Source of the DNA: Phycisphaeraceae bacterium
GTDB lineage: Bacteria > Planctomycetota > Phycisphaerae > Phycisphaerales > UBA1924
Assembly (NCBI GenBank): GCA_019636795.1
Contig: JAHBWW010000005.1
Coordinates: forward strand, 248,001 to 312,000
DNA length: 64,000 bases
Reading direction: 5' to 3'
The notes under the pieces are model-generated. The model ran no database searches, was not told the DNA's origin, and saw only the letters and a list, made by a program, of their open reading frames with translations. A program made the position numbers and the translations under genes. Each line of letters begins with the position of its first letter. The first letter of the stretch is position 1. Positions 1-64,000 of this stretch are shown here, piece by piece.

Positions 1-1919
1 CGCCCGCCATGCACACCTGGCCCCGGGCCGATGTCCAGCACCCAGTCGGCCGCGCGGATCATGTCCTCGTCGTGCTCGACCACCAGCACCGTGTTGCCGA
101 TGTCGGTCAAGTGACGCAGCGTGCGGATCAGGCGGTCATTGTCGCGCTGGTGCAGCCCGATCGTCGGCTCGTCAAGCACGTAGCACGCGCCGACCAGCCC
201 GCTGCCGACCTGCGTCGCCAGCCGGATCCGCTGGGCCTCGCCGCCCGAGAGCGTCGCCGTGCGCCGATCCAACGACAGGTACTCGAGCCCGACACTCGTC
301 AGAAACCGCAGACGATTGCCGACTTCGCGCACGATCGGTTCCGCGATCACCATTTGCTCTGTCGAGAGTTCAAGCCCATCAATGAACGCAATGGCATCAT
401 CGATGTTCAGTCGGCTCAGTTCCGCGATATTCAGTTCATGTCCGTCGTGCTTCGGCCTGCCGATCACACTCGCGCTCAGAGCACGGCTCGTATCCGCACC
501 ATGCTTCGACCGAACCAGCACATGCAGCGCCTCGATCTTGAGCCGGTCACCGTTGCACTCAGGGCAGACATGCTCAGCCTGAAACTGGTGCAGATGCTCC
601 TTCACCCACGTCGATTCTGTCTTGTGGAACCACGCATCGAGCATCGGCATCACGCCGTCCCAGCCCTTGCCGCCGCGCATCAGCACTTCGTAGGTTGCGG
701 GTTCGAGCTGCCCGATCGGTGTCGAGCCATGCACGCCGTGCGCCCGGCAGAAGCGCTTGAGCGCGCGGGGGTAGATCATCCCGCCCGGGCCATTCTTCTT
801 CCACGGCGCGATCGCTCCCGAAAGCAGCCCCTTGTCCATATCCGGGACCACGAGATCTTCATCAAACTCCAGAATCGAACCAAGTCCGTGACAGGTCGGG
901 CATGCGCCGAACGGGCTGTTGAAACTGAACAGCCGCGGGCTGAGTTCATCGAGCGATATCTCCGGATGATCCGGGTCTGCAAAGTTCGTTGAATAGGTCT
1001 GGTCTGTCCACCCGTTTTTTTCACTCTCGGCGGCGGCTTCGGTCGCGATCACAACAGTGCCCGCAGCCAGCTTGATCGCTGCTTCAATCGACTCGGCCAG
1101 CCGCTGGCGTGCATCGGCCTTGATCGTGATGCGATCCACAACTGCATCAACATCGTGTTTCTTGTGCCGATGCAGATTCAGCGGGTTCTCGTTCTCGTTT
1201 TTGAGCACTTCGCGCAGGTCCACGATGTCTCCGTTGACTCGCGCACGCGTCCACCCCTGCTTGAACAGGTCTTCGAGCACATCGCGATGCAATCCCTTGC
1301 GCCCGCGCACGACGGGCGCAAGCACCATCAGTCGCGTCCCTTCAGCCAGGCGCATCACCGCGTCCACGATCTGCGAAGCGCTCGTCGCTTCGATGAGCCG
1401 CCCCGAACGCTCGACAACTGTCCCGTCCTTCTTTGTCTTGGTCACCGCCCAACTGCGTGGCACGCCGCAGCGTGCGAATAGCAACCGCAGATAGTCATAG
1501 ATCTCCGTCGTCGTCGCGACGGTCGATCGCGGGTTGTGCGCACTCGAACGCTGCTCGATGGCGATGGTGGGGGGGATGCCCTCGACCTCATCGACATCGG
1601 GCTTCTTGAGCTGATCGAGAAACTGCCGCGCGTAGGCCGACAGCGACTCCATGTACTTCCTCTGCCCCTCAGCGAAGATCGTGTCGAACGCCAGCGAGCT
1701 CTTGCCTGATCCCGAGAGCCCAGTGATGACCACCAGCCGATCGCGCGGGATCGTCACGTCGATGTTGGCCAGGTTGTGCTCGCGTGCGCCGCGCACATGA
1801 ATGAACCGCTCGCTCTGGGTGGGCACCAGCGCGGGTGCGGGCATGGGTTCAACCGGTTTGGGTTCAATCATGGCTTGGGTTGCTTGTCGCTTGGTTCGCG
1901 AAGTGGTTCGCGTGGTCAT
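1..1919 (-). CDS. uvrA: UvrA, excinuclease ABC subunit A (N-terminal two thirds; runs off the left edge)
   Basis: Damage-sensing ATPase of nucleotide excision repair, working with UvrB. About 639 residues are visible in one open frame. After a ~27-residue extension come the first Walker A (GLSGSGKSS), the UvrB-binding region, the ABC signature [11 protein letters not shown], the Walker [11 protein letters not shown] and the segment [20 protein letters not shown] close to the edge. The second ATPase half lies outside the window. Start: ATG at 1917-1919, preceded by GAGGAG eight bases upstream. Oddity: in the first zinc finger the leading CxxC is replaced by DPDH (around residues 310-313), whereas the following ACPTC is kept. 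Family assignment is certain. Confidence 0.97.
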
Positions 1920-2028
1920 GCACGGATCTCCTCGACGCTGAGGGTAGGTCGTTGGTCGGGGAGGGCGAGTGGGTGAAACCAAATGCAACACAATCCCAGC
2001 TAGCAAACACTAGCCAAGGAGTTTCACA

Positions 2029-2199
2029 ATGCCCGGGCACTCTCAATTCTTCGAGCCAATAGTCGTTAGTCAGCACGCTGCGCGATATCTTTCAATCGCA
2101 TACCGCAGCCTGATCGCGATCATTTTGCTAGCTGCGCCGGCTCTCATTCTTGGCATTGTCGGGGTGGTCTTCAGGGGCCTTGCTCGACCGAAGGCGTAG
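2029..2199 (+). CDS. Small single-pass membrane protein (56 aa), unrecognised
   Basis: An ATG seven bases after a perfect AAGGAG (2016-2021) opens a 56-codon frame. It encodes a polar N-terminus (MPGHSQFFEP), a single strongly hydrophobic segment at about residues 29-49 (IAIILLAAPALILGIVGVVF) and a short basic end (RGLARPKA). This is the usual shape of a bacterial small membrane protein. Its last 29 bases overlap the end of the convergent gene at 2171-2377. The ideal ribosome site and the clean transmembrane segment favour a real gene, but the small size and lack of a known family leave doubt. Confidence 0.5.
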   Translation: MPGHSQFFEPIVVSQHAARYLSIAYRSLIAIILLAAPALILGIVGVVFRGLARPKA

Positions 2200-2377
2200 A
2201 CCCGGTCGAATCCTCGCGCTGTTCGATCTGTCGCGACTCAGCCTCCTGCGCCCGCAACGCCATCTGCTTCTTCGCCTGGAACATCCCCAGTAGCATCAGC
2301 CCGACCGCGATGCCAAGCGCGTAGTACCCCAGGCGTCGCAAGAAGCCCCCGGATTCCTGAGGTGGTGCAGTGGTCAT
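2171..2377 (-). CDS. Small membrane-anchored protein downstream of uvrB (68 aa)
   Basis: Encodes a short N-terminal cytoplasmic piece, one transmembrane helix at about residues 14-33 (YYALGIAVGLMLLGMF) and a charged, Gln/Glu-rich tail. The frame is open further upstream into uvrB, but the ATG at 2375-2377 lies 58 bases after the uvrB stop and is preceded by AAGGGG, so this start is preferred. It is probably cotranscribed with uvrB. No family is recognised. Its end overlaps the convergent small gene at 2029-2199. Confidence 0.65.
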   Translation of the reverse strand: MTTAPPQESGGFLRRLGYYALGIAVGLMLLGMFQAKKQMALRAQEAESRQIEQREDSTGSTPSVEQGP

Positions 2378-2435
2378 GCTCAAGATTAGCCCCTTTCCTG
2401 CCTCGCGAGCATTGCCTCCTCCAGAACGAGTCCGC

Positions 2436-4670
2436 TCAATGCGGCCTCTTCTTCGGACGCCTCGGTCGCTTTCCACCCTGCGAGACACGCTTGAGCGACT
2501 CGACCACCTGCGATCGACGCAGCATGAGCGAGCCTTCCTCAGCCTGCGCCTGTCCGATCAACTCTCGCACGATCCCGGTCTGATCGCGCAGCGACGCCGC
2601 CTTTTCGAACTCGAGCGATTCGGCCGCTTCGAGCATCTCGGCTTCCAGTTCTGCAAGCAGGATCGACGCTTCGAGCAAAGGCTCGTCCGAATCGACAGCC
2701 GCCCGCGCAGTCTTGCGAGCCTTCAGTTCTGCTTCGATACCGCGGCGGATCGATTTCTCGATTGTCCTGGGTGTAATCCCGTGCTGCTCGTTGTAGGCGA
2801 TCTGCTTCGCACGCCGGCGTTCGGTTTCCTCGATCGCAGCCCGCATCGCGGGGGTCATATTGTCGGCATACATCACCACCATCGAGTTGACGTTGCGTGC
2901 TGCTCGTCCCATTTGCTGGATCAGACTCGTCGCGCTGCGCAGAAACCCTTCCTTGTCGGCATCAAGCACACACACCAGCGAAACCTCCGGCAGGTCGAGC
3001 CCCTCGCGCAGCAGGTTTACACCCACGAGCACATCAAACTCGCCTTCGCGCAGGTCCGTCAGAATCTCAACCCGTTCGAGCGTCTCGATCTCCGAGTGCA
3101 GATACCGCACGCGCACGCCGTTCTTGTCGAGATAGTTCGTCAGATCTTCGCACAACCGTTTCGTCAGTGCCGTCACCAGGACGCGCTCGCCGCGCTGGGC
3201 CCGCTCGCGACACCGCGACAGCAGATCCGCAACTTGCCCGCGTGCAGGGTGAATTTCCACGCGTGGATCAATGAGCCCCGTCGGACGGATCACCTGCTCG
3301 GCGATCTCACCCCCCACGCGCTCCAGTTCGTACGGGCCAGGCGTCGCGCTGACATACAACACCTGAGGCACAATCGACTCAAACTCCTCGAATCGCAGCG
3401 GCCGATTGTCCAGCGCCGAAGGCAGCCGAAACCCATGCTCGATGAGCACCACTTTGCGCGCCCGATCGCCGTTGTACATCGCACGTACCTGCGGCAGCGT
3501 AACGTGCGATTCGTCGATGATCAGCAGCCAGTCCTTGTAGTTTCGACGCAGATCGAGCGACGCACCCGGCCGGACGATATCTCCGCCCTCGATCACCGGA
3601 GCGCCGACCATCGGCGCGGATGCTGGCGGCGCAAAGTCGAAGTAGTCCATCAGCGTGTATGGCCTCTCGCCCGCCTCGCGTCCATCCATGTATCGACTGT
3701 AATTCTCGATCCCCGAGCAGAATCCCATCTCCTGAATCATCTCGAGGTCGTACTTCGTACGCGCCAGCAGCCGTTGAGCTTCGAGCAACTTGCCCTGGCT
3801 GCGAAGCTCCATCACACGTTGATCGAGCTCAGCGCGAATGCCCTCAATCGCGGCTCCCAACTGGTCCTCGGGCATCACATAATGCACCGCCGGAAAGAGG
3901 AAAACCTGCTTTTCTTCAGCCAGCAACTCGCCCGAAACGGGGTTGATGAGTTCGATCTTTTCGATCTCGTCACCAAAGAGCTCGAGGCGGATCGCGAACT
4001 TTTCGTATGCAGGCCACACATCGACCGTGTCGCCCCGCACGCGAAACTGCCCGCGCTTCCATTCGATCTCGGAGCGCTGATACTGCATCGCGCTGAGTGA
4101 CAGAAAGAACTCGCGGCGATCAATCGCCGATCCTCGCGTGATCGTCATGACTTTCTGTGAGTACGCCAGCGGCGAACCGAGGCCGAAAATGCACGAGACA
4201 CTCGCCACCACAATCGTGTCGCGCCGACTCAGCAGGTTGCTCGTGGCAGCAAGGCGAAGTTGGTCAAGATCATCGTTGCGGCTCGAGTCCTTTTCGATAT
4301 AGATGTCGCGCGCCGCGATGTAGGCCTCGGGCTGGTAGAAGTCGTAGTAACTTACGAAATAGTTGACGCTGTTGTGCGGAAAGAACGCCCGCAACTCCTC
4401 AAACAACTGCGCTGCCAACGTCTTGTTGTGACTGACGATCAACGCCGGCTTGCCAAGCTCCGCAATCACGTTCGCCATCGTGAAGGTCTTGCCTGTGCCC
4501 GTCGCGCCAAGCAGACACGAAGCCTGCGCTCCCGAGCGCACACGTTGCACGATCCGAGCAATCGCCTCGGGTTGATCCCCCATCGGGCGAAACGGGCTCT
4601 CCAAGCGGTACAAACTGTGCGTCGCGGGCTCCATCGTGTCTACGGTAGTCAGGTTCTGCCCATCACTCAC
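2436..4670 (-). CDS. uvrB: UvrB, excinuclease ABC subunit B
   Basis: DNA-loading helicase-like subunit of nucleotide excision repair. Seen in order: Walker A GATGTGKT (about residues 55-62), the beta-hairpin region YYDFYQPEAYIA, the DEAD-like box IIDESHVTLPQ, motif IV-VI blocks including VGVNLLREGLDLPEV and QQMGRAARN, and a C-terminal UVR motif (LEAEMLEAAESLEFEKAASLRD split across residues ~690-712) that contacts UvrA/UvrC. At 744 residues it is longer than the usual ~670. About 33 extra residues (roughly 345-378) precede the DESH box, where other UvrB proteins have a short loop. No good ribosome site precedes the ATG. The next gene on this strand, towards lower coordinates, is a small membrane protein. 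Confidence 0.98.
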   Translation of the reverse strand: MSDGQNLTTVDTMEPATHSLYRLESPFRPMGDQPEAIARIVQRVRSGAQASCLLGATGTGKTFTMANVIAELGKPALIVSHNKTLAAQLFEELRAFFPHNSVNYFVSYYDFYQPEAYIAARDIYIEKDSSRNDDLDQLRLAATSNLLSRRDTIVVASVSCIFGLGSPLAYSQKVMTITRGSAIDRREFFLSLSAMQYQRSEIEWKRGQFRVRGDTVDVWPAYEKFAIRLELFGDEIEKIELINPVSGELLAEEKQVFLFPAVHYVMPEDQLGAAIEGIRAELDQRVMELRSQGKLLEAQRLLARTKYDLEMIQEMGFCSGIENYSRYMDGREAGERPYTLMDYFDFAPPASAPMVGAPVIEGGDIVRPGASLDLRRNYKDWLLIIDESHVTLPQVRAMYNGDRARKVVLIEHGFRLPSALDNRPLRFEEFESIVPQVLYVSATPGPYELERVGGEIAEQVIRPTGLIDPRVEIHPARGQVADLLSRCRERAQRGERVLVTALTKRLCEDLTNYLDKNGVRVRYLHSEIETLERVEILTDLREGEFDVLVGVNLLREGLDLPEVSLVCVLDADKEGFLRSATSLIQQMGRAARNVNSMVVMYADNMTPAMRAAIEETERRRAKQIAYNEQHGITPRTIEKSIRRGIEAELKARKTARAAVDSDEPLLEASILLAELEAEMLEAAESLEFEKAASLRDQTGIVRELIGQAQAEEGSLMLRRSQVVESLKRVSQGGKRPRRPKKRPH

Positions 4671-4849
4671 GTTCTTCGGGTTGTCGCGGATCCGCCAGCC
4701 CGATAGTTTCGAATGTGTGGCAGGGGAGCACGCATCAAGCGCGCTTGTTGAGGGATTCTGTCGATTCCGTTTCTACCGACGCACGATCCGAGGGGGATCT
4801 GGTCAGTGGGCGGAATCTGTCTCGTTTCATCGCTTGAAGGGGAAGTCTT

Positions 4850-7381
4850 ATGCATTATCGGACGTCTTTGTTCCCGGCGGTCGCCCTGTATGCAGGGTTG
4901 GCTGCTCCAATAGCGTGCGCGCAACTGCTCGAACCCGCGCCCGCCTGCACGATTGCCTGCGAGCACGAGGCTGATCAGTTCACTGATCTTCTGACCGCAG
5001 AACTCGAGCGTCAGCTGTTCTCAATGTTGCCACGCGACCATCAGGCGGCGATCCTGACGGCATCGCCCTCAGCTGTTTGTGAGCGTCTGCCCGATGACGC
5101 CGAGCCTGCCGATGTCCGCTACGAGCACGTGCGAGGGTACATCAGTCAAGCTGGTTATGAGGGCATGCCGGTCGGCCGTCGATTCATGCTCGCCAGTTCC
5201 GTCCGCCGGGCCATCGATGGCATGCCTCCAATGGCCCTCTGCTTCGAGCCGGGCAGTGTCACAGAAGAAGAAGCCTGGGCATTCAGCCTCGCACTCTTTG
5301 GCGACAATGCCCGCTTTCAGCAGACCGGTCGCTGGACCAGCACCGCATACAGCGGGGGCGGACTCTCGCAGGGCACACCCACCATCATTTCCTACTCGTT
5401 CCCTCCTGACGGCACGTTTATTCCAAACATCGGCGTCGGGGTCGGCAGCGGGCCCAACACTCTCAATGCATGGCTCAACGGAATCTACGGGAACTCATCG
5501 GTCTGGCTCCCTCACTTTCACGGCGTCTTTGACCGCTGGGCACAACTCACCGGCCTCTCGTATGTCTACGAACCCAATGACGACGGCGTCAACATGAATC
5601 AGAATGCCGGTGTTCAAGGCGTTCGCGGCGATGTCCGCATCGGTGCCTTCGATTTTCAGAACGACGGCAATGGCGGTGTTCTTGCCTACAACAACTTCCC
5701 GCAAGACGGCGACATGGTCTTTGACGCCTTTGACACCTTTTACAACAACACCGGCAGCAACTCGCTTCGCCTTCGCAATGTCATCTCTCACGAGCACGGT
5801 CACGGCCTGGGCATGCTTCACGTCTGCCCCGCCAATGGCACCAAACTCATGGAGCCGTTTGTCAGCACCGCATACGTCGGGCCTCAGATTGACGACATTC
5901 TCAATGGCCAGCGCCACTACGGCGACCCGTACGAGCACAACGACACCATCGCAACCGCCACGAACATCGGCACCCCGCCTGCGTTTGGCACGCTTATTCA
6001 GAACATCAGCATCGACGACAACTCCGATATCGACTACTTCGCGGTGCAGGCCAATGTGCCGGCGCAACTCTTCGTGCTCATCACGCCCCGCGGCGGTGAA
6101 TACCAGCAGGGCACGCAGACCCAGGCCTGCAATACCGGCACTTTGACCAACTACAACAATATCCACAACCTCAGCCTTCAGATCATCGCTTCCGACGGAA
6201 CCACGGTGCTTGCGAACGTCAACGACAATCCCGCGGGAGGTTCCGAAACAGCAACAGTTCTCGTCTCCACACCAGGAACCTACTACGTTCGCGTCGCGGG
6301 CGACAACACCAACAGCATCCAGCTCTATGACATCTCGATCAATCTCTTGCCCGCGCCCCCGTTGCTGCTCACTATTCCCAACGGCACGCCGGACCTCGTT
6401 GCCCCTGGCGTGAGTGCATCATTCGATGTTCAGATCACCAGCGTCTCGCAGACGGTCGCCTCGGCGCAACTCTTCACGCGCGTCAATGGCGGTTCGTATC
6501 AGGCGACAAACCTGACCGATCTTGGTGGCGGGGCATACCTCGCGCAACTTCCCGCGTTCAACTGCGACGATCAGCCCGAGTTCTATGTCCAGGCGACTGG
6601 TTCTGGCGGGTTCGTTGTGACTGCTCCCGACAACGGGGCCACGAATCCGCTCGGTCTCTTCGTCGGCGTCGTCGACCTCGTCTTCAATGACAACGGCGAA
6701 ACCAACCCCGGCTGGACTGTCAGCGGCTCGGTCACGGACGGCGCTTGGGAGCGCGGCGTACCCGTCGGAGGCGGCACCCGCGGCGATCCACCAACTGATG
6801 CAGATGGTTCAGGCGCGTGCTGGCTCACCGCAAATCGCGCAGGGGACAGCGATATTGACAACGGATGCACAGTCCTGACCAGCCCCGTTCTCGACGCATC
6901 CAACCCCGAAGCAGTGCTCTCATACTGGCGCTGGTTCTCCAACAACTTCGGCGCCAACCCCAATCAGGACACCATGACCGTCGAAGTCTCCAGCAACAAC
7001 GGCTCCACATGGACCACTCTCGAAATCGTCGGCCCCGCAACGTCTGAATCTGGTGGAGGCTGGTTCTACAAGTCCTTCCGTGTCGCTGACTTTGTCGCAT
7101 CGACCAACCAGTTCCGCGTTCGCTTCATCGCTTGCGACAATGGCGGCGGATCGGTCGTCGAAGCGGGAGTCGACGGCATCAGTCTGGCTGCAACCACCTG
7201 CGAGCAGGATGACTGCCCGGCAGATTTCAATGGTGATGGCGAAGTTGACTTCTTCGACGTTCAGGCTTTCCTGGGTGCGTTCACGGCCCAGCAGCCCGCT
7301 GCCGATCTCAATGGCGATCAGAAGTTCGACTTCTTCGACGTGCAGATCTTCCTGGGCATCTTCGCAGCCGGTTGTCCGTGA
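4850..7381 (+). CDS. Secreted M10-type metalloprotease with PPC domain and dockerin-like tail
   Basis: Exported protein of 843 residues. A signal peptide (residues 1-24, ending ACA|QLLE) is followed by a matrixin-like catalytic domain. The zinc motif HEHGHGLGMLH lies near residue 315, and a Met-turn-like LMEPF follows. Next come a bacterial pre-peptidase C-terminal (PPC) domain starting at DPYEHNDTIATA, a beta-sandwich region, a MAM/jelly-roll-like region (DGAWERGVP to about residue 780) and a final tail with two dockerin-like calcium loops, DFNGDGEVDFFDVQ and DLNGDQKFDFFDVQ. Dockerin-type tails are common on planctomycete exported proteins. Substrate unknown. The gene is divergent from uvrB, 179 bp apart, and ends in a strong terminator. 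Confidence 0.93.
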   Translation: MHYRTSLFPAVALYAGLAAPIACAQLLEPAPACTIACEHEADQFTDLLTAELERQLFSMLPRDHQAAILTASPSAVCERLPDDAEPADVRYEHVRGYISQAGYEGMPVGRRFMLASSVRRAIDGMPPMALCFEPGSVTEEEAWAFSLALFGDNARFQQTGRWTSTAYSGGGLSQGTPTIISYSFPPDGTFIPNIGVGVGSGPNTLNAWLNGIYGNSSVWLPHFHGVFDRWAQLTGLSYVYEPNDDGVNMNQNAGVQGVRGDVRIGAFDFQNDGNGGVLAYNNFPQDGDMVFDAFDTFYNNTGSNSLRLRNVISHEHGHGLGMLHVCPANGTKLMEPFVSTAYVGPQIDDILNGQRHYGDPYEHNDTIATATNIGTPPAFGTLIQNISIDDNSDIDYFAVQANVPAQLFVLITPRGGEYQQGTQTQACNTGTLTNYNNIHNLSLQIIASDGTTVLANVNDNPAGGSETATVLVSTPGTYYVRVAGDNTNSIQLYDISINLLPAPPLLLTIPNGTPDLVAPGVSASFDVQITSVSQTVASAQLFTRVNGGSYQATNLTDLGGGAYLAQLPAFNCDDQPEFYVQATGSGGFVVTAPDNGATNPLGLFVGVVDLVFNDNGETNPGWTVSGSVTDGAWERGVPVGGGTRGDPPTDADGSGACWLTANRAGDSDIDNGCTVLTSPVLDASNPEAVLSYWRWFSNNFGANPNQDTMTVEVSSNNGSTWTTLEIVGPATSESGGGWFYKSFRVADFVASTNQFRVRFIACDNGGGSVVEAGVDGISLAATTCEQDDCPADFNGDGEVDFFDVQAFLGAFTAQQPAADLNGDQKFDFFDVQIFLGIFAAGCP

Positions 7382-7411
7382 TGTTTTGAAACTTCAGATC
7401 AATCGACCTTC

Positions 7412-7435
7412 AAGCCCCCTTCGTGGGGGCTTTTT
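7412..7435 (+). terminator. Rho-independent terminator after the metalloprotease gene
   Basis: AAGCCCCC, a five-base loop TTCGT, then GGGGGCTT running into a T tract. The perfect 8-bp GC-rich stem lies 31 bases after the stop codon. It sits between convergent genes and could serve mgtE only weakly, because the complementary strand has just AAs after the stem. Confidence 0.9.
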
Positions 7436-7459
7436 CATGCGCTCAACTCTGCACTCACC

Positions 7460-8848
7460 TCAGAGCACCGTGCCTCGCAACAGCAGCATGGCCACGGCGA
7501 AGTAAATCGTGAGTCCGCTCACATCCATCAGCGTCGCCACGAGTGGCGTGCTCGAAGTCGCCGGGTCAAGCCCCACCCGCCGCAAAAGAATGGGCAGCAT
7601 CGAACCCACAATCGTTGCCCACGACACGATCAGCAACACCGAGAGCCCCACGGTGGCACCAATGGCCGTGGCTTCCGTTGTGGTCACAAAACCGAACGCG
7701 CTGGCAACCGCCACGGTCACAAATCCAAGCACCGCCAGCGAAAACCCGAGTCCCAGACCTGTAAGCAACTCTCGCCTTACTACGTGCCACCAATCCGAAA
7801 CGCCCACTTCGCCAAGCGACAGTGCCCGCACAAGGATCGTCGCAGCCTGGCTGCCCGTGTTGCCGCCGCAACTGATCACCAGCGGAATAAACGAGGCCAA
7901 CACAATCGCCTTGTTCAGTTGATCCTCGAAGATATTGATCACCCCGATTGTGCCGACCTGCATCACAAACAGCAGCGACAGCCATCCGCCACGTTTGCGA
8001 ATCATCGTGCGGTAGCCGACGTTCATGTACGGCTCATCGAGCGCCGCCAGACCGCCCAGCTTGTGCACGTCTTCCGTGAACTCTTCTTCGGCCACGTCCG
8101 CGACGTCGTCGAAGGTCACGATTCCGACCAGGACGCCTCGCGAATCGACCACCGGCAGGGCGGTCCGGTCATACCGGCCCATCAGCCGAACCGCTTCCTC
8201 GCGGTCATGGGTCGCATTGAGCGCGACATATTCGTCGTCCATCAGCGATTCGATGGTGTCCTCGGGCCTAGCGAGCAGAATGTCACGGATTTTGATGTCG
8301 TCGATCAATCGGCTTCCTCGATCGATCACAAACACCCAGTTCACAGTTTCTGCGTGCTGGCCCCATTCCCTGATGTGGTCGAGCGTCCGCGCGACCGTCC
8401 ACTCCGGGCGCACTCTCACATAATCCGGCGTCATCAGTCGCCCGACGCTCTCGGCCGGGTAGCCGAGAATGGTCTGCGTCACGCGCCGCGTCTCAGGATC
8501 GAGCCTCTGCAGGATCTGCTGCGCCACTTCTGCCGGAAGTTCATCGAGCAGTCTCGCCCGGTCGTCGGGCTCCATCTCCTCGATCACGCGCGCCGAACGC
8601 TCATCGCCGAGCAGTTCGATCAAATGCTCCTGATGGTCCGGCGAGAGCTCCGCAAAAACCAGCGCCGCCTCATCGCGAGGGAGCACCCGAAACGCAAGTG
8701 CCGCGTGCGGGCCATCAAGTTCTTCGATCAGTTCCGCAGCATCCGCCGCCGCAAGCGACCGAAGCCCTTCGCGCACCTCGCGATACTCCCCGGCCTCGAG
8801 CAGTTCCTTGATGTCAGGCACCAGAAGATGTGTCATCGGGCTGGTCAT
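7460..8848 (-). CDS. mgtE: MgtE-family magnesium transporter
   Basis: Inner-membrane Mg2+ channel/transporter of 462 residues. Visible: the N-terminal superhelical MgtE_N domain (LSPDHQEHLIELLGDE, LLDELPAEVAQQIL), two CBS domains (GRLMTPDYVRVRP at about 140; DRTALPVVDSRGVLVGIVT at about 225) that sense cytosolic Mg2+, a linker helix, and five transmembrane segments with the signature PLVISCGGNTGSQAAT near residue 320. Its start overlaps the end of the PIG-L gene by four bases (ATGA), so the two are translationally coupled, with mgtE second. Length and domain order match the family. Confidence 0.97.
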   Translation of the reverse strand: MTSPMTHLLVPDIKELLEAGEYREVREGLRSLAAADAAELIEELDGPHAALAFRVLPRDEAALVFAELSPDHQEHLIELLGDERSARVIEEMEPDDRARLLDELPAEVAQQILQRLDPETRRVTQTILGYPAESVGRLMTPDYVRVRPEWTVARTLDHIREWGQHAETVNWVFVIDRGSRLIDDIKIRDILLARPEDTIESLMDDEYVALNATHDREEAVRLMGRYDRTALPVVDSRGVLVGIVTFDDVADVAEEEFTEDVHKLGGLAALDEPYMNVGYRTMIRKRGGWLSLLFVMQVGTIGVINIFEDQLNKAIVLASFIPLVISCGGNTGSQAATILVRALSLGEVGVSDWWHVVRRELLTGLGLGFSLAVLGFVTVAVASAFGFVTTTEATAIGATVGLSVLLIVSWATIVGSMLPILLRRVGLDPATSSTPLVATLMDVSGLTIYFAVAMLLLRGTVL

Positions 8849-9639
8849 GACACCGGAGGGTAGCCCACCTTGACCCCATCCTGTCGGTCTGCAACCAGCG
8901 AATCAAGGCTCCAGAGCCCGATGGGTTCCCTGGTATGAAACGCCTCGCCCGACTCGACTCCGATGCGGCTGCCGAAGTAGCGCGCCGCCGCCGCCACCCA
9001 CTCGACCACTGCGCGGTTCTTCTCCGGCAGCACGAACTGCGTGTGATACGCACGAATCGAGTCGATCTTGAGATCCAGCAGCCCCGATACATCAATCACG
9101 AAACTCGGGTCAGCCACCCATCGCAGGTGCGTCGCGTAGTAGTAGAACATCCACCTGGGGTAGATCGGAGGCCCGACTTCAAACCTCCGGCCCGTCCAGC
9201 CATCCACCGGCGCGGGCATCTCGACCTTGCTCAGTTTCGCATCGAAGCGGGCATCCTCGGCGATGCGTGTCACCGCCCGGTGGTCCGGGTGCGCGTCTTC
9301 CGGATATGGCACGAAGATCACCTCGGCCTGATGCGCCCGAATCACGCCCGCGACGGCATGCCGCGCTTCGATCGTGTGCTCCACGAACCGATTGGGCAGG
9401 CCGAGCAGCAGGCGTTGCACCGGTTTGCTTCCCGGGAACGCCTGCGGGTCAGGGCTGAGCACTTTCAACGCTGCCTGTGCCTCGGCCTTGCGCGTCGCTT
9501 CATCACCAAACGGCGTCGGCTCACCGTTGGTGACATCGAGCAGCAGCACATCGTGCCCCTGCCGGGCGAAGCGCGCAATCGTGCCGCCCATGCCCAGTTC
9601 CTGATCATCCGGATGAGGCCCAACAACCAGTATTCTCAT
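8845..9639 (-). CDS. PIG-L/LmbE-family deacetylase
   Basis: Zinc-dependent N-deacetylase family acting on N-acetylglucosaminyl-type substrates. The motif GPHPDD at residues 7-12 and EDAHPDHRAV near residue 120 supply the metal ligands. The preferred start is ATG 9637-9639 (MRILVVGPHPDD), which gives 264 residues; the frame is open upstream and an ATG at 9663 is possible. No Shine-Dalgarno is seen, but TACGCT lies five bases before the start, like other leaderless candidates here. It overlaps mgtE by four bases. The actual substrate cannot be read from sequence. Confidence 0.92.
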   Translation of the reverse strand: MRILVVGPHPDDQELGMGGTIARFARQGHDVLLLDVTNGEPTPFGDEATRKAEAQAALKVLSPDPQAFPGSKPVQRLLLGLPNRFVEHTIEARHAVAGVIRAHQAEVIFVPYPEDAHPDHRAVTRIAEDARFDAKLSKVEMPAPVDGWTGRRFEVGPPIYPRWMFYYYATHLRWVADPSFVIDVSGLLDLKIDSIRAYHTQFVLPEKNRAVVEWVAAAARYFGSRIGVESGEAFHTREPIGLWSLDSLVADRQDGVKVGYPPVS

Positions 9640-9686
9640 GCCTGAGCGTAGGGGCGAAGGCATCGGCCATCGGAGACCATCGCGGG

Positions 9687-10130
9687 CTATTCGTACACGT
9701 TGCCGACCATCACCAGCCCGGTCAGCACGCCCTGCGACTCGATCTCCACGAGCACCAGCGCGTCCGGGTCGCGCGTCGCGAAGAACCCGCCCGCCCGGAA
9801 CCGGTCGCCCCACTGGTCATGAAACTCGCGCAGGTCCAGCAGCAGCGTCTGCCCGACCTCGAATCCCTCGATCGCATTCGAGAATCGGCCATTGAGCCAC
9901 ACGGTCGAAGGCCCGAAGTTCTGCGCGGTCGTGTTGGTCAACTCGATGTGCGTTGTCCGACGGATCACCTGGATGGGTGCAGTCTCCTGGCGTGCCAGTT
10001 CGGTCGGATATGGGCGTGTCTGTTCCGCACTCAGCGTGCTGCGCGATCCGGCGCACCCCGCAAGCAGGCCCGCGAGCACAATCCCGACGCAGCAAGGCAC
10101 GATCATTCTCATCATGTTCCTATCGTCCAT
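9687..10130 (-). CDS. Lipoprotein of unknown function (147 aa)
   Basis: The N-terminus MDDRNMMRMIVPCCVGIVLAG is followed by a lipobox LLAGC, so a lipidated envelope protein is predicted. The remainder (about 120 residues) is a beta-rich domain with FGPSTVWLNGRF and WGDRFRAGGFFA. No family is recognised. ATG at 10128-10130 is preceded by AGGA seven bases upstream; ATG at 10113-10115 is an alternative. The start codon is only three bases away from the divergent Dus gene. A longer open frame continuing to 11447 on this strand is antisense to the Dus gene and is not real. Confidence 0.82.
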   Translation of the reverse strand: MDDRNMMRMIVPCCVGIVLAGLLAGCAGSRSTLSAEQTRPYPTELARQETAPIQVIRRTTHIELTNTTAQNFGPSTVWLNGRFSNAIEGFEVGQTLLLDLREFHDQWGDRFRAGGFFATRDPDALVLVEIESQGVLTGLVMVGNVYE

Positions 10131-10133
10131 GTC

Positions 10134-11387
10134 ATGTCCTGCGACGGCAACAACGCGACGCCGCCATCTCCCGCCATTGCTCCGCGCCTCGGGCCAGATC
10201 CGGGCGCGCACGAACTCGACCCGCGTCGCATCGCCGACTCGATTATTCACACCTTCGACGGCCAAAGCGTCGATCCGCGCCTGCCCGCTCTCGTCCCGGG
10301 CTTCGATGCCCCCTTTGTCCAGGCGGGGCTGGCCGGGTATTCCGATGCCGCCATGCGCCTCATCGCCCGCCGCCACGGCTGCCCGCTGTGCGTCACCGAA
10401 GCCCTGCTCGACCGCACCCTGCTCGCCGGAGGCCGCGGGTTTGCCAAGGCCGATCTGGGCGACATCGACCAGAATATCCCGGGCGGGCCCGACGATCACC
10501 CGCTCGTCGGGCAGATCATGGGCTCGGATCCTGCCGAGATGGCTGCTGCCGCGGTCAAGATGATCGAACAGGGCGCGCGCCGCGAGAAGGCCTACCGCGC
10601 GCTGGTCGGGGCGGGTGCAGGGCCCATCGCGGTCGAGTCGCACGCCGAGCGCACCTTCGCCGCGATCGACATCAACCTTGCCTGTCCGGTCAAGAAGATC
10701 GCCCGCAAGGCCCGCGGCGGGCACTGGCTCGCCGAGCCCGACGGCGCGATCGCGATGCTCGAGGCCGTGCGCGATGCACTGCCCGCGTCGATCCCCGTCA
10801 CGGTCAAGATGCGCCGCTCCTTCGACGACACGCCCGCGATGCGTGACAACTTCTTGCGCATCTTCGACGCGGCTTACGACCTCGGTGTCGCGTGGGTCAC
10901 GGTCCACGCCCGCACGGTCGAGCAGAAATACATCGGCCCGAGCCGCTGGGATCTGCTGCGCGAGATTGTCCAGCGTCGCCATCCCGGCCGCTGTCGCGAG
11001 CGCCTCGTCTTCGGCTCGGGCGATGTCTGGAACGTCGCCGACATCTTTCGCATGCTCGCCTACACCGGCGTCAGCGCCGTCAGCGTCGCGCGCGGGTGCA
11101 TCGGTAACCCGTGGATCTTCCGCCAGGCGCGGCAGATCCTCGCTGGCGCTGCGCCAGCCGCCCCGACCCTCGCCGAGCAGCGCGCCGTGCTCGAGGAGCA
11201 CTACGCCCTTGCGCTGGCCGTCAACCGCCGCATGCGCGACCCCGATATCCAGACCGCCAAAATGATGCGCAAGTTCGGCGTCCGCTTCAGCGAGCACCAC
11301 CCCAGCGCCGACACAGTCCGCCGCGCATTCATCGCCTGCAAGAGCATCGACGACTGGCGCGCGGTGCTTGAGGCGCAGTACGCCTGA
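10134..11387 (+). CDS. tRNA-dihydrouridine synthase family protein
   Basis: FMN-dependent enzyme reducing uridines in the tRNA D-arm. TIM-barrel motifs are visible: GLAGYSDAAMRLIARRHG (about residues 66-83; FMN binding), INLACPVKK with the expected active-site Cys, VTVKMRRSFDD, VHARTVEQKYIG, and the phosphate-binding block VARGCIGNPWIF. Closest in style to DusB. At 417 residues it carries an unusual ~60-residue N-terminal extension, so the true start may lie downstream. At the ATG there is no Shine-Dalgarno; TATCGT lies seven bases upstream. It is divergent from a lipoprotein gene three bases away. Confidence 0.9.
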   Translation: MSCDGNNATPPSPAIAPRLGPDPGAHELDPRRIADSIIHTFDGQSVDPRLPALVPGFDAPFVQAGLAGYSDAAMRLIARRHGCPLCVTEALLDRTLLAGGRGFAKADLGDIDQNIPGGPDDHPLVGQIMGSDPAEMAAAAVKMIEQGARREKAYRALVGAGAGPIAVESHAERTFAAIDINLACPVKKIARKARGGHWLAEPDGAIAMLEAVRDALPASIPVTVKMRRSFDDTPAMRDNFLRIFDAAYDLGVAWVTVHARTVEQKYIGPSRWDLLREIVQRRHPGRCRERLVFGSGDVWNVADIFRMLAYTGVSAVSVARGCIGNPWIFRQARQILAGAAPAAPTLAEQRAVLEEHYALALAVNRRMRDPDIQTAKMMRKFGVRFSEHHPSADTVRRAFIACKSIDDWRAVLEAQYA

Positions 11388-11476
11388 CCGATCGTGGGGA
11401 CGAAAAGGATTGACAGGTCCCGCGTGAGTGATTGTTCGGGTCGCCAATTCTGGATTATTGGGCGGGCGGGCGAGTC

Positions 11477-11770
11477 GTTGCTCGCTGCGCGGCTCTGTTT
11501 GGGTCGTCTGAGACGAGTTTTGGTGCGTTCGGGGGCTGCTTGCATCGATTCAACATTCAATTGCATCGATGTAACAGAAGGTTAGATCGATCAAAGAGAA
11601 GGTTTGATCGATGCGAGAGGAGGTTTGATCGATCCAAGAGGCTGTTTGACCGCTACAACAGGACTTTTGATGCGTGAAAGATCCGGTTGCAACGATGAAA
11701 GGCGCGGTGTGATCGATCAAACAGAAGGTTTCATCGATGTAAGACTCTGTTGCACGCATGTAAGATCGTG
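11477..11770. repeat. Degenerate 21-bp tandem repeat array, about 14 units
   Basis: Units of exactly 21 bases follow one another without gaps. The clearest ones start at 11540, 11561, 11582, 11603, 11624, 11645, 11666, 11687, 11708, 11729 and 11750; three weaker units precede them. The consensus is roughly TTTGATCGATNNAAGAGAAGG with a palindromic ATCGAT core. The period is seven codons, so several frames read as heptapeptide repeats (for example FDRSKRR on + and SxIDQTF on -). No ribosome site was found for any of these frames. There are no spacers, so it is not a CRISPR. Confidence 0.88.
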
Positions 11771-12032
11771 TCAAATTCGCCACATCCGGACGTTGACGGC
11801 CGCGCTCGAGCCCGAACTCGACGCACTCAAGCCCATGAATCGCGCCTCGCGGCGCACAAACGCAGTTTTTCACGGACCACACTCCAAAAGGGGACCCAGC
11901 GGACCCCCCCTCCATCGCGGCACTCTCCGGCCCGGGTCAAAAAGAACAGAACGCAAACATCCAAAGGCCCGAGAAGAAATGCCATGATCGGTTTTGGTGC
12001 GGGATCTATTCGCGCGTCTGCGAGAGGCCGTG

Positions 12033-12065
12033 CCACCGCTCGCCGGAGGAACCGGTGAGCGGTGG
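12033..12065. repeat. Long inverted repeat (14-bp arms)
   Basis: CCACCGCTCGCCGG and CCGGTGAGCGGTGG are separated by five bases and pair over 14 bp with a single G-U type mismatch. No T tract follows on either side, so a terminator is unlikely. It lies just before a dispersed repeat copy and may be part of the same repeat cluster. Confidence 0.75.
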
Positions 12066-12102
12066 AACGCAGAATGGTGGTTCGGTTGGAAAAGAACCAA
12101 GG

Positions 12103-12175
12103 CACACCGACCACTCAAAGCCGTGGTCGGCAGCACGGGTGGCATGTATCAACGGTGGCGGTCGGTGCCACCCGC
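12103..12175. repeat. Dispersed ~73-bp element, copy A
   Basis: Begins CACACCGACCACTCAAAGCC and ends GGTCGGTGCCACCCGC. The ends form an imperfect inverted repeat (GGCACACCGACC against GGTCGGTGCC). It aligns with copy B at 16556-16627 over both ends and with copy C at 15766-15838 in its ends and an internal GGTGGCAT. It carries no open frame of note. The size and inverted ends are like a small non-autonomous (MITE- or REP-like) element. Confidence 0.7.
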
Positions 12176-12303
12176 GCGTCAATGAACAGGCCGTTGTCAA
12201 GGAGTGGACGAATTGTGGGGAAGAAAACACCCTGTATGACTATCATGCATGGGAAACACCCTCAGGCGTGATTTTTCACTAGGCCTTGGAAAGGAGTTGA
12301 ACC

Positions 12304-12627
12304 TTGAACCGAATTGTTGCATTGATCTCGTGTGTCGGAGTCATCACTATTGGAGGCTGCTCGACCAAGAACCACGGTCGCATGACCTTCCTGAGCGAGG
12401 CTGAGAAACGGGAACTCACCTGCCGCGAGATCAATCTTGAACTGGCCAAAGTCGATGCCTTTCTCGATCAGATTTCAGAGAACGCCAAGATCGACGGTCG
12501 GTCGGTCCTCGGCTTCCTCGGCGACTTCGGTATCGGCAACGCAATGGAACGCAATGCCGCTGAGAAGAGCGCCCGAGAACGGCGCGAACAGTTGCAGGAA
12601 CTCAAGACTGCCAAGAATTGTCCATGA
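12304..12627 (+). CDS. Small lipoprotein (107 aa), unrecognised
   Basis: A TTG start seven bases after AAGGAG (12291-12296) opens a frame with a signal sequence and lipobox (ITIGGCSTK; Cys at residue 19). The mature part is a short, charged helical domain (LSEAEKRELTCREINLELAK) with a glycine-containing hydrophobic stretch at FLGDFGIGNAM. The pattern suggests an envelope-anchored coiled-coil protein. No family is recognised. It stands alone between repeat-rich stretches. Confidence 0.8.
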   Translation: MNRIVALISCVGVITIGGCSTKNHGRMTFLSEAEKRELTCREINLELAKVDAFLDQISENAKIDGRSVLGFLGDFGIGNAMERNAAEKSARERREQLQELKTAKNCP

Positions 12628-12668
12628 AGACTCAGAACTGCCAGTGAATCAAGGGGTTCGTCAAGAAG

Positions 12669-12733
12669 CCGGGTGCCGTGGACATGGCTCTGCATGGCCA
12701 CGATCAGTGGCAAAGCCGGGGCAAGGCACCCGG
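12669..12733. repeat. Inverted repeat pair flanking a hairpin-rich segment
   Basis: CCGGGTGCC (12669-12677) and GGCACCCGG (12725-12733) are exact inverted copies, flanked by AAGAAG and TCTT, which nearly extend the arms. The interior contains a second small inverted pair (GTGG...CCAC). A further hairpin GTCATGG...CCATGAC lies at 12776-12799. It is probably another small non-coding repeat. Confidence 0.55.
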
Positions 12734-12794
12734 TCTTGATTGACTCGGATTCCGACATGGCCGTAGCGGATGTCAGTCATGGTCATGCAAAGCC

Positions 12795-13370
12795 ATGACC
12801 TCAGAATCAAGCCTACATGAGAAATCGTCCATGGGCATTGCGTCCGGCATAGCATCCGCTATGTCATGGCAAGAGTTTTGGCTTGACGCAATTGAACTCC
12901 TTGGACTCGGCGGTACTCTCGGAGCTGCGGTCGGCGCAGCAGTCACACTCGTCGTCCAGGCAAAACTTAGCCGCAAGACCGAGTCGCTTCGGCGAATCGA
13001 TGAGCAGCGCATCAAAGTCCTATCGGCCGTCTACGCTGCACTTCAGGATATGCATGATGCGCTGCAGGACTTCGCCAGCCCAGACGCCGCCGGGGATGAA
13101 GCTGCGCGACGAGAGCGAGTTTTCCAGAGCGCAGCCAACGCCTTCCGCATGAAATGGCAGCGCAGCAGTTTCTTGTTTAACAAGACCACCATCGCATCGT
13201 TTGACGAGATATGGAACCTGTACAAAGATACAGGCTATGCGCTGGATGATGCTCGCACCGGCCTAGATGTCCAGAAGCGACAATATGGGCGTTCTTTGCT
13301 GCAAAACAAGATCGCGCAAGCGCGCCTGGCCTTGGACGAGAAGATACGAGCGTTAATCGGCATATTCTGA
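12795..13370 (+). CDS. Hypothetical membrane-associated protein (191 aa)
   Basis: The predicted protein has an N-terminal region of uncertain start, one hydrophobic segment at about residues 36-55 (LGLGGTLGAAVGAAVTLVV), then a charged, helical body (LSRKTESLRRIDEQRIKVL, HDALQDFASPDAAGDEAARR, FLFNKTTIASFDEIW). No family is recognised. No ribosome site precedes any of the ATG candidates at 12795, 12831 or 12861, and the first lies inside a hairpin. Codon structure and the coherent amphipathic helices support coding. It lies among accessory genes. Confidence 0.65.
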   Translation: MTSESSLHEKSSMGIASGIASAMSWQEFWLDAIELLGLGGTLGAAVGAAVTLVVQAKLSRKTESLRRIDEQRIKVLSAVYAALQDMHDALQDFASPDAAGDEAARRERVFQSAANAFRMKWQRSSFLFNKTTIASFDEIWNLYKDTGYALDDARTGLDVQKRQYGRSLLQNKIAQARLALDEKIRALIGIF

Positions 13371-13770
13371 GAGAGCGGGCGGGTTGGCACCGAAATCCTC
13401 TTCCGCCGTGCCACCAAAGGCGGCTTGGCTGCTTCGGTGCGTGGTGGAGCCCGGAAGCGCGGGGCGATGGCAGCACGAGAACGCGATCGGTCACGGAGCC
13501 AGCATACTGAATCGGCTGTTTCGCGTCAAGTTCGGACCTCGGGCACGCAAAGAAGGCGGAAGGCAAGCGGCAGCGGCAAGGCTGGGCCACAGCATCGAGC
13601 TCGCGCGACGCAGCACATCCGCACAACCTCGCCCGCAACCCTGATGCGAAGCCAAAAAAACTTCTTCCACCGCTGAGAGATTTCGCCTTTTCGAGCAGAA
13701 GACGGGCAGGAGGCGTCTGCAACGTGCCGCCGCCGCTCACTGCTTTCCCCGCTTTGAAAAGGAGACTCAC
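13371..13770. other. Intergenic stretch, 400 bases
   Basis: No gene, repeat family or clear promoter is recognised here. The short open frames present lack ribosome sites. The last bases contain the AAGGAG ribosome site of the following secreted protein. Confidence 0.5.
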
Positions 13771-14550
13771 ATGACACCCGCTCGCCCCTCACTGGCCCTT
13801 GTTGCTGCTGCCTGCACCGCCGCGCTCTGCACGCACAGCGCTGAAGCCCAGACTGGTTTCCGCCTGCTCAATGGCTATGCCGCCGCAGGAGGCCAGTTGT
13901 GGGACAACCCCAGCCAGGCCGGCCCGTCGATCTGGTTCGGCACCGACACAGCCACGCTCGCTCCGCCTCCGGTCGGGCTCGGCAGCGCATCGGGCACCGC
14001 GCGCGTCGAATATTTCTACGGCACCTTCGGCCCGAACAATGCCTCAGTCGTGCCGTGGGCCGAGGCCACACTCGCATTCAACAGCCCCGCCTGCGGCAAA
14101 CTCGATATTACCATGAACGCACGGGTCAACCTCGGCATCGCCGACATCAATGGCACTCTTTACAACATCCAGCCCGATGTCGCGTGGCTGGTCGCAAACA
14201 ATGTTGATTCGTTCAGCGGCAAACTTGGTGCCGGAACCGATTTTCTCCTCGAAGTCGTTGTCGATGATTGCAGCGTGTGCCTCCCCGCCAACATCTTCGA
14301 AGTCGATTTCGAAGCGACGCCCGATGGCACGTGGGAATCGTGGAGCGGCTGCCTCCCGCAGGGCACGCACCTGATCCAGCTCGCCGGCGGCGGCCTCAGC
14401 GAGGAGTGGAGTTTCAGTTGGGATCGCCTCACCGAAACGCTCATCCTTCCAACAGAGTTTGACTCAACCTGGACGATCCGCATCCCCGCTCCGTCGTCAG
14501 CCTGCCTCATGGCGCTCGGGGGCCTGCTCGCGATGCGCCGCCGCCGCTGA
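13771..14550 (+). CDS. Secreted protein with PEP-CTERM-like sorting tail (259 aa)
   Basis: Signal peptide at residues 1-26 (cleavage at AEA|QTG). A ~205-residue beta-rich extracellular domain contains paired Cys (SPACGKLDI, DDCSVCLP). The C-terminus IPAPSSACLMALGGLLAMRRRR has the Pro-rich motif, hydrophobic helix and Arg cluster of an exosortase/archaeosortase-type sorting signal. AAGGAG precedes the ATG by six bases. The domain is unrelated by eye to the nine-paralogue family further on. Function unknown. It may be followed by a terminator at 14598-14628. Confidence 0.88.
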   Translation: MTPARPSLALVAAACTAALCTHSAEAQTGFRLLNGYAAAGGQLWDNPSQAGPSIWFGTDTATLAPPPVGLGSASGTARVEYFYGTFGPNNASVVPWAEATLAFNSPACGKLDITMNARVNLGIADINGTLYNIQPDVAWLVANNVDSFSGKLGAGTDFLLEVVVDDCSVCLPANIFEVDFEATPDGTWESWSGCLPQGTHLIQLAGGGLSEEWSFSWDRLTETLILPTEFDSTWTIRIPAPSSACLMALGGLLAMRRRR

Positions 14551-14597
14551 CATCACTCCGCTGCCCGGCCTTACCACTCGGTTTCAACCAGCACAGG

Positions 14598-14628
14598 CTC
14601 CGTCTCGCACGGAGAGGCGGAGTTTGTC
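14598..14628 (+). terminator. Possible terminator after the PEP-CTERM-like gene
   Basis: CTCCGTCTC and GAGGCGGAG pair over nine bases (one G-U) around a seven-base loop and are followed by TTTGTCT. The T tract is short, so efficiency is uncertain. Confidence 0.4.
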
Positions 14629-14715
14629 TGCGCTTGCAGAACGAACTCGCCCGCTCTGGTTGGTGCCGAAGTTTGTATACTGCCAAAGCAGAGAGATGAC
14701 GCAAGGAGACCGGTC

Positions 14716-15735
14716 ATGCTGGTGTATGTTTTCGTTCTGGTTGGAATGATAAGCGTGATGCCTTGTGCCCAAGTGAGCACCCAGGGTGGTGCGATGCCGG
14801 GCTCGCACGTCGGCGAGCCGGCGAGGCTGCCTGTTGATGCCGGCGGGGGCATTGAGTGGATCATCATCGATGATGTTGATAATCCGCCCGTGACGCTCTC
14901 GCCCGGCTGGACCTGGCCGGTGGTCGGGCGCGGCTCTGTGCCGTACGTCTATCGCATCGGCAAATACGAAGTGACCACCGCACAATGGCTGGAGTTTCTC
15001 AACACCTTCGGCCCGCAGGGCGACGAGTTCCGATGGTTCGCACGGCCCGAATGGTGGGGCGCGGATGTTGATTTCACCTATAACGGCCCGGGGGTGCGCT
15101 ACGTGCTGCTTGACTTGCCCGGTGCCGAAATGATGCCGGTCTTCGGCATAGTGTGGCATGACGCGGCGAGGTTCTGCAACTGGCTGCACAATGATAAATC
15201 ATCGGATCCAATATCGCTTGAAAGCGGGGCGTACGACACGAGCACGTTCGGCTACGAGCCCGACGGCTGGACGTTCACCGACCAGGTGACCCGCAGCGAG
15301 GGCGCCCGTTTCTGGATCCCCTCGTGGGACGAGTGGCTCAAGGCGGCACATTACGATCCGCAGGCAAGGCGATGGTACAAGTGGCCCACGCGCGACGGAC
15401 GATTTCCCGTCACCGGGCTTCCGGGCGCGGGCGATACCAGTGCAGGCGTGCAGGGCTGTGAAGACATCATTCCGTATTGCCCGTACTTCATCCCGCTCGG
15501 AGCTTACGAATCAACCTCGCCCTGGGGACTCTACGACGTCAGCGGCGGAACGAGAGAATGGACGGAAGAGACCATCGAAAGTCGTTGGCGCGGGGTTGAA
15601 GGAAATCGCGCGGGCGGACCCCTGTATGGCGAGATCATGACGAGTGCAGACAGTGTGCTCGGCATTGCGTCCGAGCGTCCGGGCACCCGGCCGTTTACAG
15701 GGCTTCGGCTGGCAGGACAACCAGTTTCAGATTGA
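14716..15735 (+). CDS. Exported FGE/SUMF1-domain protein
   Basis: A 339-residue protein with an N-terminal signal sequence (MLVYVFVLVGMISVMPCAQ) followed by a formylglycine-generating-enzyme-type (SUMF1) fold. Typical blocks are visible: YRIGKYEVTTAQWLEFLN, VWHDAARFCNWLHN, FWIPSWDEWLKAAHYD, SPWGLYDVSGGTREWTEE and a closing FTGLRLA. Proteins of this family in planctomycetes are often not true sulfatase activators. The active-site Cys pair of genuine FGE is not obvious here, so catalytic function is doubtful. AAGGAG lies seven bases before the ATG, and a -10-like TATACT lies at 14676-14681. No sorting tail is present. Confidence 0.88.
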   Translation: MLVYVFVLVGMISVMPCAQVSTQGGAMPGSHVGEPARLPVDAGGGIEWIIIDDVDNPPVTLSPGWTWPVVGRGSVPYVYRIGKYEVTTAQWLEFLNTFGPQGDEFRWFARPEWWGADVDFTYNGPGVRYVLLDLPGAEMMPVFGIVWHDAARFCNWLHNDKSSDPISLESGAYDTSTFGYEPDGWTFTDQVTRSEGARFWIPSWDEWLKAAHYDPQARRWYKWPTRDGRFPVTGLPGAGDTSAGVQGCEDIIPYCPYFIPLGAYESTSPWGLYDVSGGTREWTEETIESRWRGVEGNRAGGPLYGEIMTSADSVLGIASERPGTRPFTGLRLAGQPVSD

Positions 15736-15765
15736 AGAGGAGAGAGTCAACCAGAAAGGGCAGGC

Positions 15766-15838
15766 GGCACCGACCCAATGACTTTCAACAAGCCTTCATA
15801 GAGGTGGCATAGACAAAAAATCATCGGTGTCACCCGCC
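15766..15838. repeat. Dispersed ~73-bp element, copy C (diverged)
   Basis: Begins GGCACCGACCC and ends ATCGGTGTCACCCGCC, with GGTGGCAT in nearly the same internal position as in copy A. It has the same length as copy A but only its ends and core are conserved. A small hairpin GTCATG...CATGAC follows at 15842-15859. Confidence 0.5.
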
Positions 15839-15895
15839 GTAGTCATGGAGAGACATGACCACAGTACACGTCCGCCCTCAGCCTGCAATGGCTTG

Positions 15896-16195
15896 CTAGG
15901 GAGTCTCGCCCGCAAGCCACTCACGCCATTCCAGAAGAACGGCTGCTGCGTTCTTGGCCCCAGCACGGTTGAGCGACATCCCCATCATGTCGTTCTCGAT
16001 CCTGCAAAGGTAGTCGACAATCCAACTCTCCCCGGCCCCGTCGCGAAGAAGCTTGAAGAGTTGTGGCACGTACGAATCGTATTCGTCCCGGGCGCCGGGA
16101 ACGCCTGCAACGCCGATAGGGTCCCAGATGTAATGGAGGACTTCACCGCACCTCTTGTAGAGCTCGCGTTCCTTGGGCGTTAGTTTCCTTCCCAT
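15896..16195 (-). CDS. Small immunity-like protein (99 aa)
   Basis: The sequence LYKRCGEVLHYIWDPIGVAG, then ARDEYDSYVPQLFKLLRDG and a closing ALLEWREWL-like helix, resembles a widespread unnamed family of ~100-residue helical proteins often found beside polymorphic toxins and assumed to be immunity proteins. The resemblance is from memory and was not searched. ATG at 16193-16195 follows GGGAGG four bases upstream; the longer upstream frame lacks this. No cognate toxin is visible, so it would be an orphan. Confidence 0.75.
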   Translation of the reverse strand: MGRKLTPKERELYKRCGEVLHYIWDPIGVAGVPGARDEYDSYVPQLFKLLRDGAGESWIVDYLCRIENDMMGMSLNRAGAKNAAAVLLEWREWLAGETP

Positions 16196-16649
16196 CTTGC
16201 CTCCCTGACACTTGATTCCTCGCACTTGATTCAACGGAATTCCGTGTATCCGTGGCTGTGAACCCATGCTATCCATAATTCTGTCGAGCAGGAGAATCGC
16301 CGTAGGGATGGCCACCAATCGCGTACAGTAACCCTTGTGCCCAGGTCGCGCAGTGGTGCGAATGTCACGGGCGCCGCGTGAGGCGGACCCCCCCGGATCC
16401 CCGCACACCCCACCCATCCCGCCGGCCGCGATGCTGTTGACGCGCGGGCGTGGAATCGGTAGGCTGGCAGAATGCGGAGCAGCAGCCGGGAGCGATGCGG
16501 GCGGTGAAGATGGGGCAGAGAACGTTGGTGACGGATGTGCTGGAAAGGACAAAGACACACCGACCGCTCAAAGCCGCGGATCGGTGGCACAGAGAGCGTG
16601 GAACAAACGGTGGTCGGTGCCACCCCGCCGCAATTACATGTGGTAAGCA
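16196..16649. other. Intergenic accessory stretch with repeat copy B
   Basis: No convincing gene in about 450 bases. It contains a dispersed element at 16556-16627 that ends only 22 bases before the next reading frame. Base composition drops in GC towards the right. Confidence 0.5.
16556..16627. repeat. Dispersed ~73-bp element, copy B
   Basis: CACACCGACCGCTCAAAGCC at the left and GGTCGGTGCCACCCC at the right match copy A (12103-12175) almost base for base at both ends, with a diverged centre. Similarity extends a little further left (GGAAAGGACAAAGA against GGAAAAGAACCAAGG). Confidence 0.7.
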
Positions 16650-17030
16650 ATGCCAGAATATTCTTTCTATGATATCGACGAAGTACTTTGGCTGAAATTG
16701 CGAGAGTGTCTTTTGGGCCTTGAATACAACTCTCGAGAGCGAGGGGTCAAACGGAAACACCTCCGGAGGCGTGATGCAGCTGTTGAAGCGCCGTTTTCGG
16801 AAGCATTTCATCTACTCGTTCAACATATTACACGAGATTTCAACTCCATGCGTGACGAATGTTGGCCAGAACTGCGGATTTATCACAAATGTGACTCCAG
16901 TTTTCCAGGTGATCATCGTCTCTCTGTGATGACACGGCTACGCAATCCAGATGGACCGGGGAGTGTATCCTATGGCCGATATGTTTCGAGAATAGCTCCC
17001 GATAGGTTTGTGATCTGGATGTGGGACTGA
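16650..17030 (+). CDS. Hypothetical protein (126 aa), atypical composition
   Basis: Opens MPEYSFYDIDEVLWLKLREC and continues with a mixed alpha/beta pattern (EAFHLLVQHITRDFNSM, LRIYHKCDSSFPGDHRLSV), ending VIWMWD. Codon use is clearly more AT-rich than in neighbours, which points to transfer. No ribosome site is seen; a dispersed repeat ends just upstream. It may be another orphan immunity-type protein. No family is recognised. Confidence 0.55.
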   Translation: MPEYSFYDIDEVLWLKLRECLLGLEYNSRERGVKRKHLRRRDAAVEAPFSEAFHLLVQHITRDFNSMRDECWPELRIYHKCDSSFPGDHRLSVMTRLRNPDGPGSVSYGRYVSRIAPDRFVIWMWD

Positions 17031-17150
17031 TCATGCGTCAGTTTGCGGACAGGCTTTGCTCCATGCCCGGCGGTGGAATGGAACGGACGGCGACAGGTAG
17101 CGTACCAATACGCATCCTCAATGTTCATGAGTATTGAGAAATAAAGTAAA

Positions 17151-17498
17151 GTGCGCGCAATTATTACAGTTAGTGACCCATGGGAACTTGGCGAGAGTTC
17201 GCACTGGCAACCTTTGCACGGCGAGTTGGTTCGATTGGTCAATGGCGATCAAGGAGGAATGGCCTTGATATTGCTCGACCACCCCATCATTTACTGTGAC
17301 ACTGAATATCGATATCTGTGTGCTGGTCCGCGTCATGAAGGAGGCACGATAGAGTCAATCAGAAGAGGCAATACCCTGCCCTGTGGAGGCATTGGTTTCT
17401 CGAATATCATTTCACAAGATGATTTTGTTCTTATGTATAAGAAATGGAGGGGAGGAGGATTGGCATATATTGGCACCATAAAGGCAGAAGGGTCATGA
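17151..17498 (+). CDS. Hypothetical protein (115 aa), possibly immunity-like
   Basis: The protein starts MRAIITVSDPWELGESSHWQ and contains GGMALILLDHPIIY, then GPRHEGGTIESIRRG and a closing WRGGGLAYIGTI. It looks like a compact beta-rich protein. Composition is AT-rich relative to the window, as for its neighbour at 16650. No ribosome site is evident. It is followed directly by a transposase remnant on the other strand, in keeping with an acquired segment. Function unknown. Confidence 0.6.
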   Translation: MRAIITVSDPWELGESSHWQPLHGELVRLVNGDQGGMALILLDHPIIYCDTEYRYLCAGPRHEGGTIESIRRGNTLPCGGIGFSNIISQDDFVLMYKKWRGGGLAYIGTIKAEGS

Positions 17499-17615
17499 CT
17501 AGTTGAGCGGGTTCTCTCGGCTCAGTGTGAGCAGAACCTGGTAGAGGTTTTCATGCCGGTGATTGAATCGAAACTCGCACTCCTTGAGATGGAACAGGAT
17601 GGTGTCCGGGTGCAT
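17499..17615 (-). pseudogene. IS1595/ISXO2-type transposase remnant (C-terminal end only)
   Basis: The last 38 codons read HPDTILFHLKECEFRFNHRH, then ENLYQVLLTLSRENPLN and a stop. This matches the C-terminal end of ISXO2-like (IS1595 family) transposases, where a K-E-x-E-x-R-x-N pattern is typical. Nothing recognisable of the DDE core lies upstream, and no inverted repeats were seen. It is therefore a scrap of an old insertion next to low-GC orphan genes. Confidence 0.65.
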
Positions 17616-17720
17616 CCTCCTTGAGGACGGCTCATGTTCTGATCTTTCATACGTTTCTTGTTGCCCGGGGTATGTTCCGCGAGTCGGGTTTTATCACTCC
17701 AGATTCGCCGAGCTCGCCGC

Positions 17721-19244
17721 TCAGATCTTCCGATCCAGCAGACGATAACTGATCGCCTCGCTCACGTGCGACACCCCGATGGCCTCCGCTCCATCGAGGT
17801 CCGCGATCGTGCGCGAGAGGCGGCGGATCTTGTCGTACGCGCGGGCAGAGAGTTTCAGTTCCGTCAGCGCCGCCCCGAGCAGCGATTCGGCCCGCTCTTC
17901 GAGCGGTGCGAAGCGATCGAGCTGGCGGCCCGAGAGGCGCGCGTTGGGCGTCAGCGCCCCCTGCCGCGCGTGCTGGAGCGCCCGAGCACGCTCGACCAGT
18001 TCGCGCATCTGTGCCGTGCTCGTGCCGATCGGGGCGCTGCGCAGTTCCTTGAACGGCACCGCCGGCGCCTCGACATGAATATCAATGCGATCAAGCAACG
18101 GCCCGCTCAAGCGCGACAGGTAACGGTCCATGTCGCGCTGGCCCGCCGCGCCGGGCGCGATGTCCCCCTTGGGCGTCGGGTTCATCGCCGCGACGAGCAT
18201 GAAACTGGCCGGGAAGCGGATCGTGCCGCTTGCGCGCGCAATCGTGACAACATGATCCTCGAGCGGCTGGCGCAGCGTCTCGAGCACCGGCCGCGGAAAC
18301 TCGGGCAGTTCATCGAGAAACAGCACGCCGCGGTGGGCCAGCGAAATCTCCCCGGCCTTGGGCGTCGCCCCGCCCCCGACGATCGCGGGCGACGATGCCG
18401 TGTGGTGCGGCGTGCGCACCGGGCGCGCCGTCACCAGCCCCTGACCCAGCGGCAGCAGCCCCGCCGCCGAATAGATCCGCGTGATTTCGAGGGCTTCCTC
18501 GGCCGAAAGCGGCGGCAGCACGCCCGGCAGCGCCTTGGCCATCATCGTCTTGCCCGTGCCCGCCGGCCCGAGCATCACCAGGTTGTGCCCGCCCGCCGCC
18601 GCGACGACAATCGCACGCTTGACCGATTCCTGCCCGCGCACATCGGCAAAGTCGATCTCCGGCTCGGCTCGCCGCAAAAGATCCTCGACATCGGGCGCGG
18701 GGAACGGCTCGAGATCAAGTTCACCCGCCAGCAGGCCCACCAGTTCCGCGATCGTGCGCACGCCAAAGACCGGCACGCTCGCCACCACCGCCGCCTCGGC
18801 CGCGTTCTCGGCGGGCACGACGATCGCGCTCATCTTCTGCTGCCGCGCCAGCAGCGCCATCGCGATCGCCCCGCGCACCGGCCGCACCCGCCCATCAAGC
18901 GCCAGTTCGCCCGCAAACATCGTCCGCTTCGGATCCATCGCCCCCGGCGCCGGACGCACCACCCCCTGGGCCAGCAGCAGCCCGACGGCGATGGGCAGGT
19001 CGTACATCGGCCCTTCCTTGCGCACATCGGCCGGGGCAAGATTGATCAGCAATCGCCCGACCGGAAACAGATAGCCCGTGTTGCCCAGAGCCGAACGCAC
19101 GCGCTCGAGCGATTCCTTCACCGCGATATCAGGCAGGCCCACCAGCGTCTGGCGATCGATCCCGTTCTGGTCGAAGTCGATCTCGACCTCGCAGGGCGAG
19201 GCGTCGATGCCGGTCAGCAGGAAACTCTGGACGCGAGCGATCAT
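17721..19244 (-). CDS. yifB: YifB/ComM-family Mg-chelatase-like AAA+ ATPase
   Basis: Helicase-type ATPase of the ComM family, which acts in branch migration during natural transformation. Visible: the N-terminal domain with LVGLPDIAVKESLERVRSAL, Walker A GPAGTGKTMMA, Walker B VLFLDELPEF, and sensor/arginine region RLSGPLLDRIDIHVE. The start ATG at 19242-19244 (MIARVQSFLLTGID) fits the family; the open frame extends further to 19346. About 507 residues, normal length. Oddity: the Cys-rich NPCPCG segment typical of the family reads NPTPKGD here, with no Cys. Divergent from the dehydrogenase gene. Confidence 0.95.
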   Translation of the reverse strand: MIARVQSFLLTGIDASPCEVEIDFDQNGIDRQTLVGLPDIAVKESLERVRSALGNTGYLFPVGRLLINLAPADVRKEGPMYDLPIAVGLLLAQGVVRPAPGAMDPKRTMFAGELALDGRVRPVRGAIAMALLARQQKMSAIVVPAENAAEAAVVASVPVFGVRTIAELVGLLAGELDLEPFPAPDVEDLLRRAEPEIDFADVRGQESVKRAIVVAAAGGHNLVMLGPAGTGKTMMAKALPGVLPPLSAEEALEITRIYSAAGLLPLGQGLVTARPVRTPHHTASSPAIVGGGATPKAGEISLAHRGVLFLDELPEFPRPVLETLRQPLEDHVVTIARASGTIRFPASFMLVAAMNPTPKGDIAPGAAGQRDMDRYLSRLSGPLLDRIDIHVEAPAVPFKELRSAPIGTSTAQMRELVERARALQHARQGALTPNARLSGRQLDRFAPLEERAESLLGAALTELKLSARAYDKIRRLSRTIADLDGAEAIGVSHVSEAISYRLLDRKI

Positions 19245-19359
19245 GCGGCACAAGCATACCGAACGCGAAGCGATCATGTCGAGCGAATTCTCATTTCGCC
19301 GTTGATTGATTTCGGGCGGGGGGACCGATGTTGAGGGTGAGACCACCCCGGAGAAAACC

Positions 19360-21009
19360 GTGCAAGTTCATGGCCGTTCGATCATTGCAGGCCGCGTCGC
19401 TCAGGCCGACGCCGCGTCCGTGCTGTTCCGCGCGATCGATCCTTCCACAGGCCGCGAACGACCGACCGAGTTCGCAGCCGCCTCGCCCGCCGACGTGAAT
19501 CAGGCTTGCATTGAAGCCTGGAACGCCTTTCATGCGATGCAGACCACGCCCGCCGCAGCCCGCGCCGACCTGCTCGACGACATCGCCGGTCGGCTGGCGA
19601 CGCTCGGGGGAACGCTGACCGACACCGTCTCGGCCGAGACCGGGCTGAGTTCGACGCGCGTCATCTCCGAACGCGAGCGCATGGCCGGAGTGTTTCGCAT
19701 GTTCGCCGAGGTGGTGCGTGAAGGCTCGTGGAGCCGCGCTTGCATCGAGCCCGGCGACGCCGCCCGTCGGCCAAACCCCAAGCCCGATCTTCGCCGCATG
19801 CTCCGCCCGCTCGGGCCCGCAGCGGTGTTTGGGGCGAGCAACTTTCCACTGGCCTACGGCGCAGCGGGCGGCGATACCGCCTCGGCTCTGGCGGCCGGCT
19901 GCCCGGTCGTCGTCAAGAGCCACCCGCTGCACCCGGCCACTGGCGAACTGCTCGCCTCGGTGCTGGCCGACTGCGTGCGTGAGCACTCTTTCCCGCCCGG
20001 GACCTTCAGTTTTCTCCAGGCCGGCGGAGCCCGCGAGCGGACGGTGGGCGAGGAACTCATCGACCACCCCTGCATCCGGGCCGCCGGATTCACCGGCTCG
20101 CACGTCGGTGGTATGGCGCTGACCAACCGAGCCCGCGCCCGCCCCGATCCGATCCCTGTCTTTGCCGAGATGGGCTCGATCAACCCTGTCGTTCTCTTCA
20201 AGCACGCACTCGAGACGCAGGGGCCCGCCATCGCCACCCGCATCGCCCAGTCCGTCATCAACGCCTGCGGCCAGATGTGCACCTGCCCGGGGCTGCTGCT
20301 GGCCCTGCGCGACAAGCACACCGACGCCTTCACACGCGAACTGTCCGCAGCCTTCAACGCGGCTGAGCCGGGAATCATGCTTGGCACGCGCCTGCGCGAT
20401 GCCTTTGTCCTGGGGATCGAAGAACTGCTGCGGATCGAAGGCGTTGACGCCATCGCCGGCGCTGTCCCGAGCATGGCGTCAAGCCAGATCGCCGCGACCG
20501 CGACCGGAGTCCTGCTGCGCACACGCGCAACGGTCTTCCTGCGCGAGCCGATCCTGCGCAACGAAGTCTTCGGCCCCAGCACGGTGCTGGTCGTCTGTGA
20601 GCACGAAGAAGAACTCTTCGCCTGCCTCAGTGCCATCTCGGGGAGCCTGACCGGCACGATCTTCGCGGGTCCGTACGACGCTGCGTTCGCAACGCGGGCC
20701 GTGCCGATGCTCGAACAGCGCGTCGGGCGGATCGTGTTCAACAGCGTGCCGACGGGCGTCGAAGTCAACGCTGCGATGATCCATGGCGGTCCCTACCCGG
20801 CCTCCTCAGCGCCGCATTCGACCGCCCAGGGGATCATGGCCATGGAGCGCTGGTGCCGCCCGGTGTGCTACCAGAACGCGCCCGATGCGATCCTGCCGCC
20901 CGAACTGCGCGACGCCAACCCGCTGGGCGTCGAGCGCATCATCGGCTCTGTGCGCACAAAGGAAGCCATCCGGCGCGGGCAACGCGCTTCTGTCCCGACA
21001 CCCGGATAA
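19360..21009 (+). CDS. Aldehyde dehydrogenase, NADP+-type (ketoglutarate semialdehyde dehydrogenase-like)
   Basis: Oxidises an aldehyde, by family probably alpha-ketoglutaric semialdehyde in sugar-acid breakdown. Seen: Rossmann-fold region FGASNFPLAYGAAGGDTASA, VVKSHPLHP, Glu of PVFAEMGSINPV, and catalytic Cys in NACGQMCTCPG. The GTG at 19360 follows GGAG by six bases and gives 549 residues, better than the open-frame TTG at 19306. The C-terminus (NPLGVERIIGSVRTK) is diverged from the classical enzymes. The exact substrate is inferred only. Confidence 0.92.
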   Translation: MQVHGRSIIAGRVAQADAASVLFRAIDPSTGRERPTEFAAASPADVNQACIEAWNAFHAMQTTPAAARADLLDDIAGRLATLGGTLTDTVSAETGLSSTRVISERERMAGVFRMFAEVVREGSWSRACIEPGDAARRPNPKPDLRRMLRPLGPAAVFGASNFPLAYGAAGGDTASALAAGCPVVVKSHPLHPATGELLASVLADCVREHSFPPGTFSFLQAGGARERTVGEELIDHPCIRAAGFTGSHVGGMALTNRARARPDPIPVFAEMGSINPVVLFKHALETQGPAIATRIAQSVINACGQMCTCPGLLLALRDKHTDAFTRELSAAFNAAEPGIMLGTRLRDAFVLGIEELLRIEGVDAIAGAVPSMASSQIAATATGVLLRTRATVFLREPILRNEVFGPSTVLVVCEHEEELFACLSAISGSLTGTIFAGPYDAAFATRAVPMLEQRVGRIVFNSVPTGVEVNAAMIHGGPYPASSAPHSTAQGIMAMERWCRPVCYQNAPDAILPPELRDANPLGVERIIGSVRTKEAIRRGQRASVPTPG

Positions 21010-21095
21010 TGTCTATCGCGACAGGAGATCCACGGATGGAGCGTTCCTGTCCCAACGAACAGGCCACGTGCAAGGCTTGAGCGCGACGCGACACG

Positions 21096-23768
21096 ATGAG
21101 CAAGAAGCCTCGATCAAAACCCGAAGTGCCGATGTCCGGGAGGATCTGGAAAGTCCCCGTCTGGCTCGCAGTGGCCGCCGTCTTCGGCTTCGTCGTGGTC
21201 AGTCTCGTCAGTTACAACGGCGCCGACGCCCCCGGGCACGTCACCTGGCCGCAAAATGACACGCCGGCAAACTGGGGAGGCCCGGTTGGTGCTGCCACCG
21301 CGTACACGCTCCTGCGACTTCTCGGCTGGGCGGTTCTTATCCCGATTGTGTTTGCTGCCGCCGCACTGGTTCAGACAGGGTGGAAGCGCCGGCTTGACCA
21401 TCCGCTCCTTCGGTTCTTTGGCGTGGTCCTGGTCTCGGCGGGGATCGCAGGCCTGTTTGCCGTGCTTCGGCCGCAGGGGGGCCTGTTGCCGGGTCTGCCC
21501 GGCGGAACCCTCGGGCTCCTGATCGCCGAGACGCTCATGATCCCCCGATTTGGAAGCGTCGGGTCCGTGCTCTGGCTGGGGTTGGTGGGTCTGATCGGCA
21601 TGGTCGTCGCGGCCGATCGACTCATGTTCGCCCTGCCCAGACTGATCTGGCGCGGGCTCGTTCCCGCTGCCGCGACGACGCGCACCGTCGCCGCTGCCGC
21701 GACCGAAGCCACACGCGAAGGTTCGAGAGGTGTCTTCGCGCGATTCATCGCCCGCCTCAAGCGCCGCCGCACCAAGGTCGAAGAAGTCAGGCTCAACGAC
21801 ATCGACGACCCGATCGAGGTCGCTGTCACACCTCGCTCCAAGCGCCGCGTCACCGTCGTGCCCGTGCCCAGGCGCATCGAGGCGGAACCCCTCGACGAGA
21901 TGGAGGATGATGACGACGAGGCTGTCGCCCAGAATGATGATGACGCCGAGGACGACGATCTGCCCGGTGCACCCCAGGTCTTTGACCGCGAGAAACTCAA
22001 GGAAAAGATCGCAGCCCTCAATGTGCGTTTCTCCGGCTCAGAGAAGTCGAGCGCGACCGACGAAGATCTCGAAGACATCCAGAACGCCATCGAACTCGAA
22101 GGCTACCGATTCCCAGGTCTGGACCTGCTCGAAGAGCCTGAAGAAGGCTTCAACGACACACTCGAATCGCTCGTGCGCGAACAGGCCGAATCGCTCGAAT
22201 CCGCACTTCAGCAGTACCGCATCAACGGCGAGGTTGTCGATATCGAGTCCGGCCCGGTCATCACGCTCTTTCACGTCCGCCTCGCACCCGGCACCAAGGT
22301 CGCGCAGCTCAACACCATCTCCAGCGATCTGGCCCGCTCGCTCCGCGCGGTCAACATTCGCATCGTCTCGAACATCGAGGGACGCGACACCGTCGGCATC
22401 GAAGTCCCGAATCCCAACAAGGAAAAGGTCCGCCTCAAGGAACTCATGAGCAATCGCGATCTGTTCGCGAGCATGAAACTCCCGATGTTCCTCGGCAAGG
22501 ACGCAGCGGGCGACCCGCTCATCACCGACCTGACCAAGATGCCCCACATGCTCATTGCCGGGACCACCGGCTCGGGTAAGAGCGTGTGCATGAACACGAT
22601 CATCATGAGTTTCCTCTATACGAAGAAACCCAACGAACTCAAACTCGTGCTGGTCGATCCGAAGATGGTCGAGATGAGTCAGTTCCGCGATATTCCGCAC
22701 CTGATGTGCCCAGTTGTGACCGAGATGCACAAGGCCGCTGCCATTCTCGAATGGGCATGCCAGAAAATGGACGAACGCTACGAACTGCTCGCCGAAGCCG
22801 GCTGCCGCGATATCACGGCGTACAACAACCTCGAATGGGAGGAACTCAAGGAACGCTTCAACCCTCGCTCCGAGCAGGAAGAAGCCAAAATCCCACGCAA
22901 ACTTCCGTACATGGTCTTCATCATCGACGAACTGGCCGACCTCATGATGACCAACAAGGAAGTCGAGAGTTCGATCATTCGCATCGCCCAGAAGGCTCGC
23001 GCTGTCGGCATCCATCTGATCCTCGCCACGCAGCGACCACAGGCCAATGTTGTCACTGGCCTTATCAAGTCCAACATGCCCTGTCGCATCACGTTCAAGG
23101 TCGCCAGCAACCTCGACAGCCGCGTCGTGCTCGACCAGCGCGGCGGCGAACTGCTGCTTGGCCAGGGCGACATGCTCTACCTCAGCCCGCAGAGCCACAA
23201 AGTCATGCGCGCGCAGGGCACCCTCGTTGATGACCTCGAAATCCGTCGGGTCGTCAAGTTCATGAAGTCCATCGCAGCCCCCAGCTTTGAACGACAACTT
23301 GTGCAGCTGCGCTCCGCAGCCGAGGGGTCCGACGAGGATCGCATCCTCCAGAGCCAGAACAACTCCTCTGCCTCACTGGCCGCCGCTCAGGAAGACCCGA
23401 TGTTCGACCGGGCGGTCGAGATCGTCCTCGAAACCAAGCGCGGAAGCGTCAGTCTGCTCCAGCGACGCCTCGCCATCGGGTACACGCGGGCCAGCCGTCT
23501 CATCGACCTCATGGGCATCGCCGGGATCATCGGCGACCACAAGGGTTCCGTCGCCCGCGAAGTGATGATCACGCCTGAAGAATGGGTCGAGATCAAGCGC
23601 ATGGCGGGCGAACTGGCCGCAGTCCAGGGCGGGCAACTCTTCCCGACTCAAGACAGCGCGGAGCACCCGGACGGGGGCGACGAACACCCGGAATCGGGGG
23701 ATATCGACGACGAAGATGACGACTTCGCCCGAACTTCCCGTCAGGATTCTGCGTCTGACGAGGGTTGA
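21096..23768 (+). CDS. ftsK: FtsK/SpoIIIE DNA translocase
   Basis: Septum-located motor that moves chromosome ends apart at division. Four transmembrane segments occupy about residues 18-190. An acidic linker (DEMEDDDDEAVAQNDDDAED) follows, then the alpha domain, Walker A GTTGSGKSV (about 488-496), Walker B VFIIDELADLMM, the conserved ILATQRPQANVVTGLIKSN, and a gamma DNA-recognition domain near residues 770-830 (RGSVSLLQRRLAIGYTRASR). The C-terminal tail is acidic. 890 residues. No Shine-Dalgarno is seen at the ATG. Confidence 0.98.
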   Translation: MSKKPRSKPEVPMSGRIWKVPVWLAVAAVFGFVVVSLVSYNGADAPGHVTWPQNDTPANWGGPVGAATAYTLLRLLGWAVLIPIVFAAAALVQTGWKRRLDHPLLRFFGVVLVSAGIAGLFAVLRPQGGLLPGLPGGTLGLLIAETLMIPRFGSVGSVLWLGLVGLIGMVVAADRLMFALPRLIWRGLVPAAATTRTVAAAATEATREGSRGVFARFIARLKRRRTKVEEVRLNDIDDPIEVAVTPRSKRRVTVVPVPRRIEAEPLDEMEDDDDEAVAQNDDDAEDDDLPGAPQVFDREKLKEKIAALNVRFSGSEKSSATDEDLEDIQNAIELEGYRFPGLDLLEEPEEGFNDTLESLVREQAESLESALQQYRINGEVVDIESGPVITLFHVRLAPGTKVAQLNTISSDLARSLRAVNIRIVSNIEGRDTVGIEVPNPNKEKVRLKELMSNRDLFASMKLPMFLGKDAAGDPLITDLTKMPHMLIAGTTGSGKSVCMNTIIMSFLYTKKPNELKLVLVDPKMVEMSQFRDIPHLMCPVVTEMHKAAAILEWACQKMDERYELLAEAGCRDITAYNNLEWEELKERFNPRSEQEEAKIPRKLPYMVFIIDELADLMMTNKEVESSIIRIAQKARAVGIHLILATQRPQANVVTGLIKSNMPCRITFKVASNLDSRVVLDQRGGELLLGQGDMLYLSPQSHKVMRAQGTLVDDLEIRRVVKFMKSIAAPSFERQLVQLRSAAEGSDEDRILQSQNNSSASLAAAQEDPMFDRAVEIVLETKRGSVSLLQRRLAIGYTRASRLIDLMGIAGIIGDHKGSVAREVMITPEEWVEIKRMAGELAAVQGGQLFPTQDSAEHPDGGDEHPESGDIDDEDDDFARTSRQDSASDEG

Positions 23769-23916
23769 TATCGTCCTACAGTGAGACCGCCCCAGACGGG
23801 ATCCAAGCCCAGAGGCTTGAAATTCGCAATGGGTTGGGGTGAAAATCCGAATGTACAGGGATACCCGTCCCGATGGCGGCGGGGCGATGGTTCTTCAAGG
23901 TATGGAAAGGAAGCAC

Positions 23917-25659
23917 ATGCGCGTTTGTCAGCAACTCATGATGATGGTTTGTAGTGGTTCGGCGTGCGTCTCGTTGGTCTTCGCAGCCCCGCCACCCGCC
24001 CTTGATCGCGTCCCCGCCGACGCCCCGGTCACGATCGTGATCTCGAACCTCCAGGAGTTTCTGAACGAAACCAAGTCGTTTGGGCGCAGTATCCTCCCCC
24101 CCGATCAGGTGCTTCAGATGAACATGGGTCTGGCCTTGGCACAGACCTTCCTTGACATGCCCGGCATGAACGCCAATGGCTCGGCGGTTGCGGTGATTCA
24201 TACAAACGATCAGGACGCGTTCTTTGGTCCGCCCGTTGTCGTTGTCCTTCCGGTGACGGATTTCAAGCAGGTCCGCGAAGCGCTCGGCGCGACCGGCACC
24301 GGCACGGTCCTCGAAGCCGACATCAACAACAACCCGGTCTACATGCGTGACCTTGGGGGCGGATTTATGGCGGTTGGTCCGTTTGCCGAACTGGTCCAGG
24401 AGTTCAGCGGCACGGCCGGCAATCTTGGGACACACACCTCAATGCTCGGCCGCAACGGAGAGCGGGTCCTTGCCGACAGCGACTTCACAGTCATTGTCAA
24501 TCTCGAGCAGATGGCACCCCAGATTCGCGAAGGCGCAGAGCAGATGCGCCAGCAGATGGACATGATCATGATGATGGCTGGTGATCAGGCAGCCCAGATG
24601 CGCCCGATGCTCGACATGATGAATGGCGCCATGACGGCCCTGGCCAATGACGGCAAGTCGATTGCATTTGGTGCTCAGATGGATACGTCAGGCCTCACAT
24701 TCCACACCGGCCTGAACTTCAAGGAAGGAAGCGGTGCAGCGACGTTCTTCTCGAACTCAGGCAGCACCGGATCCATGCTCGACAAGGTTCCGGGAACCAA
24801 CTTCCTCTTCGCCTATGCCCTCGACGCAGGCAACGCGAGCCTTCAGAAGATGTTTGCCGATGTGGCCAAGATCTCGCAGACAATGCCCGGCATGGGCGGG
24901 ATGGACATTGCTTCGATGATTGCCAACAGCAAAGGCATGGCTGGGGCGGTAGGTACCGTCCCGATGATGGGGGCGGGCCTGTTCAGCAACACCATCACGC
25001 TCACGCAGTCCAACGATGCGAAGTCTGTCCTTGCCAACATGAAGAAGCTGATGACCGACATGGACGGACAGTCCATCGAAGGCATGAAGTACGCGATTAC
25101 GTGGGAAGACAAGGCTTCGAGCGTCGCAGGCGTCGATATCTCACGCTACGGTGTAGCGATGCAGCCCGACGGCACCGGCGGCGACGCCTTCGGGCCCGCA
25201 GCCATGGTGTTGCCCGTGCTCTTTGGACCGTCGGGTGGGCCCAATGGTTTCATGGCGATCGTCGATGGCACGATCATCCAGACGATGAGCCAGAACACGC
25301 CTCTGATGGAGAAAGCCATTGAATCAGCACGCAAAGGTGGGGGAATCGGTTCCAACGCCGCACTTCGCGCGGTCACCGCGAAACTCCCAGAGAATCGCGT
25401 GTTCGAGGTGTACATCGGCATTGACCAGATCATGAACACCGCAGGTCCGATGGCCGCAACCTTCGGGGTGCTGCCCGCGTTTGAGCCGATGCCGGCTATG
25501 GCTCCGATCGGATTGGGAATGAGCTTGGGCAACAATGGCATGCAGACGAGCATTCACATGCCGCTCGATGTCATCAAGGGCGTGATGAAGATCGCCAATG
25601 ACATGCAGAACGCCGGCTTCGACGACGAGCCCGCTGCCGGCGGCCGCCCGAGGTTCTAG
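23917..25659 (+). CDS. Exported Met-rich protein of unknown function (580 aa)
   Basis: The signal peptide (MRVCQQLMMMVCSGSACVSL, cleavage near VFA|APP) is followed by a long soluble domain starting ALDRVPADAPVTIVISNLQEF, a pattern seen in planctomycete exported proteins of unassigned function. The middle is very Met-rich (EQMRQQMDMIMMMAGDQAAQ; PMLDMMNGAM). ATG 23917 follows AAAGGAAG (23906-23913); upstream ATGs in frame at 23902 and 23839 are less likely. A strong terminator follows. Met clusters can bind copper(I) or haem, but this is only a suggestion. Confidence 0.85.
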   Translation: MRVCQQLMMMVCSGSACVSLVFAAPPPALDRVPADAPVTIVISNLQEFLNETKSFGRSILPPDQVLQMNMGLALAQTFLDMPGMNANGSAVAVIHTNDQDAFFGPPVVVVLPVTDFKQVREALGATGTGTVLEADINNNPVYMRDLGGGFMAVGPFAELVQEFSGTAGNLGTHTSMLGRNGERVLADSDFTVIVNLEQMAPQIREGAEQMRQQMDMIMMMAGDQAAQMRPMLDMMNGAMTALANDGKSIAFGAQMDTSGLTFHTGLNFKEGSGAATFFSNSGSTGSMLDKVPGTNFLFAYALDAGNASLQKMFADVAKISQTMPGMGGMDIASMIANSKGMAGAVGTVPMMGAGLFSNTITLTQSNDAKSVLANMKKLMTDMDGQSIEGMKYAITWEDKASSVAGVDISRYGVAMQPDGTGGDAFGPAAMVLPVLFGPSGGPNGFMAIVDGTIIQTMSQNTPLMEKAIESARKGGGIGSNAALRAVTAKLPENRVFEVYIGIDQIMNTAGPMAATFGVLPAFEPMPAMAPIGLGMSLGNNGMQTSIHMPLDVIKGVMKIANDMQNAGFDDEPAAGGRPRF

Positions 25660-25693
25660 AAGCCGCGCCCGAGCGCTGGATCGAATTACACAC

Positions 25694-25727
25694 AGTCGTC
25701 GCGCGAGAACTCGCACGACGACTTTTT
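25694..25727 (+). terminator. Rho-independent terminator overlapping the folP start region
   Basis: AGTCGTCGCGCGAG and CTCGCACGACGACT pair over about 14 bp with one mismatch, followed by a TTTTT run. The run ends two bases before the folP ATG at 25729, so termination of the upstream gene and initiation of folP share the same bases. Confidence 0.9.
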
Positions 25728-25728
25728 C

Positions 25729-26631
25729 ATGACGCAGCAATGGCTCATCGGCACTTCGCGACGCCTCGCCCTCGATCGCCCGCGCATCATGGCGATCCTC
25801 AACATCACGCCTGACAGTTTTTTTGATGGTGGAAGACTGTCGAGCGTCGAAATGGCTGTGCACGCTGCACGAAAGGCGGTCGAGGACGGCGCGGATCTGC
25901 TTGATATCGGTGCCCAGAGTACGCGACCAGGCGCAGTCAGTGTGCCGGCGCAGATTCAGATCGACAGGCTCGTGCCCGTGCTCAAAGGGATTCATCGCGC
26001 AGGGGTCGAGGCTCCGATCAGCATCGACACAACCCACGCTTCGGTGCTCGAAGCAGCGCTCGCCGCGTCGCCCGATGTCGCTGTTGTCAACGATGTCTCG
26101 GCAGGGGTCGAAGACCCGTCGCTGCTCGCAATGGCTTCAGAACGTGATCTGGGTGTGATTCTCATGCACCGGCGCGTCGAGCCTGCTCTCGACTCGTATT
26201 CCGATCAGTATGCGCAGGATCCGGTTTCTGACGACATCGTGACCGAGGTTCACACGTTCCTCACCGAGCGTGTCCGTGCTGCTTGCGCAGCGGGAATAAG
26301 ACCAGGCAGTATCGTTGTTGATCCGGGGTTGGGGTTCGGAAAATCAGTGTCTCAGAACATGGAGTTGCTGCGACATTCGGCAAGGTTTGCGGATCTGGGT
26401 TCGGGTGTGTTGAGCGCGCTGAGTCGCAAGAGTTTTGTCGGCCGAATCGCGCTCGGTCGTGACAGCGAGCCGAGCGAACGGCTGATCGGGAGCATCGCAT
26501 TGAGCGTGGCACACTGGTTTTGTGGTGCCCGCATCTTTCGGGTTCACGATGTGCAGGAGCATGTTCATGCCCTCTCAGCTGCGGCGGGGTTGCCGGATTC
26601 GCCGATCGGCATCGAGCGTGATAGGATGTAA
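25729..26631 (+). CDS. folP: Dihydropteroate synthase
   Basis: Folate pathway enzyme joining pABA to the pterin pyrophosphate; target of sulfonamides. Motifs seen: ILNITPDSFFDGG (residues ~23-35), DIGAQSTRPGA, SIDTTHASV, NDVSAG, VDPGLGFGKS, ALSRKSFVGR and closing RVHDV. 300 residues, as expected. The ATG lies directly behind the T tract of the upstream terminator, with no room for a Shine-Dalgarno. An internal ATG at 25789 would cut into the fold and is less likely. trxA follows after 60 bases. Confidence 0.96.
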   Translation: MTQQWLIGTSRRLALDRPRIMAILNITPDSFFDGGRLSSVEMAVHAARKAVEDGADLLDIGAQSTRPGAVSVPAQIQIDRLVPVLKGIHRAGVEAPISIDTTHASVLEAALAASPDVAVVNDVSAGVEDPSLLAMASERDLGVILMHRRVEPALDSYSDQYAQDPVSDDIVTEVHTFLTERVRAACAAGIRPGSIVVDPGLGFGKSVSQNMELLRHSARFADLGSGVLSALSRKSFVGRIALGRDSEPSERLIGSIALSVAHWFCGARIFRVHDVQEHVHALSAAAGLPDSPIGIERDRM

Positions 26632-26691
26632 CCCGGTGCCAGGCGCCCGCGCATGCGTGCGTACGCACCCAGATGTTGTGAAGGAGTTGAC

Positions 26692-27024
26692 ATGGCAAGC
26701 CCGCATGTGCTTGAACTGACGGAAGAGAATTTTGCGACCGAAGTGCTCAAGTCGAGTCAGCCGGTGATGGTCGACTTCTGGGCCGAGTGGTGTCAACCTT
26801 GCCGGATTTTGGGCCCGACTGTTGACGCCGTGGCCGAGGAGTTCGCCGGGCGTGTCAAGGTTGGCAAGGTTGACATAGAAAATGCGCGCGAGATCGCGAT
26901 GCAGTATGGGATTCAGGCGATTCCGACGATCATGATCTTCAAGGGCGGTCAGGTCGTCGATCGGTTCAGTGGCTTGCGCAACAAGGCCGATCTGAGCAGC
27001 GTGCTCGAAAGGGCGCTTGGCTGA
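26692..27024 (+). CDS. trxA: Thioredoxin with a CQPC active site
   Basis: Disulfide reductase of 110 residues. VMVDFWAEWCQPCRILGPTV carries the active site, followed by the cis-Pro loop QAIPTIMIFKGG. AAGGAG six bases upstream of ATG 26692 fixes the start; the frame is open further upstream. The dipeptide between the Cys is Gln-Pro rather than the common Gly-Pro, which should alter redox potential. It follows folP and precedes an oxidoreductase gene on the same strand. Confidence 0.95.
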   Translation: MASPHVLELTEENFATEVLKSSQPVMVDFWAEWCQPCRILGPTVDAVAEEFAGRVKVGKVDIENAREIAMQYGIQAIPTIMIFKGGQVVDRFSGLRNKADLSSVLERALG

Positions 27025-27069
27025 GGTCGACTCTCGTTTTCTCCGAATGGCACTTCGCGGAAATCTGTC

Positions 27070-28170
27070 ATGCCACATTCCCAGTCGGGCGACAATGGCC
27101 TCAACTCCCACAGTAAGGTTCTCCGCTGCGGGGCTGTCGGCGTCGGGCGCATGGGCCAGCACCATGCGCGCGTCTATACGCAGATTCCCGGTGTTGAACT
27201 CGTCGGGGTGGTCGATGCCGACTTCGACCGCGCCAAACTCATCGCCGAACGCCACAACACGCGGGCCTTTGCCACCGAGCAGGACCTGATCGAAGCGGGA
27301 GTGGACGCGGTCAGTGTTGCTGTGCCGACAACCAGCCACCAGCGCAGCGCAAGTCCGTTTCTGCGCGAAGGCATCGCATGCCTGATTGAAAAGCCACTGG
27401 CTCCCGATGCGGCAACAGCCCAGGCGCTCAAGGAACTCGCCGAGGCCAAGGGTGCGTGCCTTATGGTTGGGCACATCGAGCGATTCAACCCTGTCATGCG
27501 CGCGATGCAGCGAGCGACTCGAGGCGGGTTCGAGGTTGTGCCCAGATTCATCGAAGTGCACCGTGTCAGCCCCATGACGTTTCGTTCGGTCGACATTGGC
27601 GTTGTCATGGACATGATGATCCACGATCTTGATGTGGTCCTCATGCTCATGGGCGGGCGCGAACCGGATCGTGTGGAGGCAGCAGGAGTCGCCGTCGTCA
27701 CGGAACACGAGGATCTGTGCAATGCTCGGCTGACGTTTGAACTGCCCGATGAACGCGGACGCTGCGTGGCAAACATCACCGCAAGCCGACTGGCGCTCAA
27801 AACCGAGCGCGTCACCCGTATCACCGGCGAGAACGGATACATCAAGATCGACTACGCTGCCAAAAAGGGAACCATCATCCGGCGAACTGCGAACGAGATT
27901 CAGTTGCGGGAAGTCGCGGAGCAGATCCGCGAGGGGATGGACCTCACTAGCCTCGACTGGACCGAACTCGTGAACATCGAGCCGCTCGAAATCGATGACG
28001 CCGAACCTCTTCGCCTTGAGATCGAGGAGTTTCTCGGTGCCGTCCGCGACGGGCGCAGGCCTGAGATCGACGCCACCGCAGGTTTTGTGAATGTGCGCAC
28101 AGCCGAACGCATCGTCGCGTCGATCAAGGACTTCATTCGTTCCGGGCAGGCGCTCGATGCCAACACATGA
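27070..28170 (+). CDS. Gfo/Idh/MocA-family oxidoreductase
   Basis: NAD(P)-dependent sugar or nucleotide-sugar dehydrogenase family. The Rossmann motif GAVGVGRMGQHHARVY lies at residues ~21-36, followed by the conserved IEKPLAPD (catalytic Lys) and the MMIHDLDVVLML helix (His-Asp). About 366 residues; the N-terminal ~18 residues are not conserved by eye, so a later start is possible. Related planctomycete proteins sit near lipid A genes as UDP-GlcNAc dehydrogenases, but no such genes lie nearby, so the substrate is open. Confidence 0.92.
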   Translation: MPHSQSGDNGLNSHSKVLRCGAVGVGRMGQHHARVYTQIPGVELVGVVDADFDRAKLIAERHNTRAFATEQDLIEAGVDAVSVAVPTTSHQRSASPFLREGIACLIEKPLAPDAATAQALKELAEAKGACLMVGHIERFNPVMRAMQRATRGGFEVVPRFIEVHRVSPMTFRSVDIGVVMDMMIHDLDVVLMLMGGREPDRVEAAGVAVVTEHEDLCNARLTFELPDERGRCVANITASRLALKTERVTRITGENGYIKIDYAAKKGTIIRRTANEIQLREVAEQIREGMDLTSLDWTELVNIEPLEIDDAEPLRLEIEEFLGAVRDGRRPEIDATAGFVNVRTAERIVASIKDFIRSGQALDANT

Positions 28171-28341
28171 TGGAGAGATTCTCGGACGGTTCTCGTCCGC
28201 AATCACGCAGACCAGACTCCAAACTATGTGAACTCACCCAAACTTCATGGTTTCGAAGCGCAGTGTGCGTACACTGCGGGGATCGAGAGGGTAGATCACG
28301 AACCTTTTGGAACATTTCCAAAGCACAACGAGCCAAGAGCA

Positions 28342-29676
28342 ATGCATACGGACGCAAACACCGGGGCGGATTCAGCATCGGGCCAGACCAGCAGCGAAGC
28401 GCACGCGCCAACGCTGTCGGACCAGATGAATCGCGAGATCGAAGCGGCCATGGATGAACTCGCTGCCGAGAGCGGCTTCGCCGGTCAAGGAGCGGGCCAG
28501 CGCCGCGCGATCCGAGGCCCGCGTGTCGTGCAGGCAGGTCGTGAACACCGTACCGGCAATGTCGTCTCGGTCGGCCCAACCGATATCTTCGTCGAGTTCG
28601 GGCCTAAGGAGCTCGGCGTCGTCGAGCGAGCCGGCTGGCCCGAGGACAAGCTTCCCAAAGTCGGTGAACCGCTCGAACTCGTCGTCACGCGCTTTGACCC
28701 CAACGAAGGCATCTTTGTCTGCGCTCGTCCGGGTGCAGTCCAGAAAGCCGATTGGGAAATGCTCGAAACCGGGCAGGATGTCGAGGCTCGCGTGGTCGGC
28801 GTCAACAAGGGCGGCCTGGAACTCGAGGTCGCTGGGCATCGCGCCTTCATGCCCGCAGGGCAGGTCTCCTACGACCACGTCAAGGATCTCTCGGTGTTCA
28901 TTGGCGAAAAGATGGTCTGTCGGGTCCAGAAACTCGATCGGCGCGGGAAGGGCAATATCGTGCTCAGTCGGCGCGATGTGCTGGCCAAGGAACGTGCCGC
29001 CAAGGCTGCTGTCTTGCGCGAAACGCTCGCTGAAGGTATGGTCGTCGAAGGAACCGTGCGCAAGATCATGCCCTTCGGTGCGTTTGTCGATCTCGGCGGT
29101 GTCGATGGACTCATCCACCTCTCCGATCTCACGCACGATCGCATCGGGCATGGCGAGCGAGCGATCGCAAAGCACGTCTCCGAGGGTCAGCACCTGCGCG
29201 TGCAGATTCTCAAACTCGACTGGGAGAACGATCGCATCAGCCTCGGCCTCAAGCAACTCGAAGCCGACCCCTTCGCAGCAGCCGCAACCGCCATCGAGGA
29301 AGGCGCTGAAGTCACCGGCAAAGTCACGAAGATTCTCGAATTCGGGTGCTTCGTCGAAGTCGCACCGGGTGTCGAAGGCCTCGTGCATATCTCCGAACTC
29401 GACTGGAAACGCGTCAACAAGGTCGATGATGTCGTTCGCCAGGACGAAGTCATCTGCGTCAGAGTCCTCAAGATCGATCAGGGCGGACGCAAGATTTCGC
29501 TCAGCCTCAAGGCAACCAAGCCCCAGCCCGAGCGCGAGCAATCATCGCGAGGCGGCAAAGGCCGCGCTGACCACGATCCGCGCACGCCCGAACAGATCCT
29601 CGAAGAATCGCCGGCACTGCGCCGTCTGCGAGCCAAGTTCAAGCAGGGCGGGGGGCTCAAGGGCGGCTTGAGTTGA
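28342..29676 (+). CDS. S1 RNA-binding domain protein (ribosomal protein S1-like)
   Basis: A 444-residue protein with four S1 repeats at about 70-140, 150-220, 235-310 and 320-395. The third and fourth are the best (GTVRKIMPFGAFVDLGGVDG; VTKILEFGCFVEVAPGVEGL). It ends in a basic, Gly-rich tail (FKQGGGLKGG). The number of repeats and the linker lysines fit S1-like translation factors. Start chosen at ATG 28342 (MHTDANTGADSASGQTSS); the frame is open to 28228. The ribosome site is weak. Confidence 0.9.
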   Translation: MHTDANTGADSASGQTSSEAHAPTLSDQMNREIEAAMDELAAESGFAGQGAGQRRAIRGPRVVQAGREHRTGNVVSVGPTDIFVEFGPKELGVVERAGWPEDKLPKVGEPLELVVTRFDPNEGIFVCARPGAVQKADWEMLETGQDVEARVVGVNKGGLELEVAGHRAFMPAGQVSYDHVKDLSVFIGEKMVCRVQKLDRRGKGNIVLSRRDVLAKERAAKAAVLRETLAEGMVVEGTVRKIMPFGAFVDLGGVDGLIHLSDLTHDRIGHGERAIAKHVSEGQHLRVQILKLDWENDRISLGLKQLEADPFAAAATAIEEGAEVTGKVTKILEFGCFVEVAPGVEGLVHISELDWKRVNKVDDVVRQDEVICVRVLKIDQGGRKISLSLKATKPQPEREQSSRGGKGRADHDPRTPEQILEESPALRRLRAKFKQGGGLKGGLS

Positions 29677-29711
29677 CGCCCGCACGCCGTAGCGCCCGAC
29701 TGCATTGAGTC

Positions 29712-31031
29712 ATGCTCGAGTTCGACCGTTCAAGCAGATCAATCTCGCGCACGACTCAAGTCGCGCTCTTTGGTGTCATCGGCGTCTGCGTTGCCGTCTT
29801 CGGCGTGATGATTGTGCTGCTCATCTCGATGGGCTCGGGCGCTCGTGGCGTATCGCACTTCGCCCAGGACTTATTCAGTCTTCGCACGGCGGTCTACTTT
29901 GCAGGTTCGGCAATTCTGGCCGTCCCATGTGTTGTCCTGACACGCCGCTTCGGCCGTCGAATGGAGTGGGAGCGGGGACTGACCTGGTTGATCGCTCTGA
30001 CGGTGTGGGCGATTTTAGTCGGGTTGTTCGCGTTTGCTGTCTGGGGTCTGCGGGCCATCGTCATCCTGCAACTCGCCTGGAGTCCGCTCGTTCCTGCGGG
30101 CATCGTGTTGATAACCACTGGCCTGACACGAAGGGCAGGCGACACCAGGCATTGCGCCACATGCGGGTATGCGCATGAACAGGCTGTGGGCGAACGCTGT
30201 CCTGAGTGTGGCTCACAATGGCAGAGGCGCGGCGGCACCATCATCGGAGAGGTCAAACGCTCGCCCGCAATGGTCTTTGCCGGGGCTTCCCTGCTCGTCT
30301 TGTCGGTCGCTCTCATTCTCCGCCCGTTTTACTTCGGCGCGATCACCCCCGCCATCCCCACTCAATTCCTGATCGCCAACGTGACCAATGGCACGTCATC
30401 TTCGTCCGGATTCGGTGTCAACGCATGGCAGGAACTCATGGCTCGAACGCTCAGCCCGCAACAGACCGCCGAACTGTTCGAAGGGTTGGTGACTCTCCGC
30501 TCTTCTGGCAGGCACATCGATGCGGCTGAGGCTGCCTGGCTCGACCAGCAGGTGATCGCCAGCGCTGTCGCGCCCGATCTCATCCACCGCTATTTCGTCG
30601 AGATGATCGTGTTCCGCATCGAGGGCCCAGCGACCACCGAGTTTGGTTCGGAGGCGACGTTCACCGTTTACGCTCTCAACCGCACTGCGCCATTTGGCAT
30701 GATCGATGCGCGCATGATTTTTGCCGGCTTTAGCGTTCAAGGCGAGCACATCGAAGGCTCGCTCATCGAACGATACCAGACCGTATACGCTTTCGACCCT
30801 TCGACCCACACTGCGGAGTTCAGTCATGCCTCGCCGAAATTTACTTTTCATTCCGAGGTCGAAGGCACAATACTGATCGAGGCCGAACTCTGGGCGTGCT
30901 TTGCTCCGCGACCCGCACTGTCATTCGGGCGAGCATGGAATCCGGATGGTTCGCCTGCAATTCCGTCGGGCGTGCTCCATGTCGAGCATGTGAAGTTGCG
31001 CCACGAGCTTGTGGTTGCACCACGCGACTAA
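29712..31031 (+). CDS. Membrane protein with zinc ribbon (439 aa)
   Basis: Four hydrophobic segments in the first ~135 residues (VALFGVIGVCVAVFGVMIVL; VYFAGSAILAVPCVVL; LTWLIALTVWAILVGLFAFA; IVILQLAWSPLVPAGIVLI) are followed by a rubredoxin-like zinc ribbon CATCGYAHEQAVGERCPECG near residue 152. A fifth segment (FAGASLLVLSVALILRPFYF) and a long soluble C-terminal domain follow. This zinc ribbon next to membrane helices is recurrent in planctomycetes. Function unknown. No ribosome site. Confidence 0.85.
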   Translation: MLEFDRSSRSISRTTQVALFGVIGVCVAVFGVMIVLLISMGSGARGVSHFAQDLFSLRTAVYFAGSAILAVPCVVLTRRFGRRMEWERGLTWLIALTVWAILVGLFAFAVWGLRAIVILQLAWSPLVPAGIVLITTGLTRRAGDTRHCATCGYAHEQAVGERCPECGSQWQRRGGTIIGEVKRSPAMVFAGASLLVLSVALILRPFYFGAITPAIPTQFLIANVTNGTSSSSGFGVNAWQELMARTLSPQQTAELFEGLVTLRSSGRHIDAAEAAWLDQQVIASAVAPDLIHRYFVEMIVFRIEGPATTEFGSEATFTVYALNRTAPFGMIDARMIFAGFSVQGEHIEGSLIERYQTVYAFDPSTHTAEFSHASPKFTFHSEVEGTILIEAELWACFAPRPALSFGRAWNPDGSPAIPSGVLHVEHVKLRHELVVAPRD

Positions 31032-31185
31032 GCCTTGTGTCGTCGCTGCTGAAGGACCAAGGCGTTTCGTTTGACCAGAAAAACAGGGCTTGCCACCGCC
31101 CATGCGATCTGATATCGTTTTGGCTGCCAGACCGACAAGCCACGGGGTAACCACACCCACTTTCATACAAAATCAGGAGCCTGCC

Positions 31186-31806
31186 ATGCATACTCGCCGC
31201 GTCGCCTTTGCTCTCGTCGCCCTCACGACCGCTGCTGCCGGCCTGACCGGGTGCAAGTCCAGCCAGAAGGCCTGTTGCGCATCGGCAAACAACAAGACTT
31301 GCTGCGATCCCTCTGCCCAGACTCCGCCTGCGCCCGCGACGCTCACGGCTCGCGATGCCGAGTTCTTCGAGCCGCTCAAAACCCTCGCTGGCGACTGGGG
31401 AATGGAAGATGAGAATGGCACCACACTGCTGACCAATCAGTTCGCGGTCTCCAGCAGCAACTCCGTCATCCGCGAGGTCATGTTCCCCGGACATCCGCAC
31501 GAAATGACCAACCTCTATCACATGGATGGCCCGAACCTCGTCATCACTCACTACTGCGCCGCTGGCAACCAGCCTCGCATGATCGCACGCGAAGTCAAGT
31601 ATGTCGATGGCGCGCGTGTCTACCACTTCAAGGTTGACAGCGTTTCAAACCGTCGCGAAGGGCAGCATGGCGTCATGGACGAAATGATCCTGACAATCGG
31701 CGTCGATGGATCCGTGCGCCAGGACTGGTACGGCACCGACCCAACCACAGGCCAGCGAGCAGGCCCGACCGTCTTTGCACCTCATCGCCTCGGCAGCGGG
31801 TCATGA
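31186..31806 (+). CDS. Lipoprotein with DUF1579-like domain (206 aa)
   Basis: AGGAG seven bases before ATG 31186. Signal peptide with lipobox GLTGCKSS, then a Cys-rich linker (KACCASANNKTCCDPS) that could bind metal. A C-terminal beta-barrel-like domain follows, with LKTLAGDWGMEDENG and YHMDGPNLVITHYCAAGNQP. The fold resembles domains that bind small lipophilic molecules, but this is not certain. The Gdx gene starts 31 bases downstream. Confidence 0.85.
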   Translation: MHTRRVAFALVALTTAAAGLTGCKSSQKACCASANNKTCCDPSAQTPPAPATLTARDAEFFEPLKTLAGDWGMEDENGTTLLTNQFAVSSSNSVIREVMFPGHPHEMTNLYHMDGPNLVITHYCAAGNQPRMIAREVKYVDGARVYHFKVDSVSNRREGQHGVMDEMILTIGVDGSVRQDWYGTDPTTGQRAGPTVFAPHRLGSGS

Positions 31807-31837
31807 CCGCTCATTTCCTTCGTCTGGAACCGGCATC

Positions 31838-32176
31838 ATGACGCCATGGATCCTGCTCGTCGTGGCCGGTCTGCTCGAAGCCGGCTGGGCCATCGGGCTC
31901 AAAACCACCGACGGCTTTACGAGACTCTGGCCGAGCGTCTTGACCATCCTGGCCATCGCAGTCAGCATGTTCCTGCTCTCCGTCGCTGCTCGTTCGATTC
32001 CGATCGGCACCGCATACGCGATCTGGGTTGGCATCGGCGCACTCGGCGCGGTCATCCTCGGGGCCGTGTTCTATGCCGAACCTGTGCCCCCGGCGCGCGT
32101 CTGTTTCGTGCTGTTGCTGCTTGTCTCGATCGTCGGTCTCAAACTCACCAGCGTGCCAGGCCCTGCGCCCATCTGA
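31838..32176 (+). CDS. gdx: SMR-family transporter, guanidinium exporter (Gdx/SugE) type
   Basis: Four transmembrane helices in 112 residues. The first helix WILLVVAGLLEAGWAIGLKT holds the essential Glu; the third begins GTAYAIWVGIGALGAV, the Gdx/SugE-type signature rather than the EmrE one. Export of guanidinium ions coupled to protons is known for this clade. No guanidine riboswitch was recognised upstream; only 31 bases separate it from the preceding lipoprotein, so cotranscription is likely. Confidence 0.93.
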   Translation: MTPWILLVVAGLLEAGWAIGLKTTDGFTRLWPSVLTILAIAVSMFLLSVAARSIPIGTAYAIWVGIGALGAVILGAVFYAEPVPPARVCFVLLLLVSIVGLKLTSVPGPAPI

Positions 32177-32191
32177 AGCCGTTTCTTGCGA

Positions 32192-33808
32192 TCATTCGTC
32201 GTTGTTCGCCAGCCGCTGACTGGCCTGATCGAGCGCGGCCTGCGCGATCTGTTCCGGGTTGTATCCACCTGTCAACATCAGACATGGTTTATCGGCACTG
32301 CGCGCAAACTCGCGCGCATTGGCTGCATGAAGATGCCCCGCAAGTTTCACCAGCACACACACCATGGCTACACCCGGCCTGAAGATCGGCCCACGCATCG
32401 GTTCGCTCGTACCGTGCTCCGTAATCTCCGGCCAGAGTACCTCTTCAAGCCCGAACGCCTCCGCAATACGACCCATCGCCTCCGGATACGGCTCGCCACC
32501 GATCATCACCAGCGACTTGCCTTCAAGCAGCAAACGCACCTGCGCCACCTGAGCGCTGTACGATTTTCGCGTCTCTTGTGTCGAACGTTCAGCGACTTGT
32601 TCATTGGCCTCACGCCTGGATTGAATGGCCAGCACAGCGCTGCGCAACGCCGACGGCAGATCATCACGCGATGCCAGCACTTCCAGAGCCGATATCGGCA
32701 GCAAGTTCGCCCACCGCCGGTCTGTTGGCGCAACTCCTTCAAGGACCAAAGCAGTTGCAGCGTCGCCAATTTTCCTCAGATCGTGATCACTGACTCCCTT
32801 GCCATTGATCATCTTGGCGTGGTACTGAATCAATTTTTCGAGTTTCGAGATTTCCCGGGCTCGTCCTGCCGCGGCTTCGAGTTCAGCCACGAGGGCGGCT
32901 GTACGTTGCCGCACGTCATGATGCTGATGCGGATCGGCAGGGTCATCCACTTTCATATGCCGCGCAATGAAGACACGTTGTTCCTGCGTTTCGCGGCGAA
33001 GCCACAGGTGGGCTTGATCCTGATCAATGTCGGGCTTGGTGAGCCAGGTCGATTCCAATGCAACGCGCAGGGCCGAGTTGGCCTCAGCCATCAGCGACAT
33101 CGCCGATTCCATCTGCTCGCGACGTGCCTTACTTTCCGGATCGCAGAGGCGACGAATCAGGGCGGCAACATCGGCCAATGCTTCATAGCACCCCGCGATT
33201 GTCTCGAGTGACTCATCATCCGGGTTCGAAGCACCGGGAATATAGACCCACAAAAAGCAAGGCTGCATGGTCTTGGCCAGCTCAATCAGTTCGGCCCGTC
33301 GCTGCAACCCCGATTGATACTCAGAGGTCCGAAGACCTGCCTGCCTCAACTCTGCAAACGAGCGGCAGGATTCGGCCTTGAGTCGGCAACGACGCTCCAT
33401 CTGGGCCAAATCGATCTCTGCCAGATCAGGGAATGACTCCCTCGATCCATCGACTTCCGTCCTGCGGGCCTGATTCTCGGATGCTGCGAGTCTTGCGCGT
33501 TTGATTTCGTCCATCGACCCGGTGACAACCACTGGCATCGCAGCGTCGCCGATCTGCAAGGGCACTGTTTCGATATGTTCCCGTGGTGTCGACGGGAGTG
33601 CCGCCTTTTTCAACTCTACTGAATTGTCAACCGCAAGTGCGCTGCCTGTCTCTGGTCTGCTAAGCGACTGCTCGGCGCGATTGGCCTCGGCGATCAACAG
33701 TTCTCCGACAAGTCGCAGCACCTTGCGCAAGGCTGGCGAGGCTTGCAATTGAGGCTGCAACAATTCACTCAACGCCTCCATCAATTCCTTTGGCGTCTTG
33801 TCCGTCAC
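32192..33808 (-). CDS. Conserved hypothetical, C-terminal DUF2325-like domain (538 aa)
   Basis: A mostly helical N-terminal 380 residues is followed by a C-terminal domain starting SLVMIGGEPYPEAMGRIAEA and ending CLMLTGGYNPEQIAQ, which recalls DUF2325 proteins in layout. GTG at 33806-33808 follows AGAGGG by seven bases and is preferred over GTG 33838. The domain pattern suggests nucleotide or regulatory binding, but no function is known. Confidence 0.8.
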   Translation of the reverse strand: MTDKTPKELMEALSELLQPQLQASPALRKVLRLVGELLIAEANRAEQSLSRPETGSALAVDNSVELKKAALPSTPREHIETVPLQIGDAAMPVVVTGSMDEIKRARLAASENQARRTEVDGSRESFPDLAEIDLAQMERRCRLKAESCRSFAELRQAGLRTSEYQSGLQRRAELIELAKTMQPCFLWVYIPGASNPDDESLETIAGCYEALADVAALIRRLCDPESKARREQMESAMSLMAEANSALRVALESTWLTKPDIDQDQAHLWLRRETQEQRVFIARHMKVDDPADPHQHHDVRQRTAALVAELEAAAGRAREISKLEKLIQYHAKMINGKGVSDHDLRKIGDAATALVLEGVAPTDRRWANLLPISALEVLASRDDLPSALRSAVLAIQSRREANEQVAERSTQETRKSYSAQVAQVRLLLEGKSLVMIGGEPYPEAMGRIAEAFGLEEVLWPEITEHGTSEPMRGPIFRPGVAMVCVLVKLAGHLHAANAREFARSADKPCLMLTGGYNPEQIAQAALDQASQRLANNDE

Positions 33809-33872
33809 TCGTATCCCTCTCAAATATGCTCGAAGCACTATCGGCTTCGAGTTTTATTCGATACTTCACAGC

Positions 33873-34448
33873 CTACCCAGCCCGATTCCATGGCATCCTG
33901 CCGATCACCGCCGCCAGGCCGCATGTGCCCGTCGCACCCGCGAACAGCAGCCCCGCGCCAAAGAACGCCGGCAGAAGAACGAACAGCGGATGTACGAACC
34001 ATGTCAGCGCGCAGCCAGCGAGCACCCCGACACCGATCGTCATCTGTACCTGCCGCATGACGCTGATCCCAGTCACCTTTTTGTTTGTAGACACGGGCAA
34101 CTGCGCGTCTTTCCACGCGTTGATGCCGCCGGTGAGGTTGAAGAGCTGCACGCCCGAGGAAGCAAGCCCCGCCGCGAGTCGTGCCGCATCCTGCGACCGC
34201 TTGCCCGATCGGCATTGAAACACAACGCTCTGACCGGGCCTGGCGCCGATCTTCGCAGGGTCAAACGTGGACAGCGAAACCAGCTTCGCACCCTCGATGT
34301 GTTCGTGCGCGTGCTCGTCGGGCTCGCGGACATCGACGATCATGCACTTGCCCGCCTTGTGCCAATCGTGTGCGGTGCGCGGGTCAAGTTCAGTACAGGC
34401 CTGTCCGATCCCTGATTGGTCGGTGTGCTTCGATGTTTCTGAGATCAT
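33873..34448 (-). CDS. Rhodanese-domain membrane protein (DUF2892)
   Basis: The rhodanese domain occupies residues ~1-110 with active-site loop FQCRSGKRSQD (catalytic Cys). Two transmembrane helices follow (TIGVGVLAGCALTWF; FVLLPAFFGAGLLFAGA), ending in a DUF2892-like tail. Family role: sulfur transfer, often linked to sulfide or arsenic stress. ATG at 34446-34448 follows AGAGGG eight bases upstream; the frame is open to 34547. Confidence 0.92.
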   Translation of the reverse strand: MISETSKHTDQSGIGQACTELDPRTAHDWHKAGKCMIVDVREPDEHAHEHIEGAKLVSLSTFDPAKIGARPGQSVVFQCRSGKRSQDAARLAAGLASSGVQLFNLTGGINAWKDAQLPVSTNKKVTGISVMRQVQMTIGVGVLAGCALTWFVHPLFVLLPAFFGAGLLFAGATGTCGLAAVIGRMPWNRAG

Positions 34449-34620
34449 GGTCGAGCCCTCTGTGTATCTGTGATTCTTGGGGCGCTCATCGCATGGTGCT
34501 ACCTGCGGACTGCCAAACGGGCCAGCGGCACTCGACTCCAGACCCAAGTGCGATCAGGTTTATGCCATGCAACAAAAAAACACATCCCCACAAGCCCCGG
34601 GGCCTTGCAGGGAAACAAGC

Positions 34621-34708
34621 GGAACGGGAGGGATTCGAACCCTCGGTACGGGTGACCCCGTACACCGGATTAGCAATCCGGCCCCTTCAGCCTCTCGGGC
34701 ACCGTTCC
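34621..34708 (-). tRNA. tRNA-Ser (anticodon GCT)
   Basis: On the minus strand GGAACGG pairs with CCGTTCC. The anticodon stem-loop is CCGGA-TTGCTAA-TCCGG, giving anticodon GCU (codons AGC/AGU). The long variable arm TGTACGGGGTCACCCCGTAC is typical of class II tRNA-Ser. The T arm GGGTTCGAATCCC is canonical. 88 bases, CCA not encoded. Confidence 0.97.
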
Positions 34709-34790
34709 AAATCAGGACAGGACGATAGCCCCTGCGCCCCCCGCGAACAAACCGCCCAAATCAACTTGCGTGCCCGCTCAAAGCGGACCC

Positions 34791-34827
34791 AAAAAAACGA
34801 ATCCGCCCTCCCTGCGGAGAGCGGGTT
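34791..34827 (-). terminator. Rho-independent terminator of the 90-residue coiled-coil gene
   Basis: Read on the minus strand, AACCCGCTCTCC and GGGAGGGCGGATT form a stem with a short loop and are followed by seven T. It lies 45 bases after the stop of the gene ending at 34872. Confidence 0.8.
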
Positions 34828-34871
34828 CGCTCGAGCCTGCCACCAAGGCCGGCATCAGGAAGGAGTGTGAC

Positions 34872-35144
34872 TCATTCGCCTTGCTGTTCATCATCACGAC
34901 TGAGCAGCGTGCGCAGATATTTGTTTTCACGACGTGTCGCCTCAAGATCGAAAACGAGGTACTTTACCGAAAGCCTCAAATAATCCAGGCTCTCCTGAAG
35001 CTCCGCCAGCGTCTGGCGCATCCGCTCGTGCCGGCGCCGGGTTTCGTGCGCGAGTTCTTCGAGTTTCGGCCTCTGGTTCTCAGGAAGATGCTCGATCTGA
35101 TCGAGAAGTTCTCCGAGTTTGCTCTGAAAGTCCTGATCGTTCAT
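34872..35144 (-). CDS. Small coiled-coil protein (90 aa)
   Basis: Charged helical protein with heptad-like spacing: MNDQDFQSKLGELLDQIEHL, RRHERMRQTLAELQESLDYL, LVFDLEATRRENKYL. A conserved-looking Pro-rich turn (LPENQRPKL) separates two helices. AGGAG eight bases before ATG 35142-35144 fixes the start, although the frame continues to 35339. Small coiled-coil proteins of this type occur in planctomycetes without assigned function. Confidence 0.8.
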   Translation of the reverse strand: MNDQDFQSKLGELLDQIEHLPENQRPKLEELAHETRRRHERMRQTLAELQESLDYLRLSVKYLVFDLEATRRENKYLRTLLSRDDEQQGE

Positions 35145-35383
35145 GCTCCGGCTCCTGATCTTCGAGTTTTGCTCTCTCTCACAGGTCTGACACTCCATCA
35201 GACCTGTCCTCGTCTCTGCAACAAGCGCTTCAACCAACGGGCCAATCACACGCGCGGAAGGCTCGCGATCAGGTCGTCCTATAAGAACCGCTCTGACGAA
35301 GGGCAGGGCCGGAACAGTCAGTGCCGCAGCCGCAAACACCCCAGAAACAGTGGGGGGAGGCTTCTAACGGATGTTGCAGAAAA

Positions 35384-36043
35384 TCAACGCCTGCGGTTGG
35401 CTCGTTGCAACGCTTGATGAGCCTGAGGCGGAGCGTCGCGGAGCAAGGCCTCGACATTGACCCGGTTTTTTGCCGCCTGCTGAAGCAAATACCCCAGATT
35501 TCGGTCAAGCAAAATCTGAAACTGGCCGAATGCGACTTCCAACTCATGCCGGTTCAGTCTTGATAGTGGGTCGCTCAGCCCCGTCAGTGCCGAAGCCCAG
35601 GTCAAGAGACCCCGATCTCTGCCCTCGAACTGATAGAGCGCGAGCGTCGCCAGAATCCTCGATTCAAGCGACCGAAACGGATCCGTTGCTTCTTCCGGCA
35701 GCGTGCGAAGGTCTTCCCTCGGATCTCCCGATTCTGGGGAGTTCTGCTCGAATGCACCCACATCGCTTCCCGAGGGGTTGGCGCGGGCAAGATCTGCCTC
35801 AGGCCGCGGACTCACAACGTCAACACTCGCAGCCGCACCGGAACCGGGCTTGGCCGATTTCAGTTGTGCCAGAGCCGTGGTGAGCGTTTTGAGGCCGCTG
35901 TTCTCGAATCGCACAGTCAGGCGCTGACACGGTTTCCCCTCATGCATGGCACTGACAGCAGCGGTTACAGCTCCGACTCCCCACTCGGGCTTGCCGCGGT
36001 GAACAATCCGGTCCCCAGGCTTCCACTTCACGTCATTGGTCAT
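35384..36043 (-). CDS. DUF3553-domain protein (219 aa)
   Basis: The N-terminus PGDRIVHRGKPEWGVGAVTA matches DUF3553, a ~60-residue domain thought to resemble the C-terminal domain of UvrD-type helicases. A Ser/Pro-rich linker follows, then a helical C-terminal part (SLESRILATLALYQFEG; RNLGYLLQQAAKNRVN). AAGGAA five bases before ATG 36041-36043. Divergent from rpoZ. Confidence 0.85.
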   Translation of the reverse strand: MTNDVKWKPGDRIVHRGKPEWGVGAVTAAVSAMHEGKPCQRLTVRFENSGLKTLTTALAQLKSAKPGSGAAASVDVVSPRPEADLARANPSGSDVGAFEQNSPESGDPREDLRTLPEEATDPFRSLESRILATLALYQFEGRDRGLLTWASALTGLSDPLSRLNRHELEVAFGQFQILLDRNLGYLLQQAAKNRVNVEALLRDAPPQAHQALQRANRRR

Positions 36044-36228
36044 GTGCGTTCCTTGGGTGTCACCCCGCACGATCTTCCGCTGCACCCCCGCTGCGGGCAG
36101 GACCCCTCTGGCCTCCACCCGCCGATCGGCCTACAGTCTCTGTTGCACCGGCACAGGCACCGCCCCCTCGAGCGTCCGGGGGTCGAATCCCGAAAAGGGT
36201 GCCCAGTCCTCAATCAAGAGAGTAGCAG

Positions 36229-36480
36229 ATGATCGAAGCATTGAAAAGTGACGACATTATCAACAAAGTCGGTGGCCGCTTCAAACTTTGCTCACTCATC
36301 CAGCGCAGGCTGAACCAGATCCTCGATGGCTCACGTCCTCTCGTCGAACGACAGGGACGTACCGACCTCGAACTCGTCATCGAAGAAATTATTCAGGACA
36401 AGATCACCCTCGAGTTCATCGACAACCACGCGGCCACCTCGACCACGTCAGCTTCGGCCAACGATGACCTCCTCCTCTGA
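36229..36480 (+). CDS. rpoZ: RNA polymerase omega subunit
   Basis: 83 residues beginning MIEALKSDDIINKVGGRFKL, with IQRRLNQILDGSRPLV and LELVIEEIIQDKI, as in the omega subunit, which stabilises the beta-prime subunit. Position just upstream of coaC matches the order rpoZ-coaBC seen in other bacteria (often after gmk). The ribosome site is weak (AGAGAG). Confidence 0.93.
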   Translation: MIEALKSDDIINKVGGRFKLCSLIQRRLNQILDGSRPLVERQGRTDLELVIEEIIQDKITLEFIDNHAATSTTSASANDDLLL

Positions 36481-36491
36481 CGCGACTGCCC

Positions 36492-37133
36492 GTGCAACCC
36501 CAGCCTTCCGAATCGCAGGACCACACTTCGAGCCCATCACTCGACCCCAAGACCCTCGCGCCCAAACTCGCTGGCAGGCGGGTGCTTGTTTGCGTCACCG
36601 GAGGCATAGCAGCCTACAAAACCTGCACCATCGTCAGTCGTCTCGCGCAGGCCGATTGCAACGTGACGGTGGCCATGACCGACGCAGCCACGCATTTCGT
36701 CGCGCCGCTGACGTTCCAAGCGCTATCGGCCCGGCATGTCTACACCTCGGCCTGGGAGCATGTGGAATCCAAGGATCCGCAGCACATCGCACTTGCGAGT
36801 TCTCTTGACGCAGCCATTGTCGCCCCATGCACGATGGACTGCATGGCCCGTCTCGCCAATGGCCTGACGAGCGATGTCGTCTGCCTCATTCTCTCAGCCA
36901 TCGATCGGGCCCGCACGCCCGTTCTGCTCGCGCCTGCCATGAACTCGGTTATGTGGGCCCAGCCTGCCACGCAGCGCAACGCCCGCCAACTGGCAGATGA
37001 CGGGTTCACGCTTGTCGGCCCCGGGGACGGATGGCAAGCCTGTCGCCACATCGGCAGCGGGCGCATGGCAGAGCCTGAGCACATCGTCCAAGCCTTGCTC
37101 GAAGCCCTTCCGAAAGTTTCAAACCACGCCTAA
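36492..37133 (+). CDS. coaC: Phosphopantothenoylcysteine decarboxylase, stand-alone CoaC
   Basis: Flavoprotein of the HFCD family, second of the two CoaBC activities, forming 4'-phosphopantetheine. Seen: VTGGIAAYKTCTIVSRLAQ (flavin), the active-site His in PQHIALASSLDAAIVAP, PAMNSVMW, and the substrate clamp ACRHIGSGRM. No CoaB domain follows: the protein is 213 residues and stops before a tRNA gene. GTG start 11 bases after rpoZ, no Shine-Dalgarno. A separate coaB is expected elsewhere. Confidence 0.93.
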   Translation: MQPQPSESQDHTSSPSLDPKTLAPKLAGRRVLVCVTGGIAAYKTCTIVSRLAQADCNVTVAMTDAATHFVAPLTFQALSARHVYTSAWEHVESKDPQHIALASSLDAAIVAPCTMDCMARLANGLTSDVVCLILSAIDRARTPVLLAPAMNSVMWAQPATQRNARQLADDGFTLVGPGDGWQACRHIGSGRMAEPEHIVQALLEALPKVSNHA

Positions 37134-37148
37134 ACTCAGACCCCACCA

Positions 37149-37235
37149 GGAGAGGTGGCAGAGCGGTTGAATGCGCCGGATTCGAAATCCGGTATGGCGG
37201 TTTCCGTCATCGGGGGTTCGAATCCCCCCCTCTCC
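37149..37235 (+). tRNA. tRNA-Ser (anticodon CGA)
   Basis: GGAGAGG at the 5' end pairs with CCTCTCC. The anticodon arm CCGGA-TTCGAAA-TCCGG gives anticodon CGA (codon UCG). Long variable arm (TATGGCGGTTTCCGTCATC) and T arm GGGGGTTCGAATCCCCC are typical class II. 87 bases, CCA not encoded. Confidence 0.97.
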
Positions 37236-37326
37236 GTTTCGAAACATCGTCAACGCGGCGCATCTCGCCTGGTGCAGGCAAATGCGCCTCTCTCGGGGCT
37301 CAGCGTTTGCCAACACGCAGGCCCAA

Positions 37327-37794
37327 TCACGGTATTTCGGGCTCGACCAGTTTCGCCAGCATCTCAAGCGATTCCTGCCACCCGAGGTAGCAGAACTCGA
37401 TCGGAATCGCCGTGGGGACGTTTTCCTGCACGATGGTCAGTTCCGTGCCGCACATCACTGATCCCAGCGTAACCGTAACCTGCATTTCGCCAGGCAGATT
37501 CGGATCCTCAAAGCGATCGTTGTAGCGAATGCGCTCAAAGGGCGTGAGTTCTGCAAACGTGCCGCCAAATGCGTGGCTTTGTCCGGTGCCGAAGTTCGTG
37601 AACGACATCCGGTACCCGCCACCAACGCGAGCATCCATGTGATGCACTTGCGCCACAAAACCATGCGGCGGAAACCACTTCACCATCGCTTCCGGTTCAA
37701 GAAACGCGCGATATACCCGCTCGGGCGGCGCACGCAGCACGCGATGCAACCGAACCGTATTGCCCGCGACATGATTCGATCCCGATTCACTCAC
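37327..37794 (-). CDS. SRPBCC (START-like, AHSA1) protein
   Basis: Ligand-binding helix-grip fold: VRLHRVLRAPPERVYRAFLE, then MVKWFPPHGF and GGTFAELTPFERIRYNDRFE, the usual AHSA1 pattern. 155 residues. GTG start at 37792-37794 with GGAGG six bases upstream. It belongs to a run of same-strand genes with DUF1579, another SRPBCC and an ArsR regulator. Confidence 0.92.
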   Translation of the reverse strand: MSESGSNHVAGNTVRLHRVLRAPPERVYRAFLEPEAMVKWFPPHGFVAQVHHMDARVGGGYRMSFTNFGTGQSHAFGGTFAELTPFERIRYNDRFEDPNLPGEMQVTVTLGSVMCGTELTIVQENVPTAIPIEFCYLGWQESLEMLAKLVEPEIP

Positions 37795-37924
37795 GACTAG
37801 CCTCCAGTTTCTCGACCAACTCTGTCATCGCTCTGCAGCAGCCTTGACCGCCTTCAACGCCTGCAAACCGCGAGGCGCTGCTTTCGCAACGGGCGCGGTC
37901 TCTCCTCTGACTCGATGCTCAACG

Positions 37925-38404
37925 TCACTTCACCCGGTGGAAGTCCATCGACATCAACTGCGTCCACTTTCCGTCTTCTCCGAGTACCTCCGAGCGAAAC
38001 GCGCGATGATCGGGCGTCTTGAACACGGTGATGTCGCGGTACTTCGTCTTCTTGCTCGGGTCGTCAAATCGAGGCCCCTCGGCTTCGAGCACGAGCGTGT
38101 TGTCGCCTTCGAGCCATCCTGAGTAGACCCACATGTGCGTCATCATCGAGCCGATCCACGAGCCGACATACTTTCCCGACCCGATGTGAAAGCCACAGGT
38201 CATGATCATCGTCGCCTCGCCGCCGCCGGGCATCTCGCCCTTCGATTCGCCGACTACCCACAAGTCGCCGATGGCGCGCACGGTCTCGATCCCATCGAAC
38301 TTGACGGGCGGGCCGCCTGGCTCGGCTGGGCATTCACTGTCGTAGCGCCATTTGCCAACGAAACGCTTGAGCCACTCATGTTCACGGACAGCACTTTCCA
38401 TCAT
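37925..38404 (-). CDS. DUF1579-family protein (159 aa)
   Basis: LKRFVGKWRYDSECP at the N-terminus and YVGSWIGSMMTHMWVYSGWL in the middle are DUF1579 signatures; the fold is a beta barrel of unknown ligand. AAGGAG seven bases before the ATG. It lies between two SRPBCC genes, suggesting a common small-molecule or stress role. Not enzymatically characterised. Confidence 0.9.
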   Translation of the reverse strand: MMESAVREHEWLKRFVGKWRYDSECPAEPGGPPVKFDGIETVRAIGDLWVVGESKGEMPGGGEATMIMTCGFHIGSGKYVGSWIGSMMTHMWVYSGWLEGDNTLVLEAEGPRFDDPSKKTKYRDITVFKTPDHRAFRSEVLGEDGKWTQLMSMDFHRVK

Positions 38405-38530
38405 CGCTCGACTCCTTCATCCGTTCGAGAACTCTCCAAGATTGACTGCCTGATTTGACTTCAACCAGGCGAGGCTTGCGCATCCTCTGTCTCGGTTCCC
38501 GGCACACAATAGAGATTTGTACGGTATATG

Positions 38531-38983
38531 TCAAGTACGCATTTCCGCAATCTGACGCACCCGCTCAAGCCCAAAATCCCAGCCAGTATGCACGCCTTCG
38601 CGGTGCTCAGCCGTGATAAGCCCCATCGCCCGGTGCGTCAGTTTCAGCATCGCTCCGCCGGGCATGCTGCTGACGCGATACTGCACATGCGACACCGCCG
38701 GGTACGACATGAACATCGGCCCACTGATCTCGAGCAGCGTCGGAGGCTTGATCACCTGCACATGTCCCCACCAGTGCCCCCGACCCTCTCCAAGATCCCT
38801 GAACCAACGCCCGCCAGGCCACGCTTCGAGCACCATCGGAAATGGCGATCCATCCGGCATCTGTCCTTCGGGGCCAACTTCTGCCAGAATGGCTTTGAAC
38901 ACTGCTTCGGGTTCAGCCTTGATCTCCAGTTCACGCATCACGCACAGCGTACTGATCTCGCTTTCGAGCATACTTGTCATCAC
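38531..38983 (-). CDS. SRPBCC (START-like) protein coupled to the ArsR gene
   Basis: Helix-grip domain (MRELEIKAEPEAVFKAILAE; GGRWFRDLGEGRGHWWGHVQ). 150 residues. Its first four bases overlap the end of the ArsR gene (ATGA), so it is translated with its regulator. ArsR-SRPBCC pairs are common, and the regulator usually controls the pair. Ligand unknown. Confidence 0.92.
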   Translation of the reverse strand: MMTSMLESEISTLCVMRELEIKAEPEAVFKAILAEVGPEGQMPDGSPFPMVLEAWPGGRWFRDLGEGRGHWWGHVQVIKPPTLLEISGPMFMSYPAVSHVQYRVSSMPGGAMLKLTHRAMGLITAEHREGVHTGWDFGLERVRQIAEMRT

Positions 38984-39351
38984 TCACCGCCCTTTCTCTT
39001 CTTTGCTTTCTTGCCGGCTTCTTCCAAGGCGAGCATCTCCGCACGCGACTTGATCCGATCCGTCTGATGGGTCCAGTACCGCTCGAATGACTGCGTCCAC
39101 TCGTGCACAGCCTTCAGTTTTGCCGCATTGAGCGAATACATCCGTTCCCTCCCTCGCTTCCTCGCCGCCACGATCCCGACCTCGCGGAGCACCGACAGAT
39201 GCTTCGAGACCGTCGGCTGCGCCAGATCGAGTTCCTTCACAATGAACCCGACCGGCTGCTCTCCGCTGCGAGCCAGAACCTCGATGATGTCGCGCCGTCG
39301 CTCTTCAGCAATGGCGTTGAACACATCCGATGTCGTCGCTGATCTGGCCAT
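38980..39351 (-). CDS. ArsR-family transcriptional regulator
   Basis: Winged-helix repressor of 123 residues: AIAEERRRDIIEVLA, recognition helix LDLAQPTVSKHLSVLREVGI, wing VAARKRGRERMYSL, then a Lys-rich tail. No metal-binding Cys pair is seen, so the effector is probably not arsenic. It has an exceptionally clear promoter with an inverted repeat in the spacer and probably a leaderless mRNA (see promoter entry). Confidence 0.94.
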   Translation of the reverse strand: MARSATTSDVFNAIAEERRRDIIEVLARSGEQPVGFIVKELDLAQPTVSKHLSVLREVGIVAARKRGRERMYSLNAAKLKAVHEWTQSFERYWTHQTDRIKSRAEMLALEEAGKKAKKRKGGE

Positions 39352-39357
39352 GATCGT

Positions 39358-39385
39358 ATCATATTCCCATAAAGGAATACGTCAA
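39358..39385 (-). promoter_or_regulatory. Promoter and operator of the arsR operon
   Basis: On the minus strand TTGACG (39380-39385), a 16-base spacer and TATGAT (39358-39363). The spacer and part of the -10 form the inverted repeat TATTCC-N6-GGAATA (39362-39379). The start codon at 39351 lies where transcription should begin. An ArsR dimer on the repeat would block polymerase, hence autorepression is likely. Confidence 0.8.
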
Positions 39386-39420
39386 GGCCCGCCTCTCATC
39401 AATTCTTCTACTATCCCACG

Positions 39421-40218
39421 ATGCACCAATACCACGAACTCCTCCAGCGCATCCTCGACACCGGCGTTCGCAAGCAGGACCGCACCGGCACGGGCACGCT
39501 CGCGATCTTCGGCCATCAGATGCGCTTTGACCTCGCAGCCGGCTTCCCGCTCGTCACCACCAAGAAACTCCACACACGCTCGATCATCCACGAACTCCTC
39601 TGGTTCCTGCGAGGCGAGACCAACGTCAAGTCCCTTCAGGATGTCGGCGTCACCATCTGGAACGAGTGGGCCGACCCGCAGACCGGTGACCTCGGCCCGG
39701 TCTATGGCCATCAATGGCGAAGTTGGGCCAAGCCCGACGGAGCGTCGATCGATCAGATCGCCGGGGTCGTCGAGCAGATCCGCACGAACCCCGACTCGAG
39801 GCGTCTCATCGTCACAGCATGGAATCCTGCGGATGTCGAGCGCATGGCCCTGCCGCCGTGTCACTGTTTGTTCCAGTTTCACGTCGCCGCAGGCCGATTG
39901 TCCTGCCAGTTGTATCAACGATCAGCCGACGTGTTCCTTGGAGTGCCCTTCAATATTGCCAGTTATGCGCTCCTGACGCACATGATCGCTCAGGTTGCAG
40001 GCCTCGCGCCCGGCGAGTTCATTCACACCCTTGGTGACGCGCATCTCTATGCCAACCATGTCGATCAGGCTCGCGAACAGCTCTCGCGCACGCCGCGACC
40101 GTTGCCGGTCCTTCAACTCAACCCCAAAGTGTGCGACATCTTTGCGTTCCGTTTTGAAGACATCGAGATCGCTGCCTATGACCCGCACCCGCACATCAAG
40201 GCTCCCGTCGCGGTCTGA
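39421..40218 (+). CDS. thyA: Thymidylate synthase
   Basis: Makes dTMP from dUMP with methylenetetrahydrofolate. 265 residues as usual. Seen: [38 protein letters not shown] (catalytic Cys), and [20 protein letters not shown]. No Shine-Dalgarno; TACTAT (39409-39414) lies six bases before the ATG. Divergent from the arsR operon and followed by a PH-domain protein and folA, the partner dihydrofolate reductase. Confidence 0.98.
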
Positions 40219-40258
40219 GCCGAAGCGCGGGTAACGAAGGTTTTGTACACTGTCAGGC

Positions 40259-40831
40259 ATGCGACAGGACGCCATTCTCCGCCGGGCCCAATTCGACGAC
40301 AAGGTTATCAACTACTGGATGGTGAGTACGGTCATCATCTGTGTCTTCTCGATCGTGGGGGTGGTGGTCCTGCCGATTCTGTTGATCGTTCTTCGCCCGA
40401 TTCTCAGACGCTACCTCGATCGCATCAGTTGCGAGCTCACCGAGCGGTCGCTCATTCTTCGTAAGGGGTGGCTCAATCGCGTGGAAAAGACCATCCCGCT
40501 CGACAAGATCACGGACCTGGCCATGTTTCAAGGTCCGATCATGCGGGCCATGAATCTCCAGGGCTTCAGGGTCGAGACCGCAGGTTCGGGCGGCGCAGCC
40601 ACCGGGTATCTGGTCAGCATGGTCGGCATCATCGACACGATGGAATTCCGGGATGCTGTCTTGTCACAAAAAGATGCGGTCGAGTCAGTCGGCCGAACGG
40701 CACCCCTGCCGACCCCGACGCCCTCAGCGTCCAATGAAACCGGGAGCGACCAGGCCTACCTCCGCGAAATCCGTGACATCCTGGCCCGCATCGAAACATG
40801 CCTTCTGTCCGACCGCAAACCCCACGACTGA
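40259..40831 (+). CDS. PH-domain (bPH2) membrane protein
   Basis: 190 residues: two hydrophobic segments in the first 45 residues (WMVSTVIICVFSIVGVVVLP) then a bacterial pleckstrin-homology domain (CELTERSLILRKGWLNRVEK, IPLDKITDLAMFQGPIMRAM). The tail holds a Pro/Thr linker and a helix. No Shine-Dalgarno; TACACT (40246-40251) lies seven bases before the ATG. It sits between thyA and folA but has no known link to folate. Confidence 0.88.
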   Translation: MRQDAILRRAQFDDKVINYWMVSTVIICVFSIVGVVVLPILLIVLRPILRRYLDRISCELTERSLILRKGWLNRVEKTIPLDKITDLAMFQGPIMRAMNLQGFRVETAGSGGAATGYLVSMVGIIDTMEFRDAVLSQKDAVESVGRTAPLPTPTPSASNETGSDQAYLREIRDILARIETCLLSDRKPHD

Positions 40832-40853
40832 CGCCAGGGCCCTATCCTCGCCT

Positions 40854-41369
40854 GTGCCTCTTTCCATGATCGTTGCCATGGGTCGGAACCGGGTTATCGG
40901 GAACATGGGCTCGATCCCGTGGCGTCTTCGCGCTGACTTTCAGCACTTCCGCCGGACCACCATGGGTCATGCTGTCATTATGGGACGCAAGACCTGGGAG
41001 AGCCTCCCGACAAAGCCCCTATCGGGGCGGCTCAATATCGTGTTGACATCGCAGAGCGAATTCGAGGCCCCGCCCGAAGTCCGAATTGTGCACAGCCTAG
41101 AGCGCGCACTTGCTCTTTGTGCGGACGATCCCGAGCCTTTCGTCATCGGCGGGGGAGAGATCTATCACATGGCTCTGCCTCTGGCTCAACGTATCTATAG
41201 AACAGTGGTCGATCTCGAACCTGCTGGGGACGCCACCTTTCCGGATCTGGGGCCCGAGTGGCAAGTGAGGCGCGAGTCTCGCTATGAACCACAGGGTGAT
41301 CACACTCCCGAATTTGTGATCCAGGTTCTGGAACGGGAAATGATCGAGAGCGACAAAGCCGGGTCATAA
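40854..41369 (+). CDS. folA: Dihydrofolate reductase
   Basis: Regenerates tetrahydrofolate for thyA, which lies close by. Seen: IVAMGRNRVIGNMGSIPWRL, FRRTTMGHAVIMGRKTWESL, and IGGGEIYHMAL. GTG at 40854 gives 171 residues with an N-terminus (MPLSMIVAMGRN) that fits the family; ATG 40866 is the alternative. TATCCT (40843-40848) is five bases before the GTG and no Shine-Dalgarno is present. Confidence 0.96.
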   Translation: MPLSMIVAMGRNRVIGNMGSIPWRLRADFQHFRRTTMGHAVIMGRKTWESLPTKPLSGRLNIVLTSQSEFEAPPEVRIVHSLERALALCADDPEPFVIGGGEIYHMALPLAQRIYRTVVDLEPAGDATFPDLGPEWQVRRESRYEPQGDHTPEFVIQVLEREMIESDKAGS

Positions 41370-41622
41370 CCTCAGTCAGGACTTCTCGGAACATTGCCCA
41401 GGCGGCGATGGCCGGCGGTTGGCACTATTTGTACGGACTATGTACGCATCAGTTTGTGTCTGGTGGGGTGGAAAGTGCAAAAAGTCAAAATCGTCTTGTG
41501 AAACAGGTTGCCGCTTTTGCGGGCGCGTGTACCTTCCAGTGTGGGTCAGGAACGAATCGTTCGTTTCACAAGTATCGTGGTTGATTGTTCACCACCAGAG
41601 TAGAGATGTGAGGAGATTTTTC
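41370..41622. other. Intergenic region before the paralogue array
   Basis: 253 bases including a 13-base palindrome GAACGA-A-TCGTTC (41550-41562) and an AT-rich run (41477-41510). No certain promoter was identified. No match to a DnaA box (TTATCCACA) was found by eye. Confidence 0.45.
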
Positions 41623-42249
41623 ATGAAGAATGCAATCGCTCTTATCGTCGTTGCGGGTCTTGCAGCTGCTGCTTCCGCTCAGGATTTCGAGATTTCCGTT
41701 GTCGCCCCGAATGAGGTCGCTCCGGGCGCTACCTACACCGTTGAGTTCTGGGGCTCGGTCAGTGGCGCTCCGTGGGTGCAGGGCACCAGTGCGATGTCCG
41801 GCTTCGGCATCGACGCGGTCGCCTCGGCTGGTGCAGCCGGCGTCGGCGGCGTTGCTAATCAGGTCATCGCTAGCTGGGCTTCGGGCTTCGGCACTGCTGG
41901 CACCATCCAGGGCGCCAACATCGTCGGTACCTCGGGTGGCCAGCTCGCCAACCTGTTCGGGTTCCTGAACCCCAACATCAACATGAGCAACCCGATCCTC
42001 CTGTTCTCCTTCGATGTGACCGTTGCCAACGGGTTCTTCGGCACGATCACCTACTCGGCTGCAAACCCCAACGTCAACGGCGGCCTGTCCTTCTACCCCG
42101 TCAGCACTGACGGCGCGTCGATCATCGCCCCGAATGACTCGGGCACGACCCTCACCCTGCTGAGCGCTTCGACTCGTATCATCCCGGCTCCCGCTTCGCT
42201 GGCCCTCCTCGGCCTCGGCGGCATGGTCGCTGGTCGCCGTCGCCGCTAA
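41623..42249 (+). CDS. Secreted PEP-CTERM-like paralogue 1
   Basis: Signal peptide 1-19 (ends ASA|QDF). The shared core begins VVAPNEVAPGATYTVEFWG, passes GFGIDAVASAG and the GTSGGQL motif (about 103-109), then the loop ANLFGFLNPNINMS and SNPILLFSFDVTV. It ends with the SFYPVSTDGASIIAPNDSG block and the tail IIPAPASLALLGLGGMVAGRRRR's Pro-Ala-Pro, helix and Arg cluster. AGGAG is eight bases before ATG 41623; the longer frame from 41419 is spurious. Own terminator downstream. Codons end mostly in C, suggesting good expression. Function unknown: probably an exosortase-anchored surface protein. Confidence 0.93.
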   Translation: MKNAIALIVVAGLAAAASAQDFEISVVAPNEVAPGATYTVEFWGSVSGAPWVQGTSAMSGFGIDAVASAGAAGVGGVANQVIASWASGFGTAGTIQGANIVGTSGGQLANLFGFLNPNINMSNPILLFSFDVTVANGFFGTITYSAANPNVNGGLSFYPVSTDGASIIAPNDSGTTLTLLSASTRIIPAPASLALLGLGGMVAGRRRR

Positions 42250-42282
42250 TCACCGCGGTCGGTTGATCTGAATCGACTTTCG

Positions 42283-42318
42283 GAGGCCCCGATCACCTGA
42301 TCGGGGCCTCTTCTTTTT
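42283..42318 (+). terminator. Terminator after paralogue 1
   Basis: Perfect 13-bp stem GAGGCCCCGATCA with TGATCGGGGCCTC, two-base loop, then TTCTTTTT. Confidence 0.95.
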
Positions 42319-42593
42319 GTTATAGCGGACTTGGGGTGTAAAAATGCTCTCGCACAGATATAGGGTATAATAACCAAGAATGGTGACTTACCTACCCGGT
42401 CGAGGGGAAATTTTGAGAGTGGGTCGTCACAAAGCGCAATTATTTTCAAAAGTTGTTGGCAAAACTCGAATTCAGGGGTTGAACCGTTCCTAGGAATCGG
42501 ATATCTTGTTGGTGCACCCCATCCGAGACGTGGGGAGGAACACAGGCCATTCAAGTTGAATGGACACCAAATCTCTTGAGAGGAGAGTCTGAC
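42319..42593. other. AT-rich intergenic region upstream of paralogue 2
   Basis: Notably AT-richer than the window. A -10-like TATAAT lies at 42366-42371, without a good -35 at 17 bases. A palindrome TTCCTAGGAA lies near 42487. The long distance to the start (over 200 bases) allows a long leader or another control element. No gene is seen. Confidence 0.5.
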
Positions 42594-43214
42594 ATGAAGA
42601 ATCTGTTTGCGATCGCAGCTGTTGCCGGCCTTGCCGGTGCTTCCATGGCTGGTGGTTTCACCGTGTACGCCGTTGCTCCGGCAGTGGTGAACCCCGGTGA
42701 CACCTACACCGTCGAGTTCTGGGCCGAGTTCAGCGACGCCCGCTTCATCAATGGTACCGGCGTGGGTACCAGCGCAATCGCTGGTTTCGGTCTTGATGCG
42801 CTCGGCACCGGCAACATCGCCGGCGTCAGCACCGCCAGCATCAACGCCAGCCTCCTGTTCGGTTCGAACACTGGCGTCGCTGGTGGCGGCAACGTGACTG
42901 GCATCATCGGTGGCCAGTTGGCCAACCTCTTCGGCTTCCTGAACCCCAACATCAATCAGAACAACCCGATCATGTTGTTCACCATTGATGTGACCGCGGG
43001 CGCTGGTGGCTTCATCACCTACACCGCTGGCAACCCGAACGTCAACGGCGGCCTGTCCTTCTACCCGGACAGCCAGGACGGTGCTTCGATCGTTGCTCCC
43101 AATGATCCCAGCACCTCGCTGAACTTCATCGGCGCTTCGACGTTCGTCGTCCCCGCCCCGGCTTCGCTGGCCCTCCTCGGCCTCGGCGCCATGGCGGCCC
43201 GTCGTCGTCGCTAA
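42594..43214 (+). CDS. Secreted PEP-CTERM-like paralogue 2
   Basis: 206 residues with signal peptide (MKNLFAIAAVAGLAGASMAG). The core opens VYAVAPAVVNPGDTYTVEFW, continues with GFGLDALGTGNIAGV and GIIGGQLANLFGFLNPNINQ, the NPIMLFTIDVT strand and the SFYPDSQDGASIVAPNDPS block. The tail is VVPAPASLALLGLGAMAARR plus two Arg. AGGAG eight bases upstream. The last 90 bases of the gene and downstream region (43150-43239) are identical to those of paralogue 3. Confidence 0.93.
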   Translation: MKNLFAIAAVAGLAGASMAGGFTVYAVAPAVVNPGDTYTVEFWAEFSDARFINGTGVGTSAIAGFGLDALGTGNIAGVSTASINASLLFGSNTGVAGGGNVTGIIGGQLANLFGFLNPNINQNNPIMLFTIDVTAGAGGFITYTAGNPNVNGGLSFYPDSQDGASIVAPNDPSTSLNFIGASTFVVPAPASLALLGLGAMAARRRR

Positions 43215-43250
43215 TCTCTCTGGTCCTACTCTGAGTTAGATCAACCACGC

Positions 43251-43285
43251 AGCCCCGGTCGTTTCCCGATCGGGGCTGTCTTTCT
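43251..43285 (+). terminator. Terminator after paralogue 2
   Basis: AGCCCCGGTC and GATCGGGGCT pair (one G-U), followed by GTCTTTCTT. Closely similar to the terminator of paralogue 3. Confidence 0.85.
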
Positions 43286-43345
43286 TGAGCAAATGAATCT
43301 GGCATGTCCAGTGCACTGCTAGACCGCACATAGGAGCAAATTTAT

Positions 43346-43954
43346 ATGAAACTGCCCTCATTTGTGTTTGCGATGGGAGTTGCGGCCGCATGCTGCTCTG
43401 GCCAGGATTTTACGATCTCTGTCGATGCACCTCGAACCGTCGTCCGAGGTAATGTGTACACGGTCAAGCTCTACGGCCAGGTAGTCGGCGGATCATTTAT
43501 CGATGGTTTCAGTGCTATGTCAGGGTTCGGGATATCAGCTCTCGCATCGGGGAATGGGGGGTTCATGCTTGCTTCACTTGCAGAGTTTGAATCTCTCGAT
43601 TCCCTTGCTAACCCCGGGACGGCATCTGGTCGAAGCCTGGTTGGAGTGATCGGAGGTCAGCTTGCAAATCTTTTTGGCTTCCTCAACCCCGATGTCGATA
43701 TGAGTAATCCTATTCTGTTGTTTTCCTTCCAAGTCAGAGCGATGTTCGAAGGCCAGGCCATCTATACCCCCGGGCAGCCACATCCAGAAGGAGCACTGAG
43801 TTATTACCCGGATGCGACGATGGGACCCTCGATCAACAGCAACATGCCGGGGACAACCCTGACGTTGATTGGCGCGAAAACAAGGATTATCCCCGCCCCG
43901 GCTTCGCTGGCCCTCCTCGGCCTCGGCGCCATGGCGGCCCGTCGTCGTCGCTAA
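43346..43954 (+). CDS. Secreted PEP-CTERM-like paralogue 3 (chimeric)
   Basis: 202 residues: signal peptide (MKLPSFVFAMGVAAACCSG), diverged core (SVDAPRTVVRGNVYTVKLYG; SGFGISALASGNGG; GVIGGQLANLFGFLNPDVDM; NPILLFSFQV; SYYPDATMGPSINSNMPG) and a tail identical at DNA level to paralogue 2. Codon use in the body is more mixed and less C-ending than in copies 1 and 2, whereas the tail is the same as in copy 2. This is best explained by conversion of the 3' end. AGGAG nine bases before the ATG. Confidence 0.92.
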   Translation: MKLPSFVFAMGVAAACCSGQDFTISVDAPRTVVRGNVYTVKLYGQVVGGSFIDGFSAMSGFGISALASGNGGFMLASLAEFESLDSLANPGTASGRSLVGVIGGQLANLFGFLNPDVDMSNPILLFSFQVRAMFEGQAIYTPGQPHPEGALSYYPDATMGPSINSNMPGTTLTLIGAKTRIIPAPASLALLGLGAMAARRRR

Positions 43955-43990
43955 TCTCTCTGGTCCTACTCTGAGTTAGTTCAATCACGC

Positions 43991-44024
43991 AGCCCCGATC
44001 GTCCGCGGTCGGGGCTGTCTTTTT
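43991..44024 (+). terminator. Terminator after paralogue 3
   Basis: AGCCCCGATC and GGTCGGGGCT pair with one G-U, followed by GTCTTTTTG. Part of the 3' region shared with paralogue 2. Confidence 0.9.
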
Positions 44025-44135
44025 GTCTGCCCAACCCCGGTAATCCGGGAAAGTTCCTTGCCAAACTGTGAACTTGGGGCACTTTGTATAGGGGTGCGGT
44101 GCCCGTTCGTGGCCGCTGAGCCCGGAGGGTGCGCC

Positions 44136-44801
44136 ATGAAAGCAAGTGAGCCAATGCGTCGGAATTTCGCTGTGTGGATGCTGGCATGGGCGACTTCGTT
44201 CGCGGTTGCCGAGCCGCACGTGTTCACGATCTATGCGCAGGCTCCGGCTACGGCTCTGCCTGGCGAGACATTCACGGTCGAGATCTGGGGCCAGGTGCAA
44301 AGCCCGCTGTGGGTGCACAATGTCAGCGCGGTTGCTGGCTTCGGTATCGATGTACTTGGCACCGGAGCTGTGACGAGCGTCAGCGGCACGACGATTGCGC
44401 ATTGGGCGCTGGATTTCGGTACGAATGGCAACGTGGTTGGAATGAACATCCTCGGAACAAGCGGCGGCCAGATTTTTCCGCCAATCATCAATCCGGTCGA
44501 GCCATCGGAGGAATTTGCGAACCCGATCATGCTGTTCTGGTTTACAGCTGAAGCGGGTGATGCCGGGACGATGGAGTTCACGCCGGCGCATCCAAATTAT
44601 TTTGGCGGGCTGTCGTTCTATCCGTATGCTTCGAATGGCGCAACGATCGTCGCGCCGAACGATGCGGGAACGAGTCTACATCTGATCAGTGCGACGACAT
44701 TGATTATTCCTGCTCCGGGGTTGATGGTCGTGGTGTTGGGGTTGGCTCTTGCGCGACGGCAGCGGTTCAAAGTTGCGACGATCGAGGGGGAAGATGTATG
44801 A
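44136..44801 (+). CDS. Secreted PEP-CTERM-like paralogue 4, first gene of the coupled operon
   Basis: 221 residues. Signal peptide to AVA|EPHVF. The mature start PHVFTIYAQAPATALPGETF is shared with copies 5 and 6. Then AGFGIDVLGTGAVTSV, ILGTSGGQI, a proline-rich variable loop (FPPIINPVEPSEEF), NPIMLFWFTAE and APNDAGTSLHL. The Pro-Ala-Pro tail (IIPAPGLMVVVLGLALARRQ) is followed by about a dozen extra residues, unusual because such tails normally end at the Arg cluster. GGAGGG six bases upstream. It overlaps copy 5 by four bases. Confidence 0.92.
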   Translation: MKASEPMRRNFAVWMLAWATSFAVAEPHVFTIYAQAPATALPGETFTVEIWGQVQSPLWVHNVSAVAGFGIDVLGTGAVTSVSGTTIAHWALDFGTNGNVVGMNILGTSGGQIFPPIINPVEPSEEFANPIMLFWFTAEAGDAGTMEFTPAHPNYFGGLSFYPYASNGATIVAPNDAGTSLHLISATTLIIPAPGLMVVVLGLALARRQRFKVATIEGEDV

Positions 44802-45430
44802 ACGCACAGAGAGCATTAATTGCGTTTGCCGGGGCTGTGATTTCGTCTGGCGCAGTTGCTGATCCGCACGTGTTCACGATTTATGCGCAGGCCCCAGCGA
44901 CGGCGCTGCCAGGTGAGACGATCACGGTCGAAATTTGGGGCCAGGTGCATAGTCCGCTGTGGGTGCAGGGCACAAGCATGGTCGCGGGCTTTGGCATTGA
45001 TGTGCTGGGAACCGGCGCGATTTCGAATGTTGCAATGGGAGAGTTCGCATGGTGGGCTGAACGATTCGGCACGAACGGCACGGTGAGCGGTACGAATGTG
45101 CTCGGGACAAGCGGCGGGCAACTGTGGCTTTTGTTTGGAGATTGCTGGTTTCCGCCGTGCTGGGAGTATGGTAATCCGGTGCTGCTGTTCACCATCGAAG
45201 CGAGAGCGGGGCTTGAAGGCTCGATGACGTTTACGCCTGCGAACCCGAACATCAACGGGGGAATGTCGTTCTATCCAGTTGACACTGACGGCGCGTCGAT
45301 TGTGGGTCCCAACGATGCGGGGACGAGTCTGCACACGATCAGCGCGACCACGATCATTATTCCGACACCGGCAACGGTGCTTGTTGGGGCAGGGGCAGCG
45401 ATACTTTTGTCGCGTCGCAGGCGAGCATGA
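44798..45430 (+). CDS. Secreted PEP-CTERM-like paralogue 5
   Basis: 210 residues; start overlaps copy 4 (ATGA), with GGGGGA in the end of copy 4 as ribosome site. Nearly the same mature N-terminus as copies 4 and 6, then GFGIDVLGTGAISNVAMG and VLGTSGGQL. The variable loop GDCWFPPCWEYG holds two Cys, so a disulfide is likely after export. The tail is IIPTPATVLVGAGAAILLSR plus Arg cluster. DNA identity to copy 6 is high through the first half. Confidence 0.92.
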   Translation: MNAQRALIAFAGAVISSGAVADPHVFTIYAQAPATALPGETITVEIWGQVHSPLWVQGTSMVAGFGIDVLGTGAISNVAMGEFAWWAERFGTNGTVSGTNVLGTSGGQLWLLFGDCWFPPCWEYGNPVLLFTIEARAGLEGSMTFTPANPNINGGMSFYPVDTDGASIVGPNDAGTSLHTISATTIIIPTPATVLVGAGAAILLSRRRRA

Positions 45431-45460
45431 TTTTTCGTTTCTAAGTGAACGAGGAACAAC

Positions 45461-46093
45461 ATGAATCAGAAGATCTTGACGATGGCAGTGTGCGGCGCGG
45501 TTGCGACGGGTGCGCTTGCCGATCCGCACGTGTTCACGATCTATGCGCAGGCTCCAGCCACGGCGCTGCCAGGCGAGAGTATAACGGTCGAGATCTGGGG
45601 CCAGGTGCAAAGTCCGCAGTGGGTGCAGGGCACAAGCATGATCGCGGGTTTCGGCATTGATGTGCTGGGAACTGGCGAGATTTCGAATGTTGAAATGGGG
45701 CAGATCTCGGAGTGGGCTGCGGGATTCGGGATCAATGGTTTTGTGCAAGGCTTCAATGTTGTCGGGACGAGCGGCGGGCAGCTGCATGATGGTCACTGGG
45801 GCGACTGCTGGATTGGTGACTGCGAAGGGGATCGAGGTAATCCGATTCTGCTGTTTACAATTCTGGCTACGGCTGGAGAGTGGGGCGAGATGGTGTTCAC
45901 GCCTGGCAATCCGAATATCAATGGGGGGCTGTCGTTTTATCCGAGTTGGGATGATGGATTGTCGATCATCGGGCCGAACGATGCGGGGACGAGCCTGGTC
46001 CTGTTGAGCGCGACGGTTCTAATTGTGCCGGGGCCTGGGGTTTTGGTGGGCAGCGTGCTCGGGCTGGCATTGATGGCGAGGAGAAAGCGATGA
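45461..46093 (+). CDS. Secreted PEP-CTERM-like paralogue 6
   Basis: 210 residues, 30 bases after copy 5, with GAGGAA before the ATG. Closest to copy 5: shared DPHVFTIYAQAPATALPGES and GFGIDVLGTGEISNVEMG. The loop after VGTSGGQL is HDGHWGDCWIGDCEGDRG, again with two Cys. The tail has Pro-Gly-Pro (LIVPGPGVLVGSVLGLALMA) and ends RRKR. It overlaps copy 7 by ATGA. Confidence 0.92.
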   Translation: MNQKILTMAVCGAVATGALADPHVFTIYAQAPATALPGESITVEIWGQVQSPQWVQGTSMIAGFGIDVLGTGEISNVEMGQISEWAAGFGINGFVQGFNVVGTSGGQLHDGHWGDCWIGDCEGDRGNPILLFTILATAGEWGEMVFTPGNPNINGGLSFYPSWDDGLSIIGPNDAGTSLVLLSATVLIVPGPGVLVGSVLGLALMARRKR

Positions 46094-46743
46094 AGGGCAG
46101 GCGTAGTCAGACAATGGCGGCGTGCGCGGGAATGGTCTTTGCTGTCAGTGCAGCGGCGGGGCAGGCGATTCACAATGCTTACATTTGGATCGAAGGGCCA
46201 GATCATGTGCTAGCGCCGAACACCACATACACGCTAGAGGTGTGGGGAAGGATTGTGAGCCCGGCGTATGTCGAAGGCGTTTCGATGATGGCGGGATTCG
46301 GGATTGACGTGCTGAATCTTGCGGGTGCAGATTCCATCGTGTCGGTTTCGAATGTCAGCATTGAATTCTGGGCTGAGCAGTTCGGCACGCTTGGAGTTGT
46401 GGCCGGTTACAATGTGCTTGGAACTTCGGGTGGGCAGTTGCCTTTTGGCATTGTCTTTCCGCCGTATCCTCCGGATGTGCGCAATCCGATTCCGCTGTTC
46501 ACATTCGATTTCACGACGGCGTCGGGGCCGCTTGATGAAATCTCATTTACCGCTGCCAACCCGAACATCAATGGTGGGCTTTTCTTCTATCCGAATATGT
46601 GGGATGGAGCATCGATCGTTGCGCCGAATGACACCAATACCGCCTTGCATCTGTCGGGCTGGACTTCGGTGGTTCCTGCGCCGGGATCAGCGATCCTCGG
46701 GCTTGTCGCAGTTGGCTACGGATTGGGTCGGCGTCGCTCTTGA
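46090..46743 (+). CDS. Secreted PEP-CTERM-like paralogue 7
   Basis: 217 residues; overlaps copy 6 (ATGA) with AGGAG in the end of copy 6. More diverged: mature start IHNAYIWIEGPDHVLAPNTT, then AGFGIDVLNLAGADSIVSV, VLGTSGGQLPFGIVFPPYPP and NPIPLFTFDFT. The FYPNMWDGASIVAPNDTN block is kept. Tail VVPAPGSAILGLVAVGYGLG plus RRRS. The loop is proline-rich without Cys. Confidence 0.91.
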   Translation: MKGRRSQTMAACAGMVFAVSAAAGQAIHNAYIWIEGPDHVLAPNTTYTLEVWGRIVSPAYVEGVSMMAGFGIDVLNLAGADSIVSVSNVSIEFWAEQFGTLGVVAGYNVLGTSGGQLPFGIVFPPYPPDVRNPIPLFTFDFTTASGPLDEISFTAANPNINGGLFFYPNMWDGASIVAPNDTNTALHLSGWTSVVPAPGSAILGLVAVGYGLGRRRS

Positions 46744-46769
46744 ACAATCTGATGAATTGGGGGTGTTGT

Positions 46770-47381
46770 ATGCGGTTGAGTCAAGGGATGATGTGTGCAG
46801 CCGGTGTGTTGCTGGTGTCGAGTGCGGCTTCGGCTCATGTGTTCACGATCTGGGCCAGTGCGCCGGCACAAGTGCTGAGCGGCGAGGTCTATACGGTTGA
46901 GTTCTGGGGACAGGTCGAGAGCCCGCAGTGGGTGAGCGGCGACAGTGCTGTGGCGGGTTTTAGGATTGATGTGGCTGGTACGGGCAACATTGCGAGCCTG
47001 TCGCAGGCAACGCTGGCGGAGTGGGCGAGGTTTTTCAGAAGTGAAGGCACCGTCGATGGGACCAACCTTGTCAATGTCAGTGGCATGCAGTGGTCGTGTC
47101 CGTTGTTGTGCAAGTTCACGCCAACTCTTGAGAATCCGCTGTTGCTGTTCTCGATTGACGTCACGGCTGGTGGCGCAGGAAGTGTGACGATCGGCGCAGT
47201 GCCTCGACCTGGTGATATTGCAATGAATTTTTATCCATCGTGGATCTTGTTCGATGTGGTGGCAGCGGAGCCCGATGGTTCGAATGTTATCATGCTCTCG
47301 GCGACAACGATTGTGGTTCCCGGGCCGATGAGTGTGGCGGCGGTCGGGGTTGGGGTTGGGTTTTGGCGAAGGAGGCGATGA
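46770..47381 (+). CDS. Secreted PEP-CTERM-like paralogue 8
   Basis: 203 residues. ATG 46770 follows GGGGGT by six bases; the frame is open to 46740 and a TTG there would overlap copy 7. Mature start HVFTIWASAPAQVLSGEVYT, then FRIDVAGTGNIASLSQA. Instead of GTSGGQL it has VNVSGMQWSCPLLCK, with two Cys three residues apart. The SFYP/APND block is eroded (NFYPSWILFDVVAAEPDGS). Tail VVPGPMSVAAVGVGVGFWRR plus Arg. The most diverged copy. Confidence 0.9.
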   Translation: MRLSQGMMCAAGVLLVSSAASAHVFTIWASAPAQVLSGEVYTVEFWGQVESPQWVSGDSAVAGFRIDVAGTGNIASLSQATLAEWARFFRSEGTVDGTNLVNVSGMQWSCPLLCKFTPTLENPLLLFSIDVTAGGAGSVTIGAVPRPGDIAMNFYPSWILFDVVAAEPDGSNVIMLSATTIVVPGPMSVAAVGVGVGFWRRRR

Positions 47382-48007
47382 CAATGTGCAGCGGTAGGAT
47401 TACATTGGCGGCTGTATCGTCGATGGTGTGCTCGGTTGTGCATGGTCAGGTCTTCACGATCTGGACCGAAGCGCCGGCGACGGTGGAGCAGGGCGGCACG
47501 TACACGGTCGAGTTTTGGGCGAAGATTGAGGGTCTGCCGTTCATTCAAGGCCAAAGCGCCATCGCGGGGTTTGGAATCGGTGGATTCGCGACGGATGGGA
47601 GGGAACGGGTTGTGACGAACCACGGCACGGTATTTCCCAACTGGGTTGGGTTTCGTACTTATGGAACAGTAGATGGACCCGATGTGATTGGCGTTTCCGG
47701 CGGGCAGTTGGCGAACTTGTTTGGTGCGCCACCATGGGCGGACCAGTCGAATCCGATCATGCTCTTTCAGTTTGATGTGACTGTGGGGGACATTCTGGGT
47801 GGAGTTACGTATACGCCGGGAGACCCGCACCCGCTTGGCGGTCTGTCCTTTTACCCTCATGTGAATGATGGGTTCAGCATCGTTGCGCCGAACAATCCGG
47901 GAACATCGCTTGTTTTTGTGGGCGCGACGACAAACGTGATTCCGGGGCCGGGGGCTGTCAGTGTGTTGCTGCTGGCAGGACTGACGGGTTTTCGGCGCAA
48001 ACGTTGA
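47378..48007 (+). CDS. Secreted PEP-CTERM-like paralogue 9, last of the array
   Basis: 209 residues, overlapping copy 8 by ATGA with AGGAGG just upstream. Signal peptide to VHG|QVF. Core: TIWTEAPATVEQGGTYTVEF, IAGFGIGGFATDG, VSGGQLANLFGAPPWADQSN, PIMLFQFDVTVG, GGLSFYPHVNDGFSIVAPNN. Tail VIPGPGAVSVLLLAGLTGFR plus RKR. Its loop resembles copies 1-3 more than copies 4-8. Only three bases separate its stop from the stop of the convergent apt gene, and no terminator is seen between them. Confidence 0.92.
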   Translation: MTMCSGRITLAAVSSMVCSVVHGQVFTIWTEAPATVEQGGTYTVEFWAKIEGLPFIQGQSAIAGFGIGGFATDGRERVVTNHGTVFPNWVGFRTYGTVDGPDVIGVSGGQLANLFGAPPWADQSNPIMLFQFDVTVGDILGGVTYTPGDPHPLGGLSFYPHVNDGFSIVAPNNPGTSLVFVGATTNVIPGPGAVSVLLLAGLTGFRRKR

Positions 48008-48010
48008 GTG

Positions 48011-48541
48011 TCATTCCACGCCGTCGTACTGAATGACGGAGTGGAGCTCGCCATAGTTTCGGAGTTTGCTGCGGCCATCGAGGTAGTTGAGTTCGATGAG
48101 GACGGTGATGCCGGCGATGTCGGCACCGGACATCTTGACGAGTTCGCAGGAAGCACGCATGGTGCCTCCGGTCGCCATGAGGTCGTCGACGAGGAGGATG
48201 CGTTGGCCGACGCCGAGAGCATCTGAATGAATTTCGAGTCGGTCTGAGCCGTATTCGAGGGCGTAGTCGACTCCGTGGACGGAGCGTGGGAGTTTACCGG
48301 GCTTTCGGATGGGGACGAAACCGGCCGAGAGTGCCTGGGCGATTGCGATGCCGAAGATGAAGCCGCGGCTTTCGGCACCGATGACGAGGTCGATGCCTTT
48401 GCCGCGGTATGGGTTGGCCATGAGTTCGACGGCGAGTGCGAGCGCGGCGGGGTCGGCGAGCAGGGGCGTGAAGTCCTTAAAGACGATGCCTGGCTTGGGG
48501 AAGTTGGGCACGTCGCGGATAAAGCGTGCAAGGTCGTGCAT
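48011..48541 (-). CDS. apt: Adenine phosphoribosyltransferase
   Basis: Salvages adenine to AMP. 176 residues: FIRDVPNFPKPGIVFKDFTP, AESRGFIFG, RKPGKLP, and the PRPP motif ILLVDDLMATGGTM. No Shine-Dalgarno; TATCCT on the coding strand (48548-48553) lies six bases before the ATG, as in the divergent gene on its other side. Convergent with the paralogue array. Confidence 0.97.
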   Translation of the reverse strand: MHDLARFIRDVPNFPKPGIVFKDFTPLLADPAALALAVELMANPYRGKGIDLVIGAESRGFIFGIAIAQALSAGFVPIRKPGKLPRSVHGVDYALEYGSDRLEIHSDALGVGQRILLVDDLMATGGTMRASCELVKMSGADIAGITVLIELNYLDGRSKLRNYGELHSVIQYDGVE

Positions 48542-48593
48542 AGACAGAGGATATCACGCCTGAGGGGTTGTCGCGTGAGGCCTATCCTTGGGC

Positions 48594-48917
48594 ATGGCAC
48601 AGAGTGGCGCGAAAAGTCCTGAACTTGAAACCGTGGAGCCGATTGGCGCCCGAATTCTGCTTCGCAAGGATGAAGACAAGAAGCAGACGAAGACTGGGAT
48701 TCACCTTCCTGACAAGATCGAGATTCCGACGTTGACTGGGCGCGTGGTTGCGATATCGGCGCAGGTTGCCAATGACGATGACTATCCGATCAAGCAGTAC
48801 GACCGGGTGCTGTTCAATCCAAAGCACGGGATTCCGGTGGATTTCGAGGGCGATAACCGGCTCTTCGTGATTCCCGTTGAGGATGTGGTGGCGGTGTTCC
48901 GCAAGGAATCGAAGTGA
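48594..48917 (+). CDS. groES: GroES-like co-chaperonin
   Basis: 107 residues, GroES fold: VEPIGARILLRKDEDKKQTK, mobile-loop region TGIHLPDKIEIP, LTGRVVAISAQ and YDRVLFNPKHGIPVDFEGDN. No groEL is adjacent, so it may be an extra co-chaperonin copy. TATCCT (48583-48588) lies five bases before ATG 48594, and no Shine-Dalgarno is present; a TTG two codons earlier is less likely. aroA follows after about 60 bases. Confidence 0.9.
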   Translation: MAQSGAKSPELETVEPIGARILLRKDEDKKQTKTGIHLPDKIEIPTLTGRVVAISAQVANDDDYPIKQYDRVLFNPKHGIPVDFEGDNRLFVIPVEDVVAVFRKESK

Positions 48918-48978
48918 TGGCTTGGGCCGAGGGTGGGGGGACGTGGGGGGAGTAGATCGAGATGCTGTTCTCGGCGCG

Positions 48979-50361
48979 ATGAACGGGCCTTTGGCGGACC
49001 TTCCCGATCCGCTGCCTATTCCGCCGATCGTGCGAGGTGTGGCACGGGCGCAATCGGTGGTCAGCATTCGGCCGCCGGGGTCGAAGAGTCTGACGAATCG
49101 ACTGATCCTGCTGGCGGCACTGGCCAAGGGTGTGAGCGTGGTGCGGCACGCGCTGGTGGAAGCCGACGATGCGGAACGCATGCTTGATGCGGTTGCGTGT
49201 CTTGGGGCGCGAGTTGATCGGACGGATGCGACGGCTGTTCGGATTACTGGCGTCGACGGGCGTTGGAAGGTGCCGGCTGAGGGAGTCGAGATCTTTCTGA
49301 ACAATGCGGGTACTGCGACGCGGTTTCTGGCGGCGTCGGCACTGCTCTCGACGGGGCCGATCACGATTGATGGCAATGAACGGATGCGTGCGAGGCCGAT
49401 GGGGGAGTTGATCGCGGCGCTGCGCACTCTTGGTGCGGAGGTGCAGGAGCTTGGCGCGACGGGGTGCCCGCCGATCAGGATTGTGCCGCCGAAGGATGGC
49501 GTGCCGAGCGTGAACATGATCGAGTTCGGGCGGACGCAGTCGAGCCAATTTATTTCGGGTCTGCTGATGACGGCTTCGTGTCTGCCGCATGGCCTGACGT
49601 TCAATCTTGGGCCCGAGCCGACGAGTGCATCTTATGTGCGCATGACGGTGCAGATGCTCGAAGAGCTTGGAGTTGATGTACGTCTGAGTGAGCAGATGCG
49701 GATCATTCGCGTGCTGCCGGGGCTCAAGGCGTTTGACGAAGAAGTCGAGCCGGACGCGAGCGGTGCGACGTACTGGTGGGCAGCGGGGGCGTTGATCCCG
49801 GGCGGGTGTGTGCGAGTGGTGGGACTGAGCCCGAGCAGTTCGCAGGGGGATGCAGCGTTCGTCGATCAGCTTGCGAACATGGGAGCAGTGATTCGGCGCA
49901 GCGATGAGCAGCCGCCATGGGTCGAGGTGCGTGGCGTGCAGTCGCTCGGGCCGACGCTTGCCGACATGTCGAACATGCCCGATGCGACGATGTCGCTTGC
50001 GGTGTGCTGCGCGTTTGCGGGCGGGACGTCGATTTTGCGAGGGGTGCGAACGCTGCGTGTCAAGGAATGCGATCGCATCGACGCCTTGCAGCGCGAGCTC
50101 GGGCGGCTTGGGGTGACGATCGCGTGCGATGTCAACAGCGATTCGGACGTGATGACATTGACGCCTCCGATCGAACCGATCGCGTCGTGGACCGACACGG
50201 GCGCTGAGCCGATAGAGTTCGAAACGTACGACGATCATCGAATGGCGATGTCGCTTGCGTTGGTGGGGCTGCGAAGACCGAACGTGTCGATCAGGAATCC
50301 GCAGTGCGTCGCGAAGACATATCCGACGTTCTGGCGCGAGTTTGCGAAGTTGTATGATTGA
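48979..50361 (+). CDS. aroA: 3-phosphoshikimate 1-carboxyvinyltransferase (EPSP synthase)
   Basis: Sixth step of the shikimate pathway. Seen: RPPGSKSLTNRLILLAALAK, FLNNAGTATRFLAASALL, IEFGRTQSSQFISGLLMTAS, RVKECDRIDALQREL and YDDHRMAMSLALVGLR. About 460 residues. Start ATG 48979; GTG 48943, behind a GA/GG-rich ribosome site, is a good alternative and would add 12 residues. It follows the GroES-like gene closely. Confidence 0.97.
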   Translation: MNGPLADLPDPLPIPPIVRGVARAQSVVSIRPPGSKSLTNRLILLAALAKGVSVVRHALVEADDAERMLDAVACLGARVDRTDATAVRITGVDGRWKVPAEGVEIFLNNAGTATRFLAASALLSTGPITIDGNERMRARPMGELIAALRTLGAEVQELGATGCPPIRIVPPKDGVPSVNMIEFGRTQSSQFISGLLMTASCLPHGLTFNLGPEPTSASYVRMTVQMLEELGVDVRLSEQMRIIRVLPGLKAFDEEVEPDASGATYWWAAGALIPGGCVRVVGLSPSSSQGDAAFVDQLANMGAVIRRSDEQPPWVEVRGVQSLGPTLADMSNMPDATMSLAVCCAFAGGTSILRGVRTLRVKECDRIDALQRELGRLGVTIACDVNSDSDVMTLTPPIEPIASWTDTGAEPIEFETYDDHRMAMSLALVGLRRPNVSIRNPQCVAKTYPTFWREFAKLYD

Positions 50362-50372
50362 CTGCGAGCGGG

Positions 50373-50882
50373 CTAGCGTTTTTTCCAAATCCACTCGGCG
50401 GTTCGTGCCTGGTTGTTGACGATGCCTTCGATGCGTGCGTGAAGCAAGTCACCTTCGCGGTGGTAGATGATGCGCTGCGGGAAATCGTGCTGGAGGTTCT
50501 CGAAGACGGCATGCGAACTCGAGTGCTCGGTTAACGGGAAGTGAGTGGCGGGCACACGCCCGCGTGGGCTGGCGAGGTAGGTCAGCGTGCCGTTGATGGA
50601 TTCGATGGAAAGCAGTTCATAGAAACGAAACGAATCGGCATTGGGTGTGATGCTGAAGCCTCGCATCGAGCCGCGATCAGGGCTGGCCCAGACTTCGATG
50701 GCGTTGGTGGTTTCGTCTGCGGGGTCCCAGACGCCTGCGAGCCAGGCCAAGTCCGAGATTGAGATCGGCGCCTTGTGTTGATCGACTGCGTCGCGCGCAG
50801 CATCTCGCCGGGTCGTGGTGCAGGCGTGGAGCGCTGCACACGACGCGGTCAGACATCCGATCATGAGTAGTCGGGCGAGCAC
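50373..50882 (-). CDS. Lipoprotein with DUF6265-like domain (169 aa)
   Basis: Signal with lipobox ALHACTTT. The domain ISDLAWLAGVWDPADETTNA, then NAIEVWASPDRGSMRGFSIT, LTYLASPRGRVPATHFPL and VFENLQHDFPQRIIYHREGD matches DUF6265. This group of ~130-residue beta-barrel proteins has no known function. Ends convergently 11 bases from aroA. No ribosome site is evident; the glycine-zipper gene is just upstream on the same strand. Confidence 0.87.
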   Translation of the reverse strand: MLARLLMIGCLTASCAALHACTTTRRDAARDAVDQHKAPISISDLAWLAGVWDPADETTNAIEVWASPDRGSMRGFSITPNADSFRFYELLSIESINGTLTYLASPRGRVPATHFPLTEHSSSHAVFENLQHDFPQRIIYHREGDLLHARIEGIVNNQARTAEWIWKKR

Positions 50883-50888
50883 GGGAGA

Positions 50889-51149
50889 TCAATAGTCGGA
50901 GTAATGATCGCGTTGGTCGCGTCTGCGGTTTTGGTCGCCGATGACGGCTCCACCGAGCCCGCCGGCCACCGCTCCGATGACTGCACCCTTGCCCATGTTG
51001 CCCGAGAGGGAACCGATCGCCATGCCACCCAGTGCGCCCGCGCCGGCACCGATCAGGCCGCCTTGGGCTGCGTTGTTGCAACCGGTGCCGAGCAGCAGGA
51101 GGCCGCCGAGGCCGAGAACTGCACTTGTCTGACGAATGCGAAACTTCAT
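50889..51149 (-). CDS. Glycine-zipper lipoprotein (86 aa)
   Basis: Signal with lipobox LLGTGCNN. Then GGLIGAGAGALGGMAIGSLS and GAVIGAVAGGLGGAVIGDQN, two glycine-zipper helices typical of 2TM outer-membrane lipoproteins (OmpA-like linkers, SlyB-type). AGGAGG six bases before ATG 51147-51149 fixes the start. Acidic-basic tail RRRDQRDHYSDY. Seven bases separate its end from the next gene on this strand, so it is probably cotranscribed with the DUF6265 lipoprotein. Confidence 0.9.
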   Translation of the reverse strand: MKFRIRQTSAVLGLGGLLLLGTGCNNAAQGGLIGAGAGALGGMAIGSLSGNMGKGAVIGAVAGGLGGAVIGDQNRRRDQRDHYSDY

Positions 51150-51299
51150 GGTGTACCTCCTATCAACGATCATTCGGAAGCGTCTCCAGCAGACTTCCGT
51201 CGTGCTCGCCTGTCTCCTGACAAGAACCTGCGAAATGGTCGTAGTGTTCCGAACATCTTCACAACCATACTGAAAAACGTGCGGAACGATCTGGTTTTG

Positions 51300-52004
51300 T
51301 TAGTTCCAGCTGCAACCCTTTGGCCATTCGTTTGGTTTCTGGTGCTCTATCCGCGAGATCAGTGTGGAGAGTTGTTTGAGTTCCCGCTCCAGAATCAGCA
51401 CTCGCTGATCGAGGTCGCCCTCGGCCAGCAGGCGATAGCGTGTGTGCGGATCGCTCAGAAGAGCAAAGGAGATGAGCTCGAAGACAGCAGCGTTGGGTAC
51501 ATGGTCGTCGCGGACGTATTCGGCGACGTGCTCGGCCAGAGCGAGGTGGCGCAATGAGCCTTCGGAAAGTTCGGTCTGGATCCACTCGCGGAGGTGGTCG
51601 AGATGGGCAGCGTCGGGGTTTGGTTCACCGATCGGTTCGAGGCGTGCGGCGCGGAAGAGTTGGCCTTCGGGTGGGGGAGATTCGCGAACGATGCGTGCGC
51701 GGCAGATACCTTGGAGAAGGATGTTGTAACGACCATCGGGCAGGGTTTCGTGCTGGACGATTTGGCCGATGCAGACTGCATTCTTGAGCGGCGGAGGCCC
51801 ATCGGTCGGTGGCGGAAGGGCATCATCGATGACGGCCAATGCGATTTGGCCTGCGCCGTCGAGGCATCTGGCGACCATTTGGAGGTATCGCGGCTCAAAA
51901 ATGTGCAAGGGCAGAACCTGCTGAGGCAGGAGGACAATGGCATCGAGCGGGAAGAGGGGGACATCCCGGGCAAAGTTTACCGAAATGGCCTGTCCGTCGG
52001 ACAT
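51300..52004 (-). CDS. LON substrate-binding domain protein
   Basis: DVPLFPLDAIVLLPQQVLPL and HIFEPRYLQMVARCLDG mark the N-terminal domain of Lon protease; 234 residues, with no ATPase or protease domain. Such stand-alone LON proteins are common, with unknown roles. No Shine-Dalgarno; TAAACT (52012-52017) lies seven bases before the ATG. Confidence 0.93.
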   Translation of the reverse strand: MSDGQAISVNFARDVPLFPLDAIVLLPQQVLPLHIFEPRYLQMVARCLDGAGQIALAVIDDALPPPTDGPPPLKNAVCIGQIVQHETLPDGRYNILLQGICRARIVRESPPPEGQLFRAARLEPIGEPNPDAAHLDHLREWIQTELSEGSLRHLALAEHVAEYVRDDHVPNAAVFELISFALLSDPHTRYRLLAEGDLDQRVLILERELKQLSTLISRIEHQKPNEWPKGCSWN

Positions 52005-52092
52005 ATCTTATAGTTTACGCCGAGTGGCTGCCCGGGTTCGCGTGGCAGATGATCGGGTGCGAATCGACCTGGAACGAGGGTACTTCGAAACC

Positions 52093-52521
52093 ATGCCAAA
52101 CACTGTCTGGATCATTATTGGGGCGGTCGTCGTCTTCGATCTGATCCTGCTGCCGATCATCGTTCGCGCGGCGTTTCGGAACTCACTGGGTGCACTGGCG
52201 GTTCGCTATCCATTCGTGGAGCCGATGCCCGATGCGGTGAGGCGCAACTTTCAGAGTTTCTCATTCGGGTTGGCCAATATGGGGCTGTGCGTACATGTCG
52301 TGGTTGATGAGCGACACCTGCATCTGATGCCGGCCAAGTTGGTGCGCATCTTTGGGGTAGGGGCAGCGAGTGTGCCTTGGGATGAAGTGCATCTTCGCCC
52401 GGGGCGATCGCGTGGAGCGATTCGTACGGCGCGCATCGGCGGTCAGACCGTATCGGGTCCGACGTGGTGCCTGTCGATAGCTGAAGATCAGTCGGGTGCA
52501 GAACGCGCGGCCTCGGGCTGA
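52093..52521 (+). CDS. Single-pass membrane protein (142 aa), unrecognised
   Basis: MPNTVWIIIGAVVVFDLILL begins with a transmembrane helix, followed by a soluble domain containing SFGLANMGLCVHVVVDERHL and FGVGAASVPWDEVHLRPG, which has the look of a small beta-rich (PH-like) fold. The preferred start is ATG 52093; the frame continues to 51937. The ribosome site GAGGG is 12 bases away, far from optimal. Convergent with the HD/OB gene, three bases between ends. Confidence 0.75.
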   Translation: MPNTVWIIIGAVVVFDLILLPIIVRAAFRNSLGALAVRYPFVEPMPDAVRRNFQSFSFGLANMGLCVHVVVDERHLHLMPAKLVRIFGVGAASVPWDEVHLRPGRSRGAIRTARIGGQTVSGPTWCLSIAEDQSGAERAASG

Positions 52522-52524
52522 GTG

Positions 52525-53520
52525 TTACTTGCTCAACGGGTCCGGCTTGAAGAGTTTGGTGTCGAGTGCCCATTGCTTTTCGGTGAAGTTGCCGCCGAGG
52601 TCTGCGGTTGCCGCGATGACCGGGCGCGCAGCATCGAGGGCGATGGTGGTCTTGGCATCGACGTTGTCGAGCAGCGAGACGAGGATCGCTTCGGGCGTGG
52701 AGGGTATCTTGGCAGCGCCGAACTCGGGCACGCCGTGATGCGAGAGGATGATGTGCTGAAGCACGGTCATGACGGAATTGGGGAGTCGCACGCCCTTTTC
52801 GCGCATGAGTGTCTGCACTTTGTCGTGCAGCATGATCGCACCTTCGACGATGTGCCCGACGAGTTCGCCGCGATCGGTGTAGGTGAATGTGCTGTCGAAT
52901 GCGAGTTCGCGTGTCTTGCCAAGATCGTGCAGGAACAGCCCGACGACGACAAGATCCTGATTGATCCGTGGATACAGCGGGCACACGGCGTAGGCGAGGT
53001 TGATCAGCGCCAGTGTGTGCTCAAGCAGGCCGCCGAGGTAGGCGTGATGCAGGCTCTTGGCAGCCGGGGCAGTACGAAACTGATCCATGAGAAACTCATC
53101 TTCGAGATAGACCGCCACGAGGGCTTGCATGGCCGGGTGCTGGACCTTGCCGAGGAGCGCGACAAGTTCGTCAAACATCTCGCCAGCCGGTCGCAACGAG
53201 CATGGCATGAGATCGCGAAGTTGTTCGGGGGTGGGTTCGATGGAGTTGATGGCGTGAATGATGAGTTGCAGTTCGCCCTGGTAGGCCTGGGTTTCGCCTT
53301 CGATCCAGACGAAGCCCTCGCGGGGAAGGGACTCGAAGGCGGCTTCCTCGATGGACCACATTCGGCCGGGCACCTGCCCGGATTTATCGCCGATGAGGCA
53401 GCGGAGGTAGGGCTTGTCGTTGCGTGTGCGCCCGAGTTGTGCGTTGGAGATCGAGAACGGGCCTTCGATGCGAACCGAGGGGGTCAGTTCGCGCAGCGTG
53501 AGTCGTTTGGTTTGTGTCAT
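52525..53520 (-). CDS. OB-fold and HD-domain phosphohydrolase (YhaM-like)
   Basis: Layout of the 3'-5' exoribonuclease YhaM family: an N-terminal OB fold (YLRCLIGDKSGQVPGRMWSI), then an HD domain with HHAYLGGLLEHT, VVGLFLHDLGKTREL and ILSHHGVPEFG as metal ligands. 331 residues. ATG 53518-53520 is used (MTQTKRLTLRELTP). TATCCT (minus strand, 53528-53533) lies seven bases before it, without a Shine-Dalgarno. Confidence 0.92.
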   Translation of the reverse strand: MTQTKRLTLRELTPSVRIEGPFSISNAQLGRTRNDKPYLRCLIGDKSGQVPGRMWSIEEAAFESLPREGFVWIEGETQAYQGELQLIIHAINSIEPTPEQLRDLMPCSLRPAGEMFDELVALLGKVQHPAMQALVAVYLEDEFLMDQFRTAPAAKSLHHAYLGGLLEHTLALINLAYAVCPLYPRINQDLVVVGLFLHDLGKTRELAFDSTFTYTDRGELVGHIVEGAIMLHDKVQTLMREKGVRLPNSVMTVLQHIILSHHGVPEFGAAKIPSTPEAILVSLLDNVDAKTTIALDAARPVIAATADLGGNFTEKQWALDTKLFKPDPLSK

Positions 53521-53888
53521 TGCGGGGAGGATAGGCGGGAGTGAAAGCGACTTCAGCCGAGCAGGGGGTTGCAGCCGGGTAGAGAGCGCGGGCACCCAAG
53601 CCGTGAGATGTGCTGAGTGCTTGGGCGATCAGGCGAAGTGCAAAAAAAAGAAAACCCGGCTACGTGTTTCCGCCCGCAGCCGAGTCATAGGAGGAGAGAG
53701 AGACAAGACACCCATAAGATGCCACAAGATTTGAGAGTGGCAAGGAAATGGGCAAAGTTTTTGGCTGAGTCGGGCGAGTTTGTGGCTGAATGGGATCGTT
53801 CCGGGGCATTCAGGCACGCCAAAGCAGCGACCGATACCCAGAAATAGGGGGATCTGGTCTGGAACCCGGCATTAATATACGTTATTTG
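53521..53888. other. Intergenic region between the HD/OB gene and sod
   Basis: Contains the leaderless-type promoter element of the HD/OB gene near 53530 and a probable sod terminator at 53644-53683. Otherwise nothing recognised. Confidence 0.5.
53644..53683 (-). terminator. Probable terminator of sod
   Basis: On the minus strand a hairpin with CGGCT...AGCCG arms is followed by GGGTTTTCTTTTTTTT. The stem is imperfect, but the T run is long. About 200 bases after the sod stop. Confidence 0.5.
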
Positions 53889-54635
53889 TCAGGGTCGCAT
53901 TGCTTCGAACCGTTTCGCAGCCCAGCCCCAGTTGATCACGGTCATGAAGGCGTCGACGTAGTCTGCCCTGCGATTCTGGTACTTGAGGTAGTAGGCGTGC
54001 TCCCAGACGTCGATCCCGAGTATGGGGATAACACCTGTCATGAGGAGTTTCTGCTGATTTTCCATCTGGAGCACAAGGAGTTGGCGAGCGATGGGTTCCC
54101 AGGCCAACCATGCCCAGCCTGAAGCCTCGACGGCTGTGGCCGCAGCCTTGAAATGGGCTGCGAATTGTTCGTAGGACCCGAAGTCGCGTTCGATCTGAGA
54201 AGCGAGTTTTCCGTTGGGCATTCCGCCTCCGCCTTTGGCCGGGGGTGCCATAGCGAGCCAGAAGAGGGTGTGATTGACATGCCCTGAGCCGTGGAAACTG
54301 AGTTGTTTTGACCAGTGACTGATGAGGGCGCTGTCGGCGTTGCCGTGGCGCAGGTCGGTGAGGACTTTGAGTGCGCGGTTGAGGCCTGCGACGTAGGAGG
54401 CATGGTGCCTGCTGTGGTGGATGGTCATGGTTTCGCGGTCGATCGCGGGTTCGAGGGCTTCGGGGGCGTAGGGCAGTGGGGGAAGGGTGTATTCGAGTTT
54501 CTCTTCATCCCAGCCGAGGTCGTCGGCGGTGAGGAGAGAAGCCGCGAACGCGGTTGGAGCGAGGGCGCCAAGTGAGGCGGCGCCGCCGAGGCCTGCGATG
54601 GTTCCGAGGGCTGCGCGACGGTTGATCGATTCCAT
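53889..54635 (-). CDS. Superoxide dismutase (Fe/Mn), Tat-exported
   Basis: Removes superoxide. The N-terminus MESINRRAALGTIAGLGGAA has a twin-Arg signal followed by a hydrophobic stretch ending TAFAAS, so the folded enzyme is exported. Metal ligands are seen in TMTIHHSRHHASYV, GSGHVNHTLFWL and ILGIDVWEHAYYLKYQNRRA. 248 residues. ATG 54633-54635 follows GGAGG by nine bases. Whether the metal is Fe or Mn cannot be told. Confidence 0.95.
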   Translation of the reverse strand: MESINRRAALGTIAGLGGAASLGALAPTAFAASLLTADDLGWDEEKLEYTLPPLPYAPEALEPAIDRETMTIHHSRHHASYVAGLNRALKVLTDLRHGNADSALISHWSKQLSFHGSGHVNHTLFWLAMAPPAKGGGGMPNGKLASQIERDFGSYEQFAAHFKAAATAVEASGWAWLAWEPIARQLLVLQMENQQKLLMTGVIPILGIDVWEHAYYLKYQNRRADYVDAFMTVINWGWAAKRFEAMRP

Positions 54636-54875
54636 GATGGTGGTCCTCCGTTCCATGAATCTCGATGAAGGCTATGCATTCAAATGCTGGCGGTATTTCA
54701 GCGTCAGATGTAGGGTGTTTTCAAAGAGTTCAAGCGAACGAGTACTCGACGATGGGTGCGCTCGGCACCGAAGTCGAAGAGCCGACTTCTGTGGCACGCA
54801 GAGCATGACGGGGATCGAGGTATCGGTGCTGCCTTGCCGGTGTGAGTATGCGGAGGATCGCGGAATACGCCGCGG

Positions 54876-55457
54876 CTAGTTCTGGCGGCCTTCGACCGCG
54901 GCGAGGAGGCAGGCGGCGCCGAGGAGCATCAGGTCGTCGAGTTGCTCGTCGGGTTGGTGTATGGCGACGCCGAGCCGATAGATGAACGGGTTGAAATGCT
55001 GGCGAAAAGTTGCGATGGCTTGACCATCGTTGGTGGTCACTGTGAACTGTTGCGGGAAGAGTGTTGCGGCAATCTCGATGATACGTCGAAGTACGGTGAG
55101 GAACCCTCCTTCTTCGCGGATGGTCGCGATTGGTTGGGTTTGAGTGTTGAAGATGGTCCACTCATCGCGGACGAAGGTACTCATCATTCCTTTACGGCGG
55201 AGCGAGCCGAGTGGCTGGCCCGAGGGGAGCAGGACGTCGTAGGTCGCGGAGAAATCGATGATATTTCGGGCTTTGAGCGTCAGGAGTGGCGTTGACTGCG
55301 ACTCATCGGTAAACAGGCGAATGTCTTCGCGGAGTTTGAAGGCCTTCTGCTTGCAATAGCCTGCGAGCGTGCCCTGCTCGTCATAGACATGAAAGGCGGC
55401 GCCGAGGAACTTGAAGAACTGACGGCGGATGGTGTAGCGCTCGATGGGCTTTGGCAT
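54876..55457 (-). CDS. LURP-one-related / Tubby-like domain protein (193 aa)
   Basis: The sequence MPKPIERYTIRRQFFKFLGA, then HVYDEQGTLAGYCKQKAFKL, REDIRLFTDES and LLTLKARNIIDFSATYDVL is typical of the bacterial LURP-one-like (phospholipid scramblase/tubby-like) fold. Ends in a hydrophobic helix (DLMLLGAACLLAAVEG). Bacterial roles are not known. GGAG four bases before the ATG. Confidence 0.85.
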   Translation of the reverse strand: MPKPIERYTIRRQFFKFLGAAFHVYDEQGTLAGYCKQKAFKLREDIRLFTDESQSTPLLTLKARNIIDFSATYDVLLPSGQPLGSLRRKGMMSTFVRDEWTIFNTQTQPIATIREEGGFLTVLRRIIEIAATLFPQQFTVTTNDGQAIATFRQHFNPFIYRLGVAIHQPDEQLDDLMLLGAACLLAAVEGRQN

Positions 55458-55498
55458 GGGTTCTCCGGGTTTGGACCGAGTGGCAGCTTGCAGTATAC

Positions 55499-55535
55499 AA
55501 AAAGAAACCGGGCGAGAGTGTTCGTGCTCTCGCCC
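55499..55535 (-). terminator. Terminator of the rpsB-tsf operon
   Basis: Read on the minus strand: GGGCGAGAG, an eight-base loop, CTCTCGCCC, then GGTTTCTTTTT. Nine perfect base pairs, 32 bases beyond the tsf stop. Confidence 0.93.
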
Positions 55536-55566
55536 AGGTGGATATCCAGAGGTGGTCAGTGGTTGA

Positions 55567-56397
55567 TCAGGCCTGTTCGCCGACTTCCCAGCGGTAGAAC
55601 GCGAGGATGGTTGCCTTGGGGCCGACTACTTCGGTGATGGTCTTGGCGGGGTCCATGACGAAGGGCTGTTCCATGAGGGCGATCTCGGCGTAGAACTTGC
55701 GCATGCCGCCCTCGACCATTTTTTCAGCGATTTCCTTGGGCTTTCCGCTTTCCATTGCTTGTTCGATGCGGAATGCGCGTTCCTTTTCGACGATGTTGGC
55801 GGGGATGTCCGACGCGTTGACGCCGACGGGCCTGGGGACGGCTGCGACGACGTGCATGCAGATCTGGCGGAGGGTTTCATCGTTGATGGAACCTTCGGCC
55901 TGAATGAGCGCGCCGATCTTGCCGTCGTGGTGAACGTATCGGCCGTAAGCGGTGGTGCCAGATTCGCCGATGATTTTGTGGGCGCGAGCGATGGAGATGT
56001 TCTCGCCGGTGGAGATGCGCAGGTCGTCGATGATCGCGGTGGCCTGAGCGGGCAATGCAACTTCACCTGCGCCGTGGGCTGCGAGTACGAGTTCGGCGAT
56101 CTTGTTGGTGGCGTTGACGAACATTTCGTTCTTGGCGGTGAAGTCGGTCTCGGCGCGGAGTTCGACGATCGCGGCCGAACCGCTTGCTTCGGAGATTGCG
56201 ATGCCGATTCGTCCTTCGCCAGCTGCGCGATCGACTCGCTTTTCCATCTTTCCCTTGAGTTGCTTGCGCAGCAGTTCTTCGGCGGTGTCGACGTTGCCAC
56301 CGGCTTCGGCGAGGGCTTTCTTGCAGTCCATCATCGGCAGGCCTGTGCGGTTACGAAGATTCATCACGTCTTTGGGGCTGATCGTTTCGGACATCAT
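55567..56397 (-). CDS. tsf: Elongation factor Ts
   Basis: Nucleotide exchange factor of EF-Tu. N-terminal UBA-like domain (DVMNLRNRTGLPMMDCKKAL; AEAGGNVDTAEELLRK), then EF-TS domain with GRIGIAISEASGSAAIVELR and the TDFTA motif RAETDFTAKNEMFV. 276 residues from the first ATG of an ATGATG pair (56397), which follows GGGAG. Second gene of rpsB-tsf. Confidence 0.97.
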   Translation of the reverse strand: MMSETISPKDVMNLRNRTGLPMMDCKKALAEAGGNVDTAEELLRKQLKGKMEKRVDRAAGEGRIGIAISEASGSAAIVELRAETDFTAKNEMFVNATNKIAELVLAAHGAGEVALPAQATAIIDDLRISTGENISIARAHKIIGESGTTAYGRYVHHDGKIGALIQAEGSINDETLRQICMHVVAAVPRPVGVNASDIPANIVEKERAFRIEQAMESGKPKEIAEKMVEGGMRKFYAEIALMEQPFVMDPAKTITEVVGPKATILAFYRWEVGEQA

Positions 56398-56501
56398 GGA
56401 GTCTCCCAACGGGTCTGGTCAGGTGGGTTGATATGCTCGGGCCGTGGAAATGATCGGCCGGAGGGATTTCGGATTCAGAGACAGTGAACGCTGCAAAGGA
56501 A

Positions 56502-57347
56502 TCAGGAATCGGCAGTGGCAGATGCGGCCTGGCGATCGGTATCGCCTTCGCCAGCACCTGTGCCACTATCGTCGGCCCGGAAGCGTGCTCTGGACGAGCG
56601 GCGCTGCTGTCCGGGTTCGCCGGGGGCAGAGGGTTCGGCGGGCGATGCCGATTCGGTCACGGCCCGTGATTGCTTGCCTTCGGTGACGGCTTTGCACAGT
56701 TCGCGCATGATCACGTCGATGGAGCGCATGGAGTCGTCGTTGCCGGGGATCGGGATGTCTGCCAGTTCGGGGTCGCCGTCGGTGTCGATGAGGCAGATCG
56801 TGGGGATGCCGAGTTTGCGGGCTTCGCGGACAGCGGTCTGCTCGCGGACAACGTCGATGACGACGAGGGCGCCTGGCAGTTTGTGCATGTTGCGGATGCC
56901 GTCGAGGTTGCGCTTGATCTTGCGCATTTCGCGACGGAGCTGGCTTTCCATTTTCTTGGAGTAGGACTGGAAGTTGTCGTTGGCCTCGATGGCTTCAAGT
57001 TCTTCGAGCCTCTTGAGGCGTGAGCGGATGGTGCGGAAGTTGGTGAGGGTGCCGCCGAGCCAGCGCTCGGTGACGTAGTGCATCTTGACGTCGGCTGCGT
57101 GCTGCTCGATGACAGTCTTGGCCTGGCGCTTGGTGCCGATGAAACAGACGTCCTTGCCATCGGCGACGGTGCGGGTGATGAATCGCTTGGCCAGGAGGAG
57201 ACCTTTGACGGTTTCCTTGATGTCGATGATGTGGATCCCGTTGCGCTTGCCGAAAATGTACGGCTGCATCTTCGGGTTCCAGCCGCTGGCGCGCTGGCCG
57301 AAATGAATGCCTGCTTCGATGAGATCCTGAACGAGTGAGTCTGCCAT
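56502..57347 (-). CDS. rpsB: 30S ribosomal protein S2
   Basis: MADSLVQDLIEAGIHFGQRA opens a typical S2; RKLGIPTICLIDTDGDPELA, GTKRQAKTVIEQHA and RWLGGTLTNFRTIRSRLKRL are seen. 281 residues including a ~50-residue low-complexity tail (Ser, Ala, Gly, Arg) not found in E. coli. Start ATG 57345-57347 with AGGA nine bases upstream; the frame is open to 57482. Long structured leader upstream. Confidence 0.97.
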   Translation of the reverse strand: MADSLVQDLIEAGIHFGQRASGWNPKMQPYIFGKRNGIHIIDIKETVKGLLLAKRFITRTVADGKDVCFIGTKRQAKTVIEQHAADVKMHYVTERWLGGTLTNFRTIRSRLKRLEELEAIEANDNFQSYSKKMESQLRREMRKIKRNLDGIRNMHKLPGALVVIDVVREQTAVREARKLGIPTICLIDTDGDPELADIPIPGNDDSMRSIDVIMRELCKAVTEGKQSRAVTESASPAEPSAPGEPGQQRRSSRARFRADDSGTGAGEGDTDRQAASATADS

Positions 57348-57529
57348 GATGACGAATCCTGTCAGCGACACCGGCGACGCGAGATCGGGGCGGTCCTTGT
57401 GGGAGGACCGAACGCGACGCCATAGGGCGCTTGGTTTGTGTTCGGTCCTGTGAGTGGTGACCGAACGGTTGATTGTGAACACACCGGGGCGTGCCTCGCG
57501 CCCCAGAACGGCTCCCCGAACTGAGCCGA
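57348..57529 (-). promoter_or_regulatory. Structured 5' leader of rpsB-tsf
   Basis: About 180 untranslated bases between the probable start of transcription and rpsB hold three hairpins: CGGTCCT...AGGACCG (57391-57410), TTCGGTC...GACCGAA (57441-57465) and GGGGCG...CGCCCC (57486-57504). Such leaders often serve feedback control by S2, but this one does not obviously match a known motif. Confidence 0.6.
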
Positions 57530-57535
57530 TGCATC

Positions 57536-57563
57536 AGTATAGGAAGGCATCGGAGCGGGGCAA
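57536..57563 (-). promoter_or_regulatory. Promoter of rpsB-tsf
   Basis: On the minus strand TTGCCC (57558-57563), 16-base spacer, TATACT (57536-57541). Well placed about 190 bases upstream of rpsB. The only nearby sequence with both elements. Confidence 0.7.
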
Positions 57564-57710
57564 GTTGCGGGTGAAGGGTCAAATGCGGGGGATTGTGCAG
57601 TTTGGTGGGGTTGTAACGCGTGAAATGAAGGGGGTTGTCCTTCAGTCAGGTGCGATTATCGCCGATGCTCCCGAGGTTCGAGAACTCTCTGTCCGAACCC
57701 CGGAGGCGAC

Positions 57711-58121
57711 ATGCACGAAGAGAGCGGATTGATTGTGCGGCGGCACGCCCGGCGGGACCTCGTCCTGCCAGCGAGCATTTCGATCGCCCCAGAGCACCAG
57801 GCGATGGTTCGTTTCAGCTCGAACATCTGTGAGCGCGATGGATGGGTTCGTGCGACACTGACGGACTTCAGCCCGGGCGGGATTGGATTGATGACGCATG
57901 TGTATGTGCCTCGGATGGCAGTGCTGCGTGTTCGCGTGCGCGAGCTGGCGGACGACGAAGGGTCGCCGATTCTCGATATCAAGGCGCGTGTGCAGCGCGT
58001 GATCATGACTGATCGTCGCCCGGCGTATCTCATCGGGACGAGTTTCGTCGATGTGACAGACGAGCAGCGGGCGATCATCCATCGCATTGCAGCCCGAATG
58101 GACGATCAGGATTCAAACTGA
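57711..58121 (+). CDS. PilZ-domain protein (136 aa)
   Basis: Cyclic-di-GMP binding motifs: VRRHARRDLVLPA (RxxxR type, residues ~9-15) and LTDFSPGGIGLMTH (D/NxSxxG, about 48-56). One domain, no membrane segment. GGAGG five bases before the ATG. 14 bases before gspE, so most likely the first gene of the secretion/pilus operon and a c-di-GMP control input. Confidence 0.92.
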   Translation: MHEESGLIVRRHARRDLVLPASISIAPEHQAMVRFSSNICERDGWVRATLTDFSPGGIGLMTHVYVPRMAVLRVRVRELADDEGSPILDIKARVQRVIMTDRRPAYLIGTSFVDVTDEQRAIIHRIAARMDDQDSN

Positions 58122-58135
58122 GAAGGGGATGCATC

Positions 58136-59818
58136 GTGCTCGATAGCACCGAGTTTATCATTCAGTCATTGATCGACGACGGCGAGATTGCGCCCGAAGC
58201 GTACGAGCGGGCGCGTGAGCATGCCCGGGCCGAGAGCATGACGCTGGCCGAGGCGCTGCTAGACCTGCGTCTGATCGACCATCGTCAAATGGCTCTTGCG
58301 AAGGCCAAGGTGTGCGAGTATCCGTATATCGAGTTGTCTCATCTGGACGTCAACATTCGGAATGCGGAACTGCTGCCAAGGCGGATGGCTGAGCAACTGC
58401 AGGCGTATCCATTGTTCGTGCTCGATGGGGTGGCGACGGTTGCACTCAATGACCCGATGGACTTAAGCGCGATCGACCAGATTCGCCAGCAACTGCGGTG
58501 CGATGTGGACCCGGCGATCTGTGACTCGACCGAGTTGAGCAAGCTCATTACGCGGGCGTATTCACTCTCGCGCAGTTCGGATGAATCAAATGAACAGGAT
58601 CGGCAGTCGCCTTCGGGCATGGCATCGACGGCTGACGAGCCAAACGTTGTCGCAGTCAATCAATTAATATCTGCGGCGATCGAGGCGGGAGCAAGCGACC
58701 TGCATCTCAATCCTGACGAGCGGGAGCTGCACGTTCGGGTACGTGTTGATGGTGTGCTGCGGACGCGTGAGACCATCTCGCTTTCGGCGCACCAGGGCAT
58801 CGTGCAGCGACTCAAGGTGATGGGAAAACTTGATCTCACACAGTCGCGCAGGCCTCAGGACGGGAAGTTCCGATTCGCGCAGGGTGGGGATGTTGTTGAT
58901 GTTCGTCTGAGTCTCATTCCGACGATCTACGGCGAAAATGTTGTGTGCCGATTGCTGCGTCCTACGGCGTCGATCACACGCATCGAAGAACTCGGCATGG
59001 CACCGGAGGTGTGTGCACGCTTCAGTGCGATCATCCATCGTCCGCACGGCATGGTGCTGGTTACTGGCCCGACAGGTTCTGGCAAGACCACGACGTTGTA
59101 CACAGCACTGTCAGCGATCAACTCGCCCGATCGCAACATCATGACGATCGAGGATCCGGTCGAGATTCGCGTGCCGCTGTTGCGTCAGGTGCAGGTCAAT
59201 GCCGAGATCGGTCTGACGTTTGCAAGCGCCCTGCGGTCGATGTTGCGGCAGGATCCTGACGTGATTCTTGTGGGCGAGATTCGTGACGAGGAAACTGCAC
59301 GTATCGCGGTGCAGGCCGCCATGACGGGGCATCTGGTGCTTTCGACGCTGCACACGAATGATGCGGTGGGGGCGGTTGCGCGCATGCGTGACTTTGCGAT
59401 TCCGGTCTACGCGATCAACAGTTCGATTCAGGGTGTGCTGGCGCAACGGCTTGTGCGCTGCGTGTGCCAGGACTGCTCGGAGGTGGACAGGCCATCGGAA
59501 GATCGGTTGCGCATGCTCGGTGTGACAGACCCGTCAGCGTCATTTCGCCGAGGTATCGGCTGCACGCGGTGCATGAACACCGGGTACAGAGGTCGGCTCG
59601 GCGTTCATGAGTTGTTCTCGATGACGAGCGATCTGCGCAGGATGGTCGAGGAAGGCGCGACGCAGGTCGACCTGCAGCAGGAAGCGATTCGTAGCGGGAT
59701 GAAGACACTGCTTCAGGATGGACTTGCCAAAGCGATGATGGGGCAGACAACGATCGATGAGGTCGAGAAGCTGATGGCGACGATCGAGGTTGTCATCAGG
59801 CCGGGGATCGCAGCATGA
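58136..59818 (+). CDS. gspE: GspE/PilB-family secretion ATPase
   Basis: Powers pseudopilus or pilus assembly from the cytoplasm. N-terminal T2SSE_N domain (LAEALLDLRLIDHRQMALAK), Walker A GPTGSGKTTTLY (about 308-319), Asp box, Walker B DPDVILVGEIRDEETARIAV, His box TGHLVLSTLHTNDAVGAVAR, and the zinc motif with CVCQDC and CTRCMNTGYRGRLGVHELF. 560 residues, start GTG 58136 behind AAGGGGA. Overlaps gspF by four bases. Confidence 0.97.
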   Translation: MLDSTEFIIQSLIDDGEIAPEAYERAREHARAESMTLAEALLDLRLIDHRQMALAKAKVCEYPYIELSHLDVNIRNAELLPRRMAEQLQAYPLFVLDGVATVALNDPMDLSAIDQIRQQLRCDVDPAICDSTELSKLITRAYSLSRSSDESNEQDRQSPSGMASTADEPNVVAVNQLISAAIEAGASDLHLNPDERELHVRVRVDGVLRTRETISLSAHQGIVQRLKVMGKLDLTQSRRPQDGKFRFAQGGDVVDVRLSLIPTIYGENVVCRLLRPTASITRIEELGMAPEVCARFSAIIHRPHGMVLVTGPTGSGKTTTLYTALSAINSPDRNIMTIEDPVEIRVPLLRQVQVNAEIGLTFASALRSMLRQDPDVILVGEIRDEETARIAVQAAMTGHLVLSTLHTNDAVGAVARMRDFAIPVYAINSSIQGVLAQRLVRCVCQDCSEVDRPSEDRLRMLGVTDPSASFRRGIGCTRCMNTGYRGRLGVHELFSMTSDLRRMVEEGATQVDLQQEAIRSGMKTLLQDGLAKAMMGQTTIDEVEKLMATIEVVIRPGIAA

Positions 59819-61023
59819 GCGGGCTGAGGTACAACTATCTCGCGGCGGATGCAGCTGGCAAGCGCGTGCGCGGTGTGCTCAGCGCGATTGATGATCAGGA
59901 GGCATGCCGCAAAGTTGCAGCATCGGGCCTGACGCCTTTGAAGGTCACGTCGGCGGCGGCGTGGAAGTGGGACGCGGCGTTCAGGCGCGGCATCTCGCGG
60001 TCGGAAGTTGCGGCGATGACGCGCGAGCTGAGCGTGCTTGTCGATGCTCGCATGCCACTGGCGCAGGGATTCACGATGATGGCGCAGAACGAGCGCAATC
60101 CGGCGCTGGCTGCTTTGATGTCGGATATTGCCTTTCGCATCGAATCGGGCGCGAAGATCAGCGAGGCGATCGAGAAGCATGCGCTTGTTCTCGGCGAGGT
60201 GTATGTGGCGACGATGCAGGCTGCGGAGAGTTCCGGCATGCTGAGCGAGGTGACGGCGCACCTGGCCGAGATGCTCGATGCCGAGGTTGCGACGCGCCAG
60301 CAATTGCGCCGAGCGGCGACGTATCCCGCGATTGTGCTGCTTGTGGTCTCTGCAGCCCTCTTCGTGATCCTTGGGTTTGTGGTGCCTCGTTTTGCTGCGA
60401 CGTATGCGTCTTCGGGTGTGTCGCTGCCGCTTGCGACCCGCATCGTGCAGGGACTGGGCGAGTCAGTGCGTTCGTGGTGGTGGGTGTACCTTGGCGCTGT
60501 AGTCACTGGGATCATCGGCATTGCGCAGTGTTGGGCGTCGTCGAGCGGTCGCTTATGGATAGAGACTGCTCTTTCGAAAGTGCCTTATCTCGGGCGATTG
60601 CTGACTGCGGTCGCGACCGCGCGCTTCTGCCGGGTGCTCTCGATCGCATGCGGAGCGGGGATTGATCTGATCGAGGCGATTGAAGTGAGTGCCAAAGCGT
60701 CGGGGTCGCACCGCCTGATGCTCGAGAGTCGGTCATTGACCGCAAGGCTGCGCGGCGGAGGGTCGCTGACTGATGTTGTGACATCGTCAATTGTCTTGCC
60801 ACCCTTTGCACAGCGGCTGCTGGCGGCAAGCAAGGAATCGAAGGAAGTCGGACGGTCGTCGAACATCATCTCGAAGCACTTCGAGCGTGAGGGCACGCAT
60901 CTGACGGCGGGGATCAGCACCGTCATCGAACCGATCATGACGGTCCTTCTGGCGGTGATCGTGCTGACGGTTGCCCTCGCGGTGTTTTTACCAATGTGGC
61001 AGTTGATTGGAGCAAGTCAATGA
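59815..61023 (+). CDS. gspF: GspF/PilC-family inner-membrane platform protein
   Basis: 402 residues: two T2SSF domains (MTRELSVLVDARMPLAQGFT; RFCRVLSIACGAGIDLIEAI), three transmembrane segments (near 165-190, 215-235 and the C-terminal MTVLLAVIVLTVALAVFLPM). The platform protein recruits GspE. Starts inside the gspE stop (ATGA) and overlaps gspG likewise, indicating one tightly coupled operon. Confidence 0.96.
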   Translation: MSGLRYNYLAADAAGKRVRGVLSAIDDQEACRKVAASGLTPLKVTSAAAWKWDAAFRRGISRSEVAAMTRELSVLVDARMPLAQGFTMMAQNERNPALAALMSDIAFRIESGAKISEAIEKHALVLGEVYVATMQAAESSGMLSEVTAHLAEMLDAEVATRQQLRRAATYPAIVLLVVSAALFVILGFVVPRFAATYASSGVSLPLATRIVQGLGESVRSWWWVYLGAVVTGIIGIAQCWASSSGRLWIETALSKVPYLGRLLTAVATARFCRVLSIACGAGIDLIEAIEVSAKASGSHRLMLESRSLTARLRGGGSLTDVVTSSIVLPPFAQRLLAASKESKEVGRSSNIISKHFEREGTHLTAGISTVIEPIMTVLLAVIVLTVALAVFLPMWQLIGASQ

Positions 61024-61502
61024 GTATCGCCATGCCAATGTTCAAGCGTGCGTTTTCACTTCTTGAAGTGATGATTGTCGTGATCATCATCGGAGTTCTG
61101 GCTGCTGTGGTTATCCCGAAGTTCGCGTCGGCCACATCGGACGCGAAGACCGCTTCGCTCGAGGCGACGCTGGGCGGGGTTCGCGCTTCGATCGCAGCCT
61201 ATCGCACTCGCGCGGTCATCGAAGGCAGCGACCCGTTCCCGACGTTGGAGCAGCTCCTGGCGGATGGCGAAGTTCTGCACACTCCGGTAGGAGCCAATCC
61301 GTTTACCGGCGTCGGCGGGATTCAGCCGGTCAGGCGCAATCACGCGCTGGCACGCACTGTGATCAATCCGCTCAACGCGGGTTGGAATTACTACGTTGAC
61401 AACTCGGCCACGCCACCAGTCGCGATCTTCTACGCGAATTGCGAAGACAAGACCACAACAACAGGAAGCGGCGGCGCATCGGCCGGCGCGAATGAACTGT
61501 GA
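61020..61502 (+). CDS. gspG: Major pseudopilin, GspG-like
   Basis: Prepilin leader and helix: AFSLLEVMIVVIIIGVLAAV, with the Glu5 typical of pilins. The mature part has EGSDPFPTLEQLLADGEVL and HALARTVINPLNAGWNYYVD, as in GspG-type pseudopilins. 160 residues from ATG 61020 (overlapping gspF). Cleavage would be at residue A/F in RA|FSLLE rather than the usual Gly, a variation. Confidence 0.93.
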   Translation: MSIAMPMFKRAFSLLEVMIVVIIIGVLAAVVIPKFASATSDAKTASLEATLGGVRASIAAYRTRAVIEGSDPFPTLEQLLADGEVLHTPVGANPFTGVGGIQPVRRNHALARTVINPLNAGWNYYVDNSATPPVAIFYANCEDKTTTTGSGGASAGANEL

Positions 61503-62026
61503 TGAAGCCTGCACCCGTCAACATTCGAGGCTTTACGCTTGTCGAAGTGACAGTGGTCACTGTTCTGCTGGCGATCCTTGCAGCCAGTGTGCTGCCAGCA
61601 CTGGAGCAGATGGACAAGACGCGGCGTGCAGGGGCGCTAGCGGAAATTGGGCTGACGCTTCGGTCTGCGCGATCGCACGCGATGGCTTCGGGTGATCCGG
61701 TTGGAGTGAAGATCGATCTTGATGCGGGTTCGATGCAGCCGATGCGCCTGCCGCCGGGCGGGAGTGTGCTGCCGATGATTGACGCAATGGGTTCGCCGGA
61801 GCCTGTGTGTGTGCTGTCGCATCTTTTTCCGGGCGTTGCGATTGCTGAAGTGGTGCTTCCCGATGGTTCTACGACATCGGGTACGGTCTGGTTTGCCAGC
61901 GAAGGTTCGCTTGAGCGGCGTGCGGCGAATGGCTCGTATCTTGGGCCGGCGACGTTTGACTTTTCGATTCAGATCAAGGATGGCGGATCGATCGTGGTCG
62001 ATCGAATGACGGGGCTTGTGCAATGA
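61499..62026 (+). CDS. Minor pseudopilin 1 (GspH-like)
   Basis: The leader NIRGFTLVEVTVVTVLLAIL has the canonical Gly-Phe cleavage site and Glu5. The mature part contains LTLRSARSHAMASGDPVGVK, seen in GspH-type minor pseudopilins. 175 residues from the GTG at 61499, or one less from the ATG at 61502. Overlaps gspG. Confidence 0.9.
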   Translation: MMKPAPVNIRGFTLVEVTVVTVLLAILAASVLPALEQMDKTRRAGALAEIGLTLRSARSHAMASGDPVGVKIDLDAGSMQPMRLPPGGSVLPMIDAMGSPEPVCVLSHLFPGVAIAEVVLPDGSTTSGTVWFASEGSLERRAANGSYLGPATFDFSIQIKDGGSIVVDRMTGLVQ

Positions 62027-62499
62027 AACAAAATGCACGACTCCAGCGACGCGGTTTCAGCCTCATCGAGGCAGCGATCATCACGGTGATGGTGGCACTT
62101 GCGGTTCCGCCTTCGGTCAGGATGCTCGAAGCGGCATCGAGCGAGCGCGCGGACCGCGTGATGATCGGCCTGGCTACGTCGTATTCAGGCGCGATCATGG
62201 AGCAAATCCTCGCCGATGTCAGTGTGCATGGGCTCGAAGCGATCGCAGAGCCTACCTATATCACTGATCCAATCACCGGACTCTTGTCGCGACTCGAGTG
62301 GGTTACGACGCCTTACGAGAGTCGCAGGATTTCTGCAACGGTTGATATCTCCGGCCTTGTCGGACAGGACAGCACCGTCTCGCCCAACCCGTCGGAGAAT
62401 CTATTTCGGTTGGTGACAGTGCGGATAAAGGTTCCAACCGCGCGAGGGAGTGAACTGACAATTCCTCTGAGCATGATGCTCGCGGAGCCCAACCCATGA
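62023..62499 (+). CDS. Minor pseudopilin 2
   Basis: The leader QRRGFSLIEAAIITVMVALA keeps Gly-Phe and Glu5. 158 residues; the globular domain (ATSYSGAIMEQILADVSVHG) is not assigned to a specific GspI/J type. Starts four bases inside the previous gene. Confidence 0.87.
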   Translation: MKQNARLQRRGFSLIEAAIITVMVALAVPPSVRMLEAASSERADRVMIGLATSYSGAIMEQILADVSVHGLEAIAEPTYITDPITGLLSRLEWVTTPYESRRISATVDISGLVGQDSTVSPNPSENLFRLVTVRIKVPTARGSELTIPLSMMLAEPNP

Positions 62500-62987
62500 C
62501 CCGCGTGCGATCGGCATTCACCTTGGTCGAAGCAGTCGCCACGACGGTGGTTCTCTCGGTGATCGCTGCGATCACGCTGCCGGTGATCAACGCTTCGACA
62601 GATTCGTACGCGGCGGCTGCGACTGCGTCTCGCGTGGTTGATGAAACGTGCTACGCGATGGATCGCATTGTGCGCTTACTGCGCGAGGCTCCGCTTGGCC
62701 CAACGGTCGCGACGCTTGACATTGCGAGTATGACTTCGGATTCAGTTCGATTTGCTGACGGCCGTGGGATTGAACTCAGTGGTGACACTCTGCTCGTGCG
62801 CTTTGAAGATGGTGCCACGGCACCGATCTGTCGCGGTGTGCAAGAGTTCGAACTGCGCAGCATTCGGAGCGATGGGACTGATGCAGGTGCAGACCCGATG
62901 GAGGCTCAACGATTTGAAGTCAGGCTCAAAGCGGGGGGGCTGGAGGTGCGTTCGGTCGCGTTTGCTCGTGCGAGGTATGGCACATGA
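62496..62987 (+). CDS. Minor pseudopilin 3 (GspJ-like)
   Basis: RSAFTLVEAVATTVVLSVIA with Ala-Phe at the cleavage site and Glu5. Later VVDETCYAMDRIVRLLREAP and VRFEDGATAPICRGVQEF, as in GspJ-type proteins with a Cys pair. 163 residues. ATGA overlaps on both sides. Confidence 0.87.
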   Translation: MTRVRSAFTLVEAVATTVVLSVIAAITLPVINASTDSYAAAATASRVVDETCYAMDRIVRLLREAPLGPTVATLDIASMTSDSVRFADGRGIELSGDTLLVRFEDGATAPICRGVQEFELRSIRSDGTDAGADPMEAQRFEVRLKAGGLEVRSVAFARARYGT

Positions 62988-63343
62988 GCGCACAAGCCCG
63001 GAGCAGGAAATCGCGACGAGGGATGGCACTTGCGGCAGTCATCGTCATGCTCGCAATTGTGCATCTGGCCATGATCGGGGCAGTGCGATCGGGCTCGCGT
63101 GAGTCGGATATTCAGTCGCTGAGGCTTGAAGCGCTGAGAGCGGCTGCGGCTGCGGACTCTGGCGCGATGATGTGGATGCGACTCGACGTTGCCGGTCATG
63201 TGCCTGACTCGGGGTCGCAGGTTTCGTTTGGAAGCCAGACGGTGTTGTTTGTGGAGTCGCCAGAGGTGGGTGATGGGGAACTCGTGGTGATCGAAGGCGT
63301 GTCGGGGCGTGCCCGGCGGAGAGTCGCATTGATTGTTGAGTAA
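62984..63343 (+). CDS. GspK/PilX-like minor component (119 aa)
   Basis: After a basic start (MSAQARSRKSRRG) comes MALAAVIVMLAIVHLAMIGA and a helix ending ADSGAMMWMRLDVAGH. PilX/GspK proteins begin RGxALLxxL in the same way, without Glu5. Short for the family, so perhaps reduced to the N-terminal helix and a small beta domain. Confidence 0.8.
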   Translation: MSAQARSRKSRRGMALAAVIVMLAIVHLAMIGAVRSGSRESDIQSLRLEALRAAAAADSGAMMWMRLDVAGHVPDSGSQVSFGSQTVLFVESPEVGDGELVVIEGVSGRARRRVALIVE

Positions 63344-63417
63344 CGGTATTCACTCGCAATGCAAAGTGCGTTGGGTAAATGGACGATTGAGATCATGGAC
63401 AGGAGGGGTTTGTACCC

Positions 63418-64000
63418 ATGCCAGGAGCATTCGCAAAAGCGAAAATACTAATCAGTCTGGAGCCCGGTCGATTGACCGTCAGCGTGGTGCGTGGGGGCGC
63501 GATTGTGCGCACATCGTCGGAGCATCTGTCACCCGTCGATTGGGCTGGGCATTGGGAGCAGGGGCTGCGCACGTTGCATGAGCCGCTTGAGCGAGCGATG
63601 GCGCGCGTGCGTGCGGAACCGGGCGATCGGGCGGTGATTCTGTTCGAGAGTCCGCAATCGACAGCGGAAATGATGGAAGTACCGGCGCGCGGGTCGGAGG
63701 CGGTTCATGCAGCGAGGCTGGCAATCTCGGATCGCGTCCAGGTCGCTGCGGATTCGCCGTGCATTGCAGTGCGTGCGCTGGGCGAAGTCAGTGACTCGGC
63801 TGGTGTGCGCCGTTCGCAATTGATCGTTGTCGCGAGCGAAGAGTCGGTCGTGCAGCGGCTCACCGAGTGGGCAGAGCGTGTGTCGTTGCGAGTGATCGGA
63901 ATCGTACCAGCCAGCGGCGCGTTGCTTTCGAAACTCGCCGACGATGCGGCAAGACATCTGTCGCGAGGTGAAGATGCACGGCTATTCGCTATCGACCGCC
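63418..64000 (+). CDS. PilM/GspL-like actin-fold protein (N-terminal part; runs off the right edge)
   Basis: 194 residues are visible. ATG 63418 follows AGGAGGGG. The start AKILISLEPGRLTVSVVRGG and later RRSQLIVVASEESVVQRLTE follow the pattern of PilM/GspL cytoplasmic domains, which recruit the assembly ATPase. No membrane helix appears before the edge. The operon probably continues with PilN/PilO-like genes outside the window. Confidence 0.8.
   Translation, partial: MPGAFAKAKILISLEPGRLTVSVVRGGAIVRTSSEHLSPVDWAGHWEQGLRTLHEPLERAMARVRAEPGDRAVILFESPQSTAEMMEVPARGSEAVHAARLAISDRVQVAADSPCIAVRALGEVSDSAGVRRSQLIVVASEESVVQRLTEWAERVSLRVIGIVPASGALLSKLADDAARHLSRGEDARLFAIDR

Follow-up and report, generated by a model that had tools for sequence, protein, structure and literature searches.

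Nine tandem genes in a planctomycete encode predicted cohesin-like proteins with exosortase-type tails, candidate surface receptors for GC-type dockerins

The closest described counterparts of the locus analysed here, a tandem gene array in a Phycisphaeraceae bacterium, are the cohesin modules (PF00963; cellulosomal types I and II, and 2jh2 of C. perfringens) and the PEP-CTERM substrates of exosortases (TIGR02595, PF07589; PMC1569441). That study links PEP-CTERM proteins with exopolysaccharide and describes how they have expanded in single lineages (PMC1569441). The planctosome is a hypothetical cohesin/dockerin complex of the Nemodlikiaceae, anchored by a single large protein that has a lamin tail and a recognisable cohesin, together with an adaptor (PMC6461901). 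Cell-anchored cohesins, so diverged as to be findable only by predicted structure, are described for the sortase-anchored scaffoldins of Ruminococcus (PMC11557425). The dockerin side is represented by the GC-type dockerin family (NF041540), whose model name gives no receptor; the phrase ‘GC-type dockerin’ was not found in a literature search.

With the cohesin modules the array shares a fold, predicted across almost the entire core, and a genome that also holds dockerin matches; it differs from PF00963 cohesins in that its proteins show no sequence match to them, carry one domain each followed by an exosortase-type tail, have a stretch of the NPNxNGGLSFYPxxxDGASxVAPND type, and have a docking role that is putative. 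The leader, P-x-P motif, hydrophobic helix and Arg cluster, the exosortase in an exopolysaccharide-type locus and the paralog expansion are those of PEP-CTERM substrates (PMC1569441), whereas the tandem arrangement at a recurring housekeeping slot, the identified core fold, and the failure of 7/9 tails to match TIGR02595 at its cut-off set the array apart. The planctomycete host, the idea of a non-cellulosomal cohesin–dockerin system and the secreted peptidases recall the planctosome (PMC6461901), but the array consists of tandem single-domain exosortase-tailed proteins. The Ruminococcus scaffoldins differ by Gram-positive sortase anchoring, a role in cellulose degradation and a multi-module build (PMC11557425). 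Proteins with the GC-type dockerin occur in the same genome and the same bacterial family as the array, and are presumed to be its other half.

The nine paralogous genes lie on the plus strand at 41623-48007 of the window (the whole stretch of 64,000 nucleotides that was analysed) and encode 202-221 residues each in the ORF listing. Gene 1 (P0001, 208 aa, 41623-42249; leader, cohesin-like core and PAP tail), gene 2 (P0002, 206 aa, 42594-43214) and gene 3 (P0003, 202 aa, 43346-43954) are each followed at 33-35 nt by a terminator-like hairpin with a 13-pair stem on the same strand (42282-42311, of intrinsic type, 43249-43279 and 43989-44018, respectively), in a scan that found 6 sites against 7.7 expected in shuffles. 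Gene 4 (P0004, 221 aa, 44136-44801) opens a close-packed run with gene 5 (P0005, 210 aa, 44798-45430), gene 6 (P0006, 210 aa, 45461-46093), gene 7 (P0007, 217 aa, 46090-46743), gene 8 (P0008, 203 aa, 46770-47381) and gene 9 (P0009, 209 aa, 47378-48007), all on the plus strand. The pairs 4/5, 6/7 and 8/9 overlap by 4 nt and no 13-pair hairpin was found inside genes 4-9, which probably form a six-gene operon; a sigma-70 promoter scan gave one site against 2.5 expected. Gene 8 has an ATG start, with a TTG at 46740, and a diverged FYP/DGAS region. On the left the array is flanked by thyA, a bacterial PH-domain gene and folA (39421-41369, plus strand), and on the right (48011-50361) by genes which their sequences suggest to be apt (minus strand), groES and aroA (both plus strand).

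Paralogy of the nine is evident from BLASTP of the cores (leader and tail removed, against a database of the nine sequences), in which 36/36 pairs match, with a worst E value of 1.8e-13 and a median identity of 44%; the consecutive paralogs of the preliminary description are therefore borne out. The motif plan given there holds in part. Loose forms (GF[GR][IL][DSG], [SI]G[GM]Q, NP[ILV][LMP]LF and [FY]YP) occur in all nine proteins, but the strings as quoted are consensus sequences absent from some genes: in strict form PGxTYTVE is found in 1/9, GFGIDxLGTG in 3/9, GTSGGQL in 4/9, NPILLF in 3/9, SFYP in 6/9 and DGASIVAPND in 2/9. The conserved NPNxNGGLSFYPxxxDGASxVAPND-type stretch precedes the last strands of the core, which is present once in each of the nine proteins.

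The fold of the core was addressed with AlphaFold2, using 21 cores as input and modelling a homolog whose core is 64% and 61% identical to those of genes 1 and 2. The best of five models of this homolog core (m6f3e1e19ba86) has a pLDDT of 95.5 and a pTM of 0.91, the five spanning 95.5 to 59.8 pLDDT; a window protein modelled from nine rows was poor (46.9 pLDDT) and was left out of the fold search. Foldseek with the homolog model placed cohesin entries at ranks 1-14 (11 at E <= 0.001), and the best 42 rows of VIA-align are cohesin modules or entries holding one (Z 9.8-12.9), headed by 2jh2_A (Z 12.9, 2.5 Å over 129 residues); three of the 42 entries are counted by us as cohesins despite titles that do not say so. 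Modules other than cohesins are also close in fold (9ifr, Z 9.7; 7wwo, Z 8.9). Going by this model of a close homolog, the core is of the cohesin fold.

At the level of sequence, PF00963 did not appear among the matches of the 21 cores (E <= 10, with filters that drop most weak matches), a PDB sequence search with the same cores gave 0 matches at E <= 10, and hhalign of the cores against nine cohesin pieces from relatives gave a probability of 0.6%. Pfam and NCBIfam searches returned tail matches only, or weak ones taken as chance, so that no profile names a family for the core, as had been proposed. Since there is no PF00963 sequence match, we term the core cohesin-like without assigning it to that family.

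The genome that carries the array is rich in candidate partners. NF041540 has at least 81 matches in it, as many as there were candidates scored (none in 14 controls), and a profile scan for the PF00963 cohesin gave 0 matches in the same genome. NF041540 matches occur in 61/61 same-family genomes, above the cut-off in 60, whilst a PF00963 match is present in only 6/61, which leaves most of these GC-type dockerins without a known partner. One candidate lies in the window itself: P0010 (4850-7381, plus strand, 843 aa), a matrixin-type metalloprotease (PF00413, 35.2 bits) with a hydrophobic leader and a C-terminal double calcium-loop module, the GC-type dockerin at its end (...FDVQIFLGIFAAGCP) matching NF041540 with 52.4 bits (cut-off 29 bits) at G000:C5:255214-255375, i.e. 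window 7214-7375. In a check set of eight proteins picked from 30, all seven that had been chosen for a GC-like end pass NF041540, with a match that stops one residue before the C-terminus. Thirteen of 30 closed ORFs (30 loci of 67 PF00404 matches) end in a full dockerin module, 1-3 residues past its last Cys. The dockerin-tailed proteins seen include a protease, a deiminase-type, a nuclease/phosphatase-type and a propeller protein; visual inspection shows a leader in a few of the dockerin proteins. A cellulosome label was considered and rejected: the array proteins are single-domain, no glycoside hydrolase was found among ten dockerin proteins scanned, and scaffoldins carry several cohesins per polypeptide, as opposed to one core in each of the nine.

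Each array protein is predicted to be exported and to consist of a single cohesin-like domain followed by a tail of PEP-CTERM-like type. Signal peptides were assessed by eye, and a pattern search finds P-x-P, a hydrophobic stretch and an Arg cluster in 9/9 tails. Of the nine, two score above the curated TIGR02595 cut-off (P0001 and P0002), P0003 falls 0.2 bits short of it (15.8 vs 16 bits), and genes 4-9 have no listed match, leaving 7/9 tails under the cut-off; PF07589 is passed by P0002 alone in single-protein searches and by genes 1, 2 and 3 in a whole-genome scan. One exosortase match exceeds the PF09721 cut-off in the genome; the same protein scores 114.9 bits with TIGR02602 (cut-off 105.55) and has the ACSGMR and NLLR motifs and, by eye, the His motif. 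Neighbouring genes match models for polysaccharide export, PrsT-type TPR proteins and tyrosine autokinases, in each case below the cut-off, and the locus is of exopolysaccharide type. An exosortase is encoded in 61/61 same-family genomes. Absence of such a gene had been named as evidence against the initial proposal of a repeatedly duplicated, exported surface component; with the exosortase found, nine paralogs and nine tails, that proposal is upheld as a prediction.

These features would also suit structural or adhesive matrix proteins, anchored by the exosortase and using the cohesin-like sandwich as a mere scaffold, with a role in biofilm, flocculation or adhesion and no docking. This reading, which we consider unlikely, draws on the link of PEP-CTERM proteins to exopolysaccharide and their single-lineage expansions (PMC1569441), on the exopolysaccharide-type setting of the exosortase gene in the organism itself, on the adhesin module 9ifr, which has much of the same fold, and on PEP-CTERM arrays at other slots with cores that have no shown link to the nine-gene family. 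Against it stand the cohesins that fill the best 42 structural rows, and the abundance of dockerin matches in a genome with no cohesin by profile. On the model, the cohesin fold and the dockerin-rich genome point to a putative docking role over that of a generic matrix protein. If the ‘unknown function’ of the preliminary description is taken to mean that nothing can be said, it is not supported: the core has, on the model, a known fold, albeit one that no sequence profile detects, and dockerins abound in the genome.

The chromosomal slot recurs in relatives as thyA-folA-[array]-apt-groES-aroA, as inspected among the 46/61 same-family genomes with an apt match at E <= 1e-30, and holds 1-12 copies, varying between genera; the suggested check of synteny and copy number in relatives thus finds the array at a syntenic place and its copy number changing. 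The array gene that adjoins apt in G024 has its best match in gene 7 (55% identity). In a first relative search (A1), many matches under ~30 bits covered the C-terminal part alone, for which reason a core-only alignment (A4, leaving out the fragments L051:7533 and L078:3624) was used instead. Profile comparison, from which L108 9404 and L051 10417 were left out, links the other slot arrays L051, L070, L062 and L078 to the window set at 74-97% (their separate values against A4 are inflated, as A4 contains their rows), and L091 at 73% against A4; no relation was shown for the L084, L093, L108, L087, L083, L097, L069 and L072 arrays, and 12/105 slot-array profile pairs reach 20% probability.

Such turnover invites a reading as variable surface antigens, in which duplication and gene conversion would serve escape from phages or predators and the docking look would be incidental. 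Consistent with this are the 1-12 copies at one slot across genera, the 97% identity over 113 nt between the tails and terminators of genes 2 and 3, and a near-exact recent duplicate in L112. Nei-Gojobori dN/dS is, however, 0.20-0.40 in the 11 pairs with computable dS of 13 tested (within the array and against homologs, dS being close to saturation in several), as expected of genuine genes under purifying selection, and gives no whole-gene sign of diversifying selection; as the loose core motifs are also retained throughout, we regard the antigen reading as highly improbable.

The cores and the dockerins co-occur. Among 61 same-family genomes, at least 70 dockerin matches were found in 17/17 core-bearing genomes and in 19/44 without a core match (Fisher p 1.6e-5, not tree-corrected); the threshold of 70 was picked after the counts were known, the counts are lower bounds, and other thresholds give p 4.6e-4 to 0.012. 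Leaving out the seven genomes that supplied model rows gives 10/10 (p 8e-4), and genomes at least 90% complete give 13/13 vs 18/36 (p 8e-4). In tree-corrected pairs none contradict the association, but supported branches yield only some one informative pair, so that this test is underpowered and not significant. In a scan of 101 genomes of the class (dockerin counts at E <= 1e-6), GC dockerins occur in 7/7 listed family members, with 13 to at least 53 each, and in 10/94 genomes outside the family, with at most 18 each; two members of the family, with 13 and 14 matches, lie below one non-family genome (18). A pattern search found no GC-dockerin gene between folA and apt; one NF041540 match adjoins apt in G028, which that pattern missed.

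The 19/44 core-less yet dockerin-rich genomes imply that the array is not the sole partner, or that the profile misses diverged cores. They also lend something to the view that the cores are cohesin-like receptors for another ligand (some other secreted or EF-hand-like protein, a polysaccharide, or further copies of the cores themselves), as does their lack of sequence similarity to Pfam-family cohesins. The co-occurrence with the GC-type dockerin, itself rare outside the family, speaks against another ligand, and no alternative ligand family came up incidentally; we judge this view rather improbable.

Our preferred reading, to which we give a probability of about 0.48, is that the nine are exosortase-anchored monovalent surface receptors that would hold dockerin-tailed proteins at the surface. 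Each gene would yield one exported cohesin-fold domain, which the exosortase would anchor at the cell surface via the P-x-P/transmembrane/Arg tail; many other proteins of that cell would dock onto the nine receptors through a GC-type dockerin at their C-terminus, and would thereby be retained either at the surface or within the exopolysaccharide layer. At the one slot, tandem duplication, together with homogenisation of the tail region, may give each genus its own receptor set. Here we infer the export of dockerin proteins in general, processing by the exosortase found, the location, and cohesin–dockerin binding. More tentatively still, the bacterial family may use a genome-wide display system, with the GC-type dockerin as an address tag on dozens of secreted proteins and a fast-duplicating set of exosortase-anchored receptors, each a single cohesin-like domain and all encoded at one slot, to hold them on the cell.

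The question of the partner of GC-type dockerins is now testable, with nine candidates named from one genome, a match of their modelled fold to cohesins and a predicted means of anchoring. Even if docking is wrong, the recurring slot, whose exosortase-tailed genes number from 1 to 12 and diverge fast, clearly illustrates how surface proteins turn over locally. If docking is true, it would explain how these bacteria retain secreted enzymes, by a modular display distinct from the cellulosome, and would offer new binding pairs. The display system, if true, would parallel LPXTG sorting in a didermic, non-cellulosomal setting, with anchor and cargo as two distinct proteins; different receptor paralogs may also prefer different cargo.

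The nine array genes (P0001–P0009) lie consecutively on the + strand at 41623–48007 of the window and encode products of 202–221 residues, each with a hydrophobic N-terminus (judged by eye) and, in all nine by pattern search, a P-x-P/hydrophobic/Arg tail. With leader and tail removed, every one of the 36 pairs of cores gives a match (E no worse than 1.8e-13, against a database of the nine sequences), so the paralogy proposed in the preliminary description holds; the motif strings it quoted are better regarded as a consensus, with exact forms present in only 1 to 6 of the nine proteins but looser forms in 9/9. A 13-pair terminator-like hairpin stands 3′ of each of genes 1, 2 and 3, whilst genes 4–9 are close-packed (three of their five junctions overlap by 4 nt) and a hairpin scan found no such 13-pair element among them; genes 1, 2 and 3 are therefore likely to be single transcription units and genes 4–9 a putative six-gene operon. 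The 113-nt stretches 43150–43262 and 43890–44002, which take in tail and terminator in genes 2 and 3 respectively, share 97% identity, and identity is far lower upstream; the sorting tails of these genes may have undergone recent conversion or recombination.

Pfam and NCBIfam returned only tails and weak hits for the array proteins, and a search of PDB sequences with the cores gave no matches, in agreement with the earlier statement that the core has no named sequence family. The core modelled was a homolog from the metagenome-assembled genome J022 (alignment of 21 sequences), which is 64% identical to the gene 1 core, 61% to that of gene 2 and 44–51% to the other seven; its model has a pLDDT of 95.5 and a pTM of 0.91 (four remaining J022 core models, pLDDT 92.6 to 59.8). 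Foldseek ranked cohesin entries at positions 1–14, and the best 42 VIA-align rows (Z 12.9 to 9.8) are cohesin modules or entries containing one, the top row being 2jh2_A (Z 12.9, 2.5 Å, 129 residues); the titles of rows 11, 13 and 29 are silent, and we take these to be cohesin-holding. Canonical cohesins show no link to the cores by sequence (hhalign 0.6%). Since the structural rows are cohesins and the sequence link is absent, the array core, as modelled, is a cohesin fold yet lies outside PF00963 (Pfam cohesin), and the label 'unknown function' given to it earlier is not supported insofar as it implies that nothing can be said of the core. The first non-cohesin row, an adhesin module, follows at Z 9.7; a purely structural or adhesive role for the sandwich is a possible but less likely alternative to capture of dockerins. 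For Ruminococcus, PMC11557425 describes cohesins that escape profiles and are recovered by predicted structure only.

A profile scan of the organism's own genome gave no PF00963 match, 67 matches to the Pfam dockerin PF00404 (E ≤ 1) and at least 81 to NF041540, the 'GC-type dockerin' model (E ≤ 0.001), the latter matching in 0/14 control genomes. Eight dockerin proteins were hand-picked for NCBIfam, seven of them for a GC-like end, and those seven passed NF041540 at their C-termini, the eighth being without a match. Ten scanned dockerin proteins include matrixin protease, peptidyl-arginine-deiminase-type, endo/exonuclease-phosphatase-type, propeller and MAM-type domains, some having the dockerin alone or weak repeats. 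The candidate partner within the window, P0010 (4850–7381, +), is a matrixin-type metalloprotease (HExxHxxGxxH) with a GC-type dockerin end. The genome also holds an exosortase-like gene, whose absence would have counted against the original proposal: a single exosortase above the TIGR02602 cut-off, with ACSGMR and NLLR motifs (pattern search) and then HMVIG (by eye). Its neighbours give below-cut-off matches to polysaccharide export, PrsT-type TPR and tyrosine-autokinase models, and a further neighbour gives a partial match to the long exosortase XrtD model. PEP-CTERM matches above the Pfam cut-off number 14, of which 11 lie outside the array. Exosortase is found in 61/61 genomes of the family.

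The core, searched with a core-only profile (A4), was matched in 17 of these 61 genomes. At least 70 dockerin matches occur in 17/17 genomes with the core versus 19/44 without (p = 1.6e-5); removal of the seven genomes that supplied rows to the profile leaves 10/10 (p = 8e-4), restriction to genomes of ≥ 90% completeness gives 13/13 versus 18/36 (p = 8e-4), and other dockerin-count thresholds give p values of 0.0005–0.012. On a three-housekeeping-protein tree no independent pair is opposed, although significance is out of reach because only about one pair is informative. In a class-level scan of 101 genomes for the GC-type dockerin (E ≤ 1e-6), all seven listed family genomes match, five with at least 53 matches and two with 13 and 14, as do 10 of 94 others, one with 18, the kinship of 64 unmatched genomes being unlisted. 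Against the association stand the 19 genomes with many dockerin matches in which A4 did not detect the core. That the domain is a cohesin-like receptor for another ligand appears improbable.

The array is flanked by thyA-(PH-domain gene)-folA on one side and apt-groES-aroA on the other, and the copy-number change that was earlier named as a thing to look for is seen at this slot, where relatives carry 2 to 12 genes between folA and apt: 2 in G080, 3 in G021 and in MAG PLA8 (JAHDXL01), 6 in G062, 12 in G078 (L091 5378–13998) and, with no thyA seen, 4 in G024. By our reading, one or more PEP-CTERM-type genes stand on the side of apt that corresponds to the array in 17 of 46 inspectable apt loci; the core profile places the window's family in six of the 17 (the own genome, G024, G033, G023, G062 and G076, the last with four genes by tail pattern and eight by core profile), the other cores being of different or undecided relation. 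The twelve tandem paralogs of L091 have a different core (...GQNSALFxGDPxxPFGT...; 73% profile probability against A4), and loci L083, L085, L108 and L087 (the corresponding slots of G010, G002, G036 and G081) hold other PEP-CTERM families of 230–350 aa; GC-dockerin matches are very few in G010 (3) and G002 (8) and at least 81 in G036 and G081. G017 has ten PEP-CTERM-type genes on both strands next to thyA-folA, with apt 14 kb off. In G028, whose slot lacks an array of the window family, a GC-type dockerin match (C101:6173–6409) adjoins apt (5562–6077) on the array side. L115 and L117 (RHKP01) are titled Cyanobacteria bacterium CYA; the title is probably wrong, because both the slot and the order of genes match the window's planctomycete family. 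The dN/dS ratio is 0.20–0.40 in 11 of 13 pairs, the computable ones, and a set of antigens is a very improbable explanation of the array.

In PLA8 (L112 9866–12583), two array genes share the same 621-nt coding stretch inside a 97% identical 700-nt unit, which may be a recent tandem duplication or an assembly artefact. Dispersed homologs at G033 C25:214847–215209 (L063) and L118 4824–5561 look broken (a stop; a front part unlike relatives), which suggests gene death alongside birth. Diverged relatives in the own genome, at C1:480845, C6:286693, C6:314220–314819, C1:699043–700462 and C1:252986, have ATIRVIPAPAS-type tails, those at C1:699–700 kb forming a tandem pair. A further PEP-CTERM-type protein of the window (13771–14550, +), ending IPAPSSACLMALGGLLAMRRRR, weakly resembles the array profile (E 0.0024) and has no Pfam match at E ≤ 0.001.

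In the open-access literature searched we found neither PEP-CTERM combined with cohesin and dockerin, or with 'cohesin domain', nor the phrase 'GC-type dockerin'; dockerin and exosortase appear together in an archaeal review. The nearest published idea is the hypothetical 'planctosome' (PMC6461901), whose anchor differs from that of the array. The most likely mechanism, which builds on the parts and the fold shown here and to which we give a probability of roughly 0.48, is that the array proteins would be exported from the cell and anchored by the exosortase, and that their cohesin-like domains would then capture dockerin-tailed proteins.
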